A DNA stretch of 64,000 nucleotides from Corynebacterium striatum ATCC 6940. GTDB taxonomy: Bacteria > Actinomycetota > Actinomycetes > Mycobacteriales > Mycobacteriaceae. Below are positions 1 through 64,000 of this stretch, one piece after another (positions within the stretch are counted from its first letter, which is position 1; each line of letters starts with the position of its first letter). The notes beneath the pieces are model-generated. The model had not been told where the DNA came from and searched no databases. It saw only the letters and a program-made list of their open reading frames with translations. Position numbers and translations under genes: made by a program. The stretch spans positions 3,621 through 67,620 of the forward strand of contig NZ_GG667521.1 in assembly GCF_000159135.1 (NCBI RefSeq), in the 5' to 3' direction.

Positions 1-1002
1 CCCTTTTTCGATCTTTTGTCGTAGTTGGCCACGGCCTTAGCGATGCGCAGTGCATCAGTTCTTGGACGTCTTCTGGTTCGATCCAGGTGCCGGCACTCGG
101 AACGATATGCACCGAAAGATTTGAAATTTCTCTCCTACGACTCGCTTAGAAGGGGGGTTGAAGAAGGTGTTAATGACGGTTGAAAAGTAGCCCAGTAGCA
201 GCGGTCGAATGGTAGCCCATTCAATCAGAATTGGAAAGGTGGTTTCCATGGATAATTGGGCGCAGATTCGAGTACTGCGCGCGGAGGAAGGCGATTGGTT
301 GTGCGGGTCGGCTATACGTTTCCTTGTCTTATTCTCTGATATCGGTCGGCCTAGCTGGTTGTCTTTTTCTCCATTTGGGCTCCAGGGGTGGATCGGGCCG
401 GGTTTCTATAACTCCGTATTCAGTCTCTTCTGTTTCAAATCACATCATTCCTTTGGCCCGGCGTGGTTTCGTTTCAAGTCTGGTGTCGTTAGGGAATGCT
501 GGAGTGTTTGTATTGAGGTCGCCCGTAGCCTTGGGCGGGGCATTTTGTCGATCCGATAGGTTTTAATGCCTGGGAGCGGGAACTCGACTAGTGGTTTCCG
601 CTTTCTGTCGTAGCGTCGTGGTCGAGTCTTTGGGAGCTGCGTGGGGTTAGGCCTCAGATCGGCGGGGCTTGTTTTGTTGATATTCCTATCGCGCGTTGGT
701 GCATGGGGGCGCCTTCGATTTGGTCCGGTAGGCGAGCTAGGCGAGCCTATTTGCGTCGTGATCTATCCCGCTGCGTGCGATTAGGGCCAAGCGTTTGTCG
801 CCTAGAAGTCGTTGTTTGCGACTTTAGGTGAGGCCAACGTCTCCGTTGATGGTCTGATTTTCTCGTTATTTTGGGAAATTAATCTTGGGCAACTGGGTGT
901 TTATTGCTTGTTTCTGTGTTTGGGCGTATCAATAGCCGTGTTCAGTTTGCATCATTTCCGCTGCTTATTTTTTCGCTGGGATCGACGTACGAATTACAAC
1001 AT
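1..1002. other. About 1 kb without a convincing gene
   Basis: Both strands hold only short open frames with no ribosome-binding site, no recognisable domain and no corynebacterial codon pattern. The stretch is richer in G and T on the plus strand than the coding regions that follow. Within the first 120 bases the minus strand shows short protein-like pieces in two different frames (for example WIEPEDVQEL followed out of frame by DALRIAKAVANYD), which could be a frameshifted gene end running off the window. I could not identify it. Confidence 0.5.
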
Positions 1003-1971
1003 TTATGGGTGGAGGAAATGATGGTCTACTAAAGGTAAATTCGAAACGAATTCCCTTGGTTTTCCAGTCAGAGGATCGATGAACTCGATGCGTGTCGCGG
1101 TGAGATGCATTGGTACGCGCATGTCTTCGGCGTCGGCGGGGAAGGTAACCGGGTAGACGGGGTCGCCAAGGATCGGCACACCGGCCTCCCACATATGTAG
1201 GCGAAGCTGGTGCGTCTTTCCGGTCTTCGGCTTGAGCGTGTACTTAGCCAAAGGCGGCTGCGGACCGTGAATAGCTTCGTAGGGTTCGTTATCCACGGGG
1301 TTAACGCCGGCAACCTCAGTGAAAGCATTTGGTTCGCCCGCTACCAGCCTGCCCTGGATCTCACCCGGGGTTTTCTCAATGCGTGACTCCCACATGGCGC
1401 CGACGGGGACGTCGGAAAGCGGGGCGATAGCCTCGTAAGTCTTGTGGACTCGTCGTTCCGCAAACAGTGTTTGGTAGGCGCCACGAATTTCTTTGGTCTT
1501 TGTAAACACGAGGATGCCTGACGTGAGCCGGTCTAGCCGATGCGCGGGCGACAGGTCATCGATGCCCGTGATGCGCCGCATCTGAACCGTCGCGGACTGC
1601 ACGATGTGCTTGGCACGCGGCATCGTGGCCATGAAAGGTGGCTTGTCCACCACCAGCAAATGCTTGTCTTCAAACAGGATCGGAATGTCGTAAGGTACCG
1701 GCTCCTCCGGTGCAGGGATCCTATAGAAGAAGACGTCCTGGTCCTTGGTGAGCAGGGTCTCTGGTTTCAGCACTGTTTGATCGCGCAAGACCACTTCGCC
1801 TGCGTCGAAGCGTGCTTGGAGCGCCGCCGCGTTGTCGTCTGGGTGCCGGTGGCGTTGAGTCTGAATGAGGTGCTCGAGAAAAGCCCAGGCTGAAATAGAG
1901 CCTTCCGGTACACGCGCACGGGTGGGGTTCAACCCATCTTTAATCGGCAACGGGCTGAAGCCTTTGCGCAT
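1003..1971 (-). CDS. RluA-family pseudouridine synthase
   Basis: RNA pseudouridine synthase that isomerises uridine in rRNA or tRNA, about 322 residues. The catalytic motif HRLDRLTSG sits near residue 143; its first Asp is the family nucleophile. The C-terminal half keeps the conserved KTHQLRLHM and GDPVYP blocks. The N-terminus (MRKGFSPLPIKDGLNPTRAR) matches the usual start of the actinobacterial members, so I chose the ATG at 1971 over in-frame starts at 1992 and 2061, which would run into the divergent small gene at 1991. The substrate position on the RNA cannot be read from the sequence. Confidence 0.9.
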   Translation of the reverse strand: MRKGFSPLPIKDGLNPTRARVPEGSISAWAFLEHLIQTQRHRHPDDNAAALQARFDAGEVVLRDQTVLKPETLLTKDQDVFFYRIPAPEEPVPYDIPILFEDKHLLVVDKPPFMATMPRAKHIVQSATVQMRRITGIDDLSPAHRLDRLTSGILVFTKTKEIRGAYQTLFAERRVHKTYEAIAPLSDVPVGAMWESRIEKTPGEIQGRLVAGEPNAFTEVAGVNPVDNEPYEAIHGPQPPLAKYTLKPKTGKTHQLRLHMWEAGVPILGDPVYPVTFPADAEDMRVPMHLTATRIEFIDPLTGKPREFVSNLPLVDHHFLHP

Positions 1972-1990
1972 ATGTACTAGTCTGTTCTCC

Positions 1991-2134
1991 ATGGATTTTG
2001 ACTCTCTTCTTGCACCGGTAATTGAATTCTTCTCCACCGGCATTGGCGCTGTAATTGCCAAGGTCGCGGAGTTTATTTACAGCGTACTTTTCCCAGCTAA
2101 CGCAGGCGCTGCAACAACTGCGGAGATTGGTTAA
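1991..2134 (+). CDS. 47-residue hydrophobic amphipathic peptide, porin-like
   Basis: Small gene encoding a 47-residue acidic, hydrophobic protein that begins MDFDSLLAPVIEFF and ends in an Ala-rich tail. It has no signal peptide and one predicted amphipathic to hydrophobic stretch (about residues 5-36). Size and composition recall the tiny corynebacterial channel proteins PorA and PorH, which are exported without a classical signal. That resemblance is in style only; I cannot align them. The start lies 19 bp from the divergent pseudouridine synthase, and no good ribosome-binding site is visible, so a leaderless transcript is possible. It precedes the universal stress gene by 43 bp. Function unknown. 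Confidence 0.6.
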   Translation: MDFDSLLAPVIEFFSTGIGAVIAKVAEFIYSVLFPANAGAATTAEIG

Positions 2135-2177
2135 TACGTACTACACTTGATGGTATAACCACCTGAAAGGAAAGAAC

Positions 2178-3074
2178 ATGGCCAAGGAAGACATTGTTGT
2201 TGTTGCCGTAGATGGTTCGGAAGCCTCCAAGAACGCTGTTCGTTGGGCAGCTAACACTGCCCTCAAGCGTGGTATTCCTCTCCGCATTGCCTCCAGCTAC
2301 ACGATGCCACAGTTCCTCTATGCAGAAGGCATGGTTCCCCCAAAGGAGCTCTTTGAGGATCTGCAGGCTGAAACCCTCGAGAAGATTGAAGAGGGTCGCG
2401 CGATTGCGCACGAGGTTGCTCCAGAGCTGAAGATCGGACACACCGTCGCAGAGGGTTCCCCGATTGATATGCTCCTGGAGATGTCCCAGGACGTCACCAT
2501 GATTGTCATGGGTTCCCGCGGCATGGGTGGCCTCTCCGGCATGGTGATGGGTTCTGTTTCCGCTTCCGTGGTTTCCCACGCTGCCTGCCCGGTTGTTGTT
2601 GTCCGTGAGAACAACAACGTCACCGAGCTGAACAAGTACGGTCCGGTTGTTGTCGGGGTCGACGGTTCTGAGGTTTCCCAGAAGGCCACCGCGTACGCTT
2701 TCAAGGAAGCTGACGCTCGTGGCGCAGAGCTGATTGCGGTTCACACCTGGATGGACATGCAGGTTCAGGCTTCCCTCGCCGGACTGTCCGCAGCCCAGGC
2801 TGAGTGGGCAGAAGTCGAGAAGGAACAGGCGGAGCTGCTGACCGAGCGCATCGCTTCCTTCCAGGAGGAGTACCCGAACGTTCAGGTAAAGAAGCTCATC
2901 GCCCGCGACCGTCCGGTGCGTGCGCTTACCGACGCCTCCGATGGCGCCCAGCTGCTCGTCGTTGGTTCCCATGGACGTGGTGGCTTCAAGGGCATGCTGC
3001 TCGGATCTACCTCCCGTGCACTGCTGCAGTCGGCGCCTTGCCCAATGATGGTTGTGCGCCCAGACTCTGCTTAA
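2178..3074 (+). CDS. Universal stress protein with two UspA domains
   Basis: Cytoplasmic stress protein of 298 residues made of two tandem UspA domains. Each domain ends in the ATP-binding signature: GSRGMGGLSGMVMGS near residue 111 and GSHGRGGFKGMLLGS near residue 262. This is the tandem form common in Actinobacteria. A clear AAAGGAAAG site precedes the ATG. It may be co-transcribed with the small peptide gene just upstream, since no terminator separates them, and it is followed by a strong hairpin. The exact ligand and stress signal are not visible in the sequence. Confidence 0.93.
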   Translation: MAKEDIVVVAVDGSEASKNAVRWAANTALKRGIPLRIASSYTMPQFLYAEGMVPPKELFEDLQAETLEKIEEGRAIAHEVAPELKIGHTVAEGSPIDMLLEMSQDVTMIVMGSRGMGGLSGMVMGSVSASVVSHAACPVVVVRENNNVTELNKYGPVVVGVDGSEVSQKATAYAFKEADARGAELIAVHTWMDMQVQASLAGLSAAQAEWAEVEKEQAELLTERIASFQEEYPNVQVKKLIARDRPVRALTDASDGAQLLVVGSHGRGGFKGMLLGSTSRALLQSAPCPMMVVRPDSA

Positions 3075-3131
3075 TAGCTGGCAACCAGCCGAATTGGCTG
3101 GCAATCTACTAACGATTGAGACACGATTTTA

Positions 3132-3171
3132 GGAGCGACCTGCGGAAAGACAGATCGCTCCTTTCTTTTTT
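3132..3171 (+). terminator. Rho-independent terminator after the usp gene
   Basis: Stem GGAGCGA / TCGCTCC (3132-3138 with 3155-3161), a 16-base loop, then a T-rich tract. Confidence 0.85.
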
Positions 3172-3235
3172 CCAAAAATGCTGGAACCATGGTACTTGTA
3201 GCTGAAACAACTAATACTAAAAGGAGAGAATTGCT

Positions 3236-3499
3236 ATGGGTATGGGTCTAGGATTCTTTGGTTCGATTATCGTCGGTATTATTGCTGGCTGGTTGGCTGA
3301 GAAGATCATGAAACGCGATCACGGCCTGCTGACTAACCTTATCGTCGGTGTACTTGGCGGTCTCTTGGGCGCAGGCATTATGTCCTTCTTCGGTTCGAGC
3401 TCCCCGAATGGCTGGATCATGATGATCGTCGTCGCCACCTTGGGTGCTTGTTTGCTTCTGTGGATTGTTGGTCTCGTTACCAAGAAGTCGGCGAAGTAG
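3236..3499 (+). CDS. GlsB/YeaQ/YmgE family stress membrane protein
   Basis: Small inner-membrane protein of 87 residues with three hydrophobic segments (about residues 5-22, 33-52 and 58-81). It has the Gly-rich spacing GVLGGLLGAGI typical of the GlsB/YeaQ (transglycosylase-associated) family. These proteins rise under stress; a biochemical role is not established. AGGAGAG lies 8 bases before the ATG. It is a single gene bounded by the terminator upstream and the TetR gene downstream. Confidence 0.88.
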   Translation: MGMGLGFFGSIIVGIIAGWLAEKIMKRDHGLLTNLIVGVLGGLLGAGIMSFFGSSSPNGWIMMIVVATLGACLLLWIVGLVTKKSAK

Positions 3500-3515
3500 A
3501 TCCGAATCTAATTCG

Positions 3516-3555
3516 CAAACATACCGGTTTGTCTATATTGTGTAGATGAACCGGT
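3516..3555. promoter_or_regulatory. Candidate TetR operator with two ACCGGT boxes
   Basis: Two copies of the palindrome ACCGGT (3523-3528 and 3550-3555), each within an AAC/GTTT context, lie 27 bp apart and flank a TATATT -10-like element. The TetR gene starts 22 bp further on. Spacing and position suit autorepression; binding is inferred, not seen. Confidence 0.45.
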
Positions 3556-3576
3556 TTCGTCGTTTTAGGAGAGGAT

Positions 3577-4185
3577 ATGCCAGAAAAGAAGTCGCGCAGG
3601 AATCGTCCGAGCCCGCGCAGCCGACTCCTCGAGTCCGCGACTAATCTCTTTACCACTGAGGGCATTCGTGTCATCGGCATCGACCGCATTCTCCGCGAAG
3701 CTGACGTGGCCAAAGCATCCCTTTACTCCCTCTTCGGCTCAAAAGACGCCCTCGTCATTGCGTACGTAGAGTCCCTCGATGAGAAGTACCGAGCTGACTG
3801 GGAAGCGCGCATTGAGGGGCTTACGGATCCGCACCAGAAGGTGCTTGCGTTCTTTGATAAGGCAATCGAAGAACAGCCCGATATGGAATTCCGCGGCTCG
3901 CACTTCCTCAACGCAGCGGGCGAATACCCGCGCCCCGAAACTGATGCTGAGCGGGGAATCGTTGCAGCCTGTATGGAGCACCGCAATTGGATGCACTCCA
4001 CTATGACGGCACTGCTGACTGCGAAGAATGGCTACCCCTCGGCAACACAGGCTAGCCAGCTACTTATTTTCCTAGATGGCGGCATGGCGGGTGCTAGGCT
4101 GACCCGCGAAATATCGCCTCTTAAGACGGCGCGAGAACTCGCTATTCAGCTTCTTTCTGCGCCGCCTGCTGACTATTCAATCTAA
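3577..4185 (+). CDS. TetR/AcrR family transcriptional regulator
   Basis: DNA-binding repressor of 202 residues. The N-terminal helix-turn-helix (about residues 15-60) reads LFTTEGIRVIGIDRILREA followed by VAKASLYSLFGSKDALV, the standard TetR pattern. The C-terminal ligand domain has no recognisable signature. An AGGAG site precedes the ATG. The promoter carries paired ACCGGT palindromes, suggesting autoregulation. The 3' end overlaps the convergent yidC-like gene by 44 bp. No transporter lies beside it, so its target and ligand are unknown. Confidence 0.88.
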   Translation: MPEKKSRRNRPSPRSRLLESATNLFTTEGIRVIGIDRILREADVAKASLYSLFGSKDALVIAYVESLDEKYRADWEARIEGLTDPHQKVLAFFDKAIEEQPDMEFRGSHFLNAAGEYPRPETDAERGIVAACMEHRNWMHSTMTALLTAKNGYPSATQASQLLIFLDGGMAGARLTREISPLKTARELAIQLLSAPPADYSI

Positions 4186-5110
4186 TTTGCTTGCGCGCCT
4201 CGCCCAGGATCTGGGCGTGGTGCTTGCGCTTTGCACGTAGGTCTTCCTTGCTGAGCCCTTCGGGATTCTTATTCTTTTTGGTGTCCTTGTTGCGCCAGGC
4301 GCGGAAGCTATCACGCCGCAGCTGTGTCACGGCGTCGGTAAGCGGGTAACGGCGGTACATGATGTATTCGTAGACCAAAGTTTGGACCAGTGTGTAGAGA
4401 TAGGTCCAAGCCCAATAGAAGATGATGGCGACAGGGATTGGTCCGCTCATTGCTGCGCTCCACAGTATCCATGGCATCAAAATGATCATCGAGAACATGA
4501 ACCAGAACATGCGTCGTGGCACTTTCTCATCGAACTGCAAGGTGAGGAAGCTGCGGTATTGGGTGATGATCATGTTAAGAATGGTGAAGCCGATGGCCAG
4601 TACCAGGATGGGAACTACGAGATCACGGTGGTCACGGGCAAAGTCCGTAATCGGCACGCCGTTGAGTAGCGCAGCGCGAAATGACGTGACATCGCCAGGT
4701 GTGAGCAGGCCGACGTGGTCCACTTGCCCGATGCGCGAGGCACGCAGCACAACTTGGTAGAGGCCGAGGAAGAAGGGCACAATGATGAAAACAGGTAGAC
4801 AGCCCACGAGCGGGTTGTACTTATAGCGCTCGTGTAGTTCTTTTTGATCCTGTAAGGCTGCGACAGCCTCCTCTACCGTGGTTGCGGCGTCAAGCCTAGC
4901 TTTAATTGCATTGGCTTCGGGGCGCATCAAAGCACTTATGCGACCTGAGCGAACGGACAGCCAGTTCAGTGGTGCGATGAAGCTGCGAACAGTAAGAACG
5001 AGGAATACGATCGCCACGAGCCATGCCATAGATTCATCAAGAAAAGAGGCAAAGAGCAGGTGCCATAGTTTCAAGATGCCGGAAACGGGGTACATGAAAA
5101 CTTCGAGCAT
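4142..5110 (-). CDS. YidC/Oxa1-type membrane insertase, second paralogue
   Basis: Membrane protein insertase-like protein of 322 residues. It has the family layout: an N-terminal membrane segment, a cytoplasmic helical hairpin (about 50-95), then a core of several membrane helices beginning YNPLVGCLPVFIIVPFFLGL. It ends in a Lys/Arg-rich tail. The housekeeping yidC normally sits beside rnpA/rpmH near oriC. This copy has none of those neighbours and is therefore likely an accessory paralogue. AAAGGAC precedes the ATG. The gene lies divergently beside a sortase gene; a role in inserting a subset of cell-envelope proteins is only an inference. Confidence 0.85.
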   Translation of the reverse strand: MLEVFMYPVSGILKLWHLLFASFLDESMAWLVAIVFLVLTVRSFIAPLNWLSVRSGRISALMRPEANAIKARLDAATTVEEAVAALQDQKELHERYKYNPLVGCLPVFIIVPFFLGLYQVVLRASRIGQVDHVGLLTPGDVTSFRAALLNGVPITDFARDHRDLVVPILVLAIGFTILNMIITQYRSFLTLQFDEKVPRRMFWFMFSMIILMPWILWSAAMSGPIPVAIIFYWAWTYLYTLVQTLVYEYIMYRRYPLTDAVTQLRRDSFRAWRNKDTKKNKNPEGLSKEDLRAKRKHHAQILGEARKQIRLNSQQAAQKEAE

Positions 5111-5170
5111 GATTGTCCTTTGCGATCCATGGATAGGGCACTATTACTGTACAGCGGTTAAGGTAATTCC

Positions 5171-5902
5171 ATGACTAAGACCAGAGTGAGCACTGTCATC
5201 GGTGAGCTGATGCTGACTGCTGGCGTGATCTTGCTGCTTTTTTCCTTCTATGAGGCCTATTGGACCAATCTAGAGTCCGGGAAGTTGCAGGACAAAGCCA
5301 ATGAGAAGCTCGATACTCAGTGGCACAACCCTCGCGGTAAACTAAAGCCTGAGCTTGGCGAGGCTTTTGCGCGTATGTATATTCCGACCTTCGGGTCCGA
5401 TTTCCATTTTGCCATCCTGGAAGGCACGGAAGATGAAGACCTCTTACGCGGACCTGGACATTATGCCGACACCCAGATGCCAGGCGAGTTAGGAAATTTT
5501 GGTGTGGCAGGTCACCGCGTGGGTAAAGGCGCGCCTTTCAACGATTTGGGCAATCTTGAGACCTGCGACGCCATTGTGATTGAGACCCAAACAGAATGGA
5601 TTACCTATCGCGTCATGCCAATCGATGGCGCGCAGGCCGATTGTTTTACCCCGGAACAGCAGGCTAAGCCCGAATACCAGGGCATCAATGGCCGCCACAT
5701 AACGCTGCCCAATGATGGTGCCGTAATTAACCCCATCCCAGGGATGGATACGCCAGTGGAGCAGGCATCAGAGGCCTTGCTCACCCTAACCACTTGCCAC
5801 CCGCAGTTTTCGAATGCAGAACGCATGATCGTCCACGCGATGGAAGTCGGGCACGAGCCGAAGGTAAAGGGACAGACCCCGGCCGTTCTGGAGGAGAATT
5901 AA
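5171..5902 (+). CDS. Class E sortase
   Basis: Membrane-anchored cysteine transpeptidase of 243 residues that would attach surface proteins to the cell wall. An N-terminal signal anchor (about residues 9-28) is followed by the sortase barrel. The catalytic His lies in GVAGHRVG, the catalytic Cys in TLTTCHPQFSNAER, and the Arg follows in the same segment. This TLTTC context and gene context fit class E, the housekeeping sortase of many Actinobacteria. AAGG precedes the ATG. Its stop is one codon boundary from the next small membrane gene, so the two form an operon. Confidence 0.92.
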   Translation: MTKTRVSTVIGELMLTAGVILLLFSFYEAYWTNLESGKLQDKANEKLDTQWHNPRGKLKPELGEAFARMYIPTFGSDFHFAILEGTEDEDLLRGPGHYADTQMPGELGNFGVAGHRVGKGAPFNDLGNLETCDAIVIETQTEWITYRVMPIDGAQADCFTPEQQAKPEYQGINGRHITLPNDGAVINPIPGMDTPVEQASEALLTLTTCHPQFSNAERMIVHAMEVGHEPKVKGQTPAVLEEN

Positions 5903-6055
5903 ATGTATCGCGCACTTTGGAATCTTTTGCCAGGCCCCACAGTGGTCAGGGTAATACTCGCGATTGTGATTGCGGTTGGAGTGTTCTTCCTTCTTATGGA
6001 AGTTGTTTTCCCGTGGGTCTCGGTGATGATGCCGTATAACGACGTCGCAGTCTAA
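5903..6055 (+). CDS. Small membrane protein following the sortase
   Basis: Protein of 50 residues, MYRALWNLLPGPTVVRVILA onward, with one strong membrane helix (about 14-40) and the C-terminus MMPYNDVAV. The LLPGP start and the PYNDV-type end recur in small proteins next to actinobacterial class E sortases, so I take it as a real conserved gene. GGAGAA lies 4 bases before its ATG and overlaps the end of the sortase coding sequence, indicating translational coupling. A partner role for the sortase is inferred from position only. Confidence 0.8.
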   Translation: MYRALWNLLPGPTVVRVILAIVIAVGVFFLLMEVVFPWVSVMMPYNDVAV

Positions 6056-6064
6056 CGTCGCTTC

Positions 6065-6078
6065 AACCCCTGAGGGTT
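6065..6078. terminator. Short hairpin between convergent genes
   Basis: AACCC / GGGTT stem with a CTGA loop at 6065-6078, touching the stop codon of the leftward lipoprotein gene. T-tracts are weak on both sides, so terminator strength is uncertain. Confidence 0.4.
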
Positions 6079-6635
6079 TAGAGTGCCAAGTTCTTAATCG
6101 TTTCCTTGGTAATAAGCTCCGCCTTCAAGGTCTGCGCCTGGTTGGACCAGACGAGCACGGCCTTGTTGTCCTTTTGTACCGCGAAGACCGAGTAGGAATC
6201 CTCGAAGACACCACGTCCGCCGGACCAGCCATCGAATTCTGCAGGCTCTGTGGAGTCAATGGGCGCTGCCCAGTCAACCACCGCACGAGCTTCTTCTACC
6301 GAGGGCATTTCGCGGACGATGACTGTGGCCTGTGGTTCCTCTGGGTAGGACCAGAAGATGCAAGCGGGCGTCTTAAAGCGCTGATCGACGGCCACACGGG
6401 TCATTCTCTGGCCGTTGGTATCGGCAACCCACTGGGAGTCCAGGTAAGGGCAATCCTGATCGGTGCTGGCCTCTGCGGTGGCGTCGATGGGCAAACCGTC
6501 GTTGGGTAGTGCCGCGGCGGTAGGGGAGGCGTCGTCAGGCGCTGCCGAAAGTTCGGGGGAAGATAAGCCTTGGGAATCGCAGGCAGATAGGGCGAGCGTG
6601 ACGACCATGAGGGAGGACAGTAGGCTTTTTCGCAT
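6078..6635 (-). CDS. Secreted lipoprotein, DUF2020-like
   Basis: Protein of 185 residues with a type II signal peptide: MRKSLLSSLMVVTLALSAC, where the Cys is the predicted lipid anchor. An Ala/Pro/Asp-rich linker leads to a globular domain with DCPYLDSQWVADTNGQRM and a second Cys in TPACIFWSYPEEPQ, which could form a disulphide. The pattern resembles DUF2020 lipoproteins. The ATG at 6635 physically overlaps the start codon of hrrS on the other strand, so any ribosome-binding site would lie inside hrrS; leaderless expression is likely. Function unknown. Confidence 0.8.
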   Translation of the reverse strand: MRKSLLSSLMVVTLALSACDSQGLSSPELSAAPDDASPTAAALPNDGLPIDATAEASTDQDCPYLDSQWVADTNGQRMTRVAVDQRFKTPACIFWSYPEEPQATVIVREMPSVEEARAVVDWAAPIDSTEPAEFDGWSGGRGVFEDSYSVFAVQKDNKAVLVWSNQAQTLKAELITKETIKNLAL

Positions 6636-7806
6636 GATGTCCACAATAGAACAGCGCTCGCCAGATACGGAGGCCTTGCGCAACGGCATCCATATTCTTA
6701 CTGCAACGTTGCTTGTCGTTGCGATTTTTACCACCGTGCGTTTGCCGCTGTGGCAGGCGGTCATCAACCTGTTGTTGCTGACCGCTTTTGCAGTGGTTTA
6801 CTTCGCGGGTTCCGTCTACGTGGAGCAGTGGCCGCGTGGGGCGCGGTACCTGTGGCTCGTCATTCTGACGGTGGTGTGGATGGCGGACATGTTCGTAGCT
6901 CCGGCAGCTATCTACTTGGTCTTCGCCCTTTTCTTCCTCTACCTTTACGTGCTCGACTTGTATGCGGGTGTGGTCTGCGTAGTTATCGCGACGATCATTT
7001 CCGTTACGGTGCAGATTCCTGGGGGTCTGACCTTCGGTGGCGTTATGGGCCCAGCGGTCTCTGCACTGGTGACCGTGGCGATCTATTATGCGTTTCGGGC
7101 CTTGTCCCTGATGAACCGTGAGCTGATTGAGACCCGCTCTCAGCTGGCAGAGTCAGAAAGGGAGAGCGGAATGATTGCTGAACGCCAGCGCATTGCGCAC
7201 GAAATCCACGATACTCTCGCCCAAGGCCTGTCCTCCATCCAAATGCTGCTGCACGCAGCGGATCGAGATCTCGACACAGAAGACGTGCCGCGCGCCAAAG
7301 AGCGTATCGAACTTGCACGCCGCACCGCAGCAGATAACCTGCATGAAGCGCGCGCCATGATTGCAGCACTCCAGCCGCCAGCGCTTGCTGAGGCCTCCCT
7401 AGAAGGGGCGCTCACGCGCATGGCGGAGAACTTCGCTGCCACGAGCGGGCTTGACGTTGAAGTCGACTCTGAGGGCGACGTGCTCAAATTGCCGATGAAG
7501 GTCGAGGCTGCCCTCTTGCGCATCGCGCAGGGAGCGGTGGGCAACGTGGTCAAACATTCGGAGGCAACACGTGCGCGCATTACCGTAACTTACGCGCCGG
7601 GTGAAGTGCGCGTGGACGTAGTCGATAACGGGCACGGTTTTGACGTAACGGCAGTACAGAACAAACCGGCGGGGTTGGGGCACATTGGGCTCTCGGCGAT
7701 GCGCCGACGCGCGGAGGAGCTCGGCGGCGAAGTGATCATTGAGTCCACCCCGGGGTCAGGTACCGCGGTGTCAGTTAGTATGCCCTTAGATAACCCTGTA
7801 AATTAA
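6634..7806 (+). CDS. hrrS: Haem-responsive sensor histidine kinase HrrS
   Basis: Membrane histidine kinase of about 390 residues. Six or so membrane helices fill residues 20-155, with no large periplasmic domain. A linker leads to a HisKA_3 dimerisation domain with QRIAHEIHDT (phospho-acceptor His about 192) and an HATPase domain with DNGHGF and GLGHIGLSAM. This is the NarX/MacS type used by HrrS and ChrS. The partner regulator follows in the same operon. The assignment to HrrS rather than ChrS rests on the neighbourhood (DUF6474 gene, sodA, msrA) and on the absence of an adjacent ABC exporter. The start may be 6634 or 6637. Confidence 0.85.
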   Translation: MMSTIEQRSPDTEALRNGIHILTATLLVVAIFTTVRLPLWQAVINLLLLTAFAVVYFAGSVYVEQWPRGARYLWLVILTVVWMADMFVAPAAIYLVFALFFLYLYVLDLYAGVVCVVIATIISVTVQIPGGLTFGGVMGPAVSALVTVAIYYAFRALSLMNRELIETRSQLAESERESGMIAERQRIAHEIHDTLAQGLSSIQMLLHAADRDLDTEDVPRAKERIELARRTAADNLHEARAMIAALQPPALAEASLEGALTRMAENFAATSGLDVEVDSEGDVLKLPMKVEAALLRIAQGAVGNVVKHSEATRARITVTYAPGEVRVDVVDNGHGFDVTAVQNKPAGLGHIGLSAMRRRAEELGGEVIIESTPGSGTAVSVSMPLDNPVN

Positions 7807-7848
7807 ACTTTTGGATGATTTTCTCAACCACTTTAGGAGGAAGAGCAC

Positions 7849-8487
7849 GTGATTAGGGTCTTGCTGGCAGATGACCACGAGATCGTTCGCCTCGGGCTGC
7901 GATCTGTGCTCGAAGGCGCAGAGGACATTGAGGTTGTCGGCGAGGTAGCAACGGCGGAGGCTGCGGTTTCCGCGGCGCAGGCCGGCGGTATCGACGTGAT
8001 CTTGATGGATCTTCGTTTTGGCGCAGGAATCGAGGGCACGCGCGTGATGGGTGGCGCTGAGGCAACCGCGGCCATTCGCTCCTCGATGAGCACTCCACCA
8101 AAGGTCCTGGTGGTAACAAACTATGACACGGATGCAGATATCCTCGGCGCCATCGAAGCAGGCGCTGTGGGATACCTGCTGAAGGATGCGCCGCCGCACG
8201 AGCTGCTGGCTGCCGTGCACTCGGCCGCGGATGGTGACTCTGCGCTTTCGCCGATTGTGGCGGACCGTCTCATGACGCGTGTGCGCACCCCTCGTACCTC
8301 GTTGACTCCACGCGAGCTAGAGGTACTCAAGCTCGTGGCCGCGGGCGCGTCAAATCGCGAGATTGGACAGGACCTTATGCTTTCGGAAGCCACGGTGAAG
8401 TCGCACCTGGTACATATTTACGACAAGCTGGGGGTGCGCTCCCGTACTTCTGCTGTAGCAGCAGCCCGCGAACAAGGCGTTCTTTAG
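7849..8487 (+). CDS. hrrA: Response regulator HrrA, NarL/FixJ family
   Basis: Transcription factor of 212 residues. The receiver domain (about 1-120) has the acidic pair DDH, the phospho-acceptor Asp54 in VILMDLRF, and the conserved Lys in GYLLKDAPP. The LuxR-type helix-turn-helix follows (TPRELEVLKLVAAGASNREI, then ATVKSHLVHIYDKL). In Corynebacterium HrrA controls haem oxygenase, haem synthesis and respiratory genes. GTG start with AGGAGG 9 bases upstream; 42 bp after hrrS. HrrA and ChrA are close paralogues, so the symbol depends on synteny. Confidence 0.88.
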   Translation: MIRVLLADDHEIVRLGLRSVLEGAEDIEVVGEVATAEAAVSAAQAGGIDVILMDLRFGAGIEGTRVMGGAEATAAIRSSMSTPPKVLVVTNYDTDADILGAIEAGAVGYLLKDAPPHELLAAVHSAADGDSALSPIVADRLMTRVRTPRTSLTPRELEVLKLVAAGASNREIGQDLMLSEATVKSHLVHIYDKLGVRSRTSAVAAAREQGVL

Positions 8488-8506
8488 AAGGGGCTTTTGT
8501 CGGAAC

Positions 8507-9139
8507 TTAGTCCTGTAAACGCTTCTGGATTTCAGCAGTGATGTTATCGATCTCGCCCTCGATGGTCTTGTGAACACGGCGGCGCTGCTGATCGGTCATG
8601 AACTCAGCGTTATCGATGGAGGCTTCCACCTCGGTCAGGCGCTCCTTGATGTCGCGCTTAAAGCCAGCCGGAAGGTTGGATTCCTTAAGGGAGTTACGGA
8701 TACCTGTGGTGCGTGCCTTCAGGGAAGCTCCATGGCCGGAGAAGGAAGCGAGCTGGTCAGTAGTCAGGCCTGCCTTTTTGGCACGGTTGGCCTCCAGCTG
8801 GCCTTGAGCGGCTACGACGCCGCGGTAAATGAGCGGCAGGAGCAGCGGCGCAGCGGTTCGCAATGCGCCTGCGTAGCGCTTGACATTGTTCTTGTTTAGA
8901 CGGCCATTCTTGAGCTTATCCAGCTCCAGCTGTGCCATCTTCTTTTCATGCTTGCGGCGCTTCTTTAACCCCTTTTCCTCGGACTTGATGAGTGCCTTCT
9001 CTTGCTTTGCCAGCAGCTTCTGCTGGCGCTTCTGTGCCTTGGAGGCTTCCTTAACTTCCGCCTTTACGCGGGTTTTAGCTGCTTTGAGCTCCGCGCGTGC
9101 TTCGCGGCGGGCCTTCTTAATCTTCTTAATAATGCTCAT
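8507..9139 (-). CDS. Lysine-rich coiled-coil protein, DUF6474-like
   Basis: Protein of 210 residues. The first 100 are extremely rich in Lys, Arg, Glu and Ala (KKIKKARREARAELKAAKTR) and should form a long charged coiled coil. A short hydrophobic segment (LRTAAPLLLPLIYRGVVAA) could touch the membrane, followed by a second helical domain. It resembles the DUF6474 protein that sits beside hrrA in corynebacteria. AAAGGATG lies before the ATG at 9139, which I prefer to starts at 9145 and 9169. Function unknown. Confidence 0.8.
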   Translation of the reverse strand: MSIIKKIKKARREARAELKAAKTRVKAEVKEASKAQKRQQKLLAKQEKALIKSEEKGLKKRRKHEKKMAQLELDKLKNGRLNKNNVKRYAGALRTAAPLLLPLIYRGVVAAQGQLEANRAKKAGLTTDQLASFSGHGASLKARTTGIRNSLKESNLPAGFKRDIKERLTEVEASIDNAEFMTDQQRRRVHKTIEGEIDNITAEIQKRLQD

Positions 9140-9202
9140 TTTCATCCTTTGCTTTTTGTCTGGGTTCAACTTTACCTTGCTGTTCTATTAAGCTCACCCG
9201 TT

Positions 9203-10669
9203 GTGAAGGATGTGCTTGGTGCTGCGGACCTCGTGGGGTGTCGTTATAGGCTCGTGCAGCGGCGTGCCCACCCGGAGATTCCGCGCACGCATGCTTCGCT
9301 GGCTAGGGCCGAGCGGCATGCTGCGGCTGTCGACGCAGCCTTGGCGAATTTGCCGGTTAAGGCACCCGGGCGTTTCCGACGCATCGATATTGAAGGGGAT
9401 GAGTGGGAACGCTCCATGGCCACGCTGGAGGCGCTGGCTTATGGCTACACGCACATCACTAATGCCGTCTTTGCCACCGATGAATGGAAGGTGGAGGTAG
9501 ATCTTCTCCTGCAAGAGGGCGAAAAGTACACACCAGTTATCGTGTCGAATCACCGCGTCGCTCGGCGCAATGAGAGGGCACGCACTCTGGCGGTGCCGAC
9601 TCATCGCATCGGTTTGAGCGAGCCGCTTGAGATGCCGTACAAGATTCGCCACCATGCCGTGGATGGTTACCGGCTGGCATTTGCGGCGCTGGCGCTGGAG
9701 GAGTTGGGCTTGAACTCTGGCCGGGGCGGCGCGATTGGGCAGGATCGCTCCCAAGCCTTTTTTACTGACACGTCCCGTTACAACGTTGAGGGTGCGCTAG
9801 CGCAGCCTCTGCCGACGGGGCCGCGTCGGGTAAAAGAATGTGCGACGTGCCGTTTCTGGCAGCTTTGCGAGCCTGAGTTGGGAGAGCGCGATGACATCTC
9901 GTTGTTCTTGCCGGGCGATCGTGCGAACCCATACCGGGAGCGCGGCATTGAGACAGTGCAGGCGCTTATCGACGCCCATCTTGGCGAACCTTCTCAGTTG
10001 GCCCAGGCCTGGCGGGACGGGCAGCCGCTGCTGCGGCGCGCGGCGGCGTCGCCAAGCGTGGGCATCGAAGTGCCCCGTGCCGACGTGGAAGTAGACGTGG
10101 ACATGGAGGCCTATCTCGACCAAGGCGCCTATCTCTGGGGCGCTTGGTACCAGGGCGAGTATCGCGCATTCGTGACGTGGGAGCCGCTCGGTGGCAGAGC
10201 TGAGGCGGCAAACTTTGAGGAATTCTGGTCCTGGCTCATGGGCCTGCGCGCGGAAGCACACGCTGCGGGTAAGACCTTTGCTGCGTATTGCTACTCGGCG
10301 CACGGGGAGAACCACTGGATGCGGATGTCAGCGAAGCGCTTTGGCAGACCTGCCCTGGCGGAGGTGGAGGAATTCATCTCTTCGGGCGAGTGGGTCGATA
10401 TGTTTGTGCATGTCAAGCGTAATTTCGCGGGCCCTTATGGCCTGGGGCTGAAGACGGTGGCGCCGCTGGCCGGATTTGAGTGGCCGGAGGACTTCGACGG
10501 CGAGGAATCCGTCAACGCAAGGCGCGAAGCTTTGGCCGGTGATCTTAAAGTTCGCCAGCAGATCCTTGACTACAACGCAGGCGATGTACAAGCCACCCGC
10601 GCAATCCGCGAGTTCATGAGCGCCGACGCGCCAGGCGTGCCCAATCTTGGAGCCATTTCCGTCCCCTAA
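9203..10669 (+). CDS. TM0106-type RecB-like nuclease
   Basis: Protein of 488 residues combining a RecB/Cas4-like nuclease region with a C-terminal ribonuclease-H-like (YprB) domain. The middle carries a Cys pair in KECATCRFWQLCEPE, which with an upstream Cys could bind an iron-sulphur cluster as in related RecB-like nucleases. The C-terminal part has the RNase-H-like pattern SVGIEVPRADVEVDVDMEAY and ends with LDYNAGDVQATRAIREF. I chose the GTG at 9203 because protein similarity begins at LGAADLVGCRYRLVQRR; longer frames overlap the neighbouring gene. Its DNA target is unknown. Confidence 0.8.
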   Translation: MKDVLGAADLVGCRYRLVQRRAHPEIPRTHASLARAERHAAAVDAALANLPVKAPGRFRRIDIEGDEWERSMATLEALAYGYTHITNAVFATDEWKVEVDLLLQEGEKYTPVIVSNHRVARRNERARTLAVPTHRIGLSEPLEMPYKIRHHAVDGYRLAFAALALEELGLNSGRGGAIGQDRSQAFFTDTSRYNVEGALAQPLPTGPRRVKECATCRFWQLCEPELGERDDISLFLPGDRANPYRERGIETVQALIDAHLGEPSQLAQAWRDGQPLLRRAAASPSVGIEVPRADVEVDVDMEAYLDQGAYLWGAWYQGEYRAFVTWEPLGGRAEAANFEEFWSWLMGLRAEAHAAGKTFAAYCYSAHGENHWMRMSAKRFGRPALAEVEEFISSGEWVDMFVHVKRNFAGPYGLGLKTVAPLAGFEWPEDFDGEESVNARREALAGDLKVRQQILDYNAGDVQATRAIREFMSADAPGVPNLGAISVP

Positions 10670-10741
10670 GCCTTAGACCTCTTACCTTGACGGTGAGCCC
10701 TGTCTGGCCCACCGACGACAGTGAATACGACTCTGACCACG

Positions 10742-10766
10742 AGCCCGAGACTGGTACGGGCTTTTA
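10742..10766 (+). terminator. Terminator after the RecB-like nuclease
   Basis: AGCCCG / CGGGCT stem (10742-10747 with 10757-10762) followed by TTTT. It touches the stop codon of the convergent membrane-protein gene. Confidence 0.65.
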
Positions 10767-12044
10767 GAGGAGCAGAAGCGGGGCCAAGATGACGAGGCCA
10801 AGTGCGACCTGCTCCCAGGGGACAGTGGTCTCTGGGGCTGGACCCTCGACCTTTTTCTGTAGAACGGCTTTTTGCGCCTTCACGGCCCGGACGATGAAGA
10901 TGGGGTAGACCGCGAGCGAGCCGAGGCACAGCAGCGTTGCCAGAATCATGGCCCACGAGCTGGAGGTACCCATCCAGATGGCCACGCCGCCATTGATGAA
11001 AGTCGCGCGCAGCAAGCCCGCGCGGTTAAGCTCACGCAGGCCAGCGCGGGTAGCAGCGGGTCCGCCGCCCATCGTGGTGGGCAGCAGGTAGCTCATCACA
11101 CCGAACAACAACTGCGCGGCGAAGCCAATCACCAAAGCTAGCGTTGGGATAGCCGGCTCAGAACTAAAGAAGTGCTGCACCGTGTAATAGGTCAGCGCGC
11201 CCACCAACCAAAAGGCGGCAGCCAGTATGGAGACAGACGGGTAGTTGATGCGCCCGCGCGGATCTTTGGCCACAGTGAGGACATTGCCTACCCAGCCCTC
11301 GAGGCTAAGTATCCAGCCCAGGCAATAGACGATGAGTCCGGCTTCAGGGTGGTTCACAATCGTGCCCAACAGGGTGACCACAATGCCAACCGCCAGCAGC
11401 GTGAAGCTCGAGCGCATCCGCTTGTTGACGCCCTTGGTGCGCCAGATGGAGGGGAACAAGATGGTCAGCGAACCTGCGGCTGCCAGCCCAACGAAACCGC
11501 CAACGTTGGCGGTGACGTGCGCGATGAGTAGGCGTGGATGTGCCGGATAAACCGAGAGCAACGCGCCCAGAGTAGCGCCCACCGCCAGGAAGAATGCCGA
11601 GGCTACATAGGCCGCAATCACCGGACGGAAGCGCTTGTCCTTTGCCTCACGCCATTGCCCAAAGAGGGAAACTCCATGCCAGGCCACCATTGCGGCAACA
11701 ATCGTGGCGCCCACCTGCGTCAGAATCCAGTGCTGCTCCCAAGCCTTGTGGAGGAGCTGGCCGATGAGGACCAAGACAACGCCCGCATTGAGCATATAGA
11801 TGCGATAGAGCTGGCGCGGCCGGGCGGAATCAGGAAGGCGTGCTTGGACGAACTTCTCAGTCAGGTGTTGCGACCACACCACGATGGAATTGGTCAGGAT
11901 GCCCAGCGTAAACAGGTGAATGAGCACCCAGCGGGCGTTAGGGGTGAAAGTATGGAGCGCACCCACGATGATGAAGACCATCATCCATATAGTCACGGGA
12001 CGAGAAGCCCGTCGATGCCACGTGCGTGCTGACCACTTATCCAT
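10764..12044 (-). CDS. Multi-spanning membrane protein, copper-oxidase membrane-domain type
   Basis: Integral membrane protein of 426 residues with about 11-12 hydrophobic helices and several conserved-looking His (GALHTF, WVLIHLFTLG, WSQHLTEK, LIAHVTANVGG). The HLFTLGILTNSIVVWSQH segment resembles the membrane domain fused to copper nitrite reductases or multicopper oxidases in Actinobacteria. No copper oxidase domain follows here, so it would be a stand-alone form. Its ATG lies 11 bp after the MFS stop codon, so it is the second gene of that operon. A role in haem or metal handling is only a guess. Confidence 0.65.
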   Translation of the reverse strand: MDKWSARTWHRRASRPVTIWMMVFIIVGALHTFTPNARWVLIHLFTLGILTNSIVVWSQHLTEKFVQARLPDSARPRQLYRIYMLNAGVVLVLIGQLLHKAWEQHWILTQVGATIVAAMVAWHGVSLFGQWREAKDKRFRPVIAAYVASAFFLAVGATLGALLSVYPAHPRLLIAHVTANVGGFVGLAAAGSLTILFPSIWRTKGVNKRMRSSFTLLAVGIVVTLLGTIVNHPEAGLIVYCLGWILSLEGWVGNVLTVAKDPRGRINYPSVSILAAAFWLVGALTYYTVQHFFSSEPAIPTLALVIGFAAQLLFGVMSYLLPTTMGGGPAATRAGLRELNRAGLLRATFINGGVAIWMGTSSSWAMILATLLCLGSLAVYPIFIVRAVKAQKAVLQKKVEGPAPETTVPWEQVALGLVILAPLLLL

Positions 12045-12055
12045 AAAACACGAGT

Positions 12056-13207
12056 TTATTCGTTTTTTCTCAAGGTCAAAGTCAGCACAGTAAGTGCCAC
12101 CGCGAGCCCCGTATAGACTACGACGAAGCCGGCCCAGGGGAGGGCGTCGAAAAGCAGCCCTGCCACCGCGCCCACCACGGAAGAGCCGAAGTAATAACAA
12201 AACACGTACATGCTTGAAGCCTCAGCGCGGTCGTGCGTGGCAAGGTGGCCCACCCAACCTGAAGCCGTGGAGTGCGCTGCGAAGAATCCCACCGTCAGTG
12301 CCACGATTCCTACCAACACCACCGGCAGCGGGCCAGCGCATAGCGCGATGCCCACCGTGAAAAGTAGCGACGAGGCGAACAACGTCTTGCCATGACCAAT
12401 CTGCTGCACCAACTTGCCCGCGCGTGCTGAGGACCACGTGCCGGTGAGGTAGAAGAGGAACACCGAACCCGCCAACGCCGGGGCGAGACCGAAATGCTCA
12501 ATGAGCCTAAATCCCAAGAAGTTATACATGGACACGAAGGTGCCCATCGCCAAAAATGCGACTAGGAACAGGGGCGCGAGCTGGCGATTATGCCAATGGG
12601 CGAAGATGGCGCGCAGTTCATTGCCCAAGCGGATGGACTTCGGCGTGAAGTTGCGCTGCGCAGGAAGCAGGATGATGCAGATCGCCGCGAAGAGCAGGGA
12701 GACGCAGGCAGAACCGAGTAGCGCCCAGCGCCAAGAACTAAATTCCAAAATTCCCGTGGGGATAAGACGCCCGCTAAGGCCCCCAATGGAGGTGCCGGCA
12801 ATATAGAGACCCATCGCGCGGGCAAGATCCTTGGCGTCGAGTTCTTCCGAGAGCCAGGCCATTGCCGTGGCAGGTGCGCCAGCCATCACTGCACCTTGGA
12901 GGCCGCGCAACGCGATGAGCGTGGCGGCATTCGGGGCTAGTGGCACCACGAGCCCGAGCACCGTCGCTGCGATGGCGGAGATGATAAGCAGACGCCCGCG
13001 GCCGAAGCGCTCCGACAGGATCGAGGCGGGGACCACGCATACAGCCAGCGAACCGGTCGCTGCAGAAATCGTCAGCGCGGCTTGCGTGGAGCTTAGACCC
13101 ATCTGGGCGACCAAGGTCGGCAGCATGGCCTGTGTGGTGTACAAACAGGAGAAGATTGCGAGGCCCACGAAGAGCATCGCGAGTGTGGCGCGCCGGGTTC
13201 TGGTCAT
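12056..13207 (-). CDS. MFS transporter, probable exporter
   Basis: Membrane transporter of 383 residues with 12 predicted helices. The motif SERFGRGRLLI between helices 2 and 3 is the MFS motif A region. It belongs to the YnfM/drug-efflux-like branch. The ATG at 13207 begins MTRTRRATLAMLF; longer versions would read back across the divergent LysR gene. It is the first gene of an operon with the membrane protein downstream and faces a LysR regulator across a 156-bp spacer. LysR-divergent MFS genes are often controlled by that regulator. Substrate unknown. Confidence 0.87.
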   Translation of the reverse strand: MTRTRRATLAMLFVGLAIFSCLYTTQAMLPTLVAQMGLSSTQAALTISAATGSLAVCVVPASILSERFGRGRLLIISAIAATVLGLVVPLAPNAATLIALRGLQGAVMAGAPATAMAWLSEELDAKDLARAMGLYIAGTSIGGLSGRLIPTGILEFSSWRWALLGSACVSLLFAAICIILLPAQRNFTPKSIRLGNELRAIFAHWHNRQLAPLFLVAFLAMGTFVSMYNFLGFRLIEHFGLAPALAGSVFLFYLTGTWSSARAGKLVQQIGHGKTLFASSLLFTVGIALCAGPLPVVLVGIVALTVGFFAAHSTASGWVGHLATHDRAEASSMYVFCYYFGSSVVGAVAGLLFDALPWAGFVVVYTGLAVALTVLTLTLRKNE

Positions 13208-13264
13208 GCATCTAGGATGCTCGCCACCAACGCATGTGTAAAATGTGTGAAACCATATATTTCC

Positions 13265-13307
13265 ATGCATGACATGCATGATGAGATGCGCATGGCGTGA
13301 TACGCAT
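13265..13307. promoter_or_regulatory. Candidate LysR operators in the divergent promoter
   Basis: A perfect 15-base palindrome, ATGCATG-A-CATGCAT (13265-13279), is followed by ATGCG-N12-CGCAT (13286-13290 with 13303-13307), close to the T-N11-A pattern bound by LysR proteins. Both lie between the MFS gene and the LysR gene. Confidence 0.5.
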
Positions 13308-13363
13308 GGCATAGCGAGCATGATTTTGCTCGGCAGGAAGAAACTACAGGAAGAATCCAAGCG

Positions 13364-14269
13364 ATGAATCTCGAGGATGTGCGCGGAGTAGTCGCCGTGG
13401 CCGAGCAAGGTTTGGTGGGTGCTGCAGCTGATGACCTGGGGATCTCCCAATCGGCGTTGACTCGGCGTGTGCAGCGAATTGAGCAGCAGCTCGGGGCAAA
13501 CTTGTTCTCCCGCACAGGGCGGCGGCTGGTCCTCAACTCCCGCGGGGTGGCCTTTGTTCAACATGCGCGGACTATGCTCAACGCGCAGACCGCTGCGCGC
13601 GATGCGGTGGCACGCCTTATGGATCCTGAGCGGGGAACCGTGCGCCTTGACTTCATGCATTCGTTGGGCACTTGGATGGTCCCTGACCTGGTCAAGGCCT
13701 ATCGCGCCCAGCACCCGCACGTCGATATACGGCTACACCAAGGAGCCGCGCGTGAGCTCGTCGAGCGCGTGCTTGCCGGCGAGTCGGACCTCGCCCTTGT
13801 GGGCCCGCGTCCGGCAGGGGTGGCGCAGTCAGGCGAATCGGCGCCCTCATCGAGCGTGACGGAAATTGGCTGGCACCAGATTGAGCTGCAGCGTCTCGGC
13901 CTCGCCGTGCCTGAGGGGCATTGGGCAGCGGGGCGGCAAAGCGTGGACATCGCTGATTTCCGCGATGAGCCATTCATCGGCATGTTGCCTGGCTATGGCA
14001 CGCGCATGCTTCTCGATGCCCTCGCTACCAAAGCGGGATTCTCCCCGCGGCTGGTGTTCGAATCGATGGAGCTGACCACTGTGGCCGGGCTTGTCGACGC
14101 CGGACTCGGCACCGCACTGCTTCCCCTCGACGACCCTTATCTCCAAGCCCGCAACCTCATCCCGTTGGAGCCACCTGCCTTCCGCGAACTCGGCCTCGTG
14201 TGGCGCCCCGGCGATGACGCCCCGCCCGTGGAGCAGTTTCGCGACTTCATCATGGCGCGCTCAGTCTGA
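13364..14269 (+). CDS. LysR family transcriptional regulator
   Basis: Regulator of 301 residues. The N-terminal winged helix (about 1-60) reads MNLEDVRGVVAVAEQG then ISQSALTRRVQRIEQQLGA, the LysR recognition pattern. The C-terminal periplasmic-binding-protein-like sensor domain begins near residue 90 (TVRLDFMHSLGTWMVPDLV). AGGAAG precedes the ATG. It is divergent from the MFS operon and most likely controls it and itself. The effector is unknown. Confidence 0.9.
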   Translation: MNLEDVRGVVAVAEQGLVGAAADDLGISQSALTRRVQRIEQQLGANLFSRTGRRLVLNSRGVAFVQHARTMLNAQTAARDAVARLMDPERGTVRLDFMHSLGTWMVPDLVKAYRAQHPHVDIRLHQGAARELVERVLAGESDLALVGPRPAGVAQSGESAPSSSVTEIGWHQIELQRLGLAVPEGHWAAGRQSVDIADFRDEPFIGMLPGYGTRMLLDALATKAGFSPRLVFESMELTTVAGLVDAGLGTALLPLDDPYLQARNLIPLEPPAFRELGLVWRPGDDAPPVEQFRDFIMARSV

Positions 14270-14306
14270 CGGCTTAAGGGACATTTGGCCCTTAAGCCGT
14301 CTGACT
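14263..14306. repeat. Long hairpin overlapping the LysR stop codon
   Basis: Arms of 18 bases with one mismatch (14263-14280 and 14289-14306; core CGGCTTAAGGG / CCCTTAAGCCG) and an 8-base loop. No T-tract follows on the plus strand. It could end LysR transcripts or protect their 3' ends. Confidence 0.6.
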
Positions 14307-14309
14307 GGG

Positions 14310-14339
14310 GCAAGAAAAAGACCGCCCGGAGGCGGTCTT
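14310..14339 (-). terminator. Terminator of sodA
   Basis: AGACCGCC / GGCGGTCT stem (14319-14326 with 14331-14338); read on the minus strand it is followed by TTTTTCTT. Confidence 0.85.
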
Positions 14340-14367
14340 AACCAATGCAAGCTAACGCGTATGCGGC

Positions 14368-14970
14368 TTACTTGGAAGCTGCAGCGAAGCGCTCTGCAAC
14401 GTCATCCCAGTTGAAGACGTTCCAGACAGCCTTGACGTAGTCAGCCTTAACGTTCTTGTACTGCAGGTAGAAAGCGTGCTCCCACATATCGAGCATGAGC
14501 AGCGGGGTGAAGTTGATGGAGGTGTTGCCCTGCTGATCGGTCAGCTGCTCAACGAGGAGGCGGCCAGCGATGTGGTCGTAGCCCAGGACAGCCCAGCCGG
14601 AGCCCTGCAGGCCAAGAGCCGCAGCGTTGAAGGCCTTCTGGAAAGCCTCGAAGGAACCGAAGTCACGGTTGATAGCCTCAGCCAGCTCGCCGGTTGGCTC
14701 GCCGCCACCGTTAGGGCCAAGGTTCTTCCAGAAGATGGAGTGGTTGGTGTGGCCACCCAGGTTGAAAGCAAGGTTCTTGTACAGAGCGCGGAGGCGGTCT
14801 GCATTGCCCTCGCCCTTAATCTCAGCGTCGATAGCCTCGAGAGCTGCGTTTGCGCCAGCAACATAGTTTGCGTGGTGCTTGGTGTGGTGCAGCTCCATGA
14901 TCTCTGCGGAGATGTGTGGCTCGAGAGCGTCGTATGCGTAGTCGAGTTCTGGGAGTTCGTAGACAGCCAT
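14368..14970 (-). CDS. sodA: Manganese/iron superoxide dismutase
   Basis: Cytoplasmic enzyme of 200 residues that converts superoxide to peroxide and oxygen. All family blocks are present: MAVYELPELDYAYDALEPHI at the start, metal ligands in HHTKHHANYV, NLGGHTNHSIFW, and the Asp/His ligands in LLMLDMWEHAFYL. The block GSGWAVLGYD and the overall type fit a manganese enzyme, but metal choice cannot be proved from sequence. AAAGGAATT precedes the ATG at 14970. It is a single gene with its own terminator, divergent from msrA, which also protects against oxidation. Confidence 0.97.
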   Translation of the reverse strand: MAVYELPELDYAYDALEPHISAEIMELHHTKHHANYVAGANAALEAIDAEIKGEGNADRLRALYKNLAFNLGGHTNHSIFWKNLGPNGGGEPTGELAEAINRDFGSFEAFQKAFNAAALGLQGSGWAVLGYDHIAGRLLVEQLTDQQGNTSINFTPLLMLDMWEHAFYLQYKNVKADYVKAVWNVFNWDDVAERFAAASK

Positions 14971-15163
14971 TGTTAATTCCTTTCTTTGGGTACGGTGCCC
15001 AATGATAGGAGCGCTGAAAGAATTCCGCCACAATTTATCCGGAACGAATTACGCTCGGGGCGCGTTAAAACCTATATGGGCCGTCATGGGGCGGTGTGCG
15101 AACGCCTGCCCCGTGGGCGAAGTTGCCGCCCAAATACCCCAAGACAACGAGCAAGGAGATGTC

Positions 15164-15814
15164 ATGTCGTGGTTGTTTAAGCCGGAACCAAAGATTGTGA
15201 ACAGGGAAGATGCCCTTCCCGGCCGTGCGGAGCCGATCCTGGATCCACGCCCGCACGCGGTGCTCGGCACTCCGATCACTGGCCCGTGGAAAGAGGGACA
15301 GAAGTCCCTTCTGATCGCTATCGGCTGTTTCTGGGGCGCGGAGAAAATGTTCTGGGAAACCCCCGGTGTGGAGTCCACGTCCGTTGGCTATGCCGGTGGC
15401 ACCACCCCGAACCCTACGTACTACGAGGTCTGCCGCGGCCTGACTAACCACGCTGAGACCGTGCAGATTACCTATGATCCCGCGCAGGTTAGCCTGCATG
15501 ACTTGGTGGTCAAGGCCTTGGAAGCCCACGATCCCACACAAGGTTTTCGGCAGGGCAATGACGTGGGCACGCAGTACCGTTCCGCGTTCTACCCAGAGAC
15601 TGAGGAAGAGCGTGCGGAGATCCAGGAGATCGTGGATTCCTACGCAGGTAAGCTTGCCGACGCCGGCTTCGGTGACACCACCACTGAGGTCAAGCTCCTC
15701 TCAGAGACGGACTCCGGTGCCTACTACCTCGCCGAGGACGAGCACCAGCAATACCTGCACAAGAACCCCAACGGCTACTGCCCGCACCACTCTACTGGCG
15801 TCAAGTGCGGCTAG
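15164..15814 (+). CDS. msrA: Peptide-methionine (S)-S-oxide reductase MsrA
   Basis: Repair enzyme of 216 residues that reduces methionine-S-sulphoxide in proteins. The catalytic motif GCFWG carries the active Cys at about residue 55. The family block GYAGGTTPNPTYYEVC and resolving Cys residues near the C-terminus (NPNGYCPHHSTGVKCG) are present. AAGGAGATGTC precedes the ATG. The 193-bp spacer to divergent sodA would hold both promoters. The 3' end overlaps the convergent hydrolase gene by 4 bp. Confidence 0.96.
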   Translation: MSWLFKPEPKIVNREDALPGRAEPILDPRPHAVLGTPITGPWKEGQKSLLIAIGCFWGAEKMFWETPGVESTSVGYAGGTTPNPTYYEVCRGLTNHAETVQITYDPAQVSLHDLVVKALEAHDPTQGFRQGNDVGTQYRSAFYPETEEERAEIQEIVDSYAGKLADAGFGDTTTEVKLLSETDSGAYYLAEDEHQQYLHKNPNGYCPHHSTGVKCG

Positions 15815-17658
15815 AACCGCTTCCTTACTTGGGTGCGGAAATCTGAGGGCTTGTTGAGCTGATCGCGTTCCACGAACACGCGCATCCTCTCCGCCAGCTC
15901 TGGCGTGAGCTGGGTGCGTGCTTGTGAACCGAGGACGCAATCCCAGTACCAGAATGTTTCCTCAAAGTAGTTGTGGCCGTGGCCGCCCGGCACATTGAGG
16001 GAGTTGAGCTGATCGAGGGCTACCTGCCAAAAAGTGATGAAAGGTGCCCACGGCAGGCGTTTGAATGTATCGGCATACAGCGTGTTCGGTGCCGGTTCAT
16101 GAATCCAGTCTGGGCGCATGAAGATAAGGTGGCGATCCCACCACACGATGGCATCGGATGCGTGCTGGCCAAAGACCACGCGGGGACGGCACCAGCGCTC
16201 GTATTCGCTGCCGAAGGCATCGTGTTCCATGTGCGCTGGGGTGGAGGCAAAACGCACGTGCTTGCCGGCGTCGATAAGCGGCAGGCGTTCCAAGGAACCG
16301 CGATCACGCCCGCGGGCCAGCCGCCGCGTAAACGTAGTCATGCGAGGAGGGCCGGTGAATACCGCGCCGTCGCAAGACTGCAGAAGATCGTCTAGGTCAC
16401 GGTAGTTTTCCACGATGCCGTAGCAGCCCAGGGATTCGCCGGCGAAATACAGCTTCGGGCGATCGTCTTCGGGCAGCGTCGAAAGCCGTGACTGCACAGC
16501 GTTGATGAGCTCCCGCGCGGCGTCGACTGGCGCCTGGCGGTCAACGACGTAGCAAAACACCGAAGGTAGATAGGAGTACTGCAGGGTGACCGTGGCGCAG
16601 TTGCCATGGGTTAAGAACTCGTATGCTGAAACCGAATAGTTGTTGATCCAGCCGGAGCCAGCGGGCAACTGGATGACGATGGTCTCCCGGCGAAAAGCGC
16701 CGGTGCGTTCTAACTCGGCCAATGCCTGCTGAGCGGCGCTGATGGGGCCGCGCCCTTGGACTAAGCCGACGAAGATGCGGATGGGCTCGTGAGCGCGGTT
16801 GCAGATCATCACCTCTTTAATGTCGTGCGCACGCGGGCCGCGGTCCAGGAAGGCGCGGCCTTGGGAGCCGACTGCAGTCCACGGCTCAAGGGACCATGGG
16901 CTGCCACTTCGCTCCGGCTCCCACGGCATGACCGAGCCGGGATAAACCAGCTTGTTGAGCTGCAGTGCTTTGAGGGAGGCGTCGTGGATGAAGCGGCGCC
17001 AGAGCATGCGATTGCTGAGGAAAGCAGCGGCGTAGCTGACCGCGGCACCGGCCAGCGGCCAAGCGACCCACCAGGGGAGCCACCGCTGGACCCCGCGGGA
17101 GAGCTGAGTGACAGTGATCTGTGCGGCTTCCCCGACGATGAGCAGCGTGCCGTAACCAACTGTTCCGAGGGCAATGCCGAGAAAGGCGGATTCAGGGCCG
17201 CGCTCGTTGTGCTTATTGACCAGCTTTGCCTGTGCGCTCTGGTTGCGAAGGGAACGCATGCCTACAGCCAGGGTGATGGCGCCCAGGGCTAGGTGCGTAC
17301 GGCTGCGCAGGGTAGGGCCAACGTGATCCTGGGGGCGTTTGCCAATGGCGCGTAGTCCACGCTTGGTGATGAACGCGGCCGTGGTCGCGGCCAAGTGGCC
17401 TACGCCTTGGCCGATGGCGACGTTGGCGGCCGTGACCCACCACGGGCGCGGAAGGAGCGAGGGCGAGACCGCCGCCCAGGTGGCAATCTCGGCGGCAAAG
17501 ATGCCGGGCGCCATGTTCTGTGGCAAACGTCTCCTGCCGGTCATGCGTACTCCAGGTGTAAGATCGCTGAGCACTTCCAGACCGAAAGCCGCAGCTGACA
17601 GGGTATGTATGGCTGCGGTGCGGGCGAATTTGCGGGCGATATCACGCATGCGGACCAT
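15811..17658 (-). CDS. Membrane-anchored alpha/beta-hydrolase
   Basis: Protein of 615 residues. The first 230 hold about five membrane helices separated by basic loops. The rest is an alpha/beta-hydrolase domain with the nucleophile elbow GESLG near residue 408 (YFAGESLGCYG) and a plausible catalytic His near the end (GGHGHNYFEE). This two-part arrangement matches the actinobacterial Abhydrolase_9 (DUF2319) family. The active site would face one side of the membrane; substrate unknown, with lipid or cell-envelope esters the most likely guess. Start at 17658, with an alternative ATG three codons inside. Confidence 0.82.
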   Translation of the reverse strand: MVRMRDIARKFARTAAIHTLSAAAFGLEVLSDLTPGVRMTGRRRLPQNMAPGIFAAEIATWAAVSPSLLPRPWWVTAANVAIGQGVGHLAATTAAFITKRGLRAIGKRPQDHVGPTLRSRTHLALGAITLAVGMRSLRNQSAQAKLVNKHNERGPESAFLGIALGTVGYGTLLIVGEAAQITVTQLSRGVQRWLPWWVAWPLAGAAVSYAAAFLSNRMLWRRFIHDASLKALQLNKLVYPGSVMPWEPERSGSPWSLEPWTAVGSQGRAFLDRGPRAHDIKEVMICNRAHEPIRIFVGLVQGRGPISAAQQALAELERTGAFRRETIVIQLPAGSGWINNYSVSAYEFLTHGNCATVTLQYSYLPSVFCYVVDRQAPVDAARELINAVQSRLSTLPEDDRPKLYFAGESLGCYGIVENYRDLDDLLQSCDGAVFTGPPRMTTFTRRLARGRDRGSLERLPLIDAGKHVRFASTPAHMEHDAFGSEYERWCRPRVVFGQHASDAIVWWDRHLIFMRPDWIHEPAPNTLYADTFKRLPWAPFITFWQVALDQLNSLNVPGGHGHNYFEETFWYWDCVLGSQARTQLTPELAERMRVFVERDQLNKPSDFRTQVRKRF

Positions 17659-17690
17659 TCAACCAGTTCGGAAAGCGCCCCGCAGCGTAT

Positions 17691-17743
17691 GTCCGATCGG
17701 ACAATTTGTGTGTGAGATCGGACTGCCTACTGTGTGAGATCGG
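17691..17743. promoter_or_regulatory. Palindrome and helical-phase direct repeat upstream of ldh
   Basis: A perfect 12-base palindrome GTCCGATCGGAC (17691-17702) is followed by two copies of TGTGTGAGATCGG (17709-17721 and 17731-17743), exactly 22 bp apart, two helical turns. All share the GATCGG core. The ldh start codon lies 36 bp downstream. This looks like a multi-site operator; the binding protein is not identified. Confidence 0.55.
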
Positions 17744-17779
17744 GCGCACAACGGGCACAAATCAGAAATAGGGGGCACA

Positions 17780-18736
17780 ATGGGAGCCATGGGAAATCAT
17801 GTTGGAAACAAAGTTGTACTCATCGGCGCAGGCGACGTTGGAATTGCCTACGCATTCGCATTGGTAAACCAAGGCACCGTCGATCATCTTGCAATCATCG
17901 ATATCGACGAGAAGAAGCTCGCCGGTAACGTAATGGACCTCAACCACGGTGTTGTCTGGGCGCCATCTCGCACCCGTGTCACCAAGGGCACCTACGAAGA
18001 CTGCGCTGACGCCTCCATGGTCGTCATCTGTGCTGGTGCTGCACAGAAGCCGGGCGAGACCCGCTTGCAGCTCGTGGACAAGAACGTCAGCATCATGAAC
18101 TCCATCGTTGGTGACGTCATGAAGAACGGCTTCGACGGTATCTTCCTCGTGGCCTCCAACCCGGTGGATCTGCTCACCTACGCAGTGTGGAAGGCCTCCG
18201 GTCTGCCGCACGAGCGCGTCATCGGCTCCGGCACCATCCTGGACTCCGCTCGTTACCGCTACATGCTCTCTGAGATGGATGACATCGCCCCGACTTCCGT
18301 ACACGCTTACATCATCGGCGAGCACGGCGACTCCGAGCTCCCGGTTGTCTCTTCGGCCAACATCGGCGGTGTGTCCTTGTCCCACCGCTCCGAGAAGGAC
18401 CCGGGCTACAACGAGCGCATCGAGAAGATCTTCGAAGAGACTCGCGACGCTGCCTACACCATCATCGACGCCAAGGGTTCCACCTCTTATGGCATCGGCA
18501 TGGGCCTGGCACGCATCACCCGTGCAGTCATCCAGAACCAGGCAGTTGTGCTTCCGGTTTCTGCGTACCTGCAGGGCGAGTATGGCGTTGAGGATGTTTA
18601 CATTGGCACCCCAGCTGTCATCGACCGCTCCGGTATCAACAAGGTTGTTGAGCTGCAGCTCGACGAGCATGAGAAGGAGCGTTTCAACGCTTCTTACGAG
18701 ACGCTGAACGAAATTAAGACCAAGATTTTCGGCTAG
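17780..18736 (+). CDS. ldh: L-lactate dehydrogenase
   Basis: Cytoplasmic NAD-dependent enzyme of 318 residues that reduces pyruvate to L-lactate. The Rossmann motif is [17 protein letters not shown], the active-site loop contains [13 protein letters not shown], the substrate Arg lies in LDSARYRYM, and the catalytic His in IIGEHGDSE. It is very like C. glutamicum Ldh throughout. The ATG could be 17780 or 17789; GGGGG lies before the first. The stop codon overlaps the GTG of the phosphodiesterase gene by one base, so the two are co-translated. A repeated GATCGG element upstream suggests control by carbon source or redox. Confidence 0.96.
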
Positions 18737-19434
18737 TGAAAATTGTCGCCCACAGGGGATACTCCGGTAAATATCCGGAGCTATCCCCTCTCGCATTTGC
18801 TAAGGCGCTCGAGCTGCCTATCCACGGCGTCGAGTGCGATATTCGTTTGTCCAGGGACAGAAAAGTTGTGGTCAACCATGACCCCACCTTGGATCGCACC
18901 GCAGGTAGGCCCGGCCGCATCGCACAGATGGACTGGGACGAGCTGCGCCACGTCGACATCGGCGATGGGCAGAACATGCTGCTGCTCGATGAACTGCTAG
19001 AGATGCTGGGCGATAATCCGCACCATCTCTACATCGAAACCAAGCATCCCTCCGGCCAGGGCGATGTCCTTGAAGAACAGCTGGTGCTGCGCTTGCGCTA
19101 CGCCGGGCTTCTCGACGACCCCCGCATCCACATGATTTCCTTCTCCCATAAAGCAATCCGCCGGATGCAGTCCCTTGCCCCTCAGGTGGACCGTTTCTAC
19201 TTGCGGCGTGACTGGGAACGCCATTTCCCAGATATCCTTCTGTCTCGTCCGACGGGGCTGGGAATGTCACTGTTGCGTGCAAAAATGCGTCCCGATGACA
19301 TTGGGGCGTTCGACCTGCCCACTTATCTGTGGACCGTGGATAGGTCCGACGATATGAAGTGGGCGTGGTCGAACGGCATCGATATCCTCGCCACGAATCA
19401 ACCAGAAGTAGCCCTACACGCCATAGAACTGTAG
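18736..19434 (+). CDS. glpQ2: Glycerophosphodiester phosphodiesterase
   Basis: Enzyme of 232 residues that splits glycerophosphodiesters into glycerol-3-phosphate and an alcohol. It has the family signature KIVAHRGYSGKYPE with catalytic His, metal ligands in GVECDIRLSRD, and the second His in VVNHDPTLDRT. There is no signal peptide, so it should act in the cytoplasm. The GTG start is fused to the ldh stop codon (TAGTG). The symbol follows the gene next to ldh in C. glutamicum. Glycerol-3-phosphate would feed the glpD pathway further right. Confidence 0.88.
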   Translation: MKIVAHRGYSGKYPELSPLAFAKALELPIHGVECDIRLSRDRKVVVNHDPTLDRTAGRPGRIAQMDWDELRHVDIGDGQNMLLLDELLEMLGDNPHHLYIETKHPSGQGDVLEEQLVLRLRYAGLLDDPRIHMISFSHKAIRRMQSLAPQVDRFYLRRDWERHFPDILLSRPTGLGMSLLRAKMRPDDIGAFDLPTYLWTVDRSDDMKWAWSNGIDILATNQPEVALHAIEL

Positions 19435-19455
19435 GCAGCAGGTAAATTGGTGGGC

Positions 19456-20376
19456 ATGGCCAAGAAGAAAAAGAACAACGAACAGCTGCCTGAGGGCATG
19501 TCCCGCCGTCAGGCAAAGCTCGCTGCTCGCGCCGCTGAGCGCGCTGCCCTCGAAAAGGATCCCCGCCCCTTCGGCGGTTTAGCCGCTGAGGCGTCCCTCG
19601 TTGCAATGCAGGAATTCGTTCCTTCCGCAACGGCAAAGCTTTCCCTGAAGGGCTTCGACAAGGACGTTTACGTCTCGACCGTGCTCCCAGGTGCATCCGC
19701 GGCCCTCATCCGTGATGAGGAGTTTGGTGGCGAGGCATTCGTGGGCCTGCAGGTCCAGTCCCATACCCACAACCCTGGGCGCGACCTCGCTTATGCGCTT
19801 AACTGGGTAAAGAACAACAAGCCTGGCTCTACTCTGGAGTCCACCGCTGCGGACGGCACCGAGCCGGCCTTGAGCGAGTTGCTTGAGGAATCCGCTGAGC
19901 TGGATATCAACGTCTACCAGGACTTCGCTTGGTGGATGCCGGAGGGCGCGCAGATCACCCCGCAGGTGGCGCAGTCCATGCAGATGGCCAACGATTCCGT
20001 CATTGAGTCCCACCAGGTGGGCAATGACATTGAGGGCATCGCATTCTGGGCTAACGCTGGCGGCGGCAAGGCACACATCCGTTGGGTCCGCCCTAACGAT
20101 GATGAGAACGCTTTCCTCAACGCCCTGGCCCGCGTCGCTGCACGCGGCGAGTTGAACCTGGGCGAGGGTACCAAGTTCGCTGGTGTCTTCCGTACCCACG
20201 GCCTCATCGCGCCGGTCTTCGACCTCAAGCCTGAGGTGGCCCACGACTCTTACGAAGTTGAACTTGCCCGCGTGGACAAGGCGCTGGCCGAGGAGCTCAA
20301 GAATGACGCTAACCTCACCGCTGACGAGCGCAAGCAGCTGGAGAACATCAAGTCCCGCCAGGTGACCCTGCGCTAG
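19456..20376 (+). CDS. DUF5926 family protein
   Basis: Cytoplasmic protein of 306 residues of unknown function. It begins with a basic stretch (MAKKKKNNEQLPEGMSRRQ) and has a conserved-looking core with FAWWMPEGAQITPQV and AFWANAGGGKAHIRWVRP. It matches the actinobacterial DUF5926 family, which I know only as conserved. I chose the ATG at 19456 because family proteins start MAKKK; GTG at 19450 and TTG at 19447 are alternatives. It lies 21 bp after glpQ2 and may share its transcript. Confidence 0.82.
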   Translation: MAKKKKNNEQLPEGMSRRQAKLAARAAERAALEKDPRPFGGLAAEASLVAMQEFVPSATAKLSLKGFDKDVYVSTVLPGASAALIRDEEFGGEAFVGLQVQSHTHNPGRDLAYALNWVKNNKPGSTLESTAADGTEPALSELLEESAELDINVYQDFAWWMPEGAQITPQVAQSMQMANDSVIESHQVGNDIEGIAFWANAGGGKAHIRWVRPNDDENAFLNALARVAARGELNLGEGTKFAGVFRTHGLIAPVFDLKPEVAHDSYEVELARVDKALAEELKNDANLTADERKQLENIKSRQVTLR

Positions 20377-20420
20377 AGGCAGCTCTAGATACTTAGCCTG
20401 AGCCTTAGTGCTACACGGCA

Positions 20421-20465
20421 AAGGGGAGAGAAACCAAGATGGCTTCTCTCCCCTTTTATTTTGTT
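20421..20465. terminator. Strong terminator between convergent genes
   Basis: Perfect 12-base arms AAGGGGAGAGAA / TTCTCTCCCCTT (20421-20432 with 20444-20455) followed by a T-rich tract on the plus strand. It also lies 8 bases beyond the stop of the leftward LCP gene. Confidence 0.9.
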
Positions 20466-20472
20466 GCGCAGC

Positions 20473-21837
20473 TTACTTCATCGAGTCCCACAGCTGCTGC
20501 GTTGCCTCGTCATCCCACAACACCACGTTGCCCACGGTGGTGTCTTGGAATCCGCCAATTGGCACGGTCTCAGTTTCCACGCCGCTGGCCATGGCTAGGG
20601 CCACGCGAGCGAGGTGCCACACGTGATCCTTTTCACCCACGACGAAGGAGGTTGCGGTGTGGTTGACCAGGGATATTGTGCGGAACGGGTTAATGAGCGT
20701 GCCCGGTGAGGTGATCTTGTCGAGCAGCGCCGCGAAGAATTCGCGCTGACGCTGCACGCGGTCCAGGTCGCCCATTGCTGTGGCACGAGTACGCACGTAA
20801 CCCAGCGCATCACGTCCGCGTAGCTCCTGGCATCCAGCCTGCAGGTTGATGCCCGCTAGTGGGTCGTCGATGGGCTCCTTGACGCAGATGTCCACGCCGC
20901 CGACGGAGTCGACCACGTTGGCAAGTCCGCCCATACCGATTTCCGCATAGTGGTTGATGCGCAGGCCAGTGGATTGCTCCACGGTTTCGGTGAGTAGCTG
21001 GGGTCCGCCGTAGGTAAAGGCGGCATTGATCTTGTCCATGCCAAAGCCAGGGACCTCAACGTAGCTATCGCGCGGGATCGAGATGAGCTTCGCCTTGCCG
21101 GAGGAAGGGATGTGCAGCAGCATGATGGTGTCAGTACGGCCCACGCCCACGTCACCACCGGTTCCGAGCTCTGCTTGTTCTTCTTCGGTGAGGCCTTGAC
21201 GGGAATCGGAGCCCACCAGGAGCCAGTTTGTTCCGGCGGTTTTGGCCACCTGCTCGGCCGGCTTGGCCTCGATGCGGGTCAGGCGCGAGTCCGTCCACAG
21301 GGTAAACACGAGGGTGAAAACGAGTAGGATAGCTACGGCCCAGCCAAAGCATCCCAGGGATTGCTTGATGGGGTTGGCCTTTTTACGGCGTCGGTGTGGG
21401 CGTTGCTTCGGCGCCGGTTCGGGCGCACGATAGCTGCGCGGCACCTCGGGAGTGGCGCGGCGTGGGGCGGGAGCGGCCGGGGTGCTCCGATATCCGGTGT
21501 TCTGAGCAGGGCGCTGGTTGCGCTCCATGTAGGCGCCGACGTCGAAGCGAGTTTCCTCTGCGCGCTGTGCTGGGAGCGAGTTAGCCCGCGGCGTAGCACG
21601 CGACGCGGAGGGGGAAGAAGCGACGGCAGATGCGCTGGAGGAACCTGCACGAGGTGGGCGCTGCTGCGCTTGGCGACGCCGCACCGGGCGGCCGTAGCGG
21701 TCCCTGATGGGTTTGCCGTCGGCGCCGAGGACATAGTCGGCGGGCGAGCTGGAATTCGAATCTGCTCCAGGGGCGGGGACAGGGCTATCGCCTGCGCGGC
21801 GCGCCTCGCGATGCGGGTCTCGTCCAGATTCAGTCAT
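20473..21837 (-). CDS. lcpB: LytR-CpsA-Psr (LCP) family cell-wall ligase
   Basis: Membrane-anchored phosphotransferase of 454 residues that would join arabinogalactan or other polymers to peptidoglycan. A long, low-complexity cytoplasmic N-terminus (about 1-155, rich in Arg, Pro, Ala, Ser) precedes one membrane helix (CFGWAVAILLVFTLVFTLW). The extracellular LCP domain has WLLVGSDSRQG, VGRTDTIMLLHI, LISIPRDSYVEVPG and GYVRTRATAMGDLDRVQRQ, containing the Arg and Asp residues that bind polyprenyl pyrophosphate. Position beside ldh/glpQ2 corresponds to C. glutamicum LcpB rather than the essential LcpA; the symbol rests on that. Confidence 0.88.
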   Translation of the reverse strand: MTESGRDPHREARRAGDSPVPAPGADSNSSSPADYVLGADGKPIRDRYGRPVRRRQAQQRPPRAGSSSASAVASSPSASRATPRANSLPAQRAEETRFDVGAYMERNQRPAQNTGYRSTPAAPAPRRATPEVPRSYRAPEPAPKQRPHRRRKKANPIKQSLGCFGWAVAILLVFTLVFTLWTDSRLTRIEAKPAEQVAKTAGTNWLLVGSDSRQGLTEEEQAELGTGGDVGVGRTDTIMLLHIPSSGKAKLISIPRDSYVEVPGFGMDKINAAFTYGGPQLLTETVEQSTGLRINHYAEIGMGGLANVVDSVGGVDICVKEPIDDPLAGINLQAGCQELRGRDALGYVRTRATAMGDLDRVQRQREFFAALLDKITSPGTLINPFRTISLVNHTATSFVVGEKDHVWHLARVALAMASGVETETVPIGGFQDTTVGNVVLWDDEATQQLWDSMK

Positions 21838-21960
21838 GCGCTCAACCTTACAACGAATTCACATCCGCCCCACAAGGCACACACCGCCCTCCTCCTCATA
21901 AACCAGGAGACGGGTGGCGCCGCGGAATGGTTCACAGACCTCGGGGTAGTGATGTGGGTC

Positions 21961-22737
21961 TTAGAAGAGGAAAGCGTATCCCACGAACGCCACCGCGTCG
22001 ATGAGGAAATGCGCAATGACAAGCGGCCAAACTTTTCCGGTCTTATGGAAGAAGTAGCCGTAGACCAAGCCCATCACAATGTTGCCGAATCCAGCGGATA
22101 CGCCCTGGTAGAGGTGATAAGAACCGCGCAGGATCGAGGAAGCTGCGAGAGTTGCTGGCAGGCCCCATCCCGATTGACGCAGGCGCGTCGTGAACCAGTA
22201 GACCACCACGACCTCTTCCGCAAAGGCATTGGCCGCAGACTTCACAAGCAGCACGGGCATCTCCACCCAGGCATTGTCGAAGGAGGTGGGCACTACCTCC
22301 TTGGTCCAGCCAAAATGCAGCGCGGTGTAGTACAACGCCAAACCCGGGAGTCCAATTAGCGCTGCTAGACCAGCGCCTTGCAGCCAATCCCTGCCCCAGG
22401 CACGAACCCGAGTGGTCGGCTGAGCACCGCTTCCGCCGAGCATATTGCGCGGCGGCATGTGCACGTGCAACAAGTACAAAGCCAACGCACCCCAGGCAAA
22501 GAGCACTGCAGCAGAGCACAACTGGAGCCCGATATCGATGAGCGGCAGAGTGGATTGGCTCGCGTTAATCGTCACCGACTGCTCGTTGAGCGGAGCCGGA
22601 TTGAGCAGAGCATCGGTCAAGCGTAGTGCAGAACGAACACCGGAAATGCCAAAGGTGATGACGAGGACTATCAGGATTTCGCTCCGGAGCGCTTTTAGCG
22701 TCTTAAGCGTCTTTGCTGTGTTCATATCCTTAGTCAT
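21961..22737 (-). CDS. CPBP family intramembrane metalloprotease
   Basis: Membrane protein of 258 residues with about seven helices. The Abi/CAAX (CPBP) motifs are present: the Glu pair in ANAFAEEVVVVYWFTTRL, the first His in GSYHLYQG, and the second in WPLVIAHFLIDAVAF. The EEVVVV form with Arg further along is common in Actinobacteria. These proteases cleave within membranes, but substrates are unknown. Its ATG overlaps the stop of the amidase gene by four bases (ATGA), so the two are translationally coupled. No peptide precursor is evident nearby. Confidence 0.85.
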   Translation of the reverse strand: MTKDMNTAKTLKTLKALRSEILIVLVITFGISGVRSALRLTDALLNPAPLNEQSVTINASQSTLPLIDIGLQLCSAAVLFAWGALALYLLHVHMPPRNMLGGSGAQPTTRVRAWGRDWLQGAGLAALIGLPGLALYYTALHFGWTKEVVPTSFDNAWVEMPVLLVKSAANAFAEEVVVVYWFTTRLRQSGWGLPATLAASSILRGSYHLYQGVSAGFGNIVMGLVYGYFFHKTGKVWPLVIAHFLIDAVAFVGYAFLF

Positions 22738-23870
22738 CGGTGGAGAGCCTTCGCTAGGCCGAGAAGCTCGGCGTCGTCAAGCGTGATGCTTCCCAACTGG
22801 ACGCCGACCGGTGGGTGATCGCGTACCGGCCAGGGAATCGATACCGCCGGAAGCTTGGCCACATTAAACAACGAACCCCACGGCGACCAGCGCGTCTGCT
22901 CGTCGAAGTTCTCCTGATGATCCAGCGACACGAAGGTGCCGCGCCGGGGAGGATCGTAGGCCAGCATCGGGCTTAAAATCGCGTCTACCTCCCAGTACTG
23001 CGCCAGAAGCTCAGGCAGTGCTGCCGCATGTAGGCGCGCGGCCGTGTGCTCTTCCTTACTGATCAATTTGCCCCGTTGCCTGACCCAATCGGTGTAGCCG
23101 GCAGCATCAGGAAGGGTGGCCAAGCGCCACATGAACAGGCGCTGGAAGGTCACGAAGGTCTCAGCTGCTTGCGGATATGGAGAGATAGCCACCGTCTCAA
23201 AGCCTTGCGCTTCAAGCGCGGTCGTTGCCTCTTTAACTGCGTGGAGCATGTGTGGAGCAATTTCCACGTCAGCAAAGAGCGGCTGCGTCAGCACGCCAAT
23301 GCGGGCCCGCGGCGTGCGGGGAGTGAGGCCGTGGAGAAAAGCGGCGTCGGCAAGCGTGCGCGTGATGAAGCCCTGCACCGTGAGATCCTCGCCCGCGGGC
23401 TTGAATCCCACCACACCGCACGCGGCTGCAGGAACGCGGATGGATCCGCCGCCGTCGGAAGCGTGCGCGGCCCGGAGCAGACCGCGCGCTACCTGCACTG
23501 CTGCGCCACCAGAAGAACCACCTGGCGTGTGTCCCGGATACAACGGATTGTCTGGATGCGGCAGGCCTACCGGCTCCGTGTCCACGCGCAAACCCAACTC
23601 GGGGGCTGCCGACTTGCCGATGAAAAGCGCGCCCTGCGCCTCCAAGTCCGCGATGAACGGGTCCGTGACGTCGGGAAAATACGTGCGCGCCTTATGCCCC
23701 AGCGTGGTGGGCATTCCCATGACGTCGTTCAAATCCTTGGCCGAGAGAATCCAACCGCTCAGCCTTCCCTGCGTCTGCGGGCGGCGGTCCAAGTCGAGGT
23801 GGGTGAAACCATGCTCTTCTGCGGAAAGAGAAGACACAGACTCGCGCAGCTTTTCCAGGGTGAACTCCAT
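22734..23870 (-). CDS. Amidase signature family hydrolase
   Basis: Enzyme of 378 residues with the Ser-cisSer-Lys catalytic set: Lys in FIGKSAAPELGL, the Gly/Ser-rich motif TPGGSSGGAAVQVARG, and the nucleophile Ser in ASDGGGSIRVPAAACG. The fold is complete but shorter than GatA (about 480 residues) and no gatB or gatC is nearby, so a small-amide or ester hydrolase is more likely than the tRNA amidotransferase. Start at 23870 (MEFTLEKLRES); longer frames would run through pheA on the other strand. Coupled to the CPBP gene downstream. Confidence 0.85.
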   Translation of the reverse strand: MEFTLEKLRESVSSLSAEEHGFTHLDLDRRPQTQGRLSGWILSAKDLNDVMGMPTTLGHKARTYFPDVTDPFIADLEAQGALFIGKSAAPELGLRVDTEPVGLPHPDNPLYPGHTPGGSSGGAAVQVARGLLRAAHASDGGGSIRVPAAACGVVGFKPAGEDLTVQGFITRTLADAAFLHGLTPRTPRARIGVLTQPLFADVEIAPHMLHAVKEATTALEAQGFETVAISPYPQAAETFVTFQRLFMWRLATLPDAAGYTDWVRQRGKLISKEEHTAARLHAAALPELLAQYWEVDAILSPMLAYDPPRRGTFVSLDHQENFDEQTRWSPWGSLFNVAKLPAVSIPWPVRDHPPVGVQLGSITLDDAELLGLAKALHR

Positions 23871-23903
23871 GGCAGCACAGTCTAGTGGGCTAAGGTTTCT
23901 CCT

Positions 23904-24833
23904 ATGAGCACCACCACAAAAGCCAGCACGAAGATTGCCTTCTTGGGCCCTGCGGGGACCTTCACCGAAGCCGCTTTGCAGCAGCTGAGCGTGCACTTTG
24001 AACAGGTGGAACCCTTGCCGGTGAGCTCGCCTTCGGAAGCCCTGGCCGCGGTGCGCGCAGGTGTTGCTGACTTCGCTTGTGTGGCGATTGAGAACTCCGT
24101 CGATGGCGCTGTGACTGCGACTTTCGACGCCCTCGTGGAAGGCGAGCGCGTGCAGGTCTACCGCGAGGTGGACCTCCCAGTGGCGTTTAGCATCATGGTG
24201 CGTCCAGGAATGCAGCTTGGCGACGTCGCGACATTCGCCACCCACCCCGTGGCTTATCAGCAGGTGCGTGGTTGGCTGAAGGAGAACCTGCCAGGCGTGA
24301 AGTTCGTGCCGGCTAGCTCCAACGGTGCCGCTGCCCAGGCGGTGGCGCAGGGGGAGATTGACGCAGCGGCCGCGCCCGCGCGTGCGGCTGAGCTCTTTGG
24401 CTTGGACACGCTTGCCGACGGCGTCGCAGACGTCGCAGACGCTACCACCCGGTTTGTGCTGGTTGGGCCTGCTGGCAAGCCGACTGCGCGCACGGGGCAC
24501 GACAAGACCTCGGTGATTTTTACGCTGCCTAATGAACCTGGTTCGTTGGTCGGTGCGTTGGAGGAATTCGCTCACCGTGGCGTGGATCTTTCCCGCATCG
24601 AGTCGCGCCCCACCCGCAAGACCTTCGGTACCTACCGCTTCCATGTGGACCTCATTGGGCACATTGAGGACCAGCCGGTAGCAGAGGCGCTGCGCGCGGT
24701 GTGGCTACGCGCAGAGGAACTCATGTTTGTGGGCTCGTGGCCGTCTGTTGCGGAAATTGGTGAACAGCCGCGTGATCTCAATCGCTTGGCGGCCGCGGAT
24801 GAATGGGTAGCGCAGGCGCGTCAGGGCAAATAA
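23904..24833 (+). CDS. pheA: Prephenate dehydratase
   Basis: Cytoplasmic enzyme of 309 residues that converts prephenate to phenylpyruvate in phenylalanine synthesis. The catalytic domain (about 1-190) has IAFLGPAGTFTEAALQQL, FACVAIENSVDGAV and the catalytic Thr-Arg-Phe in DATTRFVLVG. The C-terminal ACT domain (about 205-285) contains NEPGSLVGALEEFAHRGVDL and IESRPTRKTFGTYRF, the ESRP block that binds phenylalanine for feedback control. It is monofunctional, with no chorismate mutase domain. The histidine phosphatase gene follows after 10 bp. Confidence 0.96.
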   Translation: MSTTTKASTKIAFLGPAGTFTEAALQQLSVHFEQVEPLPVSSPSEALAAVRAGVADFACVAIENSVDGAVTATFDALVEGERVQVYREVDLPVAFSIMVRPGMQLGDVATFATHPVAYQQVRGWLKENLPGVKFVPASSNGAAAQAVAQGEIDAAAAPARAAELFGLDTLADGVADVADATTRFVLVGPAGKPTARTGHDKTSVIFTLPNEPGSLVGALEEFAHRGVDLSRIESRPTRKTFGTYRFHVDLIGHIEDQPVAEALRAVWLRAEELMFVGSWPSVAEIGEQPRDLNRLAAADEWVAQARQGK

Positions 24834-24843
24834 TGTAGTTGCC

Positions 24844-25524
24844 ATGTCCGGAAGAATCTTTCTTGTGCGCCATGGCCAGACGTTCTCCAACGTAGAGCGT
24901 CTCATCGATACCCGCCCTCCAGGAGCCGAGCTTACTGAGCGCGGCCGTGACCAAGCCACTGAGGTAGGCCGCGAGCTCGCGGAGCTGACCGCAGGCCGCA
25001 ACGTGCGCTTCTACTGCTCCGTGGCACTCCGTGCGCAGCAGACTGCGATGCTGGCAGCTGCCTCATTTGCGGAGGCTACCGACCAGTTCCGCGTCCCGGT
25101 TGAGGTCAAGGCTGGGCTGCACGAGATCTTTGCAGGCGACTTTGAGATGGACGGCAGCGAAGAAGCGCACCGTTCTTACATGGTGGCGTTGCGCGGCTGG
25201 ATTGACGGCGACGCCACCGCCCGCATGGAGGGTGGCGAGACCTATTCCGACGTCCTGGCCCGCTACCAGCCGGTGGTTGAGGAGATCGCGGCGGAACTCG
25301 GTGACGATGACGACGCCGTGATTGTCAGCCATGGCGCGGCCATCCGCGTGGTAAGCCGCCATGCCACCGGCATCGACGCCGACTTCGCGTACACCGGATA
25401 CATGCCCAACGGCAGATTTACCCTCATGGAGCCAGGCGGCAGGCCCTTTGGCCAGTGGACGCTCAAGCGCTGGGCCGACACCGATATTGATGAAGCCAGC
25501 GGTGTCGCACCGACCATGTACTAA
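24844..25524 (+). CDS. Histidine phosphatase (phosphoglycerate-mutase-like)
   Basis: Enzyme of 226 residues with the family motif FLVRHGQTFSNVE, whose His is phosphorylated in catalysis. The conserved Arg follows in FYCSVALRAQQTAM, the Glu in GLHEIFAGDFE, and the second His in AVIVSHGAAIRV. The sequence is shorter and different from cofactor-dependent glycolytic Gpm, so a broad or small-molecule phosphatase is likelier. It lies 10 bp after pheA, as in C. glutamicum, and probably shares its transcript. Substrate unknown. Confidence 0.88.
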   Translation: MSGRIFLVRHGQTFSNVERLIDTRPPGAELTERGRDQATEVGRELAELTAGRNVRFYCSVALRAQQTAMLAAASFAEATDQFRVPVEVKAGLHEIFAGDFEMDGSEEAHRSYMVALRGWIDGDATARMEGGETYSDVLARYQPVVEEIAAELGDDDDAVIVSHGAAIRVVSRHATGIDADFAYTGYMPNGRFTLMEPGGRPFGQWTLKRWADTDIDEASGVAPTMY

Positions 25525-25546
25525 ACAGGCGATGGGAGGAGGCTGA

Positions 25547-25894
25547 CTAACCCCAGCCCAAGTGGTGGAGCTCGTGCTCTTCAAGGCCGAAGTAATGTCC
25601 CAACTCGTGGAAGACGGTTACTTCGACTTCATGCGCGAGCTCTTCTTCGCTGTTGCACCAGTGCTGCAGGGCGCCGCGATAGATAAAGATGGTATCGGGC
25701 AGAAAACCCGTGTGGTCGAAAGTGCGTTCAGGGAGCGCGACCCCTACGTATAAGCCCAACAGGTGGGGGTTGTCTTCGTTGTAATCCTCCACGAGGATGG
25801 CCAGGTTTCGCATGCGGTGCACGAATTCATCTGGGATCTTGTCCAGGGCATCCGTGACCATCTCGTCGAAGCGTTCTTCACTGACTAGGTACAT
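25547..25894 (-). CDS. Minimal zinc metallopeptidase-like protein
   Basis: Small protein of 115 residues with the zincin motif HELGHYFGLEE near the C-terminus: two His as zinc ligands, Glu as catalytic base, and the downstream Glu/His (EEHELHHLGW) as a possible third ligand. It belongs to the 'metallopeptidase family' of about 110-140 residues found across Actinobacteria. No signal peptide, so cytoplasmic. GGAAAG precedes the ATG. The distance to the septum-formation gene upstream is only 40 bp, suggesting one transcript. Peptidase activity is predicted from the motif alone. Confidence 0.88.
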   Translation of the reverse strand: MYLVSEERFDEMVTDALDKIPDEFVHRMRNLAILVEDYNEDNPHLLGLYVGVALPERTFDHTGFLPDTIFIYRGALQHWCNSEEELAHEVEVTVFHELGHYFGLEEHELHHLGWG

Positions 25895-25934
25895 AAGCTT
25901 TCCGATGTAGACCGAGGCAGACCGAGGCGTGAAC

Positions 25935-27014
25935 CTACTGGGCTGGTGCTACCGCAGGGGTTGGTGCTGCCGCGCCAGGGGCCGCAGATGGTGCAGCGGA
26001 TGGCGCAGCCGAAGCGTTGTTGCGGATCGGGTTGCGCTCAGGCTGCTGTGCAGGTGGGGCACCATCGATGGTCAGCGCAGCGCGGCCACCCGTGGCCGAG
26101 CCCGTGATAATGGAGAAGGAACCATTATTAGGGTGCATCAGCGAGCAGTTCACTGAGCGGGAGCCACCGTTCCAGGAGGCCTCGCTGACAGAGCCCCAGA
26201 ATGGCTGCAGCGTGGATTGGTAGAGGTTTTCTTCCCCGCCCAAGTACTTCTCAGCGGCAGCGGTGCAGGTCTCGTTGAGGTAGGTGTCGAGCTCCTCGCC
26301 GGCTGGGTAACCGTCAGGGAAGCGCTCGCCCAAGTTAACAACGGATACGGTCTCAAGCTGGTGCGGTTGAGCGCAGTCAACGGTGCGCATGATCTGCTTG
26401 TCATCGATGCTGCGGCACTCGCCGGCCTTGGCCACGACAGCTTGGTCCACTGCCTCCACGTTGCCGGTGCTCAGCTGCGGTACACCAGTTTCATCAGTGG
26501 TTTGTAGGCCGCACAGTAGGGTGCGGTCGCCCTTGTCCCAGGCGTTAGACGGCGGCAAGACCGAGGCGATGTCATACTTGCCTGCCGGATCCCATTTGCC
26601 GTGTAAGTAACCCAAAGTGCTGGACGCGCAGAGCTCATCGCGTAGCGCGTTCTGGCGGGTGACGTCGGGGCGTTTGGCGTCAGGACCAAACTCGCTGGTG
26701 GGGTAGGTGCTGAGATCCTCGCGAGCGGCGACCTCAAAGCGGTGCGGTTCAGCGCAGGAGATGGACTGGAAGTTAGAGATCTCGCCCTTGGCGTCGATGT
26801 CCCATGTCAGGCAGGTTCCAGACTCGGCAGAGGTAAAGGAGGCAACTTCCATTTCGGAGGTCGGCCCGGTCTCATCCGTTGAGGTTTCGCCCGCGGTGGT
26901 GCCGGTGGAGGGGCTCCAAAATCCATATGCGCCCAAGAAAGCGGCCGCGGCGAGGGCGGCCACTAGGAAAAGGCGGACGGCAAAGGATGAGCGCCAAGGG
27001 GAAGTTTTACTCAT
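25935..27014 (-). CDS. Septum-formation-domain secreted/membrane protein
   Basis: Protein of 359 residues with a signal anchor at residues 13-32 (VRLFLVAALAAAAFLGAYGF). Two related extracellular modules follow, each with spaced Cys residues (SGTCLTWDIDAKGEI, SISCAEPHRFEVA; then AGECRSIDDKQIMRTVDCAQPHQLETV). The CAEPHxxEV/CAQPHQLETV pattern is typical of the septum-formation domain of Actinobacteria. The C-terminal 45 residues are low-complexity Ala/Pro. AGGAGGCC precedes the ATG. A role in envelope or septum assembly is suggested by the family name only. Confidence 0.82.
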   Translation of the reverse strand: MSKTSPWRSSFAVRLFLVAALAAAAFLGAYGFWSPSTGTTAGETSTDETGPTSEMEVASFTSAESGTCLTWDIDAKGEISNFQSISCAEPHRFEVAAREDLSTYPTSEFGPDAKRPDVTRQNALRDELCASSTLGYLHGKWDPAGKYDIASVLPPSNAWDKGDRTLLCGLQTTDETGVPQLSTGNVEAVDQAVVAKAGECRSIDDKQIMRTVDCAQPHQLETVSVVNLGERFPDGYPAGEELDTYLNETCTAAAEKYLGGEENLYQSTLQPFWGSVSEASWNGGSRSVNCSLMHPNNGSFSIITGSATGGRAALTIDGAPPAQQPERNPIRNNASAAPSAAPSAAPGAAAPTPAVAPAQ

Positions 27015-27101
27015 AAGGCCTCCTATAGTACCCGCTAGTGCTGCATAGCTCGGAAATCCTGGGAGGCCGCTTGCCCATGCGGCCTGCGTGGAAGAAGGTC
27101 G

Positions 27102-27842
27102 CTAGTTCTCGAGGGCGCGGCTCACGCGGGTGGTGAGATGGTAGCGGTCGGTGCGATAAACGGAGGAACACCACTCGACGGGACGGTCGCCTGAGCGGGA
27201 CTTGCGGATGATGTGCAGCAAGGGGGTTCCAGGTTCGACGTCGAGAAGCTCGGCGATCTCCGGGTCAGCCGCAATAGCAGTTACTGTCTGGTCTGCCTCG
27301 GTAATCGGCAGATCGAAATTAGAGTCCAAAATGGCGTAGACAGAGTTGTAAATATCATTTTCTAGAAGGTTGGGGACAAAAGAAGAGTTGTACCAACCGT
27401 CGTCGATGGAATAGGGTTCCCCGTCGCCCAGTCGCAGGCGTCGAAGGTGAGTGTGGGTCAAAGTGGAATCGGTGCCGAAGAACTCGGATACCTCATCTGG
27501 GGCTGATGCCCGCCCGCCTAACAAGATTTTGCTCGAAGCGTGGACGTGCTGTGCGCCCATTTCGTCGGAAAAAGAGGCCAAGTGAAGGCGTGAAACGAGG
27601 GGATTAGGGGCCACGAAAGTGCCTTTTCCGCGTACTCGCCGTAGGCGACCAGCGGCCACAAGATCACCGATGGCGCGGCGAACCGTGATGCGGGAAACGC
27701 CATACGTCTCCTCCAAAATGCGTTCACCAGGGAGAATGTCCCCTGGCTTGAGCGTTGTGTTGCACAGCTCAGTGAGGATGTCACGAAGCTGGGCATGCTT
27801 GGGGACTGGTCCGTCGGTGATGATTTGTGCGGTCATATTCAC
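27102..27842 (-). CDS. farR: GntR/HutC-family regulator FarR
   Basis: Transcription factor of 246 residues. The winged helix (about 10-80) reads LKPGDILPGERILEETYGV then SRITVRRAIGDLVAAGRLRR, the GntR pattern. The C-terminal UTRA effector domain (about 100-240) includes RLRLGDGEPYSIDDGWYN. In C. glutamicum the protein next to serS is FarR, a repressor of arginine and glutamate metabolism genes; the symbol rests on this synteny. The start may be GTG at 27842 or ATG at 27836. It is divergent from serS across about 60 bp. Confidence 0.85.
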   Translation of the reverse strand: MNMTAQIITDGPVPKHAQLRDILTELCNTTLKPGDILPGERILEETYGVSRITVRRAIGDLVAAGRLRRVRGKGTFVAPNPLVSRLHLASFSDEMGAQHVHASSKILLGGRASAPDEVSEFFGTDSTLTHTHLRRLRLGDGEPYSIDDGWYNSSFVPNLLENDIYNSVYAILDSNFDLPITEADQTVTAIAADPEIAELLDVEPGTPLLHIIRKSRSGDRPVEWCSSVYRTDRYHLTTRVSRALEN

Positions 27843-27843
27843 A

Positions 27844-27863
27844 TAATAATTCGCTGGTTATTA
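27844..27863. promoter_or_regulatory. Inverted repeat in the farR-serS divergent promoter
   Basis: TAATAA-N8-TTATTA (27844-27849 with 27858-27863) lies just upstream of the farR start and before serS. It is a candidate autoregulatory site for FarR. Confidence 0.35.
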
Positions 27864-27901
27864 CCACTGCAAGGCTCATGTAGTGCGGTAAGCTTTTCAA
27901 C

Positions 27902-29158
27902 GTGATTGATCTTAAGTTCCTCCGCGAAAACCCAGACGTTGTCCGTGCCTCCCAGGTCACCCGTGGGGAGGACCCAGCTCTTGTCGATCAGCTCCTGGCT
28001 GCCGACGAAGCTCGCCGTTCCGCTATCTTGGCGGCAGACGAGCTGCGTTCCGAGCAGAAGGCGTTTGGCAAGAAAATTGGACAAGCTTCCCCAGAAGAGC
28101 GTCCTGCTCTTCTGGAGGGCTCCAATGAGCTGAAGGAAAAGGTCAAGAAGGCCGAGGCTGAGCTAGCTGAGGCTGAGGCAAAGGTCAACGATCTCCAGTT
28201 CCAGATCTCGAACGTGGTCGAGGGGGCACCAGCGGGCGGCGAGGATGACTTCATCGTCCTTGAAGAGGTTGGCGCCATCCCAGAATTCGACTTTGAGCCG
28301 AAGGATCACCTCGAGCTCGGCGAGTCCCTTGGACTCATCGACGTCAAGCGCGGTGCCAAGGTTGGTGGCGCTCGCTTCTACTACCTCACCGGTGACGGTG
28401 CCTTCCTGCAGCTGGGCATGCTCATGCTGGCCGCGCAGAAGGCGCGTGAAGCAGGTTTCCAGCTGATGATCCCGCCAGTTCTGGTTCGCCCAGACATCAT
28501 GGCTGGCACCGGTTTCTTGGGCCAGCATTCCGATGAGATCTACTACCTGCCTGCTGATGATTTGTACCTGGTTGGTACCTCCGAGGTCGCCCTCGCTGGC
28601 TACCACAAGGATGAGATCCTGGACCTCAGCGATGGCCCTCTGAAGTACACCGGTTGGTCCTCCTGCTTCCGCCGTGAGGCTGGTTCCCACGGTAAGGACA
28701 CCCGCGGCATTCTTCGCGTCCACCAGTTCGACAAGCTGGAGATGTTCGTCTTCTGTAAGCCAGAAGAAGCAGAAGAGATGCACCAGATGCTGCTGAAGAT
28801 GGAAAAGGACATGCTCGCTGCGATGGAGCTGCCATACCGCACCATCGATATCGCTGGTGGTGACCTCGGCTCCTCTGCCGCCCGCAAGTTCGACAACGAG
28901 GCATGGGTTCCTACCCAGGGCTGCTACCGCGAGCTCACCTCGACCTCGAACTGCACCACTTTCCAGGCGCGCCGCCTGCAGACTCGCTACCGCGATGAGA
29001 ATGGCAAGACCCAGTACGCTGCGACACTCAACGGCACCTTGGCCACCACCCGTTGGCTTGTAGCCATCCTTGAGAACCACCAGCAGGCTGACGGCTCCGT
29101 TGTTGTTCCTGAGGCACTGCGCCCATTCGTGGGCAAGGATGTTCTGCGTCCGAAATAA
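27902..29158 (+). CDS. serS: Seryl-tRNA synthetase
   Basis: Class II aminoacyl-tRNA synthetase of 418 residues that charges tRNA-Ser. The N-terminal coiled-coil arm (about 25-105, Glu/Lys/Ala-rich) is followed by the catalytic core with motif 2 ([20 protein letters not shown]) and motif 3 ([19 protein letters not shown]), plus [13 protein letters not shown] start at 27902 without a clear ribosome-binding site, so it may be translated from a leaderless message. Full family length. Confidence 0.97.
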
Positions 29159-29192
29159 GGAACTGTAAAAAGTATTGATTATGTACGCCTCT

Positions 29193-29217
29193 CCCCCGGG
29201 TTCTTGCAGCCCGGGGG
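29193..29217 (+). terminator. Hairpin after serS
   Basis: CCCCCGGG / CCCGGGGG stem with a 9-base loop (29193-29200 with 29210-29217). It lacks a T-tract, so it is a weaker terminator candidate. Confidence 0.6.
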
Positions 29218-29287
29218 TCCGTGTATCCCAGACCCTTTAGAGCTTTGATTTCACTGCTCTATCCAATCCGCCACTCGTCAGGGGACC

Positions 29288-31111
29288 ATGATGAACGCAA
29301 TTAAAGACTTCTTTTACCAACGAATTGTCACCCTGGCACGGGGCGTTACTATTGCGCAGGGGCTTAAGTTTCGCACCTGGGGCGAGGAGAATATCCCGGA
29401 CAAAGGCGGCGCGGTGTTGGTGGTCAACCACACTGGCTACATGGACTTCGTATTCGGTGGCTTCATTCCGCATCAAAAGAAGCGTCTGGTGCGTTTCCTC
29501 GCCAAGGCCGCCATATTCAAAACCCCAGTTGTGGGCCCATTGTTGAACATGATGGGTCACGTTCCAGTCGATCGCATCGACGGGGGCGAATCCATCCGCT
29601 GCGGGATCGAGCTGGCGAAGGCGGGCGAGCTTGTCGGCGTTTTCGCCGAAGGTACGATTTCCCGCAGTTTTGAGATTCGCAGCATGCGTAGCGGCGCGGC
29701 CCGCATCGCCTATGAAGCGGGCGTCCCCGTCATTCCCATGGTGGTCTTTGGCTCGCAGCGCATCTGGACAAAAGGGCAGAAGAAGAACCTGGGCCGCAGC
29801 AACACCCCGCTATTGATCCGGGCGCTGGAGCCATTTACCCCGACGGGCGACGTCGAGGCAGACACCGCCGAAATCCGTCGCCGCATGCAGGCCGGTGTCG
29901 AGGGTCTGTGGAAGGACTACGAGGCCGAGTTTGGCCCCATGCCCAAGGGCGCTTTCTGGGTTCCTGCCCGCATGGGTGGAGGAGCGCCCACCCTGGAGGA
30001 GGCCGAGCGCGAGGACAAGGCCGTGGAGTCGGAGCGCTACCGTGTGCGCCGCCTCCGTGACGATCTGATGGGGCTCAAGACCCGCATCACCGAGGCAACC
30101 TCCGAGCTGCTCAGGGAACGTCTTGCTATCACCGCCAAGCCTTCGACGGACGAACTCGAAGAGCTTAAGCATACGGCCCCAGAGACACTTGACTGGGTCA
30201 AGGAGAACTTAAACTCGGTCCTCGAGGAGGCTACCCGCGGGCTTGAGGAAGGGCGCGACAAAGTCTCGGAGATCATGGCTCAACTCAAGCTCGATGTTGC
30301 AGAAGCCCAGGCTAATCTTGCGACAAGCAGCAGGGAAGTCTTCGCCGGTTCTGTCGTGGAGCAGGGCTTGCTCGGCGCGGCGACGCAGTCGCGCCTTATT
30401 GTCTCCCGGCTGCCGCATCGCATGAAGGCTAACTTCACGCAGATCCCGCGCATCGTTGTGGCCGATGAGTCTGCGATGAACTATGACGGCGACTCCATCA
30501 CCACGCGTCTGCACGATGCATTCGCTGGAATCTATCCCGAGTCGGAGATCCTCATCTTGGTGTCGCCGCAGGCGGCGCAGCATCCTGACTCGACCTTTGA
30601 CCCGATTCAACAAGAACTATGGAGGATTGAGCATCAGGGAGGCGTCGTCAAGCACGGCTCCGAAGTGATCGCCGTGCATGCGCTTGACGACGCCACCGTC
30701 ACCGCCATCGAATCCATCCCCGAGATGGTCGTCGAGTGGTCGCGTGAGGGCGATGACATTGTCTCTGGTCATATCAAGCGCGAGCTGAAGGAAGTGGCGG
30801 AGCAGCTCGGAGAGGTGCCAGGTATCGGCCTCATTGATACTCCTGCTGGTCTCGTCGTGGTAGCAGCTGAGGTTAATCGCTGGAATGCAACGCAACGTAT
30901 CTTGGACACCGTTGCCGCTGAGCCTAAGGACATTACTGTCTTTGCGGGAGAGGATGGCGACGAGGTCTATCTCGACCATGTGCAGGTAGTGGCCCTGGAG
31001 ACCGCACCGATTGAGCTGGTGAAGGAGGCGTCCTCGGTGACGTATTCGGCGGATCGTGCTGGCATTTCTGAGGTGCTCGAAGCAATGGCGAAGCTTAATA
31101 CGCGCCGTTAG
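29288..31111 (+). CDS. 1-acyl-glycerol-phosphate acyltransferase-like protein with long C-terminal region
   Basis: Protein of 607 residues. The N-terminal 240 form a PlsC acyltransferase domain: catalytic NHTGYMD (His-x4-Asp) near residue 47, GGESIRCGIELAKAGELVG, and the FAEGTISRS block near 118. It would transfer acyl groups to lysophosphatidate at the membrane. The next 130 residues are a Glu/Lys/Leu-rich coiled coil (about 240-350), and the last 240 form a separate domain with no motif I recognise. Family members with only the acyltransferase are near 240-260 residues, so more than half of this protein is unexplained. It precedes the glycerol genes. Confidence 0.85.
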   Translation: MMNAIKDFFYQRIVTLARGVTIAQGLKFRTWGEENIPDKGGAVLVVNHTGYMDFVFGGFIPHQKKRLVRFLAKAAIFKTPVVGPLLNMMGHVPVDRIDGGESIRCGIELAKAGELVGVFAEGTISRSFEIRSMRSGAARIAYEAGVPVIPMVVFGSQRIWTKGQKKNLGRSNTPLLIRALEPFTPTGDVEADTAEIRRRMQAGVEGLWKDYEAEFGPMPKGAFWVPARMGGGAPTLEEAEREDKAVESERYRVRRLRDDLMGLKTRITEATSELLRERLAITAKPSTDELEELKHTAPETLDWVKENLNSVLEEATRGLEEGRDKVSEIMAQLKLDVAEAQANLATSSREVFAGSVVEQGLLGAATQSRLIVSRLPHRMKANFTQIPRIVVADESAMNYDGDSITTRLHDAFAGIYPESEILILVSPQAAQHPDSTFDPIQQELWRIEHQGGVVKHGSEVIAVHALDDATVTAIESIPEMVVEWSREGDDIVSGHIKRELKEVAEQLGEVPGIGLIDTPAGLVVVAAEVNRWNATQRILDTVAAEPKDITVFAGEDGDEVYLDHVQVVALETAPIELVKEASSVTYSADRAGISEVLEAMAKLNTRR

Positions 31112-31128
31112 TACCACCCGCATCAACC

Positions 31129-31164
31129 AAGGGGCTCTGGATATGACCAGACGCCCCTTCTTCT
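31129..31164 (+). terminator. Terminator after the acyltransferase gene
   Basis: AAGGGGC-TCTGG pairs with CCAGACGCCCCTT (31129-31140 with 31147-31159, one bulge), followed by CTTCT. Confidence 0.7.
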
Positions 31165-31434
31165 ATGCCCACTACTCCCCCTTAATTGGGGTGAAAGAGC
31201 TTTGTTTCCTTTATAAAAACTCGTGGAAATTGCTGGTTGTCCACGCGAAAGTTACGGGTGAGTAGCTTCACATTCGCGACCACGCCGTGACCTTTAACAT
31301 GAATCCCAGGAGAAAAGATCTTCAAGGCCCGAGGCGGGGAATGAACCACTTTGGGCGACGATGACGCTCCATTGGCCACCGTAGCGTCCTTACGTAAGGT
31401 GGCGCCAGGGGCAAGAGAGGAGATGAGGTCAGTA
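31165..31434 (+). promoter_or_regulatory. 270-bp leader/promoter region of the glpD-glpF-glpK operon
   Basis: No gene fits here. The only structure I see is CGTGG-N14-CCACG (31222-31226 with 31241-31245), possibly an operator or leader hairpin. A GAGGAGATGAGG tract just before glpD gives a strong ribosome-binding site. Confidence 0.4.
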
Positions 31435-33147
31435 ATGGCCACGCTAAGCAATCAAAGTTTCAATCCGGAGTATTACGAGAAGGCTTGGGAGAACTACTCC
31501 ACTGAGGAATACGACGTTGTCATCATCGGCGGCGGTTCCGTGGGTGCGGGTGCTGCCGTTGACGCTGCAACCCGTGGCCTGAAGACGGCAGTGGTGGAGA
31601 CCCGCGACTTCGCAGCAGGTACCTCCTCGCGTTCCTCAAAGATGTTCCACGGCGGCCTGCGCTACCTGGCCATGTTCGACTTCCGCCTCGTAGCCGAGTC
31701 GCTCCACGAGCGCGAGCTCAACATGTCGACCCTCGCGCCGCACCTGGTTAAGCCACTGAAATTCATCTTCCCGCTCACCCACCCAGTCTGGGAGCGCGTC
31801 ATGATGTTCGGTGGCTTTACTTTGTATGACCTCATGGGCGGTGCAAAGAGCGTTCCTATGCAGAAGCACCTGACCCGCAAGGGCGTGCTCAAGGTTGCGC
31901 CGGGTCTGAAGGACGACGCTGTCGTGGGCGGAGTGCGCTACTACGACACGCTTGTCGACGACGCCCGCCACACCATGACCGTCCTGCGTACCGCCGCCGA
32001 GTTCGGCGCCAACGTGCGTACCGGCACCGAGGTTATCGGCTTCGAAAAGGATCGTGGCGGCCGCATTATCGGTGCGCATGTTCGCGACCTCGCAACCGGC
32101 CGCGAGGCCACCATCAAGGGCCGCGTCTTCATCAACGCCACCGGTGTCTGGAATGACAAGATTCAGGAAATGGCCGGCGTGGAGGGCAAGTTCACTGTTC
32201 ACGCCTCCAAGGGCGTGCACATCGTTGTGCCGAAGGATGCCCTCGACGCTGACGCAGCCCTGTGCTTCGTCACCGAGAAGTCCGTCCTCTTCGTCATCCC
32301 ATGGGGCGAATACTGGATCATCGGTACCACCGACACCGACTGGGAGAAGGGTCTGTCCTTGCCAGATCCAGCACCGACCAAGGCTGACATCGACTACATC
32401 CTCGACCAGGTCAACCAGCGCGTTACCCGTACTATCACCCGCTCCGATATCGTCGGCGTCTACTCGGGCCTGCGCCCGCTTTTGACCGGTAAGTCCGACA
32501 CCACCACCAAGCTGTCCCGCAACCATGCCGTGGCCAAGGTTGCTCCGGGCCTCGTCTCCGTTGCAGGCGGCAAGTACACCACCTACCGCGTCATCGGTAA
32601 GGACGCCGTTGACCTGGCCGTCAAGGAGCTGTCCTTCGACGTCCCAGAGTCCGTCACCGAACGCACCCCAATCCTGGGTGCCGAGGGCTACCATGCGCTG
32701 GCTAACCAGGTACCGTCCTTGGCTAAGCGCTACGGAGTGCACCAGGACGTCATCGAGCACCTGCTGGGCCGCTACGGTTCCCTGCTGGGCGAGGTCCTGG
32801 CTCCTGCAGAGGACGACCCTGAGCTGCTCAAACCGCTGCCGAATGCGGAGCACTACCTGTGGGCCGAGGTGCGCTACGCCGTCACCCATGAGGGCGCACT
32901 GCACCTCGAAGACGTTCTCTCCCGCCGACTGCGCATCGCCATTGAGTACGCCGATCGCGGCGTCGATTCCGCCGATGCGGTGGCCGACTTCATCGCGCCT
33001 TTGCTGGGCTGGGATGAGGCTACCAAGCAAGCAGAAATCGCTGCATTCAAGGAGCACACTGAGGCTGAGCTCCAGGCTGAGGCAGCACTTACCGATCAAG
33101 AAGCAAACGACATCCTCGTGCGCGCGGCAGGTAAGCCGCAGGTATAA
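31435..33147 (+). CDS. glpD: FAD-dependent glycerol-3-phosphate dehydrogenase
   Basis: Membrane-associated flavoenzyme of 570 residues that oxidises glycerol-3-phosphate to dihydroxyacetone phosphate and passes electrons to menaquinone. The FAD-binding motif is VVIIGGGSVGAGAAVDAATRG near residue 27; family blocks FHGGLRYLAMFDFRLVAESL, GTTDTDW and the C-terminal domain are all present. The ATG at 31435 (MATLSNQ) has the good ribosome-binding site; a longer frame lacks one. It begins a glpD-glpF-glpK operon that takes glycerol into the cell, phosphorylates it and oxidises it. Confidence 0.95.
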   Translation: MATLSNQSFNPEYYEKAWENYSTEEYDVVIIGGGSVGAGAAVDAATRGLKTAVVETRDFAAGTSSRSSKMFHGGLRYLAMFDFRLVAESLHERELNMSTLAPHLVKPLKFIFPLTHPVWERVMMFGGFTLYDLMGGAKSVPMQKHLTRKGVLKVAPGLKDDAVVGGVRYYDTLVDDARHTMTVLRTAAEFGANVRTGTEVIGFEKDRGGRIIGAHVRDLATGREATIKGRVFINATGVWNDKIQEMAGVEGKFTVHASKGVHIVVPKDALDADAALCFVTEKSVLFVIPWGEYWIIGTTDTDWEKGLSLPDPAPTKADIDYILDQVNQRVTRTITRSDIVGVYSGLRPLLTGKSDTTTKLSRNHAVAKVAPGLVSVAGGKYTTYRVIGKDAVDLAVKELSFDVPESVTERTPILGAEGYHALANQVPSLAKRYGVHQDVIEHLLGRYGSLLGEVLAPAEDDPELLKPLPNAEHYLWAEVRYAVTHEGALHLEDVLSRRLRIAIEYADRGVDSADAVADFIAPLLGWDEATKQAEIAAFKEHTEAELQAEAALTDQEANDILVRAAGKPQV

Positions 33148-33174
33148 GGACCATTCAAGAGAAAGACTAAAAGC

Positions 33175-33915
33175 ATGACCGCAATGGATGCTTTCCTCTG
33201 GGAGTTCATCGGAACTGCCCTGCTCCTCCTGCTGGGTAACGGTGTGTGCGCCTTGGTCAACCTGCGCACCTCCGGTGCTAAAGGATCTGACTGGATTGTC
33301 ATTGCCCTGGGCTGGGGCATGGCAGTTTTCGTGGGCGCCAGCGTGGCGGACCCTTCCGGCGGCCACCTCAATCCGGCCGTGACCTTGATGGTTGCCATCA
33401 ATGGCGGACTTGAGTGGAACCTCGTTCCTGCCTACATCGCAGGCCAGCTTTTGGGCGCAATGCTCGGCGCCTTGCTGGCCTGGGCGGCCTTCAAGCAGCT
33501 TTTCGACGCCAATAACCTCGACGAAGCTGGCAATGAAACCGGTGCGAACGCCTCCACTGGTGGCATCTTCTTCACTGGCCCTGCTCACCCGAATAATTTC
33601 TGGAATGCGGTCACTGAGTTCATCGGTACCTGCGTACTGTTGATGTTCATTGCCTTTGGTCCTTCCGGCGGTGAGATTGGTGCACTGAAGTATTTCGCAG
33701 TCGCATTCGTCGTCGTTTCGGTCGGCCTTTCCCTGGGTACCCCAACCGGCTACGCCATCAACCCGGTCCGTGACCTGGGCCCGCGCTTGATGTACGCATT
33801 CGTCCTTCCCATCAAGGACAAGGGAAGCGCCAACTGGGGCTATGCCTGGGTACCAATCGTCGCCCCGATGCTCGCTGCAGTAGCCATCGGTTTCCTTTCC
33901 ATGGCTTTGGCTTAA
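33175..33915 (+). CDS. glpF: Glycerol facilitator, MIP/aquaporin family
   Basis: Membrane channel of 246 residues with six helices and two half-helices. The first pore motif is the standard NPA (HLNPAVTLMV). The second reads NPVRDLGPR where most glycerol facilitators have NPARD, an Ala-to-Val change at the pore motif. The Asp/Arg after it is the aquaglyceroporin signature, so glycerol is the likely solute. It lies 27 bp after glpD and 45 bp before glpK. The start may be 33175 or 33184. Confidence 0.92.
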   Translation: MTAMDAFLWEFIGTALLLLLGNGVCALVNLRTSGAKGSDWIVIALGWGMAVFVGASVADPSGGHLNPAVTLMVAINGGLEWNLVPAYIAGQLLGAMLGALLAWAAFKQLFDANNLDEAGNETGANASTGGIFFTGPAHPNNFWNAVTEFIGTCVLLMFIAFGPSGGEIGALKYFAVAFVVVSVGLSLGTPTGYAINPVRDLGPRLMYAFVLPIKDKGSANWGYAWVPIVAPMLAAVAIGFLSMALA

Positions 33916-33960
33916 ATACGCATCTCACCGCATCTTTAGAAATACGCAAGGAGTAAACCC

Positions 33961-35508
33961 ATGAGCGAAAACAAGTTCGTAGCAGCAATCGACCAGGGCA
34001 CTACGTCCACCCGCTGCATCATTTTCAACCACGACGGCGAGCAGGTCGCTGTCGGCCAGTTCGAGCACGAGCAGATATTCCCGGAAAAGGGCTGGGTTGA
34101 ACACGACCCGAAGGAAATCTGGGACAACACCCGCCGTGCTGTCGGCGAGGCTTTGGCCAACGGCGACGTCGCCGTCGAGTCAATCGTTGCGCTCGGCATC
34201 ACCAACCAGCGCGAGACCACCGTTGTGTGGGACAAGAACACTGGGGAACCGGTCTACAACGCAATCGTGTGGCAGGACACCCGCACCACCCAGATCTGCA
34301 AGGAGCTGGCGGGGGAAGAGGGCCCGGACAAGTGGCGTCGCCGCACCGGCTTGGTCATCAACTCCTACCCGGCAGGCCCAAAGGTCAAGTGGATCCTCGA
34401 TAACGTCGAAGGTGCTCGCGAGCGCGCCGAGGCTGGCGACCTGCTCTTCGGCACCATCGATACCTGGCTGCTGTGGAACCTCACCGGCGGTGCTGAGGGC
34501 GATGGCGATGAGCCAGCTCTGCACGCAACCGACGTCACCAATGCGTCCCGTACCCTCTTAATGGACATCGAGACTCTCAAGTGGGACGAGGAACTGTGCA
34601 AGGAGATGGGAATTCCTACCTCCATGCTGCCGGAGATTCGCCCGTCTCTGAGCGACTTCCGCACCGTGCGTTCCCGCGGTTCGCTGGCTGGCGTTCCGAT
34701 TCGCGCCATCCTCGGTGACCAGCAGGCAGCGATGTTCGGCCAGGGCTGCTTCCGCCCAGGTTCTGCAAAGAACACCTACGGCACCGGCCTGTTCCTCCTG
34801 CTCAATACCGGTACCACTCCGAAGTTCTCCGAGAATGGCCTGCTGACCACGGTCTGCTTCCAGCGTGAAGGTGAGAGGCCGGTCTACGCACTCGAAGGTT
34901 CCGTCTCCATGGGTGGCTCTCTGGTTCAGTGGCTGCGTGACAACCTGCAGATAATTCCTAACGCTGCCTCCATTGAGAACATGGCTCGTTCCGTGAAAGA
35001 CAACGGCGGCGTCTACTTTGTTCCTGCCTTTTCTGGTCTGTTCGCACCGTACTGGCGTCCGGACGCACGCGGTGTCATCGTTGGCCTGACCCGCTTTGCA
35101 AATCGCAACCACATTGCACGTGCGGTCCTGGAGGCGACTGCCTACCAGACCCGTGACGTGGCAGATGCCATGGTCGCTGACTCCGGCGTGGAGATTACCG
35201 AGCTGCGCGTGGATGGCGGCATGACCCACAACGAGCTGCTGATGCAGTTCCAGGCCGACATCCTCGGCGTGGAGGTCCACCGTCCGAAGAACGTGGAGAC
35301 CACCGCAACAGGTGCGGCCTTCGCGGCTGGCCTGCAGGCCGGTTACTTCGAGGACCTGAAGATCCTGGACACCGGCGCCGGCGAGTTCAAGGTCTGGAAG
35401 CCGCAGATGGAAGAGGAAGAGCGCGCTGGCCTCTACAGCGAGTGGAAGCGCGCCATCAAGCGCTCCCTCGACTGGGAGGATTCGGACGAGGATGACACCA
35501 TCCAGTAG
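33961..35508 (+). CDS. glpK: Glycerol kinase
   Basis: Cytoplasmic kinase of 515 residues that phosphorylates glycerol with ATP, trapping it for GlpD. FGGY-family motifs are clear: the phosphate loop [14 protein letters not shown] at the start, [10 protein letters not shown] in the first third, and [11 protein letters not shown] and [19 protein letters not shown] in the ATP half. AAGGAG lies 8 bases before the ATG. Full length for the family. Third gene of the glycerol operon. Confidence 0.96.
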
Positions 35509-35556
35509 TCGCAGCTAAGTACTGAAACTGCTGACTGTAGTTAGAACAAAAACCTC

Positions 35557-35609
35557 CGTGGCTCCACATCTTAAGATGTGGAGCCACGTCCTAAGCTGTG
35601 GGGCCACGT
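35557..35609. promoter_or_regulatory. 32-bp perfect palindrome plus third half-site before the HAD gene
   Basis: A perfect palindrome spans 35557-35588 with arms CGTGGCTCCACATCTT and its reverse complement. The right arm AAGATGTGGAGCCACGT (35573-35589) is repeated with two changes as AAGCTGTGGGGCCACGT (35593-35609), 20 bp further on. So the same site occurs once inverted and twice direct, ending 12 bp before the HAD start codon. An operator array is the simplest reading; a terminator for glpK is possible, but no T-tract follows. Confidence 0.6.
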
Positions 35610-35621
35610 AGACTATGAGGC

Positions 35622-36458
35622 ATGGTCCATCCCCAGTCGGCACCGCGCCTTATCGCCAGTGACATTGATGGAACTCTGTTGGACAGGAATCACCGTGTCA
35701 CGCGGCGCAACCGTGAAGCAATCGCCCGCGCAGTTAGTGCGGGTGCCTACTTTGCGCTTTCGACTGGGCGGCCTTTCCGCTGGATTGCGCCCGTTCTTGA
35801 ACAGCTCACCGTGCGCCCTGTATGCGTGACGTCGAATGGCGCCGTGATTTATGATTCCGCCGCCGATACGATCCTCAGCGCACATGAACTACAGCCCGCC
35901 GCCATCAGTGATGTTATCGCCGTGGCCCAAGAAGTCTTGGCGCCTTATGGGGGAGTGGGGTTTGGCGCCGAGCGCACCGGTTCCTCGTTGGCGGACCCAG
36001 TCGAAGAGCTCTTTGTGGTGGAGCCCCATTATTCAGAGAATGCGCTCTTTGACGGATTTGGCCTCGTAAGCATCGACGAGCTTGCCTCCCAACCCGCGGT
36101 AAAACTGCTGGTCCGCAACACTCACTTCACTGCTCCTGAGCTGTATTCACTCATCGCCCCACGGGTTGACCCAACGGTTGCGCATGTCACCTACTCGATG
36201 AACGAAGGAATCCTCGAAGTTGCGGCGCCGAATGTAACCAAGCGCAAAGGGGTGGAGTGGCTCGCCGAGCGTTTCGGTGTGGCCCGTGAGGACATCATCG
36301 CGTTCGGGGATATGCCCAACGACATTGAGATGCTCTCCTGGGTGGGTCACGGCGTGGCGATGGATAATGCGCATCCCTACGTCAAAGAGGCCGCAGATGC
36401 AGTGACCGTGGCCAACCACCAATCCGGCGTCGCCAAAGTCTTGGAGCAGTGGTTCTAG
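35622..36458 (+). CDS. Cof-type HAD phosphatase
   Basis: Cytoplasmic phosphatase of 278 residues. HAD motif I is ASDIDGTLLDRN (nucleophile Asp and acid/base Asp), motif II lies in FALSTGRPF, motif III is the Lys in NVTKRKGVEWL, and motif IV is IAFGDMPNDIEMLSW. The large cap between about 85 and 190 marks the Cof/type IIB group, which acts on small phosphate esters such as sugar phosphates. Position after the glycerol operon suggests, without proving, a phosphoglycerol or sugar-phosphate substrate. It has its own repeat-rich promoter region. Confidence 0.9.
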   Translation: MVHPQSAPRLIASDIDGTLLDRNHRVTRRNREAIARAVSAGAYFALSTGRPFRWIAPVLEQLTVRPVCVTSNGAVIYDSAADTILSAHELQPAAISDVIAVAQEVLAPYGGVGFGAERTGSSLADPVEELFVVEPHYSENALFDGFGLVSIDELASQPAVKLLVRNTHFTAPELYSLIAPRVDPTVAHVTYSMNEGILEVAAPNVTKRKGVEWLAERFGVAREDIIAFGDMPNDIEMLSWVGHGVAMDNAHPYVKEAADAVTVANHQSGVAKVLEQWF

Positions 36459-36472
36459 ACCGATATCAAAAG

Positions 36473-36520
36473 GAGCCGTCTCCTCCTCAACTCCGGTGAG
36501 GTAGGAGGACGGCTCTTTCT
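36473..36520. terminator. Bidirectional terminator between convergent genes
   Basis: GAGCCGTCTCCTCCT pairs with AGGAGGACGGCTC (36473-36487 with 36503-36515, two-base bulge); TTTCT follows on the plus strand and TTTTG on the minus strand. Confidence 0.8.
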
Positions 36521-36537
36521 ATGCTGTCTGCGGCGCC

Positions 36538-38634
36538 TTAGTTGGTGAAGACGTTGATCTTCTCAGTCGCAGGGTCGTACTGAATGTAGCCGCCCTGGAA
36601 GTTGACGCGGATCTCGCGACCGTTGCCGGTGGAAATCTCATCAGTCGTCGGCAGTCCGAGTTTGGTGGAGTTGTCGTTCTCAGCCCAAGTCTTAGCGACC
36701 TTGCCCACCAGCGCGTGGGTGCCGGTTTCCTTGGAGGAGAGCACCACGCCGTTTTCGAAGAGCTGCGAGACAACGCCAGCGTTGACATCTGGGCCGCCTA
36801 CTGCCAAACCGAGAACCGGTCCGAAGGCATTCAAGATGGCGGTCCAAGACTTCTGGAGACCTGGGTTGCCGGAGAGCTGGACGACCTTGTTGACCACAGT
36901 CGGAACCTCAGCGGCGGTGAGACCGCCGACGACTTTCTGACCGCCATCAATGCTTGTGCCTGAACGCCTGAGCAGGACGGCAACCAATGCAGCGGCAATG
37001 CCTGCGACGGCCTGGATGACGGCGACCGGAATCTGTGTGCCGCCAAGGGAAGACTGGACGCCGGCTGCCGGCGGCGGGGTGTTGCCGCCAGTATTGCCGC
37101 CAGCGTTGCCGGTGCCAGGGGTGACCCAGGAGCCGTTACCGGAAGAGCCGCTCTTTACAGCCTGGTACTTCTTGTAAGTCGCATTACGGATCTCATTCCA
37201 GTGCTGAACGGTGTGGTTGCCTGGACAAGTGTGATAGTGCAGGTCGCGGTGTCCGTGGAAGACTGGAACGTGAGCTATCTGTCCCGCGGCAAACTTGGAG
37301 CCGCTGAAACCGCCGGAGCGCAGGTCCGCGTAACCGCGAGGGTCGATGTTGGAGATAGCGGCCTTCCAGCCAGCGATCTCAGCCACGGAGTTGAGAATTG
37401 CCTGGGTTGGTTCAGCCTGATCGTAGTTACCAATCATGGAGATACCCCAGGTGTTCGAGTTGAAACCACCGACATGTGCGCCCTGGACAGCCTTGTCGAG
37501 TCCGCCGTAGCGGCCCTCATAGATGGTGCCGAACTTGTCCACGAGGACGTTGTATCCGATGTCGCACCAGCCGAGGTTCACGGCGTGGTACTGGTAGATG
37601 CCGCGCATCTGTGCAGCCGCGTCAGCCTTGGTGTAGTTGTTGTTGCCCGCGGTGTGGTGCAGGGTCATGGCCTTGACGCCGTTGTCGTAGGTCGGGCCCA
37701 TGCAACGCTTGGACTCGTCAGCACCCCAGCCCGCGCGGGAGACAACCTTTGGCATGCCGTCGGTAACGGCGGTCTGCTCGATAGCCTCGCCAGCCTGTGC
37801 GTTGCCGTCGATGAAGACAGCTTCCATGCCTTCGACGCTGGTGTTAGCAGCGTCGGCCGGCTGCTCTGCCGGTTGGTCTGCCGGTTGCTCGGGGCTTTCG
37901 GCACCGAGCTCCTCGACGTCAGCTACAGGAGCGATGGCACCAACGTTGTATGGCAGCGGAGCCGGACGAGGGTTGGCGGCCTGTTCGGCGGCTTGTTCGG
38001 CTGCCTGGTCGAGTACGGAAGTCTCGGAAGGTGCGGCCTCAGAAGGTGCCGCTTCGGAAGGTGCAGCAGATTCGGTTGGAAGGGACTCCGCGGCACCCGG
38101 CTCCACCTCGGTCTCCTTGAAGCTCTCATCCAGGTTGGAACCAGAGACGAGATCCACATTGCTGATGGAAACCTGCACGTCGTTGGTGGTTCCGGTGTAG
38201 ATCAGCTCGGTGCCGTTGACGGCGTTGGGGTCGTCGTTGTTGTAGCTCAACGAATCCATGTCGTACCACTGCGTCCACGAGCCGTCGGCCTGCTTCGCAC
38301 GCACGAATGCTGCCACGTCGCGGGGGCCCTTCCAGGTCACGGCGAACATAGAGAAAGGCTCGTCGCGGTGGAACTGCTTCACGGCGCGGGGGCCGTCGCC
38401 CTCGCCCTGTGCGGAGATGGCGGCGTCTTCGACAATGACGGTCTCGCCATCGCCAAAGCTGGTCGAGGCCGAGGAAACGTCAATTGGGCCGGAGCCGTTT
38501 TCCTGCGTGCGCAGGACCTGATTGCTGCCGAAGGCAGCGGCCGCGACCATGGAGATCGAGGTGACTGCGGCGATGAGCGGCGTGGACCACTTCGACTTGG
38601 TGGGAACAATGCGGCGTCGTAGTCGTAATTGCAC
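36538..38634 (-). CDS. Secreted N-acetylmuramoyl-L-alanine amidase with LGFP-like end
   Basis: Exported protein of 698 residues. Signal peptide at about 15-40, then a beta-rich region (45-165), a low-complexity Ala/Pro/Glu/Ser linker with short repeats (EAAPS, EQPAD; about 170-275), and the Amidase_2/PGRP domain (about 290-470). The catalytic domain shows zinc ligands in MTLHHTAGNNNY and FHGHRDLHYHTCPGN, with LGWCDIGYNVLVD. The C-terminal part has an LGFP-like repeat (KLGLPTTDEISTGNGREI). It would cut peptide stems from glycan strands in the wall. GTG start with GGGAG upstream; divergent from glf. Confidence 0.9.
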   Translation of the reverse strand: MQLRLRRRIVPTKSKWSTPLIAAVTSISMVAAAAFGSNQVLRTQENGSGPIDVSSASTSFGDGETVIVEDAAISAQGEGDGPRAVKQFHRDEPFSMFAVTWKGPRDVAAFVRAKQADGSWTQWYDMDSLSYNNDDPNAVNGTELIYTGTTNDVQVSISNVDLVSGSNLDESFKETEVEPGAAESLPTESAAPSEAAPSEAAPSETSVLDQAAEQAAEQAANPRPAPLPYNVGAIAPVADVEELGAESPEQPADQPAEQPADAANTSVEGMEAVFIDGNAQAGEAIEQTAVTDGMPKVVSRAGWGADESKRCMGPTYDNGVKAMTLHHTAGNNNYTKADAAAQMRGIYQYHAVNLGWCDIGYNVLVDKFGTIYEGRYGGLDKAVQGAHVGGFNSNTWGISMIGNYDQAEPTQAILNSVAEIAGWKAAISNIDPRGYADLRSGGFSGSKFAAGQIAHVPVFHGHRDLHYHTCPGNHTVQHWNEIRNATYKKYQAVKSGSSGNGSWVTPGTGNAGGNTGGNTPPPAAGVQSSLGGTQIPVAVIQAVAGIAAALVAVLLRRSGTSIDGGQKVVGGLTAAEVPTVVNKVVQLSGNPGLQKSWTAILNAFGPVLGLAVGGPDVNAGVVSQLFENGVVLSSKETGTHALVGKVAKTWAENDNSTKLGLPTTDEISTGNGREIRVNFQGGYIQYDPATEKINVFTN

Positions 38635-40126
<1,492 letters not shown>

Positions 40127-40175
40127 GTCTCCTCTGCTGAGGTCGCGAAGCTTCAACCTTTAACGCTGCTCATAA

Positions 40176-40201
40176 CACTCAACACGTGCACGTGTTGAGT
40201 G
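40176..40201. repeat. 26-bp perfect palindrome after glf
   Basis: Arms CACTCAACACGTG (40176-40188) and CACGTGTTGAGTG (40189-40201) with no loop. No T-tract follows, so it is a poor terminator. It overlaps the start of the possible winged-helix ORF and could be an operator for it. Confidence 0.6.
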
Positions 40202-40597
40202 ATGCGCCGTTTTCGAGCGCAGTTAGTCGTTCTGAACTGCGGGGATAAACACACGCACGGCGGGGCACTTCATCGTGGAACCGGCTATATCGAAATCCTC
40301 GATCAACTCCAGCGGCATTTACTGCCGCCGCCAGAACCGCGTGACTCTCTGACGGCTTTTGAACTTGTCTTCCCGCGACGCGACGAGGGCGGAGAGGGCT
40401 GTTGCGAGCGGGGGAAGTCTCGGGGCGCTGTGATCGACTATGTGCAGGAACATGTGACGGGATCGAGTCGTGAGCTCGCGGCGGCGGGCATGTCGGTGGG
40501 CGGTATTCATCGTGTGCTCAACGAGATGATGGAAGCTGGCGAACTTGTATGCACCGAGCCTTTGCGCAGTCCGAAACAACGGAATCGGTTCGCGTGA
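40199..40597 (+). CDS. Hypothetical protein with winged-helix-like C-terminus
   Basis: Open frame of 132 residues. The first 70 look unstructured and Arg-rich. The last 55 (VIDYVQEHVTGSSRELAAAG then MSVGGIHRVLNEMMEAGELV) have the spacing of a small winged helix. The start could be GTG 40199 or ATG 40202, both touching a 26-bp palindrome, and no ribosome-binding site is clear. It may be a truncated regulator or a remnant at the island edge. It precedes cstA by about 100 bp. Uncertain whether expressed. Confidence 0.35.
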   Translation: MMRRFRAQLVVLNCGDKHTHGGALHRGTGYIEILDQLQRHLLPPPEPRDSLTAFELVFPRRDEGGEGCCERGKSRGAVIDYVQEHVTGSSRELAAAGMSVGGIHRVLNEMMEAGELVCTEPLRSPKQRNRFA

Positions 40598-40627
40598 TGG
40601 GTAGAAAATACCCCCATCACTCACGCG
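40591..40627 (+). promoter_or_regulatory. Hairpin upstream of cstA
   Basis: CGCGTGATGGG pairs with CCCATCAC plus CGCG (40591-40601 with 40613-40627, small bulge). It lies about 70 bp before the cstA start and overlaps the end of the upstream ORF; it may be a terminator or an operator. Confidence 0.35.
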
Positions 40628-40699
40628 CGATGGCACCCCATCTCGTGATGTGTCATAATCCTCCCAATTAATGTGAACCGCAGCACACGGAGGATTGGT

Positions 40700-42424
40700 A
40701 TGAACTCTCTCATCCTTATGGCCATCGGTCTTTCGATGATGGCCGTTGGCTACTTCTTGTACTCAAAATTTTTAGGTTCAAGAATCTATAGACTCTCCGA
40801 TAGCTATAAGACGCCTGCCCACACCATGGAGGACGGCGTCGACTACGTGCCGACGAATAAGTACGTGCTTTGGGGCCACCACTTCACTTCGGTCGCGGGT
40901 GCGGCGCCCATCATCGGCCCTGCCGTCGCCGTTATTTGGGGCTGGTTACCGGCCTTCCTGTGGGTGACCATCGGCACCGTCTTCATGGCGGGTATGCATG
41001 ACATCGGCGCGCTGTGGGCTTCCCAGCGCCACCGCGGCCAGTCCATCGGTACGCTCTCCGGGCGCTACATCGGTGCGCGTGGCCGCAACCTCTTCCTGGT
41101 CGTCATCTTCCTCCTCCTGCTCATGGTGAACACCGCCTTCGGCGTGGTCATCTCCAATTTGCTGGTTTCGACGCCGACCTCCGTCATCCCGACGTGGGGC
41201 GCCATCATCGTCGCGCTCCTCGTGGGCCAAGCCATCTACCGTCTCAAGTGGTCGCTGCCGCTCGTTTCTGTTGTGGGCGTCGTTGCGCTCTACACGCTCA
41301 TGATCATCGGTGATCGTTTCCCCATCGTGCTGCCGGAGACCGTTCTCGGCATCCCGGCGAACGGCGTGTGGATCATCGTTCTGTTCGTCTACGCGTTTAT
41401 CGCCTCGCTGCTGCCGGTGTGGATGCTGCTTCAGCCGCGCGACTACATCAACGGCCTACAGTTGTTCATCGGCCTGGGCATTCTCTACGCTTCCTTCCTC
41501 TTCACCGCGCCCGACGTCGTCGCACCGGCGTTGCGCGACAACCTGCCGGCGGAAACGCCCGGTATCTTCCCGCTGCTCTTCGTTACCATCGCCTGCGGCG
41601 CAATTTCCGGCTTCCACGGCATGGTTGCCTCCGGCACGTCGTCGAAGCAGCTCGATAAGGAGACCGACGCTCGCTTTGTTGGTTACTTCGGTGCCGTCGG
41701 CGAGGGCCTTCTTGCACTGGGCACCATTATCGCCACGACCTCCGGTTTCAAGACGCTCGCCGACTGGGAGCAGATCTACTCCGAGTGGAACGCCGGTGGT
41801 GTGTCCGCCTTCGTTGAGGGCGGCGGCAACCTCATTAACGAGGGCCTGGGTATTTCCACCTCGTTGTCCGCAACCATTCTTGCGACCATGGCCGTCCTCT
41901 TTGCGGCGACGACAATGGACTCCGGCGTGCGCCTCCAGCGCTTCGTCGTCCAGGAGATCGGCGAGATCATGGGCTTCAAGATCGGCGCCCTCGGCGCAAC
42001 GTCCATCGCGGTGGGCATCGCTTTCGCCCTCACCTTCTCGCAGGGCGCGGACGGTTCCGGCGGCATGACGATCTGGCCGCTTTTCGGTACTACAAACCAG
42101 CTTATGGCGGGTCTTTCGCTCGCCGTCATCATGGTCATTCTCACGCACCTGCGCCGCCCCACGTGGCCGGTTGCCATCCCGCTCATCTTCGTTACCGCGA
42201 TGTCTCTGTGGGCTGCAGTCAAGCAGCTAGGCACGCTGTGGGCTGCCCAGAACTGGCTGCTCTTCGCTATGGACGTCGTCATCGTTGTTGCTGCGGTGTG
42301 GGTCATCGTCGAGGTTATCGGCGCCGTCTCTGCGGCACGCAAGGCCCCGCCCGTCGAGTGGGGTGACGAGGATACGGACGCGCCGAACCCGGTGCGTCAG
42401 TCTGCCGACGTCCCTGTGGCCTAA
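40700..42424 (+). CDS. cstA: CstA family carbon-starvation/pyruvate transporter
   Basis: Integral membrane protein of 574 residues with about 15-16 helices. It carries CstA family blocks such as YVPTNKYVLWGHHFTSVAGA, the PIIGPAVAVIWGW segment and SGFHGMVASGTSSKQLDKE. The family includes E. coli CstA and BtsT, which take up pyruvate and perhaps peptides. GGAGGATTGGT precedes the ATG. The next two genes follow within 6 bp and by overlap, so all three form one operon. I do not expect this gene after glf in C. glutamicum, so it belongs to the accessory segment. Confidence 0.9.
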   Translation: MNSLILMAIGLSMMAVGYFLYSKFLGSRIYRLSDSYKTPAHTMEDGVDYVPTNKYVLWGHHFTSVAGAAPIIGPAVAVIWGWLPAFLWVTIGTVFMAGMHDIGALWASQRHRGQSIGTLSGRYIGARGRNLFLVVIFLLLLMVNTAFGVVISNLLVSTPTSVIPTWGAIIVALLVGQAIYRLKWSLPLVSVVGVVALYTLMIIGDRFPIVLPETVLGIPANGVWIIVLFVYAFIASLLPVWMLLQPRDYINGLQLFIGLGILYASFLFTAPDVVAPALRDNLPAETPGIFPLLFVTIACGAISGFHGMVASGTSSKQLDKETDARFVGYFGAVGEGLLALGTIIATTSGFKTLADWEQIYSEWNAGGVSAFVEGGGNLINEGLGISTSLSATILATMAVLFAATTMDSGVRLQRFVVQEIGEIMGFKIGALGATSIAVGIAFALTFSQGADGSGGMTIWPLFGTTNQLMAGLSLAVIMVILTHLRRPTWPVAIPLIFVTAMSLWAAVKQLGTLWAAQNWLLFAMDVVIVVAAVWVIVEVIGAVSAARKAPPVEWGDEDTDAPNPVRQSADVPVA

Positions 42425-42430
42425 GTCTCT

Positions 42431-42673
42431 ATGAGCCTCACCAGTCTGCTCAAAGAGTTCTACGCCGCGCCGTACCGGCGCGAGTTCGCCCGGGCGCGCC
42501 GGGACGAGGACGACTTCTTTCGTCTCATCGTCCTCTCCGAGGCGCTGGGCATCCCGAATCCGGCGAGCTTTTACACGATTGAGTTGCTCCCGGTTATCTA
42601 CGAAGACCTGCATGAATGGCATACACGCATGGGCATCGATCGCTCGCCGATTGAGGGGTTGAGCTGTTGCTAA
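42431..42673 (+). CDS. Small protein ending in Cys-Cys (cory-CC-star type)
   Basis: Protein of 80 residues, probably helical and cytoplasmic, that begins MSLTSLLKEFYAAPYRREFA and ends IEGLSCC directly before the stop. It fits the 'cory-CC-star' description used for small corynebacterial proteins with a terminal Cys pair. E. coli CstA and BtsT are followed by YbdD and YjiX, unrelated small proteins that also end in Cys-Cys as I recall. The TTG of the ATPase gene overlaps this gene's last 7 bases. A metal-binding or transporter-accessory role is inferred. Confidence 0.8.
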   Translation: MSLTSLLKEFYAAPYRREFARARRDEDDFFRLIVLSEALGIPNPASFYTIELLPVIYEDLHEWHTRMGIDRSPIEGLSCC

Positions 42674-43566
42674 CGTTCTTTGGTGGCAAGGGTGGTGTGG
42701 GGAAAACCACGTTGTCGAATGCCTACGCGCTGGGCCGCTCGAAGCAGGAACGCGTCCTCGTTGTCTCCACCGATCCTGCCCATAATCTGGGCCACCTGTG
42801 GCATCAGGAGATCGGTCCGCAACCTGTGACGGTGCGCGAGAACCTCGACCTCGTGGAGCTGGACCCGGAGAAGGCGACCCACGCTCACCTCGCGCAGGCG
42901 GGGGAGACCATGCGCGCCCACATGCCGGAGCGCCTCCATAAGGAAGTTGATAAGCATCTGGAGCTTGCCGCAGCCTCCCCGGGCACGCATGAAGCTGCGC
43001 TCCTCGAGCAGATGGCCGTCCTTATCGAGGGCCACGAGGGTGCCTACGATCACATTATCTTTGATACCGCTCCGTCCGGGCATACCGCGCGTCTCATGGC
43101 GTTGCCCGAGCTCATGAGCGCGTGGACGGATGGTCTCCTCAAGCGCCGCGATAAAGCGGATAAGTTCGCGGACGTCGTCGGCTCGCTCGGTGGCGAGACC
43201 AAGTCACAGCGCCGTGACGCGGAGTTGCGTTCCATCCTTTATCGCCGCCGCACGCGCTTCGAGCATCTCCGTAACGCGCTGCGGTCCTCGACCTTCAATA
43301 TCGTGCTCACGGCCGAGCGCCTGCCGGTCATGGAGACCATTGAGCTTTACACGGAGCTCGCCGAGCATCGCATACCGGTGGGAGAGTTGTTCATTAACCG
43401 CCGATCTCCGGCGGCGCTGCCTGGCCGGCGCGCGGTGGAGGAAGCAGCGCTTGCGACGCTATGCGCGGCGCTGCCTGGCGTGCCTGTCACTGAGCTTCCG
43501 CTGCTTGATTATGAAGTTGGTTCGCCCGAGGCGCTTGAGGAGGTAGCGACCTACCTGCAGCGATAG
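42667..43566 (+). CDS. ArsA/Get3-like P-loop ATPase
   Basis: ATPase of 299 residues of the ArsA/Get3 group. The deviant Walker A is FFGGKGGVGKTTLSNAYALG at residue 4; the switch I-like Asp lies in VVSTDPAHNLGHLW, and switch II in IIFDTAPSGHTARLMALPEL. Only one ATPase domain is present. Canonical arsenite pumps have two ArsA halves and an ArsB partner, and neither is here. Instead it sits in an operon with cstA and a Cys-Cys-tailed protein. It could deliver metal or control transporter assembly; arsenite export is unlikely. TTG start overlapping the previous stop. Confidence 0.88.
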   Translation: MLTFFGGKGGVGKTTLSNAYALGRSKQERVLVVSTDPAHNLGHLWHQEIGPQPVTVRENLDLVELDPEKATHAHLAQAGETMRAHMPERLHKEVDKHLELAAASPGTHEAALLEQMAVLIEGHEGAYDHIIFDTAPSGHTARLMALPELMSAWTDGLLKRRDKADKFADVVGSLGGETKSQRRDAELRSILYRRRTRFEHLRNALRSSTFNIVLTAERLPVMETIELYTELAEHRIPVGELFINRRSPAALPGRRAVEEAALATLCAALPGVPVTELPLLDYEVGSPEALEEVATYLQR

Positions 43567-43636
43567 CTCAAACTTTCATCACACGAATTACTGGGTTGGT
43601 TCCCACTATTTGACCGCGCCCACTGCTCTTGCTCTG

Positions 43637-43653
43637 GTTAAATCTAGGTTAAC
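43637..43653 (+). repeat. Tandem GTTAA(A/C) boxes before the decayed gene
   Basis: GTTAAA and GTTAAC are 11 bp apart at 43637 and 43648, followed by AGAGAAC. The same arrangement precedes the intact paralogue at 53936-53952, showing that the promoter region was copied with the gene. Confidence 0.5.
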
Positions 43654-43713
43654 GAATAGAGAACGCAGAGTTGTGCTCTCGCAATAGGCACGAAAGTGAG
43701 TGGGTGAATAATC

Positions 43714-44318
43714 ATGCTGAATATCCAGAATGCCCTGGATACCCTGCGCAAGGACCTTCACGAGTCCCACGGCCATAGCTTCTCTGCAGGAGAGATTGAC
43801 TCGAAGCCGGATGAGGTTATCGCTGGCCACCTCAAAGGCGAGACGCTCGACGAGTTCGTCCTGGTCATGGTCGAGCGCGAGCACTCCGAATACTTTGGTT
43901 AGCACTGCGTGCACGTCCGCTTCGCGTCTGGCGAGGATCCGTCACTGGCTGCCGCTGCTGTCGCGCTCACCAAGAAGTGCGCGGGCGATGCGCTGTACGT
44001 CGATGCTGCTGCCACGCACTCGGAGAACCTCTTGGATTCCCATATGGCACACGTCCTCGGCGAGCGTGGCTTGGGCGAGGGCCCGCCCGCTACCTCGATG
44101 AGGTGTGCACCGTCGCCATACCGGATTACATCGTCTACCTTGGCTGCGACCTTGAGCGCGACGAGGCTGGCAAGGGCATTAAGATCTGGGACATCGAGCC
44201 CACCACCACCGTCGAGGAAACCCGCGAACTCGCAGACGACCTAGACTCTCGCGTGCTCTACGTGCTGGGCAAGCTCGGCATCGAGCCGATTTCCGAGGAA
44301 GCTCCCGTTAACGTCTAG
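43714..44318 (+). pseudogene. Decayed paralogue of the three-helix-bundle/ArsC-like gene
   Basis: A broken copy of the gene at 53986. The first 62 residues (MLNIQNALDTLRKDLHESHG onward) end at an in-frame TAG at 43900 where the intact gene has Gly. The same frame continues with HVRFASGEDPSLAAAAVALT, then the reading frame changes near 44095, and the end is recovered in another frame (IPDYIVYLGCDLERDEAGKG to LGKLGIEPISEEAPVNV). One stop and at least one frameshift mean it cannot make the full protein. It lies between the ATPase gene and the two-gene cassette. Confidence 0.85.
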
Positions 44319-44486
44319 GGAATGCAGTGCAGTATCTCGCTGTCCGATGGGCAGCGGGATTTTCGATCCTATGTTCGATTTTTGGCGACGGAGTCCGCCT
44401 GGAATCCGCTGTCATGTCGGTACCCCCGTGCAAAATCTAGGGCACAATATTTGTTAGAGAGCCTATCCGCGGGAAGGAGAGAAGCA

Positions 44487-44690
44487 ATGTCAGCACCTAT
44501 CATCCGTCGCTTGACGAAAAGCGAGGCTGCGGCCGAGCTCAAGGAACTCGAATCCGAGATCGTGGGAGATCCGGAAGAGTTTGAAGAGCGTGCCTATAAC
44601 TATGATCTGTCGCCGACTGAGATGGGTTTGTGGGAGCGCATCTCTGAGCTTCGTTGGTTGATTAAGGCTGCCGGTGGAAGCGGCCGATAA
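44487..44690 (+). CDS. 67-residue acidic helical protein, first gene of a cassette
   Basis: Small protein beginning MSAPIIRRLTKSEAAAELKE. It is mostly charged helix (KELESEIVGDPEEFEERAYN) and ends LRWLIKAAGGSGR. AAGGAGAG lies 7 bases before the ATG. Its last 17 bases overlap the GTG start of the next gene, so the two are co-translated. The size, acidity and coupling would fit an antitoxin or small adaptor, but I recognise no family. Function unknown. Confidence 0.7.
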   Translation: MSAPIIRRLTKSEAAAELKELESEIVGDPEEFEERAYNYDLSPTEMGLWERISELRWLIKAAGGSGR

Positions 44691-45425
44691 GCTCGAACCA
44701 CTTGTGCGGGCTTTTCACAAGGAAATTGAACAGTCCCTCTCGTTCTTTTCGTCGACGAGCCCCAGTTTTGTCTTTACTGACCTTGACCGGAACATATCTG
44801 TGCGTCTTGACGAGGAAGAAAACGGTAGGCCGGGTATCGTCCCGCTCACGTCTTCGGGCTACGTCGTCCTCGGGATAAAACCAGAATTTAAATGTACCTG
44901 GGATGACAGCCTTTCGTTTCCTGCTATCGATCAATCAAGTTTTGCGATCTATCCTTACGCAAACACGCAGAGGCCTCCACTTTTCCGGGTTGAATACGAT
45001 CGCGATCGGGGCCGTAAGAACCCGAGCGCACATTTTCATGTCCACGCTCATCGCGATGAGTTCACCCATTTGATGGGGTTTAGCGAGAAGCTCAACACGA
45101 AAAAGAACAAGAAAGTCCGCGAATTCCTTAAGAAGGCGCCCGCGATTTCTTCTTTTCATTTCACGAATGGGGGCACCGCTTTCGGCCCATTCTGGAAGAC
45201 GTACTTGAGAGCTTGCGTCTCGAGTTCAACCTCGATGTGGACAACGCATTGTGGCAGGAACACCTCAAAACCGTGCGGCTCAAATGGCATTCGATCCAAA
45301 CTGCCGCCGTTGTACGCGATAACCCAGCTGCTGCAGTGAAGGCTCTGCAGGAAGAATATGGATTGAAGGTCCCCGCTGAATGGGATTGCCCGCCAGCGAG
45401 GATCGACAAGATTAACCGAAGCTAG
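44674..45425 (+). pseudogene. Unknown cassette protein with a one-base frameshift
   Basis: Read with one extra G in the run GGGGG at 45169-45173, this is a continuous protein of about 250 residues: MEAADKLEPLVRAFHKEIEQ at the start, AHFHVHAHRDEFTHLMGF in the middle, then HRFRPILEDVLESLRLEFN and a helical end finishing near PARIDKINRS. As given, the first frame continues only to 45339 with a nonsense-like tail, and the second half lies in another frame. It may be a true mutation, a phase-variable tract or a sequencing error. A His-rich segment (HFHVHAH) is the only notable motif. No family recognised. It converges on hsdR. Confidence 0.65.
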
Positions 45426-48400
45426 TCTTCATCGCGAGAAAGCTCCGAATACCTCGGCGCGAATTTCTCCATCTGTTCAATGACAAGCTTGATGGCCTCC
45501 GGCGCCTTGTCCGGTGGATACTTGTAGTCGCGTAGCAATCTGCGGACCGAGCGTCGTAGTTTCGCACGTACGTCATCGCGTACTGTCCAGTCGGTCTTTG
45601 CATCGCGACGCAGCATGGAAACGAGCTGGCGTGCGATTTCAGCAAGAACTTCGTCGTCCATGAGCTCGGTTGCGGATTCGTTTGTCGACACCGCGTCGAA
45701 GAAGGTGAGCTCGTCATTGCCTAGTGGCGGGGTGAATTGTTCACCGCGTTTGCTTTCCTTGACAATCTCCTTGGACAGGTGGATGAGTTCGGCGATGATT
45801 TCAGCGGCCGTGAGCTGCTGATTGGTGTACCGATTCATCAGCTCGGTGATCCGCTCGGAGAATTGCTTGGAGCGCAGCTCGTTGTTTCCTGTGGCGGTGC
45901 GGGCTTCCTGCTGGAGCTGGCGGCGCAACGCATCGATCAGCAACGAGACCTCAGAGGGGGATTGTTTGTCCTTGAACAGGTCGACGGTGAGATCCTGCAA
46001 GTTCGGAATCTCAATCCCGGCCTGGCGGTAGATGTCGATGACACCGGTGGCCTCAGCCGAATCAACGACCAGCTTGCCTAGGGCGTTGCGGATGGAGTCG
46101 CTAATCGGCTCGCCATTGGCCACGCGGTCGCCTGCATCGAGCTTGATGAGCCAGTTCTTGACCTCGGAATAGAACTGCACGCTCGGACGGAATTCATCGG
46201 CGGCCGGGCTGTTGGACGCAAGCGCCCATGCACGTGCGAGCCTTCCTGCCTGACGCTTGAACTCGTCCGCGACGGGACGCGCATTTGGCTTCTCGGGGTC
46301 GTAGTTGCCTTCGGTTCTTGGATTGCGAAGGAAACCAGTGACATCGAGCAAAGCACGACGAAGGTTGGTGTCATCGATGAAAGCGGTGTTCTTCCACTTG
46401 ATTCCCACAATGTCGTCGAGACGAGCCAGGAATCCCTTCGCCAGAGTTAGTGCTTCCTCAACGTCCTGGCCTGTGACCTTGGTTCCGTCGTCGGAGGGGT
46501 TGAGCGTGAACTCAGCCAGCGCCTTCTCCAAGTTCTCCACCAACGGTGCGTAGGCGACAAGGAGGCCATCCTGCTTGTTTCGGAACGTGCGGTTGACGCG
46601 GGCGAGGGTCTGCATCAGCAGCGCGCTCTTGAGGGAGCGGTCAATGTAGAGCGTGTGCAGCGGCGGTGCGTCGAAGCCGGTGAGCATCATGGATTGGACG
46701 ATGGCGATCTCGAGCTCATCGTCAACATCCTTGATGCGGTTCTTCACGGCCTTGAGCGCGCTCGGACGGCGCATGTGGACCTTGAGCTCATCCGGGTCGG
46801 ACGGCGCGGCAGAGTAGATCACCTTGATCTTGCCCTTGTCATCGGCATCCGAATGCCACTCAGGGCGCAGCGCCACGATCTTGGAGTAGAGGCGTGCCGC
46901 AATGGAACGCGTGGCGGTGACAATCATCGCTTTGCCTGGGGCGCCGATGAATTCCCGCATGTTTTCGCGCCGGTCTTCCCAGTGGCGAACAAAGTCCTCA
47001 GCGAGCGCATCCAAGCGGTCGTCGGAACCGTAAATGATTTCCAACGCGGCGACGGAGCGCTGAATCCGGTCGCGCTCCACCTCGTCGAGACCCGTGAGTA
47101 CTTCCTCGGCAGAGTCATCAATATCGTCATCCGTGATTCCAGCAATGCGCTTGAGTGGGATGAGGCGCGGCTCGAAGTAGACGGGCACCACGGCACCATC
47201 TTCGACGGCGCGGTTCATGTCGTAGACATCCACGTCGTCACCGAAGACCTTGCGCGTATCGCGGTCCCACTCCTTGAGCGGGGTACCGGTAAACGCCAGC
47301 ATGGTGGCATTCGGCAACGCATTACGCAGGTGCTGTGCGTAACCATCAGCGGCGGTATCGCCAAAGCCATAGTGGGAACGGTGTGCCTCGTCGACGATGA
47401 CCACGATGTTGCTCCGGTCAGAGAGCAACGGGTGCTCGGTCTCACGCAACTCACCCTGGCCGTTCAAGCCAAACTTCTGGAGGGTAGAGAAGTAGATGCC
47501 GCCGGAGGTTTTCTGCGACAGCAGCTCACGCAACTCAGCACGCGACTCGATATTGCGCGGTGCCTCCGGCAGGATGGTGGACCGGTTGAAGGTCTCGAAG
47601 AGCTGCTCATCTAGCTCGGTACGGTCATTGAGCACAATGACGGTCGGGCTGAGCATCTCGGACCGACGCATAATCTTGGCGGTGTAGAGCTCCATCTCCA
47701 TGGACTTGCCGGCACCCGTCGTGTGCCAGATGACGCCAGCGCGCTTGTCGCCGCGCGCCGCCGTGATCGTGGAACCCACTGCCTTGGTCACCGCGAAGTA
47801 CTGGTGCGGCTTGGCGATGCGCATTACTAGCCCCTCGGCGGTGTCATCGAACGCCGTGAAGTCGCTGTAGAGCTGTCCAAAACGCTCCACATTAAACAGA
47901 CCATCAAGCAACAGGTCCAGCTGCGTGACCGGCTCGCCGGCCACAACCATGTTGTCGGATGGGACAGGACGGCCGTCCTCATCCACATTCCACGGCGCAA
48001 AGTGGTTCCACGGAGTAAACGGCGTTCCGTACTTGGCGCTGAGGTCATCCGAAGGAATCACAATATTGGCGAAGCGGAAGGCCATGCCGAATTCCTTGAC
48101 GTACGTCTGCAGCTGGTTGTGGGCGCCTTCGATTGAGGTATTCGCGCCCGTTTTCTTCAGCTCGATAAACGCCAGCGGCATGCCGTTGACGTAGCAGACC
48201 ACATCGAAGCGACGCTCGCCGTCCAGGTTCGCAACGGTGACCTGGTTGAGCGACAAATAGTCGTTCATGTGCGGCTGCGAGGACAGGAAGATGATGGTTG
48301 GGTTCTGGACGTTGCCCTCGTGGTCGATGTACTCGATACCGCGGTAGCCTTCCACCAGAATCTGGTGAATGCGCCTGTTCTCCGCAATCGCGGACTGCGA

Positions 48401-48622
48401 CTTCGGCGTGATGACCTCACCGATCGCCTGGTCGAGGTACTCCTCCGGTACACCCGGGTTGAGGTTGCGCACGGCATTGCGCAGTCGCCCGCGCAGCACG
48501 ATGTCATTCCACGTGTCGCGCTCGCCGGAGCCCGGCGCAAAGTCCGGGCCATGCCCAGACACCCACTCCAGTTCCGCCAGGTGGTCTTGAACAATGAGTT
48601 CGAGGGATTCTTCGCTCAGCAT
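45422..48622 (-). CDS. hsdR: Type I restriction enzyme, restriction subunit HsdR
   Basis: Protein of 1066 residues, full length for HsdR. The N-terminal PD-(D/E)XK nuclease shows FIELKKTGANTS near residue 155. The SF2 translocase follows: Walker A in HTTGAGKSMEMEL, DEAD-type VDEAHRSHYGFGDTA, and later motifs GTPLKEWD and LMQTLARVNRTF. The C-terminal part is helical and would contact the methylase core. It translocates and cuts DNA that lacks the host methylation. AAGGAG precedes the ATG. Last gene of the leftward operon, 35 bp after hsdS. Confidence 0.96.
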   Translation of the reverse strand: MLSEESLELIVQDHLAELEWVSGHGPDFAPGSGERDTWNDIVLRGRLRNAVRNLNPGVPEEYLDQAIGEVITPKSQSAIAENRRIHQILVEGYRGIEYIDHEGNVQNPTIIFLSSQPHMNDYLSLNQVTVANLDGERRFDVVCYVNGMPLAFIELKKTGANTSIEGAHNQLQTYVKEFGMAFRFANIVIPSDDLSAKYGTPFTPWNHFAPWNVDEDGRPVPSDNMVVAGEPVTQLDLLLDGLFNVERFGQLYSDFTAFDDTAEGLVMRIAKPHQYFAVTKAVGSTITAARGDKRAGVIWHTTGAGKSMEMELYTAKIMRRSEMLSPTVIVLNDRTELDEQLFETFNRSTILPEAPRNIESRAELRELLSQKTSGGIYFSTLQKFGLNGQGELRETEHPLLSDRSNIVVIVDEAHRSHYGFGDTAADGYAQHLRNALPNATMLAFTGTPLKEWDRDTRKVFGDDVDVYDMNRAVEDGAVVPVYFEPRLIPLKRIAGITDDDIDDSAEEVLTGLDEVERDRIQRSVAALEIIYGSDDRLDALAEDFVRHWEDRRENMREFIGAPGKAMIVTATRSIAARLYSKIVALRPEWHSDADDKGKIKVIYSAAPSDPDELKVHMRRPSALKAVKNRIKDVDDELEIAIVQSMMLTGFDAPPLHTLYIDRSLKSALLMQTLARVNRTFRNKQDGLLVAYAPLVENLEKALAEFTLNPSDDGTKVTGQDVEEALTLAKGFLARLDDIVGIKWKNTAFIDDTNLRRALLDVTGFLRNPRTEGNYDPEKPNARPVADEFKRQAGRLARAWALASNSPAADEFRPSVQFYSEVKNWLIKLDAGDRVANGEPISDSIRNALGKLVVDSAEATGVIDIYRQAGIEIPNLQDLTVDLFKDKQSPSEVSLLIDALRRQLQQEARTATGNNELRSKQFSERITELMNRYTNQQLTAAEIIAELIHLSKEIVKESKRGEQFTPPLGNDELTFFDAVSTNESATELMDDEVLAEIARQLVSMLRRDAKTDWTVRDDVRAKLRRSVRRLLRDYKYPPDKAPEAIKLVIEQMEKFAPRYSELSRDED

Positions 48623-48657
48623 GAGCTTCTCCTTAAGGGTTGTAGGGGTAGGTTTGC

Positions 48658-49806
48658 TTAGCTTTCCGACGCCGCCATGCCCGCAACGTCCGCAGCCTCA
48701 CCGACCGTGATGCGGCCGCTCATGAGGAGAGGAAGGAGCTCGTCGCGGGTGCGGGCGAGGACTTGGTTTTCGCGTAGAGCGTGCATTGCGCGTTCGTGGA
48801 TGGGAGTGAGCTGCTGTTCGAGTTTTTCGGAGTCACGCAGCACAGGAATTACTGCGTTGTGAAGGTCAGACTTGTTAATACCAGCAAAGACAGTTCCACT
48901 GGATTGGTACGTTTCCCAGAGCTCAGGATGGCCCTTCAGCAGATAGAACAAGCCTAGATGCGATTGTTTCCCGCGAATTGCTGCGATGCCGCGGCCAATG
49001 ACGCAGGGGCGTTCAGCGATATTTACTTCACCAATTGGTGCACGGACTGCAAACAGGATGTCGCCTTCTTGGGCAGTGCGCACGGCCTTCTCCGCAAAGA
49101 CGCGTTCAGATGGAAAGAGCTCGCCAAAGTCACGCACGCCTTGGAAGAAAGGCTCACCAATACCTTCTTCATTCAGGAACTCTCCTTTGGGGGAAGAACC
49201 CATTGTGATGTCTGCGAGATTCTGCAGATGTTCAAGTTCTTTTGTCACGGCCTTCTCAACAAGGTTGATGTTTAGATGAGTGGCAATTTTGATAATGCGT
49301 GAATTTGCGGCGATTTTGTCGTCGAGTGCTTTCAAGACGGACGCGATCTTTTGTTGTTCGCGTATTTCGGGCAAAGAGAACTGGAAGTCCATCATTGCCG
49401 CAGCACTGAGATTCGGTTGTGCCGACTTGGAGTGAGCGTTGGCAAAAATAAACTGCTTCCATGCTGGGGAATTCAATACATATGAAACAAAGACTGGGTC
49501 GACGTCTGAGGTCTTTGGTCTGAATCGCACTAGATAAGAAGCGAAGACTGTTGGCTCGGTACCTCTAAAGAGATGGCTAGCCCCCACGGTTGCACCTGTT
49601 CTGGCTACAACGATGTCATTTTGTTTAAGTAGCTTTTTTCTCCGATCTTCGTCATCGATGTCGACGAAAGGTACACCGGAATAGTCAGTGAAGTTAACTA
49701 TGTCAGTGATACGAAGGAAATGGGTGCCTGTAGGCTGTTCGGTCGCACTGGCGGTGACTCCGTAGTCAGACTCGCATACTTCTTTTAGCGAAACGATTTT
49801 TTTCAT
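48658..49806 (-). CDS. hsdS: Type I restriction enzyme, specificity subunit HsdS
   Basis: Protein of 382 residues with two target-recognition domains, each followed by a conserved helix. The first ends PEIREQQKIASVLKALDDKI near residue 160; the second ends with LTPIHERAMHALRENQVLAR and LLPLLMSGRITV. These helices join HsdM. Recognition domains vary greatly between strains and the DNA site cannot be read from sequence. Its ATG overlaps the hsdM stop by one base (TAATG). No second, truncated hsdS or recombinase is nearby to suggest shuffling. Confidence 0.93.
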   Translation of the reverse strand: MKKIVSLKEVCESDYGVTASATEQPTGTHFLRITDIVNFTDYSGVPFVDIDDEDRRKKLLKQNDIVVARTGATVGASHLFRGTEPTVFASYLVRFRPKTSDVDPVFVSYVLNSPAWKQFIFANAHSKSAQPNLSAAAMMDFQFSLPEIREQQKIASVLKALDDKIAANSRIIKIATHLNINLVEKAVTKELEHLQNLADITMGSSPKGEFLNEEGIGEPFFQGVRDFGELFPSERVFAEKAVRTAQEGDILFAVRAPIGEVNIAERPCVIGRGIAAIRGKQSHLGLFYLLKGHPELWETYQSSGTVFAGINKSDLHNAVIPVLRDSEKLEQQLTPIHERAMHALRENQVLARTRDELLPLLMSGRITVGEAADVAGMAASES

Positions 49807-51437
49807 TACTTCAACCTCCCCAGCTGTTCGCGCACAACCTCGTCCAGGCGGGCGGCGTCGTCAAGCGTGGCGGTGAGCTCGCCGGTAAGCCGAGCGATCT
49901 TCTCGTCGATGGGCTCGTCGTCTTCTTCGGCCTCGGCGAAACCAACGTAGCGGCCGGGGGTCATGGCGAAGTCGGCATCGCGGATGTCGTCGAGGGAGGC
50001 GGACTTGCAGAAGCCGGCGATGTCTTCGTAGGCCTTGCCCTTTGGGGCGGAGGTGCGGCCGCGCCACAGGCGGTAGGTGTCGGCGATCTTCTGGATGTCC
50101 TCGTCGCTGAAGGTACGCTCCGTGCGGTCAATCATGTGGCCGAGCTCGCGGGCATCGATGAAGAGCACCTGGTTGGTGCGGTCGATGGTGCCCTTGGAAC
50201 CGGCCTTCTTGTCCTTGGCGAAGAACCAGACGCAGACCGGGATCTGCGTGCCGCGGAAGAGCTGTGCAGGAAGTGCGATGACGCAGGAGACGATGTCGTC
50301 TTCCACCATGGCCTTGCGGATATCGCCTTCGCCGGAGGAGTTCGACGTCATCGTGCCGTTGGCCATGACAACACCGGCCTCGCCTTGAGGGGTGAGCTTG
50401 GAAATGATGTGCTGCATCCACGCGAAGTTCGCATTGCGCTTGGGTGGGACGCCGTACTTCCAGCGAGTGTCTTCCTCGTTGCGCGACCAATCCTTGATGT
50501 TGAACGGTGGGTTGGCCATGACGTAGTCCATCTGCTTGTCCGGATGGATGTCACGGGCGAAGGTGTCGGCCCAGCGCTCACCCAAGCCAGCAGAGCTAAT
50601 GGCGTGGATGGCCAGGTTCATCTTGGCCATGCGCCAGGTGCGCTCATTGAGCTCCTGACCGTAGATGGCCAGAGCAGTGCGGTCCTTCTCCGTGGTTTCG
50701 AGGAACTTCTCTGCCTGCACGAACATGCCGCCTGAGCCACAGCAGGGGTCGTAAACACGACCCTGGGTCGGCTCCAGGATTTCTACGAGGGTACGTACGA
50801 CAGGGCGGGGAGTGTAGAACTCGCCGCCACGCTTGCCCTCAGCACGGGCGAACTTCTCCAGGAAGTACTCGTAGACCTCACCCAGCAAATCGCGTGCGCG
50901 TTCTGGCCCCTCTGCGGTGAAACGCGTGGTGCTGAATAAGTCGATGAGTTCGCCCAAACGACGCTGGTCAACGCTTTCCGAGGCGAAGTTCGTGGGCAGG
51001 GTACCTAACAGTGACTCATTGTCCAGCATGAGCTGTTTCATCGCGTTATCGATGAGCTTGCCAATGGACTGGTACTCCTGGCCGGCGTCGGCCGACTTGC
51101 CTTTCGAGTTGTCACGTAGGAAGGTCCAACGAGCGATGGGGTCGACCCAGAAAACGTTCTTCTCACGGTAAGCGTCGATATCCTCCAGGTCTTCCTGGAT
51201 GTACTCTTCGCTATCGCCGCGCTCCTCGCCTTCGGCACGCAGCTCCGCGCGACGGGCATCGAAAGCATCAGTGACGTATTTGAGGAACACCAGTCCTAGG
51301 ACGATGTCCTTGTACTGGGAGGCGTCCATGGAGCCGCGCAGCTTGTCTGCTGCCTTCCACAGTGTGTCCTTGAGCTCTTTGAGGGTGGTGGCGGAGGCAG
51401 CCTCTACGTTCTGCTCATCCTTGACTGAGTTAGTCAT
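49806..51437 (-). CDS. hsdM: Type I restriction enzyme, N6-adenine methylase HsdM
   Basis: Methyltransferase subunit of 543 residues. The N-terminal HsdM helical domain (TLKELKDTLWKAADKLRGSM) is followed by the catalytic domain with SAM motif I, VYDPCCGSGGMFVQAEKF, and motif IV, YVMANPPFNIKDWS. Both are intact, so the enzyme should be active. It lies 53 bp after the helix-turn-helix protein gene and directly before hsdS, forming one operon. AGGAGG-like sequence precedes the ATG. Confidence 0.96.
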   Translation of the reverse strand: MTNSVKDEQNVEAASATTLKELKDTLWKAADKLRGSMDASQYKDIVLGLVFLKYVTDAFDARRAELRAEGEERGDSEEYIQEDLEDIDAYREKNVFWVDPIARWTFLRDNSKGKSADAGQEYQSIGKLIDNAMKQLMLDNESLLGTLPTNFASESVDQRRLGELIDLFSTTRFTAEGPERARDLLGEVYEYFLEKFARAEGKRGGEFYTPRPVVRTLVEILEPTQGRVYDPCCGSGGMFVQAEKFLETTEKDRTALAIYGQELNERTWRMAKMNLAIHAISSAGLGERWADTFARDIHPDKQMDYVMANPPFNIKDWSRNEEDTRWKYGVPPKRNANFAWMQHIISKLTPQGEAGVVMANGTMTSNSSGEGDIRKAMVEDDIVSCVIALPAQLFRGTQIPVCVWFFAKDKKAGSKGTIDRTNQVLFIDARELGHMIDRTERTFSDEDIQKIADTYRLWRGRTSAPKGKAYEDIAGFCKSASLDDIRDADFAMTPGRYVGFAEAEEDDEPIDEKIARLTGELTATLDDAARLDEVVREQLGRLK

Positions 51438-51490
51438 TTTTCCTCCTTACATATAACGGTGTTTGTGTGTTTGAATGTTGAACTCTGTTA

Positions 51491-53485
51491 TTAGCCTGGT
51501 GGGGATTGTGCACGAGATTCAGCGATGGTGACAGCACCGGTACCTATCGACATGACGAGGCCGTGCTCAAGTTCATCGAGGCTATGTAACTGTTCTAAGA
51601 GCTGCTGGCGTCGTGCGCGGAGCTGTTGCTCGACTGTGCTGAGGTGCTGCGCATTCTTGCGAGGCAATACGGGGAAGTACACCGATCCCAACTCGGAGGA
51701 GACAGCTTCGTTGATAGCCTTCTCTACGAGGTAGGGAATGCAGACCTGTTCCAAGGGAGTGTGGCTGCGTCCACGGAAGGTGCGGCATCGTAGTGCTTGA
51801 GCCGGTGCAGTGACTAGTTTGCCGCCTTCCTCATCGATGAGCGCGCGTGGTCTGGGGCTCTTGATGAAGACCACGTCCCCTGGTTCTGTGAGGGTGCCGC
51901 GCGGTGCAATGTCCTCCAACCGGAGACGATCGATGCAACGTGCGCCCTGTGGAATGCTCCCCAGAATTTCGGGTTCACCGATGAGTTCCAGTTTTGCTAC
52001 TGCTTCGGGGGCGAGATCACGTTCGGCAATGCGGGAGCCGCTGAGTTTCTGCAGCACCCCAGTGCGAGCGTTGGTCGCGGCCTTCCACGGTAGGTACTCA
52101 AGGCGCGTTGCCCCCGATTCAGCGCGCATACCAATCTTTGGCTGCGCGTCCTCCAACCCTGCTGAACTGATGTCTAACCCTGCCTGATGTGCGGTGTGCA
52201 TGAGATCGGCGGCGGAAGACGTCGACGTAGAAGAAAAGACCGAGTCATCGAGAGAATGAGTACGGCTGCGCCAGGCATCAGCGGCGCGAAGAATACGACC
52301 GCGGACAAAGGTGTGCTTGCGCGCTTCATCCGGTGTGGTGAGCATGGTTGCCCAGTCAGAGACGAGACCGGGTGTCTTAAGGTCCGGCACGTCAGCGATA
52401 ACGGCAGCAGCATCGGCAGGGTTGCCTATGGCCTCGCGATTAGGGCGCTTGAGAATCCATAGTGCGCCCTGCTGCTGTCCGCGGTCCGGAAAAATGCCTC
52501 GGGGCAGCCGTGCGCTGTAACGCAGTGGTGCAATTGCGCCGGTTTCAGTCGGTGCGAGGAAACGCCGTCGGACGACCTCCGCTAAAGAGTCCTCGATAAG
52601 CATGTCTGCGGTGGAAATACAGAACATTGCGCCGCGTTCGTCCAAGTTGTCGAGCAAGTCCTGGAGGTGCTCGAAGTATTCGGTCGCATTTTTGAGAGGG
52701 GAAGGAGCGCCGAGGACGATGAGAGAATTTGTTGGGATCTCCTCGCTAGCGTCGATGAATTCCACGTTTCGGCACGCTAGTTCCGCCCAATAGAGAGAGT
52801 CTGGTGCGCAGTCCTTTCGGTATCCGATGTTGAGCGCCAGCGTTTCTTCGAGTTCCCGGGCGAGTCCAGTGACGAAACCTAGGCTGTATTCATCAGTAGG
52901 GATGATAGGTGGAGTTGGGTTTTCTAGCGTGAGGGCTTCCGATACTGCTTGCATAGCGCGGGAAGTAAAACGGGAAGAGAGTGTTACCTGGCGCTGAGCA
53001 CTGAGGTCATCTGCAAGACGGGCGAGCGCGGCCGCGGGCCCGAAAGCCGCCTCGGCTACCTGCTCTGCTGCTTTTGCGATGTCAGCTTCAGGGGCATCAG
53101 AAGGAATGTTGTCTGCTGCGCGCTGGTACGCCGCAGCAAGAGAGTCGATTACTGCAGCAGAGGGCGAAAAATCCTGAGGGGAGGAAGCCGTGTTGCAGTT
53201 CAAAAGGCCCAACGCCGCGCGTGCCGGATTGCGGAGCAGCATTCGGTAGAGCGAAGAATAAAAGAGGGCATCTTCAACGGCTGTGTCGCGGCGGCCGAGC
53301 TTAGTTGCTCGCAGCCAGCCTTGAATTTCGGTGATGGCGTAGTAGGGGTGGCCATCATGTTCTCCGCAAGGGGAGGGGAAGGGCGCGATGGATTCTGAGT
53401 TAAAGCGCTGAATCCACTCGTTGACCGCGGGGCGCGTAACGCCGGTCAGCCGGGCGACATCGGCGAGTGTCAGTGTTGCGGTCAC
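51491..53485 (-). CDS. HTH protein with pseudo-methyltransferase and HsdS-like C-terminus
   Basis: Protein of 664 residues, first gene of the hsd operon. Residues 1-60 are a helix-turn-helix (LTLADVARLTGVTRPAVNEW). The middle resembles an N6-adenine methylase but has no motif I, and at the motif IV position reads SLIVLGAPSPL instead of the usual NPPF/Y. The following block (RGAMFCISTADMLIEDSLAE to LPRGIFPDRGQQQGALWILK) matches the downstream methylase pattern. The last 200 look like an HsdS recognition domain with LPRKNAQHLSTVEQQLRARR as its coiled helix. Inferred role: regulator or assembly factor of the system. GTG at 53485 has an AAAGGAGG site. Confidence 0.75.
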   Translation of the reverse strand: MTATLTLADVARLTGVTRPAVNEWIQRFNSESIAPFPSPCGEHDGHPYYAITEIQGWLRATKLGRRDTAVEDALFYSSLYRMLLRNPARAALGLLNCNTASSPQDFSPSAAVIDSLAAAYQRAADNIPSDAPEADIAKAAEQVAEAAFGPAAALARLADDLSAQRQVTLSSRFTSRAMQAVSEALTLENPTPPIIPTDEYSLGFVTGLARELEETLALNIGYRKDCAPDSLYWAELACRNVEFIDASEEIPTNSLIVLGAPSPLKNATEYFEHLQDLLDNLDERGAMFCISTADMLIEDSLAEVVRRRFLAPTETGAIAPLRYSARLPRGIFPDRGQQQGALWILKRPNREAIGNPADAAAVIADVPDLKTPGLVSDWATMLTTPDEARKHTFVRGRILRAADAWRSRTHSLDDSVFSSTSTSSAADLMHTAHQAGLDISSAGLEDAQPKIGMRAESGATRLEYLPWKAATNARTGVLQKLSGSRIAERDLAPEAVAKLELIGEPEILGSIPQGARCIDRLRLEDIAPRGTLTEPGDVVFIKSPRPRALIDEEGGKLVTAPAQALRCRTFRGRSHTPLEQVCIPYLVEKAINEAVSSELGSVYFPVLPRKNAQHLSTVEQQLRARRQQLLEQLHSLDELEHGLVMSIGTGAVTIAESRAQSPPG

Positions 53486-53597
53486 TTGAGGCCTCCTTTC
53501 ATAGGGTAGTGATGGGGAATAGGGGCGAGCGGTCATCGATGATTGCTCTGTCCAATACGTTAAATGAACTCGATTAAAGTACCCAGCTTTTAGTCTG

Positions 53598-53635
53598 TTA
53601 ATTATCCTGAAGGGGGCTTAAGGCCGATTAATTAA
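53598..53635. promoter_or_regulatory. AT-rich inverted repeat upstream of the hsd operon
   Basis: TTAATTA (53598-53604) and TAATTAA (53629-53635) are inverted copies separated by 24 bases, about 110 bp upstream of the first gene of the leftward operon. It is a candidate operator for the helix-turn-helix protein encoded there. Confidence 0.35.
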
Positions 53636-53692
53636 TAATAAAATAGTGTTGCCCAAGAGTGGTTTGGTTTTCGCGGGGATCGGGCTTCAAAG

Positions 53693-53796
53693 TCGACATG
53701 TGCATGGTTATCGCCTCTGCGCTGAGCATGTTCGACAACAAGCTGGCTCCGTTCTGGAACGAGGGCAAGGCGCTTGAGCAGGAGTGCGGCCACTAA
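53693..53796 (+). pseudogene. glf: Diverged remnant of the glf 3' end
   Basis: The 104 bp correspond base for base, without gaps, to the last 104 bp of glf (40023-40126), with about 10 differences by eye. It still reads ATCGCCTCTGCGCT and TTCGACAACAAGCTGG and ends in a TAA, but has no start or upstream gene. Some differences change amino acids (His to Cys, Ala to Val, Arg to Cys), so it is no longer under selection as glf. Confidence 0.9.
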
Positions 53797-53817
53797 AACA
53801 GCTTGCCTGCTTCAATC

Positions 53818-53859
53818 CCCGCCGACGAGGAGCTTTGAATCTTCTTCGGCGGGCTTTTT
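53818..53859 (+). terminator. Terminator after the glf remnant
   Basis: CCCGCCGA / TCGGCGGG stem (53818-53825 with 53846-53853) followed by CTTTTT. It lies 22 bp after the remnant's stop codon and probably was the original glf terminator. Confidence 0.88.
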
Positions 53860-53935
53860 GTGTCTGTACGCCGGCGCTTTGCCGGTTTACGCGTGTCGCG
53901 AGTCGGTGTTGAAACCGGTGGCAAATCTCCGTAAG

Positions 53936-53952
53936 GTTAACATTAGGTTAAC
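53936..53952 (+). repeat. Two GTTAAC boxes before the ArsC-like gene
   Basis: GTTAAC occurs at 53936-53941 and 53947-53952, 11 bp apart (one helical turn), followed by AGAGAAC. The decayed paralogue has the same layout, so this is a candidate promoter or operator. Confidence 0.5.
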
Positions 53953-53985
53953 AACCAGAGAACAGAAAGTAATTGGGTGAGTACC

Positions 53986-54528
53986 ATGACGCATCTCAAT
54001 GATCACCGCCTCGCGACCCTGCGCCAGGACCTCCACGACCTGTACGGCAACACTCACGCTGCCGCGGAAATCGACGCCGAGGTAGACGCGGCAATCGCGC
54101 GCCATACTGCCGGTGCAACGGTCGAAGAATTCATCCCTGTTCTGGTTGAACGCGAGGTAAAGGAATACTTCGGCGGGCACCGCATCCATGTCCGTTTCTC
54201 TGCTGGCACCAACCACGCCCTTGCGGAGAAGGTTGTTGAATTGACCAAGGAACAGGCCGGCGACGCCTTGCTTGCCGACGCCGCTCATTTCCACACCGAG
54301 GTTGATCCCAACAACCGCATGGTCAGCATGCCTGACTTCATCGTGTACCTAGGCCGCGACATCCCGCGCGACGAAGCAGGCAAGGACGTCAAGATTTGGG
54401 ATATCGCTGCGGCCAATACGCCAGAGGAAGAGCGCGAACTTATCGATGACCTCGGCGCCCGCGTGCTTTACATGTTGGGCAAGCTGGGCATCGAGCCAGT
54501 AGGCGATAAGGCCCCTGTCGAGGCCTAA
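53986..54528 (+). CDS. Three-helix-bundle plus ArsC-like protein lacking the catalytic loop
   Basis: Cytoplasmic protein of 180 residues. Residues 8-60 (TLRQDLHDLYGNTHAAAEID to LVEREVKEYF) resemble the three-helix dimerisation domain that precedes some actinobacterial arsenate-reductase/low-molecular-weight phosphatase proteins. The rest resembles that phosphatase fold (MPDFIVYLGRDIPRDEAGKD, IWDIAAANTPEEERELIDDL), but the place where the Cys-x5-Arg loop should be reads HVRFSAGTNHALAEKVVEL, with no Cys. So it is probably not an arsenate reductase. The ATG aligns with the start of the decayed copy; a GTG at 53977 is possible. Function unknown. Confidence 0.75.
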   Translation: MTHLNDHRLATLRQDLHDLYGNTHAAAEIDAEVDAAIARHTAGATVEEFIPVLVEREVKEYFGGHRIHVRFSAGTNHALAEKVVELTKEQAGDALLADAAHFHTEVDPNNRMVSMPDFIVYLGRDIPRDEAGKDVKIWDIAAANTPEEERELIDDLGARVLYMLGKLGIEPVGDKAPVEA

Positions 54529-54828
54529 TCTCCCAACTAGAAGCGATAGGTCGAGTGCCTCCGATTCTTCGCGCAGAGTTGATTCATCCGAGGGCGAAAG
54601 CAGATGACCTTCATCGAAAGATAGAAGGCTCTGCTTTTTAATAGATGGAGAATGCGAGCGCATTTATGGCCTTTTCGGTGCGGATTAATCGTCGTGCTCA
54701 CGGCCAGATTGTGTTAAATGCGCGTCACTGCAGCCATGAATCCGTGTGGGAGCGAGGTTATCGGCCACAAACCACTAGGCTGTTTGACTGAATATTGTCA
54801 TAAAACCGTTTGGAGAATCGAAGTAATC
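54529..54828. other. 300-bp spacer before glfT2
   Basis: Holds the terminator listed at 54597-54639 and the promoter region of the cell-wall operon. An in-frame ATG at 54718 could extend glfT2, but family similarity starts only downstream of 54829. Nothing else seen. Confidence 0.4.
54597..54639 (+). terminator. Terminator after the ArsC-like gene
   Basis: AGCAG...CCTTC pairs with GAAGG...CTGCT around an internal loop (54599-54613 with 54624-54635), followed by TTTT. Confidence 0.65.
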
Positions 54829-56808
54829 GTGACTGCCAACAATTCCTCCGCCAGCGCCGCTGGCAGCGAAACCCGCGTTTTCGAACCTGTTCAGCGAATC
54901 TTGCTGCCCAAGCGCGGCGAGCCTTTTGACGTCCGGATGCTCTATCTCATCGAGTCTGAGCAAAACCGCGAGCGCCTGAGCTGGACCAACCGCACCGCGG
55001 TGACGATTCCAGCGGGTGAAGAGGCTTCTTTCGAGACCTACTTCAACGCTTTCCCTGCCTCCTACTGGCGCCGCTGGTCCCAGCTGAAGTCCATCGTGCT
55101 CTCCCTCGAACTCGAAGGCCAAGCCAACGTCTCCATTTATCGCTCCAAGCAGGATGGTCAGCGCATCTCCGTGGCCAACCACCTGGTCGGCAGCGGTCAC
55201 CACGACTTCGAACTGCCGCTGAAGAACTTCGAAGACGGCGGCTGGCTGTGGTTCGACATCACCGCAGAGAAGGAAACCGTCCTTTCTAATGCGGCATGGT
55301 GCGCTCCACATGAACCAGGCCCGCAGATTATGCCGGACGGTACGGAGATCCCGGCGTCGGAAAAGCGCGTTGCCGTGGGCATTCCTACCTTCAACCGCCC
55401 AACCGACGCCGTCGCAGCGCTGCAGGCTCTCGCCGAGGACCCAGTGGTCGACGGCATCATTGACTACGTTCTCATGCCGGACCAGGGCAACCAGCACCCA
55501 GCAGACGAGCCAGGCTACGAGCAGGCCGTCGAGCACTTCGGCCCGCGCTTCCGCGAGTTCCGTCAGGGCAACCTGGGCGGCTCCGGCGGCTACTCCCGCA
55601 TCATGTACGAGGCGTTGGAGAACACCGATTCCCCGTTCATCCTCTACATGGATGATGACATCGCCATCGAACCGGACTCCATCCTGCGCGCAGTGCAGGC
55701 CGCGCGATACGCCGCCAAGCCGATCATCGTTGGCGGCCAGATGCTGAACCTGCAGGAGCGCTCCCAGCTGCGCACCACTGGCGAGCAGGTCAACAAACAC
55801 GACTTCATGTGGGGCGGGGCCCCGCACGCGGTCTACGACCACGACTTCGCCAAGTACCCATTGCGCGCTATTGGTGACGCCCAGTCGCACCTCGACCCAC
55901 GCAAGTACGACTCCCGTGCTCTCCATCGCCGCGTCGATGTCGAATACAACGGCTGGTGGATGTGCCTCTTCCCGCGCGTCGTAGCTGAGACCAACGGCCA
56001 GCCGCTACCACTGTTTATCAAGTGGGATGACACCGAGTACTCCCTGCGCGCAGCCGCTAACGGCTTCCCAACTGTCACCTGGCCGGGGGCCGCAATCTGG
56101 CACATGGCGTGGGCGGACAAGGACGACGCCATCGACTGGCAGGCGTACTTCCACCTGCGCAACCGCCTCATCGTCGCTGCGATGTACCACGACGGCGACG
56201 TCAAGGGCATTACGAAGTCCATCTTCAAGTCCACCCTCAAGCACACGATGTGCATGGAGTACTCCACCATGGCTATCCAGCTGGAAGCTATGAAGGACTT
56301 CCTCGCCGGCCCGGATCGCCTCTTCGACATCCTGGAATCCTCCCTGCCGCGCATCGCGGAAATCCGCAAGAACTACTCCGATGCCGTCATCATCGAATCC
56401 GCCGACCAACTGCCGGCTCCGACCGGCGCGCCGGGCGTGCCGACCCGCAACATCGGCGGCCGCCTCGGCAAGGTCAAGAAGCTGCCATGGCTGCTCAAAT
56501 CCGCGAAGCACCTTGTCACCAAGGAAGACCGCGCGCACCACGAGGCGCCGCAGCTCAACCTCACCCCCGACGAGGCGCGCTGGTTCACTCTGTCCCGCGT
56601 GGACTCCGCAACAGTTTCCACCGCCGGCGGTACCGGCGTGGCCTTCCGCAAACGCGACCGCGATCTGGCCACCGACCTCGTCAAGCAGACCCGCGGCCTG
56701 CTCAAGGAGATCGAGGAGAACTTCGATGATCTGAAGGCGCAGTATCGCGCCGCGATGCCGGAGCTGACTTCCCGCGAATCCTGGAGGAAGGTATTCGATG
56801 CCCAGTAA
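54829..56808 (+). CDS. glfT2: Galactofuranosyltransferase GlfT2
   Basis: Membrane-associated, processive enzyme of 659 residues that builds the galactan chain from UDP-galactofuranose. An N-terminal beta domain (about 1-150) is followed by a GT-A fold with VAVGIPTFNRPTDAVAAL, the QGNLGGSGGYSRIM block, and the metal-binding YMDDDIAIEPDS with Asp275-277. The catalytic-base region WHMAWADKDDAIDW lies near 425. GTG start at 54829 with GGAGAA upstream. Its stop overlaps the next gene by 11 bases. The donor enzyme, glf, would be its direct neighbour without the island. Confidence 0.95.
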   Translation: MTANNSSASAAGSETRVFEPVQRILLPKRGEPFDVRMLYLIESEQNRERLSWTNRTAVTIPAGEEASFETYFNAFPASYWRRWSQLKSIVLSLELEGQANVSIYRSKQDGQRISVANHLVGSGHHDFELPLKNFEDGGWLWFDITAEKETVLSNAAWCAPHEPGPQIMPDGTEIPASEKRVAVGIPTFNRPTDAVAALQALAEDPVVDGIIDYVLMPDQGNQHPADEPGYEQAVEHFGPRFREFRQGNLGGSGGYSRIMYEALENTDSPFILYMDDDIAIEPDSILRAVQAARYAAKPIIVGGQMLNLQERSQLRTTGEQVNKHDFMWGGAPHAVYDHDFAKYPLRAIGDAQSHLDPRKYDSRALHRRVDVEYNGWWMCLFPRVVAETNGQPLPLFIKWDDTEYSLRAAANGFPTVTWPGAAIWHMAWADKDDAIDWQAYFHLRNRLIVAAMYHDGDVKGITKSIFKSTLKHTMCMEYSTMAIQLEAMKDFLAGPDRLFDILESSLPRIAEIRKNYSDAVIIESADQLPAPTGAPGVPTRNIGGRLGKVKKLPWLLKSAKHLVTKEDRAHHEAPQLNLTPDEARWFTLSRVDSATVSTAGGTGVAFRKRDRDLATDLVKQTRGLLKEIEENFDDLKAQYRAAMPELTSRESWRKVFDAQ

Positions 56809-57325
56809 GCTTTCTGTAGCTGAATCACACGTTCTGGAAAGCATCCAGAACGCAGCTTTCGACGTCCCTGGAGTTGTACCTGCCGCCCGCGGCTTGAGCC
56901 ACCTTGGCGAGCACGCCCTCGGCTGGATGGGTGCTTCCGCAGTGATGTACGCGGTCAACCATGATGACAAGGCGCGGCGTCGCCAGTGGGCATACGTAGG
57001 CGTGGGTGCATTTACAGCCCACGCGGCGAGCGTTGTAATCAAGCGCATCGTGCGCCGCAAGCGCCCTGACTACCCCTACGTTCGCGTCGGCGTGGGCACC
57101 CCGTCCAAGCTGTCGTTTCCGTCCTCGCACTCGACGTCGACAACCGCGTTCCTCGTGGGCGTCGCACACCTAACCGGCAATCCGTTGCCGCTCCTTGGTG
57201 TGCCTGTGATGATGGCTTCGCGTATGGTGCTCGGAGTGCATTACCCAACGGATACCGCGGTTGGAGCTGCGATCGGTGCAGTCACCGCAGAGGCATTAAC
57301 CCGCTATGAAAGGAAGACCGCGTGA
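56798..57325 (+). CDS. PAP2-type phosphatase, decaprenylphosphoryl-5-phosphoribose phosphatase candidate
   Basis: Membrane phosphatase of 175 residues. The three PAP2 motifs are present: KRIVRRKRPDYPYVRVG, SFPSSHSTSTTA and SRMVLGVHYPTDTAVG. It is the counterpart of M. tuberculosis Rv3807c, located between glfT2 and ubiA, and is proposed to remove the 5-phosphate from decaprenylphosphoryl-phosphoribose. The ATG lies inside the end of glfT2 and its stop overlaps the GTG of ubiA (GTGA), so translation is coupled on both sides. Confidence 0.9.
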   Translation: MPSKLSVAESHVLESIQNAAFDVPGVVPAARGLSHLGEHALGWMGASAVMYAVNHDDKARRRQWAYVGVGAFTAHAASVVIKRIVRRKRPDYPYVRVGVGTPSKLSFPSSHSTSTTAFLVGVAHLTGNPLPLLGVPVMMASRMVLGVHYPTDTAVGAAIGAVTAEALTRYERKTA

Positions 57326-58317
57326 GCGAGACACACCACGAAGACGGTTCGCAGCGGGTATTCCACTCTGAACCGCATACCTCAGGCATCGACACCGGCC
57401 GCAAGCGTAAGCCGCCGAAGAACCTCGTCGACGGAATGATCAAGGCGCTGCGCCCAAAGCAGTGGGTTAAAAACGTCCTCGTCCTCGCCGCTCCAGCAGC
57501 AGCGGGTGCGGACGCACTGTTCCATTCGCGCGTGCTTCTCGACGTCCTCCTTGCCTTCATCGTCTTCTGCATGGGCGCGTCCTCGATTTACCTCATCAAT
57601 GACGCTCGCGACGTCGAGGCTGACCGGGCTCACCCGACCAAGCGCTTCCGTCCCATCGCGGCCGGCGTGCTGCCGGTGGGCCTGGCGTATGCGATGGCAG
57701 CGCTGCTCATTGTCGGTTCCATCGGCTTGTCCTTCTTGGCCACCGCTGGCCCACAGCTGGCAATCGTGATGGCTGTGTACATCGCTTTGCAGCTGGGCTA
57801 CTGCTTTGGCTGGAAGCACATGCCGGTCATCGACATCGCGCTGGTTTCCTCCGGCTTCATGTTGCGCACAATGGCCGGTGGCGTGGCAGCGGGCATCGTG
57901 CTTTCCCAGTGGTTCCTGTTGGTGGCGGCATTCGGTTCGCTGTTCATGGCTTCCGGTAAGCGTTACTCGGAGATTCTTTTGGCCGAGCGCACTGGTGCGA
58001 AGATCCGTAAGTCCCTCGAGGGCTATACGCCGACCTACCTACGCTTTGTCTGGACCCTTGCGGCTACCGCTTTGGTTATGTCCTACTCGCTGTGGGGCTT
58101 CCAGCTTTCCAACGCCGCTGATGGCCCAGCTGGCGTCTGGTACCAGGTTTCGATGGTTCCATTTACGATTGCCGTGCTGCGCTATGCTGCCGACGTCGAC
58201 CGCGGCAATGGCGGCGCACCTGATGAAATCGCGCTCGAGGATCGTGCCTTGCAAGTACTCGCCCTTTTGTGGCTGGCTTGTATCGCAATGGCGGTTTATA
58301 TTATCCCAATGTTTTAA
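57322..58317 (+). CDS. ubiA: Decaprenyl-phosphate phosphoribosyltransferase UbiA
   Basis: Integral membrane prenyl-phosphate transferase of 331 residues with about nine helices. It joins phosphoribose pyrophosphate to decaprenyl phosphate, the first step to the arabinose donor of the cell wall (Rv3806c homologue). The catalytic Asp-rich loop is NDARDVEADRAHPTKRFRP near residue 93; the second Asp motif of the family follows in the later loop GWKHMPVIDIALVSSGF. GTG start overlapping the phosphatase stop. Only the transferase is here; DprE1/DprE2 are not in the window. Confidence 0.94.
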   Translation: MSETHHEDGSQRVFHSEPHTSGIDTGRKRKPPKNLVDGMIKALRPKQWVKNVLVLAAPAAAGADALFHSRVLLDVLLAFIVFCMGASSIYLINDARDVEADRAHPTKRFRPIAAGVLPVGLAYAMAALLIVGSIGLSFLATAGPQLAIVMAVYIALQLGYCFGWKHMPVIDIALVSSGFMLRTMAGGVAAGIVLSQWFLLVAAFGSLFMASGKRYSEILLAERTGAKIRKSLEGYTPTYLRFVWTLAATALVMSYSLWGFQLSNAADGPAGVWYQVSMVPFTIAVLRYAADVDRGNGGAPDEIALEDRALQVLALLWLACIAMAVYIIPMF

Positions 58318-58356
58318 CGCCGTGAGCGCCGCGAATACGGTCAAATCTAAAGGGGG

Positions 58357-60123
58357 ATGTTAAACTTTTTCCCCATGAATAACACTGATAACAGGAATCT
58401 GCTTCGGTATAGCGCCGTTGCGTCAGCTCTTGTTATTGGTGTTTTTGCGTTTTGGGGTGGCTTCGCCCGCCGGTGGATTTCCGATGACGGCCTCATAGTC
58501 CTGCGCACGGTCCGCAACCTGGAAGCTGGGAATGGCCCAGTCTTTAACGCCGGTGAGCGAGTAGAAACCAATACCTCGACGCTGTGGCAATACCTCATCC
58601 TTCTCGTGCGATGGGTAACAGGTGCGGATCTGTCAGGTATCGCCATCTACTTGGGCTTGTTCTTCTCTGTCGCCGCGATGTTCATCGGCGCTTGGGCTAC
58701 GAGCAGGGCCCACCGCACTGCCGTTCTAGCTCCAGCGGGCAGCCTCGTTTATCTAGCGCTACCGCCCGCGCGTGACTTCTTTACGTCCGGTCTCGAATGG
58801 GGATTGTCCATCTTCTATCTGGCGGTGCTGTGGTGGATGTTGGTCAAGTGGTCCCGCGGCGTCGACAATGCAAAAGAGTGCGCTAGTGACTCTATGCCGT
58901 ACTGGCTAGCGCTGTGGGCGGGCATTTCCTGGCTTGTTCGACCTGACCTTGCCCTTTATGGCGGCCTGGTGGGACTTTTGCTGCTCGCTACCCACCGTGG
59001 GTGGAAAGCCTGGCTAGGAATCTTGGCCTCCGCGCTGCCCTTGCCGGGCGCATATCAGATTTTCCGCATGGGCTACTACGGCCTTTTGACTCCCCACACT
59101 GCGGTGGCTAAGTCGGCGTCGGAAGCTGCATGGAGCCATGGTTTCCGCTACCTTGGTGACTTCGCCCTCCCTTATGCCCTCTATATTCCACTCCTCGTGT
59201 TGGGCGGCTGGGCCCTGTGGACCTATCGCTCTAGCCTGCGCCCAACGCGGCTTCGCTCCCAAGCCAGCATTACATACTTGTTGGTGGGCGCAGCGGTTTT
59301 GCACTTTGTCTACATCTTGCGCGTCGGCGGGGACTTCATGCATGGTCGGATGCTCTTGCTACCGCTTTTTGCGATGTTGCTGCCAGTGTTTGTCCTCCCG
59401 TTGCGCTCCGCAGCGTCTATCAGTGCGGCACTCTTTTGCGCAGTTTGGTCCGTGGTGATTATCCTGCGCGGGCACCCCACGGATTGGAATACCTACCAAG
59501 GGAAAATCAATATTGTCGATGAGCGCGACTTCTGGACCTATTCCGTCAAGCGGGAACCAGGCGATCCGCCTCGCTCTGAGAGGGACTTCCTTCCTATGCG
59601 GCAAATGGAGGCCTACCAAGAGGGCATCGATGATCTTGAAAAAGGTGATGCTCTCGCTGTTCTATATGCGCTTCCACGCGAGGAGAACAAGTATGCGTGG
59701 AAAGGCGTTGCTCGCGAACCCGGCCGGGACGAGCCGCCTACTTTGTACTTCATCAACATGGGCATGACTTCGATGAATGCCCCGTTGGACGTGCGCGTGC
59801 TCGATAACATTGGCTTGGCGACGCCCCTCGCCGCCCGCCAGCCACGCATAGAAAACGGACGGATTGGCCATGACAAGGACCTGCCTTCGTACTGGCAGGC
59901 TGCTTTGACGGGCGTGGATATCGATTCGCTGCCACAGTGGTACGACAAGAAGGAAACTGCTAAGGCTCGTCAGGCGTTGCAAACGTCAGATTTCCAAAAG
60001 CTCTTTGCGACCTATAAAGACCCGCTTGATGCACACCGTTTCTTTGAAAACATCAAGTTTGCATTGACGGATGGGCGGACTCTGACTTTTTCGGCGGATC
60101 CTGACGATTACCTTGTGAAATAG
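58357..60123 (+). CDS. aftB: Terminal arabinofuranosyltransferase AftB
   Basis: GT-C membrane transferase of 588 residues that adds the terminal beta-1,2 arabinofuranose caps to arabinan, the sites for mycolic acids. About ten membrane helices fill the first 360 residues and a soluble extracellular domain the rest. The acidic GT-C pair lies in the first loop (RRWISDDGLIVLRT). Position after ubiA is as in other Corynebacteriales. The start may be ATG 58357, where a GGGGG tract is too close, or ATG 58375; neither has ideal spacing. Confidence 0.9.
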   Translation: MLNFFPMNNTDNRNLLRYSAVASALVIGVFAFWGGFARRWISDDGLIVLRTVRNLEAGNGPVFNAGERVETNTSTLWQYLILLVRWVTGADLSGIAIYLGLFFSVAAMFIGAWATSRAHRTAVLAPAGSLVYLALPPARDFFTSGLEWGLSIFYLAVLWWMLVKWSRGVDNAKECASDSMPYWLALWAGISWLVRPDLALYGGLVGLLLLATHRGWKAWLGILASALPLPGAYQIFRMGYYGLLTPHTAVAKSASEAAWSHGFRYLGDFALPYALYIPLLVLGGWALWTYRSSLRPTRLRSQASITYLLVGAAVLHFVYILRVGGDFMHGRMLLLPLFAMLLPVFVLPLRSAASISAALFCAVWSVVIILRGHPTDWNTYQGKINIVDERDFWTYSVKREPGDPPRSERDFLPMRQMEAYQEGIDDLEKGDALAVLYALPREENKYAWKGVAREPGRDEPPTLYFINMGMTSMNAPLDVRVLDNIGLATPLAARQPRIENGRIGHDKDLPSYWQAALTGVDIDSLPQWYDKKETAKARQALQTSDFQKLFATYKDPLDAHRFFENIKFALTDGRTLTFSADPDDYLVK

Positions 60124-60348
60124 CGGAGAGTTTTCCCAAACTTCGGCGTGTCGCCACCTATAGATGGATCGGCCACCGTAGTGCGCGGGGGGTACAAGGT
60201 GGGAGAAATCGGGCTGCGTGGGTTAAGCTGCTAAAGATTCCTCGTTATATTTCCGTGACGTTAACGTTTAGACATGTGGCGACGATAAGTGTGAATAGCA
60301 CTAAAAATTTTTCTTGATCTCGAAGTTGAGAAGTACAAAAGGAGAGAC
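60124..60348 (+). promoter_or_regulatory. Promoter region of the first mycolyltransferase gene
   Basis: No gene. The palindrome ACGTTAACGT lies at 60258-60267, within an AT-rich stretch about 80 bp before the start, and AAAGGAGAG precedes the ATG. A regulator site is possible but not identified. Confidence 0.35.
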
Positions 60349-61371
60349 ATGACTGCACTGAGTTCGGGTCTCAAAGCGCGTGTACTCACAGTGGTAATGA
60401 CCGTTGCGGTCGCGCTTGGCCTCGTCGTAGCTACAGGCACCCAAGAAGCCGAGGCAGCAAACCGTGACTGGCTGCGTCCCGATGCCACCGGTTCTTGCGA
60501 ATGGGACGGCGTGGGTTGGTGGGTTCAGCGTTGTGACGTTTGGTCGCCAGCAATGGGCCGCAACATCCCAGTCCAGATCCAGCCTGCGAAAAACGGCGGC
60601 AACGCTGGCCTGTACCTGCTTGACGGCTTGCGTGCTACCGACAGTACCAATGCTTGGGTTAACGATGTGAATGCTGCCCGTACCTACGAGCCTCACAACA
60701 TCACCCTGGTTATGCCGGTTGGTGGCGCAGGTTCTTTCTATGCTGACTGGAACGGCCCGGCTACCTATGACTTGGTTGCGCCGACCAACTACCAGTGGGA
60801 AACCTTCCTGACCTCTGAGCTGCCGGGCTACTTGGAGCGTAACTTCGGCGTTGCCCGCAATAACAACTCGATCGCTGGCCTGTCCATGGGCGCCACCGCT
60901 GCCATCACCTTGGCTGGTAAGCACCCGGATCAGTTCCGCCAGGTACTGTCCTTCTCCGGCTACCTGACCACCACCTTGCCAGGTGCGCAGACCTTCATGC
61001 GCCTCGCGCTTCTCGACGCCGGCGGATTCAACATCAACGCAATGTACGGTTCGCTGTTTAACCCGCGTCGCTTCGAAAACGATCCTTTCTACCAGACCGA
61101 TCGTCTGCGCAATACTGACGTGTACATCTCTGCTGCAACGGGCATTCCGGGTGCCGGTGACGCTGGTTATCTCCCGCAGCACCAGCTTTCTGGCGCGGTC
61201 CTGGAGATGTTCTCACGTGCAACCACCCGCATGTGGGAGGCTAAGGCTCGTGCAACTGGTCTGCGCGTGACCACCAACTACCCGATGCAGGGTCTGCACA
61301 ACTGGGCACAGTTTGGCTACCAGCTGGAGCAGTCCAAGCCGCAGGTTCTCAACGTGATGAACGCTTGGTAA
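60349..61371 (+). CDS. Secreted mycolyltransferase (antigen 85 type)
   Basis: Exported alpha/beta-hydrolase of 340 residues that transfers mycolic acids between trehalose monomycolate and arabinan or trehalose. Signal peptide at residues 1-36 (cut likely after AEA). The nucleophile is Ser179 in IAGLSMGATAAI, with the catalytic His in MQGLHNWAQFGY. Two Cys (GSCEWDGVGWWVQRCDVW) could form a disulphide. No LGFP repeats. It corresponds in position to a Cmt-type enzyme of C. glutamicum (cmt2 there as I recall); I leave the symbol open because paralogues are many. Confidence 0.92.
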   Translation: MTALSSGLKARVLTVVMTVAVALGLVVATGTQEAEAANRDWLRPDATGSCEWDGVGWWVQRCDVWSPAMGRNIPVQIQPAKNGGNAGLYLLDGLRATDSTNAWVNDVNAARTYEPHNITLVMPVGGAGSFYADWNGPATYDLVAPTNYQWETFLTSELPGYLERNFGVARNNNSIAGLSMGATAAITLAGKHPDQFRQVLSFSGYLTTTLPGAQTFMRLALLDAGGFNINAMYGSLFNPRRFENDPFYQTDRLRNTDVYISAATGIPGAGDAGYLPQHQLSGAVLEMFSRATTRMWEAKARATGLRVTTNYPMQGLHNWAQFGYQLEQSKPQVLNVMNAW

Positions 61372-61405
61372 ACGCCAAGGAGAGTATCTAGCGAAGCTCT
61401 AAACA

Positions 61406-61437
61406 AGCCGGCCGTAGGAATTCCTACGGCCGGTTTT
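61406..61437 (+). terminator. Strong terminator between the mycolyltransferase genes
   Basis: Perfect 13-base arms CCGGCCGTAGGAA / TTCCTACGGCCGG (61408-61420 with 61421-61433) followed by TTTT. Confidence 0.88.
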
Positions 61438-61599
61438 GTGGTTTTGGGCGTGTTCCTCTTCCAAAAGTCTCAAGTTCAACTTAAACTTGAGCGCACAATA
61501 GACAGCACTTCGTGGCCTAGTAGCGTCGTCCGGAGGAGGGGAACCTTCGGAAACCGTATTACTAGGGCGCTCCCTCGACATACCTACAAGGACTCATCC

Positions 61600-63567
61600 A
61601 TGCGTAAAAATGCGTCTGCCCCTAACCTGCGCTCTCCAGGTTCCCCGACCAAGGCTCGCAAGGGTCTGGCCATCGCAGCTCTGCCAACCGCTGTAGCAGT
61701 TGGCCTCGCTCTCCTGCCGAACGCAACCGCTCAGTCTTCTCTCGGAGCCTTGACCCAGAACTTGGGAAGCTCCGGTCTTTCCGACTCCTTCGCACCGAGC
61801 AACCCGCCGCAGCGTACTCCGCTCAACACCGAGTACCCGACCATCGAGGGTCTGCCGGAGGGCGTTGCTGTCTCCCGTGTGGAGTACCTCTCCAATCGCC
61901 ACCTCAAGGTCTACATCAAATCCGCAGCTATGCCGGATAAGGAGCAGATTGTTCAGATTCAGCTCGCCCGCGACTGGTACTCCAACCCGGAGAAGAAGTT
62001 CCCGGAGGTCTGGGCACTCGACGGCCTGCGTGCGCGCGACGATGAGTCCGGCTGGACCATCGAGACCAACATCCTGAGCCAGTACGCTGACCGCAATGTT
62101 AACGTCATCATGCCTGTTGGCGGCGAGTCCTCCTTCTACTCCGACTGGCAGCAGCCGGACAATGGCCGTAACTACAAGTGGGAATCCTTCCTGACCAAGG
62201 AACTCGTGCCAATCCTGGATAAGGCATACCGCTCCAACCAGAAGCGCGCCATCACGGGTATCTCCATGGGCGGTACGGCAGCCGTCAACTTGGCGGAGCG
62301 CAACCCGCACCTGTTCCAGTTCGTCGGTTCCTTCTCCGGCTACCTGGACACCACCACCCGGGGCATGCCAGAAGCAATTGCTGCAGCACAGATGGATGCA
62401 GGCGGATTTAGCTCCACCAACATGTGGGGCCCGCACTACTCGCAGGACTGGATCGACCACGACCCGAAGCTGGGTATCGAAGCCCTCAAGGACATGAAGG
62501 TCTACGTTTCCTCCGGCTCCGGCAAGGACGACTACGGCAACCTCTCCTCCGTGGCCAAGGGCCCGGCTAACGCTGCAGGCGTCGGTCTCGAGGTCATTTC
62601 CCGTATGTCCACCCAGACCTTCGTGGATTACGCCAAGCGTGCAGGGGTGCCGGTCGTGACACGCTTCCGCCCATCCGGCGTCCACAGCTGGGAATACTGG
62701 CAGTTCGAGATGAACGAGGCTTGGCCAACCATCGCTGACGCCCTCGGCATCCCGAAGGAAGACCGCGGTGCAGACTGCACCCCGATCGGCGACATCGCAA
62801 AGGTGACCGAGTCCGGAATTATCGGCGAATGCCTTAACAACGAATACGACGTCGCAGGCGGCAAAGCTGAGGACTTCCAGGCTGGCACTGCCTACTGGCA
62901 CCCAGAAACCGGCGCTCACGCCATCTTTGGCCGCATCGGCGCCCGCTACTCCGAGATCGGCGGCCCGACCTCTTGGCTGGGCTTCCCAACCACCGGCGAA
63001 GAGAAGACCCCAGACGGCAAGGGACGCTTCGTTCACTTCCAGCACGGCTCCATCTACTGGACCGCCGAGACCGGTGCCTGGGCAATTCCTGCCGACATGG
63101 TGAAGGCATGGGGCGAAAACGGCTACGAAAACGGCGACCTCAAGTACCCGACCGCTGCAGTGGTCAAGGTCGGCGAAGGCTACGCTCAGGAATTCCAGAA
63201 TGGTGTCCTGACCCGTAACCCAGACGAGTCCAACTCCGTGGTCCATGGTGCAATCGGCGCCAAGTACAAGGAGCTGGGTGGCCCTGCCTCCAAGCTAGGC
63301 TTCCCGAAGGGTGGCGAAAAGCCAGTCAAGGGCGGCTTCTTCCAGGAATTCGAGCACGGCAACATCTACTGGTCCGCAAACAGTGGGGCGCACTACATCC
63401 TCTACGGAGACATCATGGACGAGTGGGGTAAGCGCGGCTTCGAGCAGGGCGAGTTCGGCTGGCCAACCACCGATTACACCGAAATCGCAGCGGGCGGCCT
63501 TTCCCAGGACTTCCAACACGGTGTAATCCGGCAAATCATGGGCACCGTTCAAGTGGAGAAGAAGTAA
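61600..63567 (+). CDS. cop1: Corynomycolyltransferase with C-terminal LGFP repeats (PS1/Cop1)
   Basis: Exported protein of 655 residues, the major-type mycolyltransferase. Signal peptide ends near residue 46 (LLPNATAQ). The esterase domain (about 75-390) has Ser222 in ITGISMGGTAAVN and the catalytic His in PSGVHSWEYWQ. After a Cys pair (DCTPIGD, GECLNNEYD), four or so LGFP-type repeats follow, seen as SWLGFPTTGEE, DLKYPTAAVVK, SKLGFPKGGEK and GEFGWPTTDYTE; these bind the cell wall. AAGGA precedes the ATG at 61600. The layout is that of C. glutamicum PS1. Confidence 0.93.
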   Translation: MRKNASAPNLRSPGSPTKARKGLAIAALPTAVAVGLALLPNATAQSSLGALTQNLGSSGLSDSFAPSNPPQRTPLNTEYPTIEGLPEGVAVSRVEYLSNRHLKVYIKSAAMPDKEQIVQIQLARDWYSNPEKKFPEVWALDGLRARDDESGWTIETNILSQYADRNVNVIMPVGGESSFYSDWQQPDNGRNYKWESFLTKELVPILDKAYRSNQKRAITGISMGGTAAVNLAERNPHLFQFVGSFSGYLDTTTRGMPEAIAAAQMDAGGFSSTNMWGPHYSQDWIDHDPKLGIEALKDMKVYVSSGSGKDDYGNLSSVAKGPANAAGVGLEVISRMSTQTFVDYAKRAGVPVVTRFRPSGVHSWEYWQFEMNEAWPTIADALGIPKEDRGADCTPIGDIAKVTESGIIGECLNNEYDVAGGKAEDFQAGTAYWHPETGAHAIFGRIGARYSEIGGPTSWLGFPTTGEEKTPDGKGRFVHFQHGSIYWTAETGAWAIPADMVKAWGENGYENGDLKYPTAAVVKVGEGYAQEFQNGVLTRNPDESNSVVHGAIGAKYKELGGPASKLGFPKGGEKPVKGGFFQEFEHGNIYWSANSGAHYILYGDIMDEWGKRGFEQGEFGWPTTDYTEIAAGGLSQDFQHGVIRQIMGTVQVEKK

Positions 63568-63569
63568 CC

Positions 63570-64000
63570 ATGCGCATCAAGGTTCCCGCGGCGTGTGCAG
63601 CCGTGATGGCTGCCGCGCTTACGCTGGGCGCTTGCGGTTCCGCCACGGTCGAAAGCACGGACGATCCAACGGACACCAAGGTAGCCCCGCTTGAGCGTTC
63701 CGCAGCCCCAACTTCCGACGCCGCGTCGAGCTCGGCGGCTTCGGAGACGGCGTCGTCAAGCGCATCTGCGTCCCGCGCGCCGGCTTCCGACGCCCCGGAA
63801 GATAGCGGTGCGCGTGAAATCTCTGCCATCCCAACCCCGGAACAAAGCCAGGGTCCTGAGCGGGAATTCATAGCCGCTGTCCAGAAAGCGGGAGTAAACA
63901 CGGATGGTGCCGAAGACCAGATCATCGGCGCCGGCCAAGCGGCATGCCGCGAAGGCGATGCCGTGACCATCCCCGCAGTGGCAGGTCAGCTCATCGAGCA
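63570..64000 (+). CDS. Lipoprotein with DUF732-like domain, cut by the window end
   Basis: The first 143 residues are visible. Signal peptide with lipobox AAALTLGAC (lipidated Cys near residue 23), then a Ser/Ala/Asp-rich linker, then the start of a small domain reading FIAAVQKAGVNTDGAEDQII with a Cys in GQAACREGD, which matches DUF732. The gene begins two bases after the cop1 stop and is probably co-transcribed. The role of DUF732 proteins is unknown. Confidence 0.8.
   Translation, partial: MRIKVPAACAAVMAAALTLGACGSATVESTDDPTDTKVAPLERSAAPTSDAASSSAASETASSSASASRAPASDAPEDSGAREISAIPTPEQSQGPEREFIAAVQKAGVNTDGAEDQIIGAGQAACREGDAVTIPAVAGQLIE

Follow-up and report, generated by a model that had tools for sequence, protein, structure and literature searches.

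The window, a 64,000-nt stretch of Corynebacterium striatum ATCC 6940 DNA (contig NZ_GG667521.1), carries on its minus strand a type I restriction operon whose tightly packed genes follow the order X-hsdM-hsdS-hsdR. Gene X encodes a winged helix-turn-helix (HTH) joined to a pseudo-N6-methylase and a single HsdS half, and we propose it as a regulator of the operon. The genes, together with the translation signal of X, are located as follows:

51491-53485, minus strand: gene X, the proposed operon regulator, 664 aa with a GTG start
53492-53499, minus strand: Shine-Dalgarno sequence AAAGGAGG, 6 nt ahead of the GTG at 53485
49806-51437, minus strand: hsdM, catalytic motifs present
48658-49806, minus strand: hsdS, from the ORF list and a profile match
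45422-48622, minus strand: hsdR, from the ORF list and a profile match

The longest open reading frame over X runs from 51491 to 53536 (681 aa), and residues of X are numbered in this 681-aa frame throughout. The GTG at 53485 is nevertheless a better start than 53536, because of the Shine-Dalgarno spacing and because locus L018, the C. tuberculostearicum orthologue (74% identical to X), has an ATG at the matching codon; both observations favour the coordinates 51491-53485 given in a preliminary description of this DNA. The neighbouring hsdM retains DPCCGSGG and NPPF and matches the Pfam N6_Mtase model at an E-value of 2e-114, in agreement with the earlier claim that both of its motifs are intact. 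Along the X protein, we distinguish the following parts:

53297-53485, minus strand: winged HTH domain, residues 18-80, with a predicted recognition helix at 35-48 that includes A37 (sub-threshold Pfam matches and AlphaFold model)
52097-52969, minus strand: degenerate N6-methylase region, residues ~190-480, with PTDEYSLG at motif I and GAPSP at motif IV (profile alignment)
51677-52069, minus strand: HsdS-like target-recognition-type domain (TRD), residues ~490-620, TEPGDVVF... (hhalign; the profile of the related A2 proteins, described below, matches HsdS structures)
51521-51676, minus strand: C-terminal HsdS-type helical part, residues ~621-672 (hhalign)

In Pfam, the HTH of the window's X gives sub-threshold matches alone (HTH_29, E 7e-4; HTH_23, E 8e-4). 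An AlphaFold model of residues 18-97 is a winged HTH with a mean pLDDT of 72.5 (71-83 by block over the first 60 residues) and a pTM of 0.51, and its top matches in the PDB are of the MerR type (CarA, probability 0.97; CarH, 0.94), these matches being weak (best E 0.026, TM ≤0.46 to query length). The whole of X, modelled from two sequences, reached a pLDDT of 33.5.

Searched alone, the window's X matched no methylase model in Pfam (E ≤10, N6_Mtase being without a match above its cut-off), NCBIfam (≤1) or PADLOC (≤1), and a single-sequence search of solved structures returned none at E ≤1. The profile built from 49 X proteins (A1) matched HsdM structures (3lkd, E 9e-7; EcoKI M, E 3e-5). Profile-versus-profile comparisons in hhalign, whose E-values refer to a single comparison, aligned the middle of X with HsdM (88.5%, pairwise E 2.7e-6) and residues 483-668 with an HsdS half comprising TRD and helix (94.5%, pairwise E 7e-8). 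A complete HsdS has a pair of TRDs and a pair of conserved helical regions; X carries one such half. An N6-methylase is recognized by SAM motif I and by a catalytic motif IV of the form (N/D/S)PP(Y/F/W); the window's X reads PTDEYSLG at the first position and GAPSP at the second, and agrees with neither definition. As judged from this alignment, both methylase motifs are lost in the window's protein. The preliminary description had read X as an N-terminal HTH, a methylase-like middle lacking motif I and bearing GAPSP, and a C-terminal HsdS-type helix, and the analysis bears out each part, the last being in fact a TRD plus helix.

To place X among its relatives, we drew on searches at several taxonomic levels. 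Among 242 Corynebacterium genomes, 17 gave matches, 10 full length and 7 to the HTH only; the order-level search matched 99 of 397 genomes, many by the HTH only, and the class-level search 45 of 296 at E ≤1e-5. A phylum-wide profile search matched at least 7 of 296 genomes at E ≤1e-15, a figure that is no estimate of prevalence, three candidates having been scored per genome. We then took 100 regions, 82 of them matched by the X searches and 18 being hsdM loci of Corynebacterium. The 82 comprise 8 full-length Corynebacterium genes (excluding the window and the genome of L018), six of the seven HTH-only places and the best-scoring order and class matches, while the seventh HTH-only place (L121) sits in one of the 18 hsdM loci. 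Two alignments resulted: A1, holding the 49 X proteins, and A2, holding 39 HTH-methylase relatives (sets Y and Z), with X sorted from Y and Z by eye for L084-L087 and by profile score thereafter. Viral contigs, scanned with different queries, yielded no relative.

The same X-hsd set also occurs on two conjugative plasmids, from Arthrobacter and Paenarthrobacter, where X is annotated as 'hypothetical protein'. A further complete X-M-S-R set, adjoined by a lactate-dehydrogenase-like ORF, occurs in a record named 'Bacteriophage sp.' (L208, MT835479.1), which by eye resembles actinobacterial chromosomal DNA.

The HTH-N6_Mtase proteins of Actinobacteria gathered in A2 are homologous to X over their full length (633 columns, hhalign 100%, pairwise E 2e-48), and X shares with this HTH-N6_Mtase-TRD family the same order of HTH, N6-methylase and HsdS half, so that it belongs among them. 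All 39 A2 proteins match both the PADLOC 'Type I methyltransferase' model PDLC03037 and Pfam N6_Mtase (E ≤0.01), and their profile matches HsdM (7vru, E 1e-50) and HsdS (5ybb_D and 3okg, E ~1e-13). Unlike X, they keep SAM motif I in 39/39 cases (36 DPxxGxG, 3 DPACGIAG), and their genes have no X-type operator upstream. Among the X proteins, a motif-I-like string is kept in 9/49 and a motif-IV-like string in 4/49, and 9/49 match N6_Mtase at E ≤0.01. By the A2 homology and the HsdM and HsdS profile matches, X belongs to a family of HTH-M-S fusions and forms a branch of it that has eroded. The proteins of L077, L079 and L083 look nearly intact, and for this reason we do not extend the loss of catalysis to the whole family.

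Motif IV of the A2 proteins is itself variable, being canonical, (N/D/S)PP(F/Y), in 11/39 and otherwise HPPF (7), EPPL (3), GPPY (2), APPY (2) and others; much of the family (for example L087:6231-8144 and L166-L205) may bind SAM without methylating. Of the 29 A2 proteins from outside Corynebacterium, 9 precede a second, distant hsdM clade.

Could X be a functionless, decaying remnant of a methylase gene? Motifs I and IV are lost in most members, as such a reading predicts. The rest of the protein behaves otherwise: the 49 X proteins share 11 invariant columns, all 10 full-length Corynebacterium genes are free of stops, and codon analysis of 8 pairs put the dN/dS ratio at 0.17-0.28 in the methylase-like part and at 0.07-0.26 in the TRD-like part. 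Higher ratios were confined to short segments with small counts (the tail, up to 0.76; the HTH, 1.06, in the two closest strains; the linker, 1.95). By these ratios the body of X is under purifying selection and, with the predicted operator described below conserved as well, decay is the least probable of the readings that we considered, with hardly any weight left to it.

The 49 X loci were chosen by X similarity and not by neighbouring genes; in 49/49 of them X lies upstream of hsdM on the same strand. The distance is ≤500 nt in 46/49, the others being L187 (777 nt), L063 (2419 nt) and L058 (3053 nt). HsdS was found in 48/49 loci and HsdR in 46/49, some contigs ending early. The preliminary description had held that homologues sitting mainly away from restriction genes would speak against its idea, and the relatives are distributed in the opposite way. 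Viewed from the side of the enzyme, 22 close Corynebacterium hsdM loci (>700 bits) divide into 10 preceded by X, 6 preceded by Y, which thus stands before the same hsdM, and 6 preceded by neither; 8 more distant Corynebacterium hsdM loci showed no X or Y. This check covered fetched flanks and ORFs of ≥120 aa, so that shorter remnants could escape it. Because 6 of the 22 close loci have neither X nor Y, the hsd enzyme can evidently do without X in some hosts; one of these six has a broken hsdM. In this locus (L127:7621-12194, genome G059), hsdM is split, with ORFs inside it that by eye are transposase-like, and neither X nor Y is found upstream.

The preliminary description had suggested that X could sense target-site methylation. 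On this reading, X would sense the enzyme's own sites through its TRD-like domain and adjust restriction, and the homology of its C-terminal part to an HsdS half speaks in favour. We compared evolutionary distances across the 46/49 loci in which all genes were found. In Mantel tests, distances of the X body correlated with those of HsdM (r 0.81) and HsdR (0.81) and with those of HsdS at 0.17, a weak value though above chance; for the TRD-like part alone, the corresponding values were 0.76, 0.75 and 0.17. HsdM versus HsdS gave 0.18, X versus HsdS being about as weak. Moreover, in 16/16 locus pairs (17 were listed, one without HsdS) the TRD-like part of X was 50-98% identical where the adjacent HsdS proteins were 25-57% identical. 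Since the divergence of X tracks HsdM and HsdR and hardly HsdS, X is not expected to read the enzyme's target, and it does not share the enzyme's changing specificity. With both methylase motifs also missing from the window's X, methylation sensing appears very unlikely. A further suggestion, that X is an extra defence component, found nothing in its favour.

One X-led operon (L072:6505-8205) has two further genes between hsdS and hsdR, one for DarT and one for a macro-domain (DarG-like) protein; a search with these proteins detected neither in the other X loci. A DarTG2 module embedded in a type I system has been described in the RptR island (PMC12255303).

An alignment of the upstream regions of four Corynebacterium relatives brought out the following sequence:

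GTTAAGGGNNCTTAAC

In general form, the predicted operator consists of two complementary 6-bp arms with TAA cores 10 bp apart, a 16-bp inverted repeat. Scored with a half-site pattern that was set after part of the data had been inspected, a site upstream of X was found with penalty 0 in 24/49 loci, ≤1 in 35/49 and ≤2 in 44/49; among 1960 windows of 350 nt drawn at random from the same loci, the respective figures were 0.1%, 0.25% and 0.8%. The 39 A2 relatives had a penalty ≤1 upstream in no case and a penalty of 2 in three. An unguided dyad scan upstream of X recovered the same dyads at its top (GATA-8-TATC, ATAA-6-TTAT, TAAG-4-CTTA and TAAC-4-GTTA), and the same scan upstream of the Y and Z genes found no comparable shared palindrome. 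The 883 kb of the 49 X loci contain 28 perfect-type sites, and 909 kb from 53 non-X loci contain none. Furthermore, the exact clade-specific site was single in each of 23 genomes (10, 7 and 6), with 0 matches for the backward control; these genomes had been preselected for a site at X, and the information therefore lies in the lack of a second exact site. Three loci that played no part in discovery (L206, a plasmid copy, as well as L207 and L208) all have a perfect site, with a TANNNT at 32-33 nt. No good operator site was found upstream of X in L053, L058 and L063 (3/49).

Six of the 28 perfect-type sites fall outside the called upstream region. In L076 and L200 this is merely since the predicted start lies too far upstream, and in L077 and L083 the perfect site precedes an extra leading gene ahead of X (L077:12502-13140 and L083:5861-6664), ~220 nt before its likely start. 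The leading protein of L077 has no Pfam match, neither of these two operators has a TANNNT at the usual distance, and X in both loci keeps DPAAGLG and DPPF. In L081, the stretch separating hsdS from hsdR contains a perfect operator-type site (9433) ahead of the latter gene, again with no TANNNT at the usual distance. A second perfect operator in L191 (12205), with a -10-like box at 35 nt, precedes an SMC/AAA-type ATPase gene (12312-14753) that follows hsdR, making this gene a possible further member of the regulon; of the four extra operator sites, L191 alone has such a box at the right spacing.

A candidate -10 element accompanies the operator. In 36 of 44 loci, a TANNNT starts 31-35 nt past it, where comparable windows elsewhere average 1.7/44; with the window's clade re-assigned and 36 nt allowed, the spacing fits in 41/44, the exceptions being L062, L080 and L189. 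These statistics, like the covariation below, omit the 5/49 loci with an operator penalty >2. No -35 element is conserved, TTG occurring in ≤3/41 loci for any spacer of 15-19.

In the window itself, the corresponding features are as follows:

53597-53612, minus strand: predicted operator core CTTCAG-GATA-ATTAAC, kept with its -10 in L048 and L018, penalty 4
53597-53632, minus strand: array of four half-sites at 10-bp pitch (ATTAAT, CTTAAG, CTTCAG, ATTAAC), the two upper pairs having penalty 2
53557-53562, minus strand: predicted -10 box TAACGT, 34 nt past the operator core

The region 53486-53700, for which the preliminary description had proposed gel shifts, contains this array. The pair CTTCAG-GATA-ATTAAC was picked afterwards, by its -10 spacing, and L048 (TAACGT) and L018 (TATGGT) have a -10-like box at the matching spacing. 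The CTTCAGN4ATTAAC-type pair has penalty 4 in the window and L048 and 2 in L018, where the middle pair is perfect. By these penalties, a pattern that is strong across the family is weakly represented in the window.

We had also considered CTTAAGN4CTTCAG as the operator of the window's clade, and dropped it in favour of CTTCAGN4ATTAAC, which fits the -10 spacing better though it is less symmetrical. The form CTTAAGN4CTTMAG (53607-53622) occurs at one place in each of the 3 genomes of this clade; its uniqueness says little, because the backward control matches too (one match on each strand of G000, one in G182 and none in G106).

Which protein binds the operator is indicated by covariation between the two. 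In a 42-row table, from which two rows with S at residue 37 were omitted, operator base 2 is T where residue 37 of X is A (12 rows) and another base where it is V (29 rows), with one exception (L064). On a tree built without the HTH, 5/5 phylogenetically independent pairs agree (p 0.0625, the best that so few pairs allow), the link having been noticed first and then tested on the same rows. The clearest pair is that of the sisters L066 (V, GATAAG) and L192 (A, GTTAAG), joined with support 80. In the HTH model, residue 37 falls early in the recognition helix (it is residue 20 of the model, in helix H18-31). A second apparent covariation, between residue 40 and base 6, was dropped as confounded by descent.

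An alternative is that X acts within the enzyme, joining HsdM or HsdS in mixed or decoy complexes and so limiting restriction, and that the palindrome belongs to some other host regulator. A selected M- and S-like body whose divergence tracks HsdM (r 0.81) would suit this role. A host regulator, however, is expected at further promoters as well, whereas the exact site is single-copy in 23/23 genomes tested and the 53 non-X loci are without a perfect-type site, and base 2 covaries with the recognition helix of X itself. We consider this alternative improbable, and very probably it is X that binds the predicted operator.

The position of the operator bears on the direction of control. With TANNNT taken as the -10, the operator would occupy ~-61 to -46 and lie beyond the -35 region on its upstream side. 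The stretch usually covered by repressors is -35 to +1. Actinobacterial promoters often have no -35, and for this reason the absence of one is no proof of activation. The predicted position is activator-like, and if X binds there, the balance leans somewhat towards activation rather than repression. Against X being an autorepressor that holds the operon down from this operator and releases it on some signal stand the location of the site, which precedes the -35 region and keeps a nearly constant spacing to the -10, and the unconserved -35. The operator and the -10 spacing as such apply equally to such an autorepressor, and precedents exist: RptR represses type I systems of Gammaproteobacteria (PMC12255303) and HTH-fused type II methylases autorepress (PMC12707154), according to the accessible text of these sources. 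Autorepression in the manner of RptR is possible, and we hold it to be the less plausible direction.

The sequences support the architecture of X, the motif loss in the window, the hsdM link, the operator with its -10 spacing, the covariation and the selection on the body. We consider it probable that X serves as a dedicated regulator of transcription for the type I restriction operon in which it lies. In our preferred model, a dimer of X would set its two winged HTHs on half-sites 10 bp apart, just upstream of the -35 region, and would most likely recruit RNA polymerase to a promoter without a recognizable -35, resulting in positive autoregulation of the entire X-hsdM-hsdS-hsdR operon. The methylase-like and HsdS-like body would descend from an M-S fusion, have no catalytic role left and be retained for dimerization. 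More tentatively, this body might be a sensor of enzyme subunits, competing for the contacts that HsdM or the assembled enzyme makes and thereby gauging how much of either is available, such that expression would follow the enzyme level. X might then be a stoichiometry sensor, a dead half M-S copy that replaces free HsdM or enzyme in a complex and ties transcription to its product. The preliminary description had offered, among its suggestions, that a pseudo-enzyme regulator could set restriction levels, and this is the one that gains from the operator-promoter layout, the match between operator and HTH and the 49/49 linkage to hsdM.

Among known regulators, controller (C) proteins are small, stand-alone Xre-type HTH proteins. 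Like them, X is an HTH regulator encoded with restriction-modification (RM) genes, with a conserved predicted operator in its own promoter, and in this sense it appears to follow their working principle; at 664 aa, and with an HTH model that is MerR-like at weak scores, it falls outside their family. The accessible literature names as regulators of RM genes C proteins, HTH-fused type II methylases, HsdC and RptR (PMC12707154, PMC5282649, PMC12255303), and a 2025 review finds 'surprisingly little information' on transcriptional control of type I systems (PMC12707154, accessible text). M.SsoII-type regulatory methylases, described there as an N-terminal HTH region plus a methylase that regulates RM transcription (PMC12707154), resemble X in joining an HTH to a methylase-type body. 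They differ in being active type II methylases that autorepress (M.SsoII is a cytosine-5 enzyme), whereas X belongs to a type I operon and is a dead M-S fusion of the N6 type, with no catalytic motifs in the window's protein. HsdC of Mollicutes, in the available description, serves an hsd operon and binds direct repeats, (GTGTTAN5)2, at other promoters too (PMC5282649); by this description it stands apart from X with its 16-bp inverted repeat. RptR, like X, is encoded upstream of type I RM genes and has conserved sites in its own promoter, and is described, in the accessible text, as a 79-aa repressor that recognizes the 6-bp palindrome TAGCTA in repeats in Gammaproteobacteria (PMC12255303); by description it differs from X in having no methylase or HsdS part. 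Nor does X fit the MADS systems: in PADLOC the window's X matches mad1 alone (E 0.0068) and the rest of the operon is plain hsdMSR, while across the X family MADS models match at E ≤0.001 in 16/49 (mad2) and 5/49 (mad1) proteins. In a literature search that had subscription papers and preprints outside its scope, none of the top-ranked results dealt with an HTH-pseudo-M-S protein at the head of hsdMSR.

For this clade of actinobacterial type I operons, X is thus a candidate dedicated controller, and most of the members examined have a predicted site. The predicted binding site and the predicted specificity residue make type I control directly testable, and could help in dealing with barriers to transformation in corynebacteria and related bacteria. 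If the model is true, a restriction enzyme's own dead copy has been turned into its regulator: X would work like a controller protein, yet be built from the enzyme that it controls.
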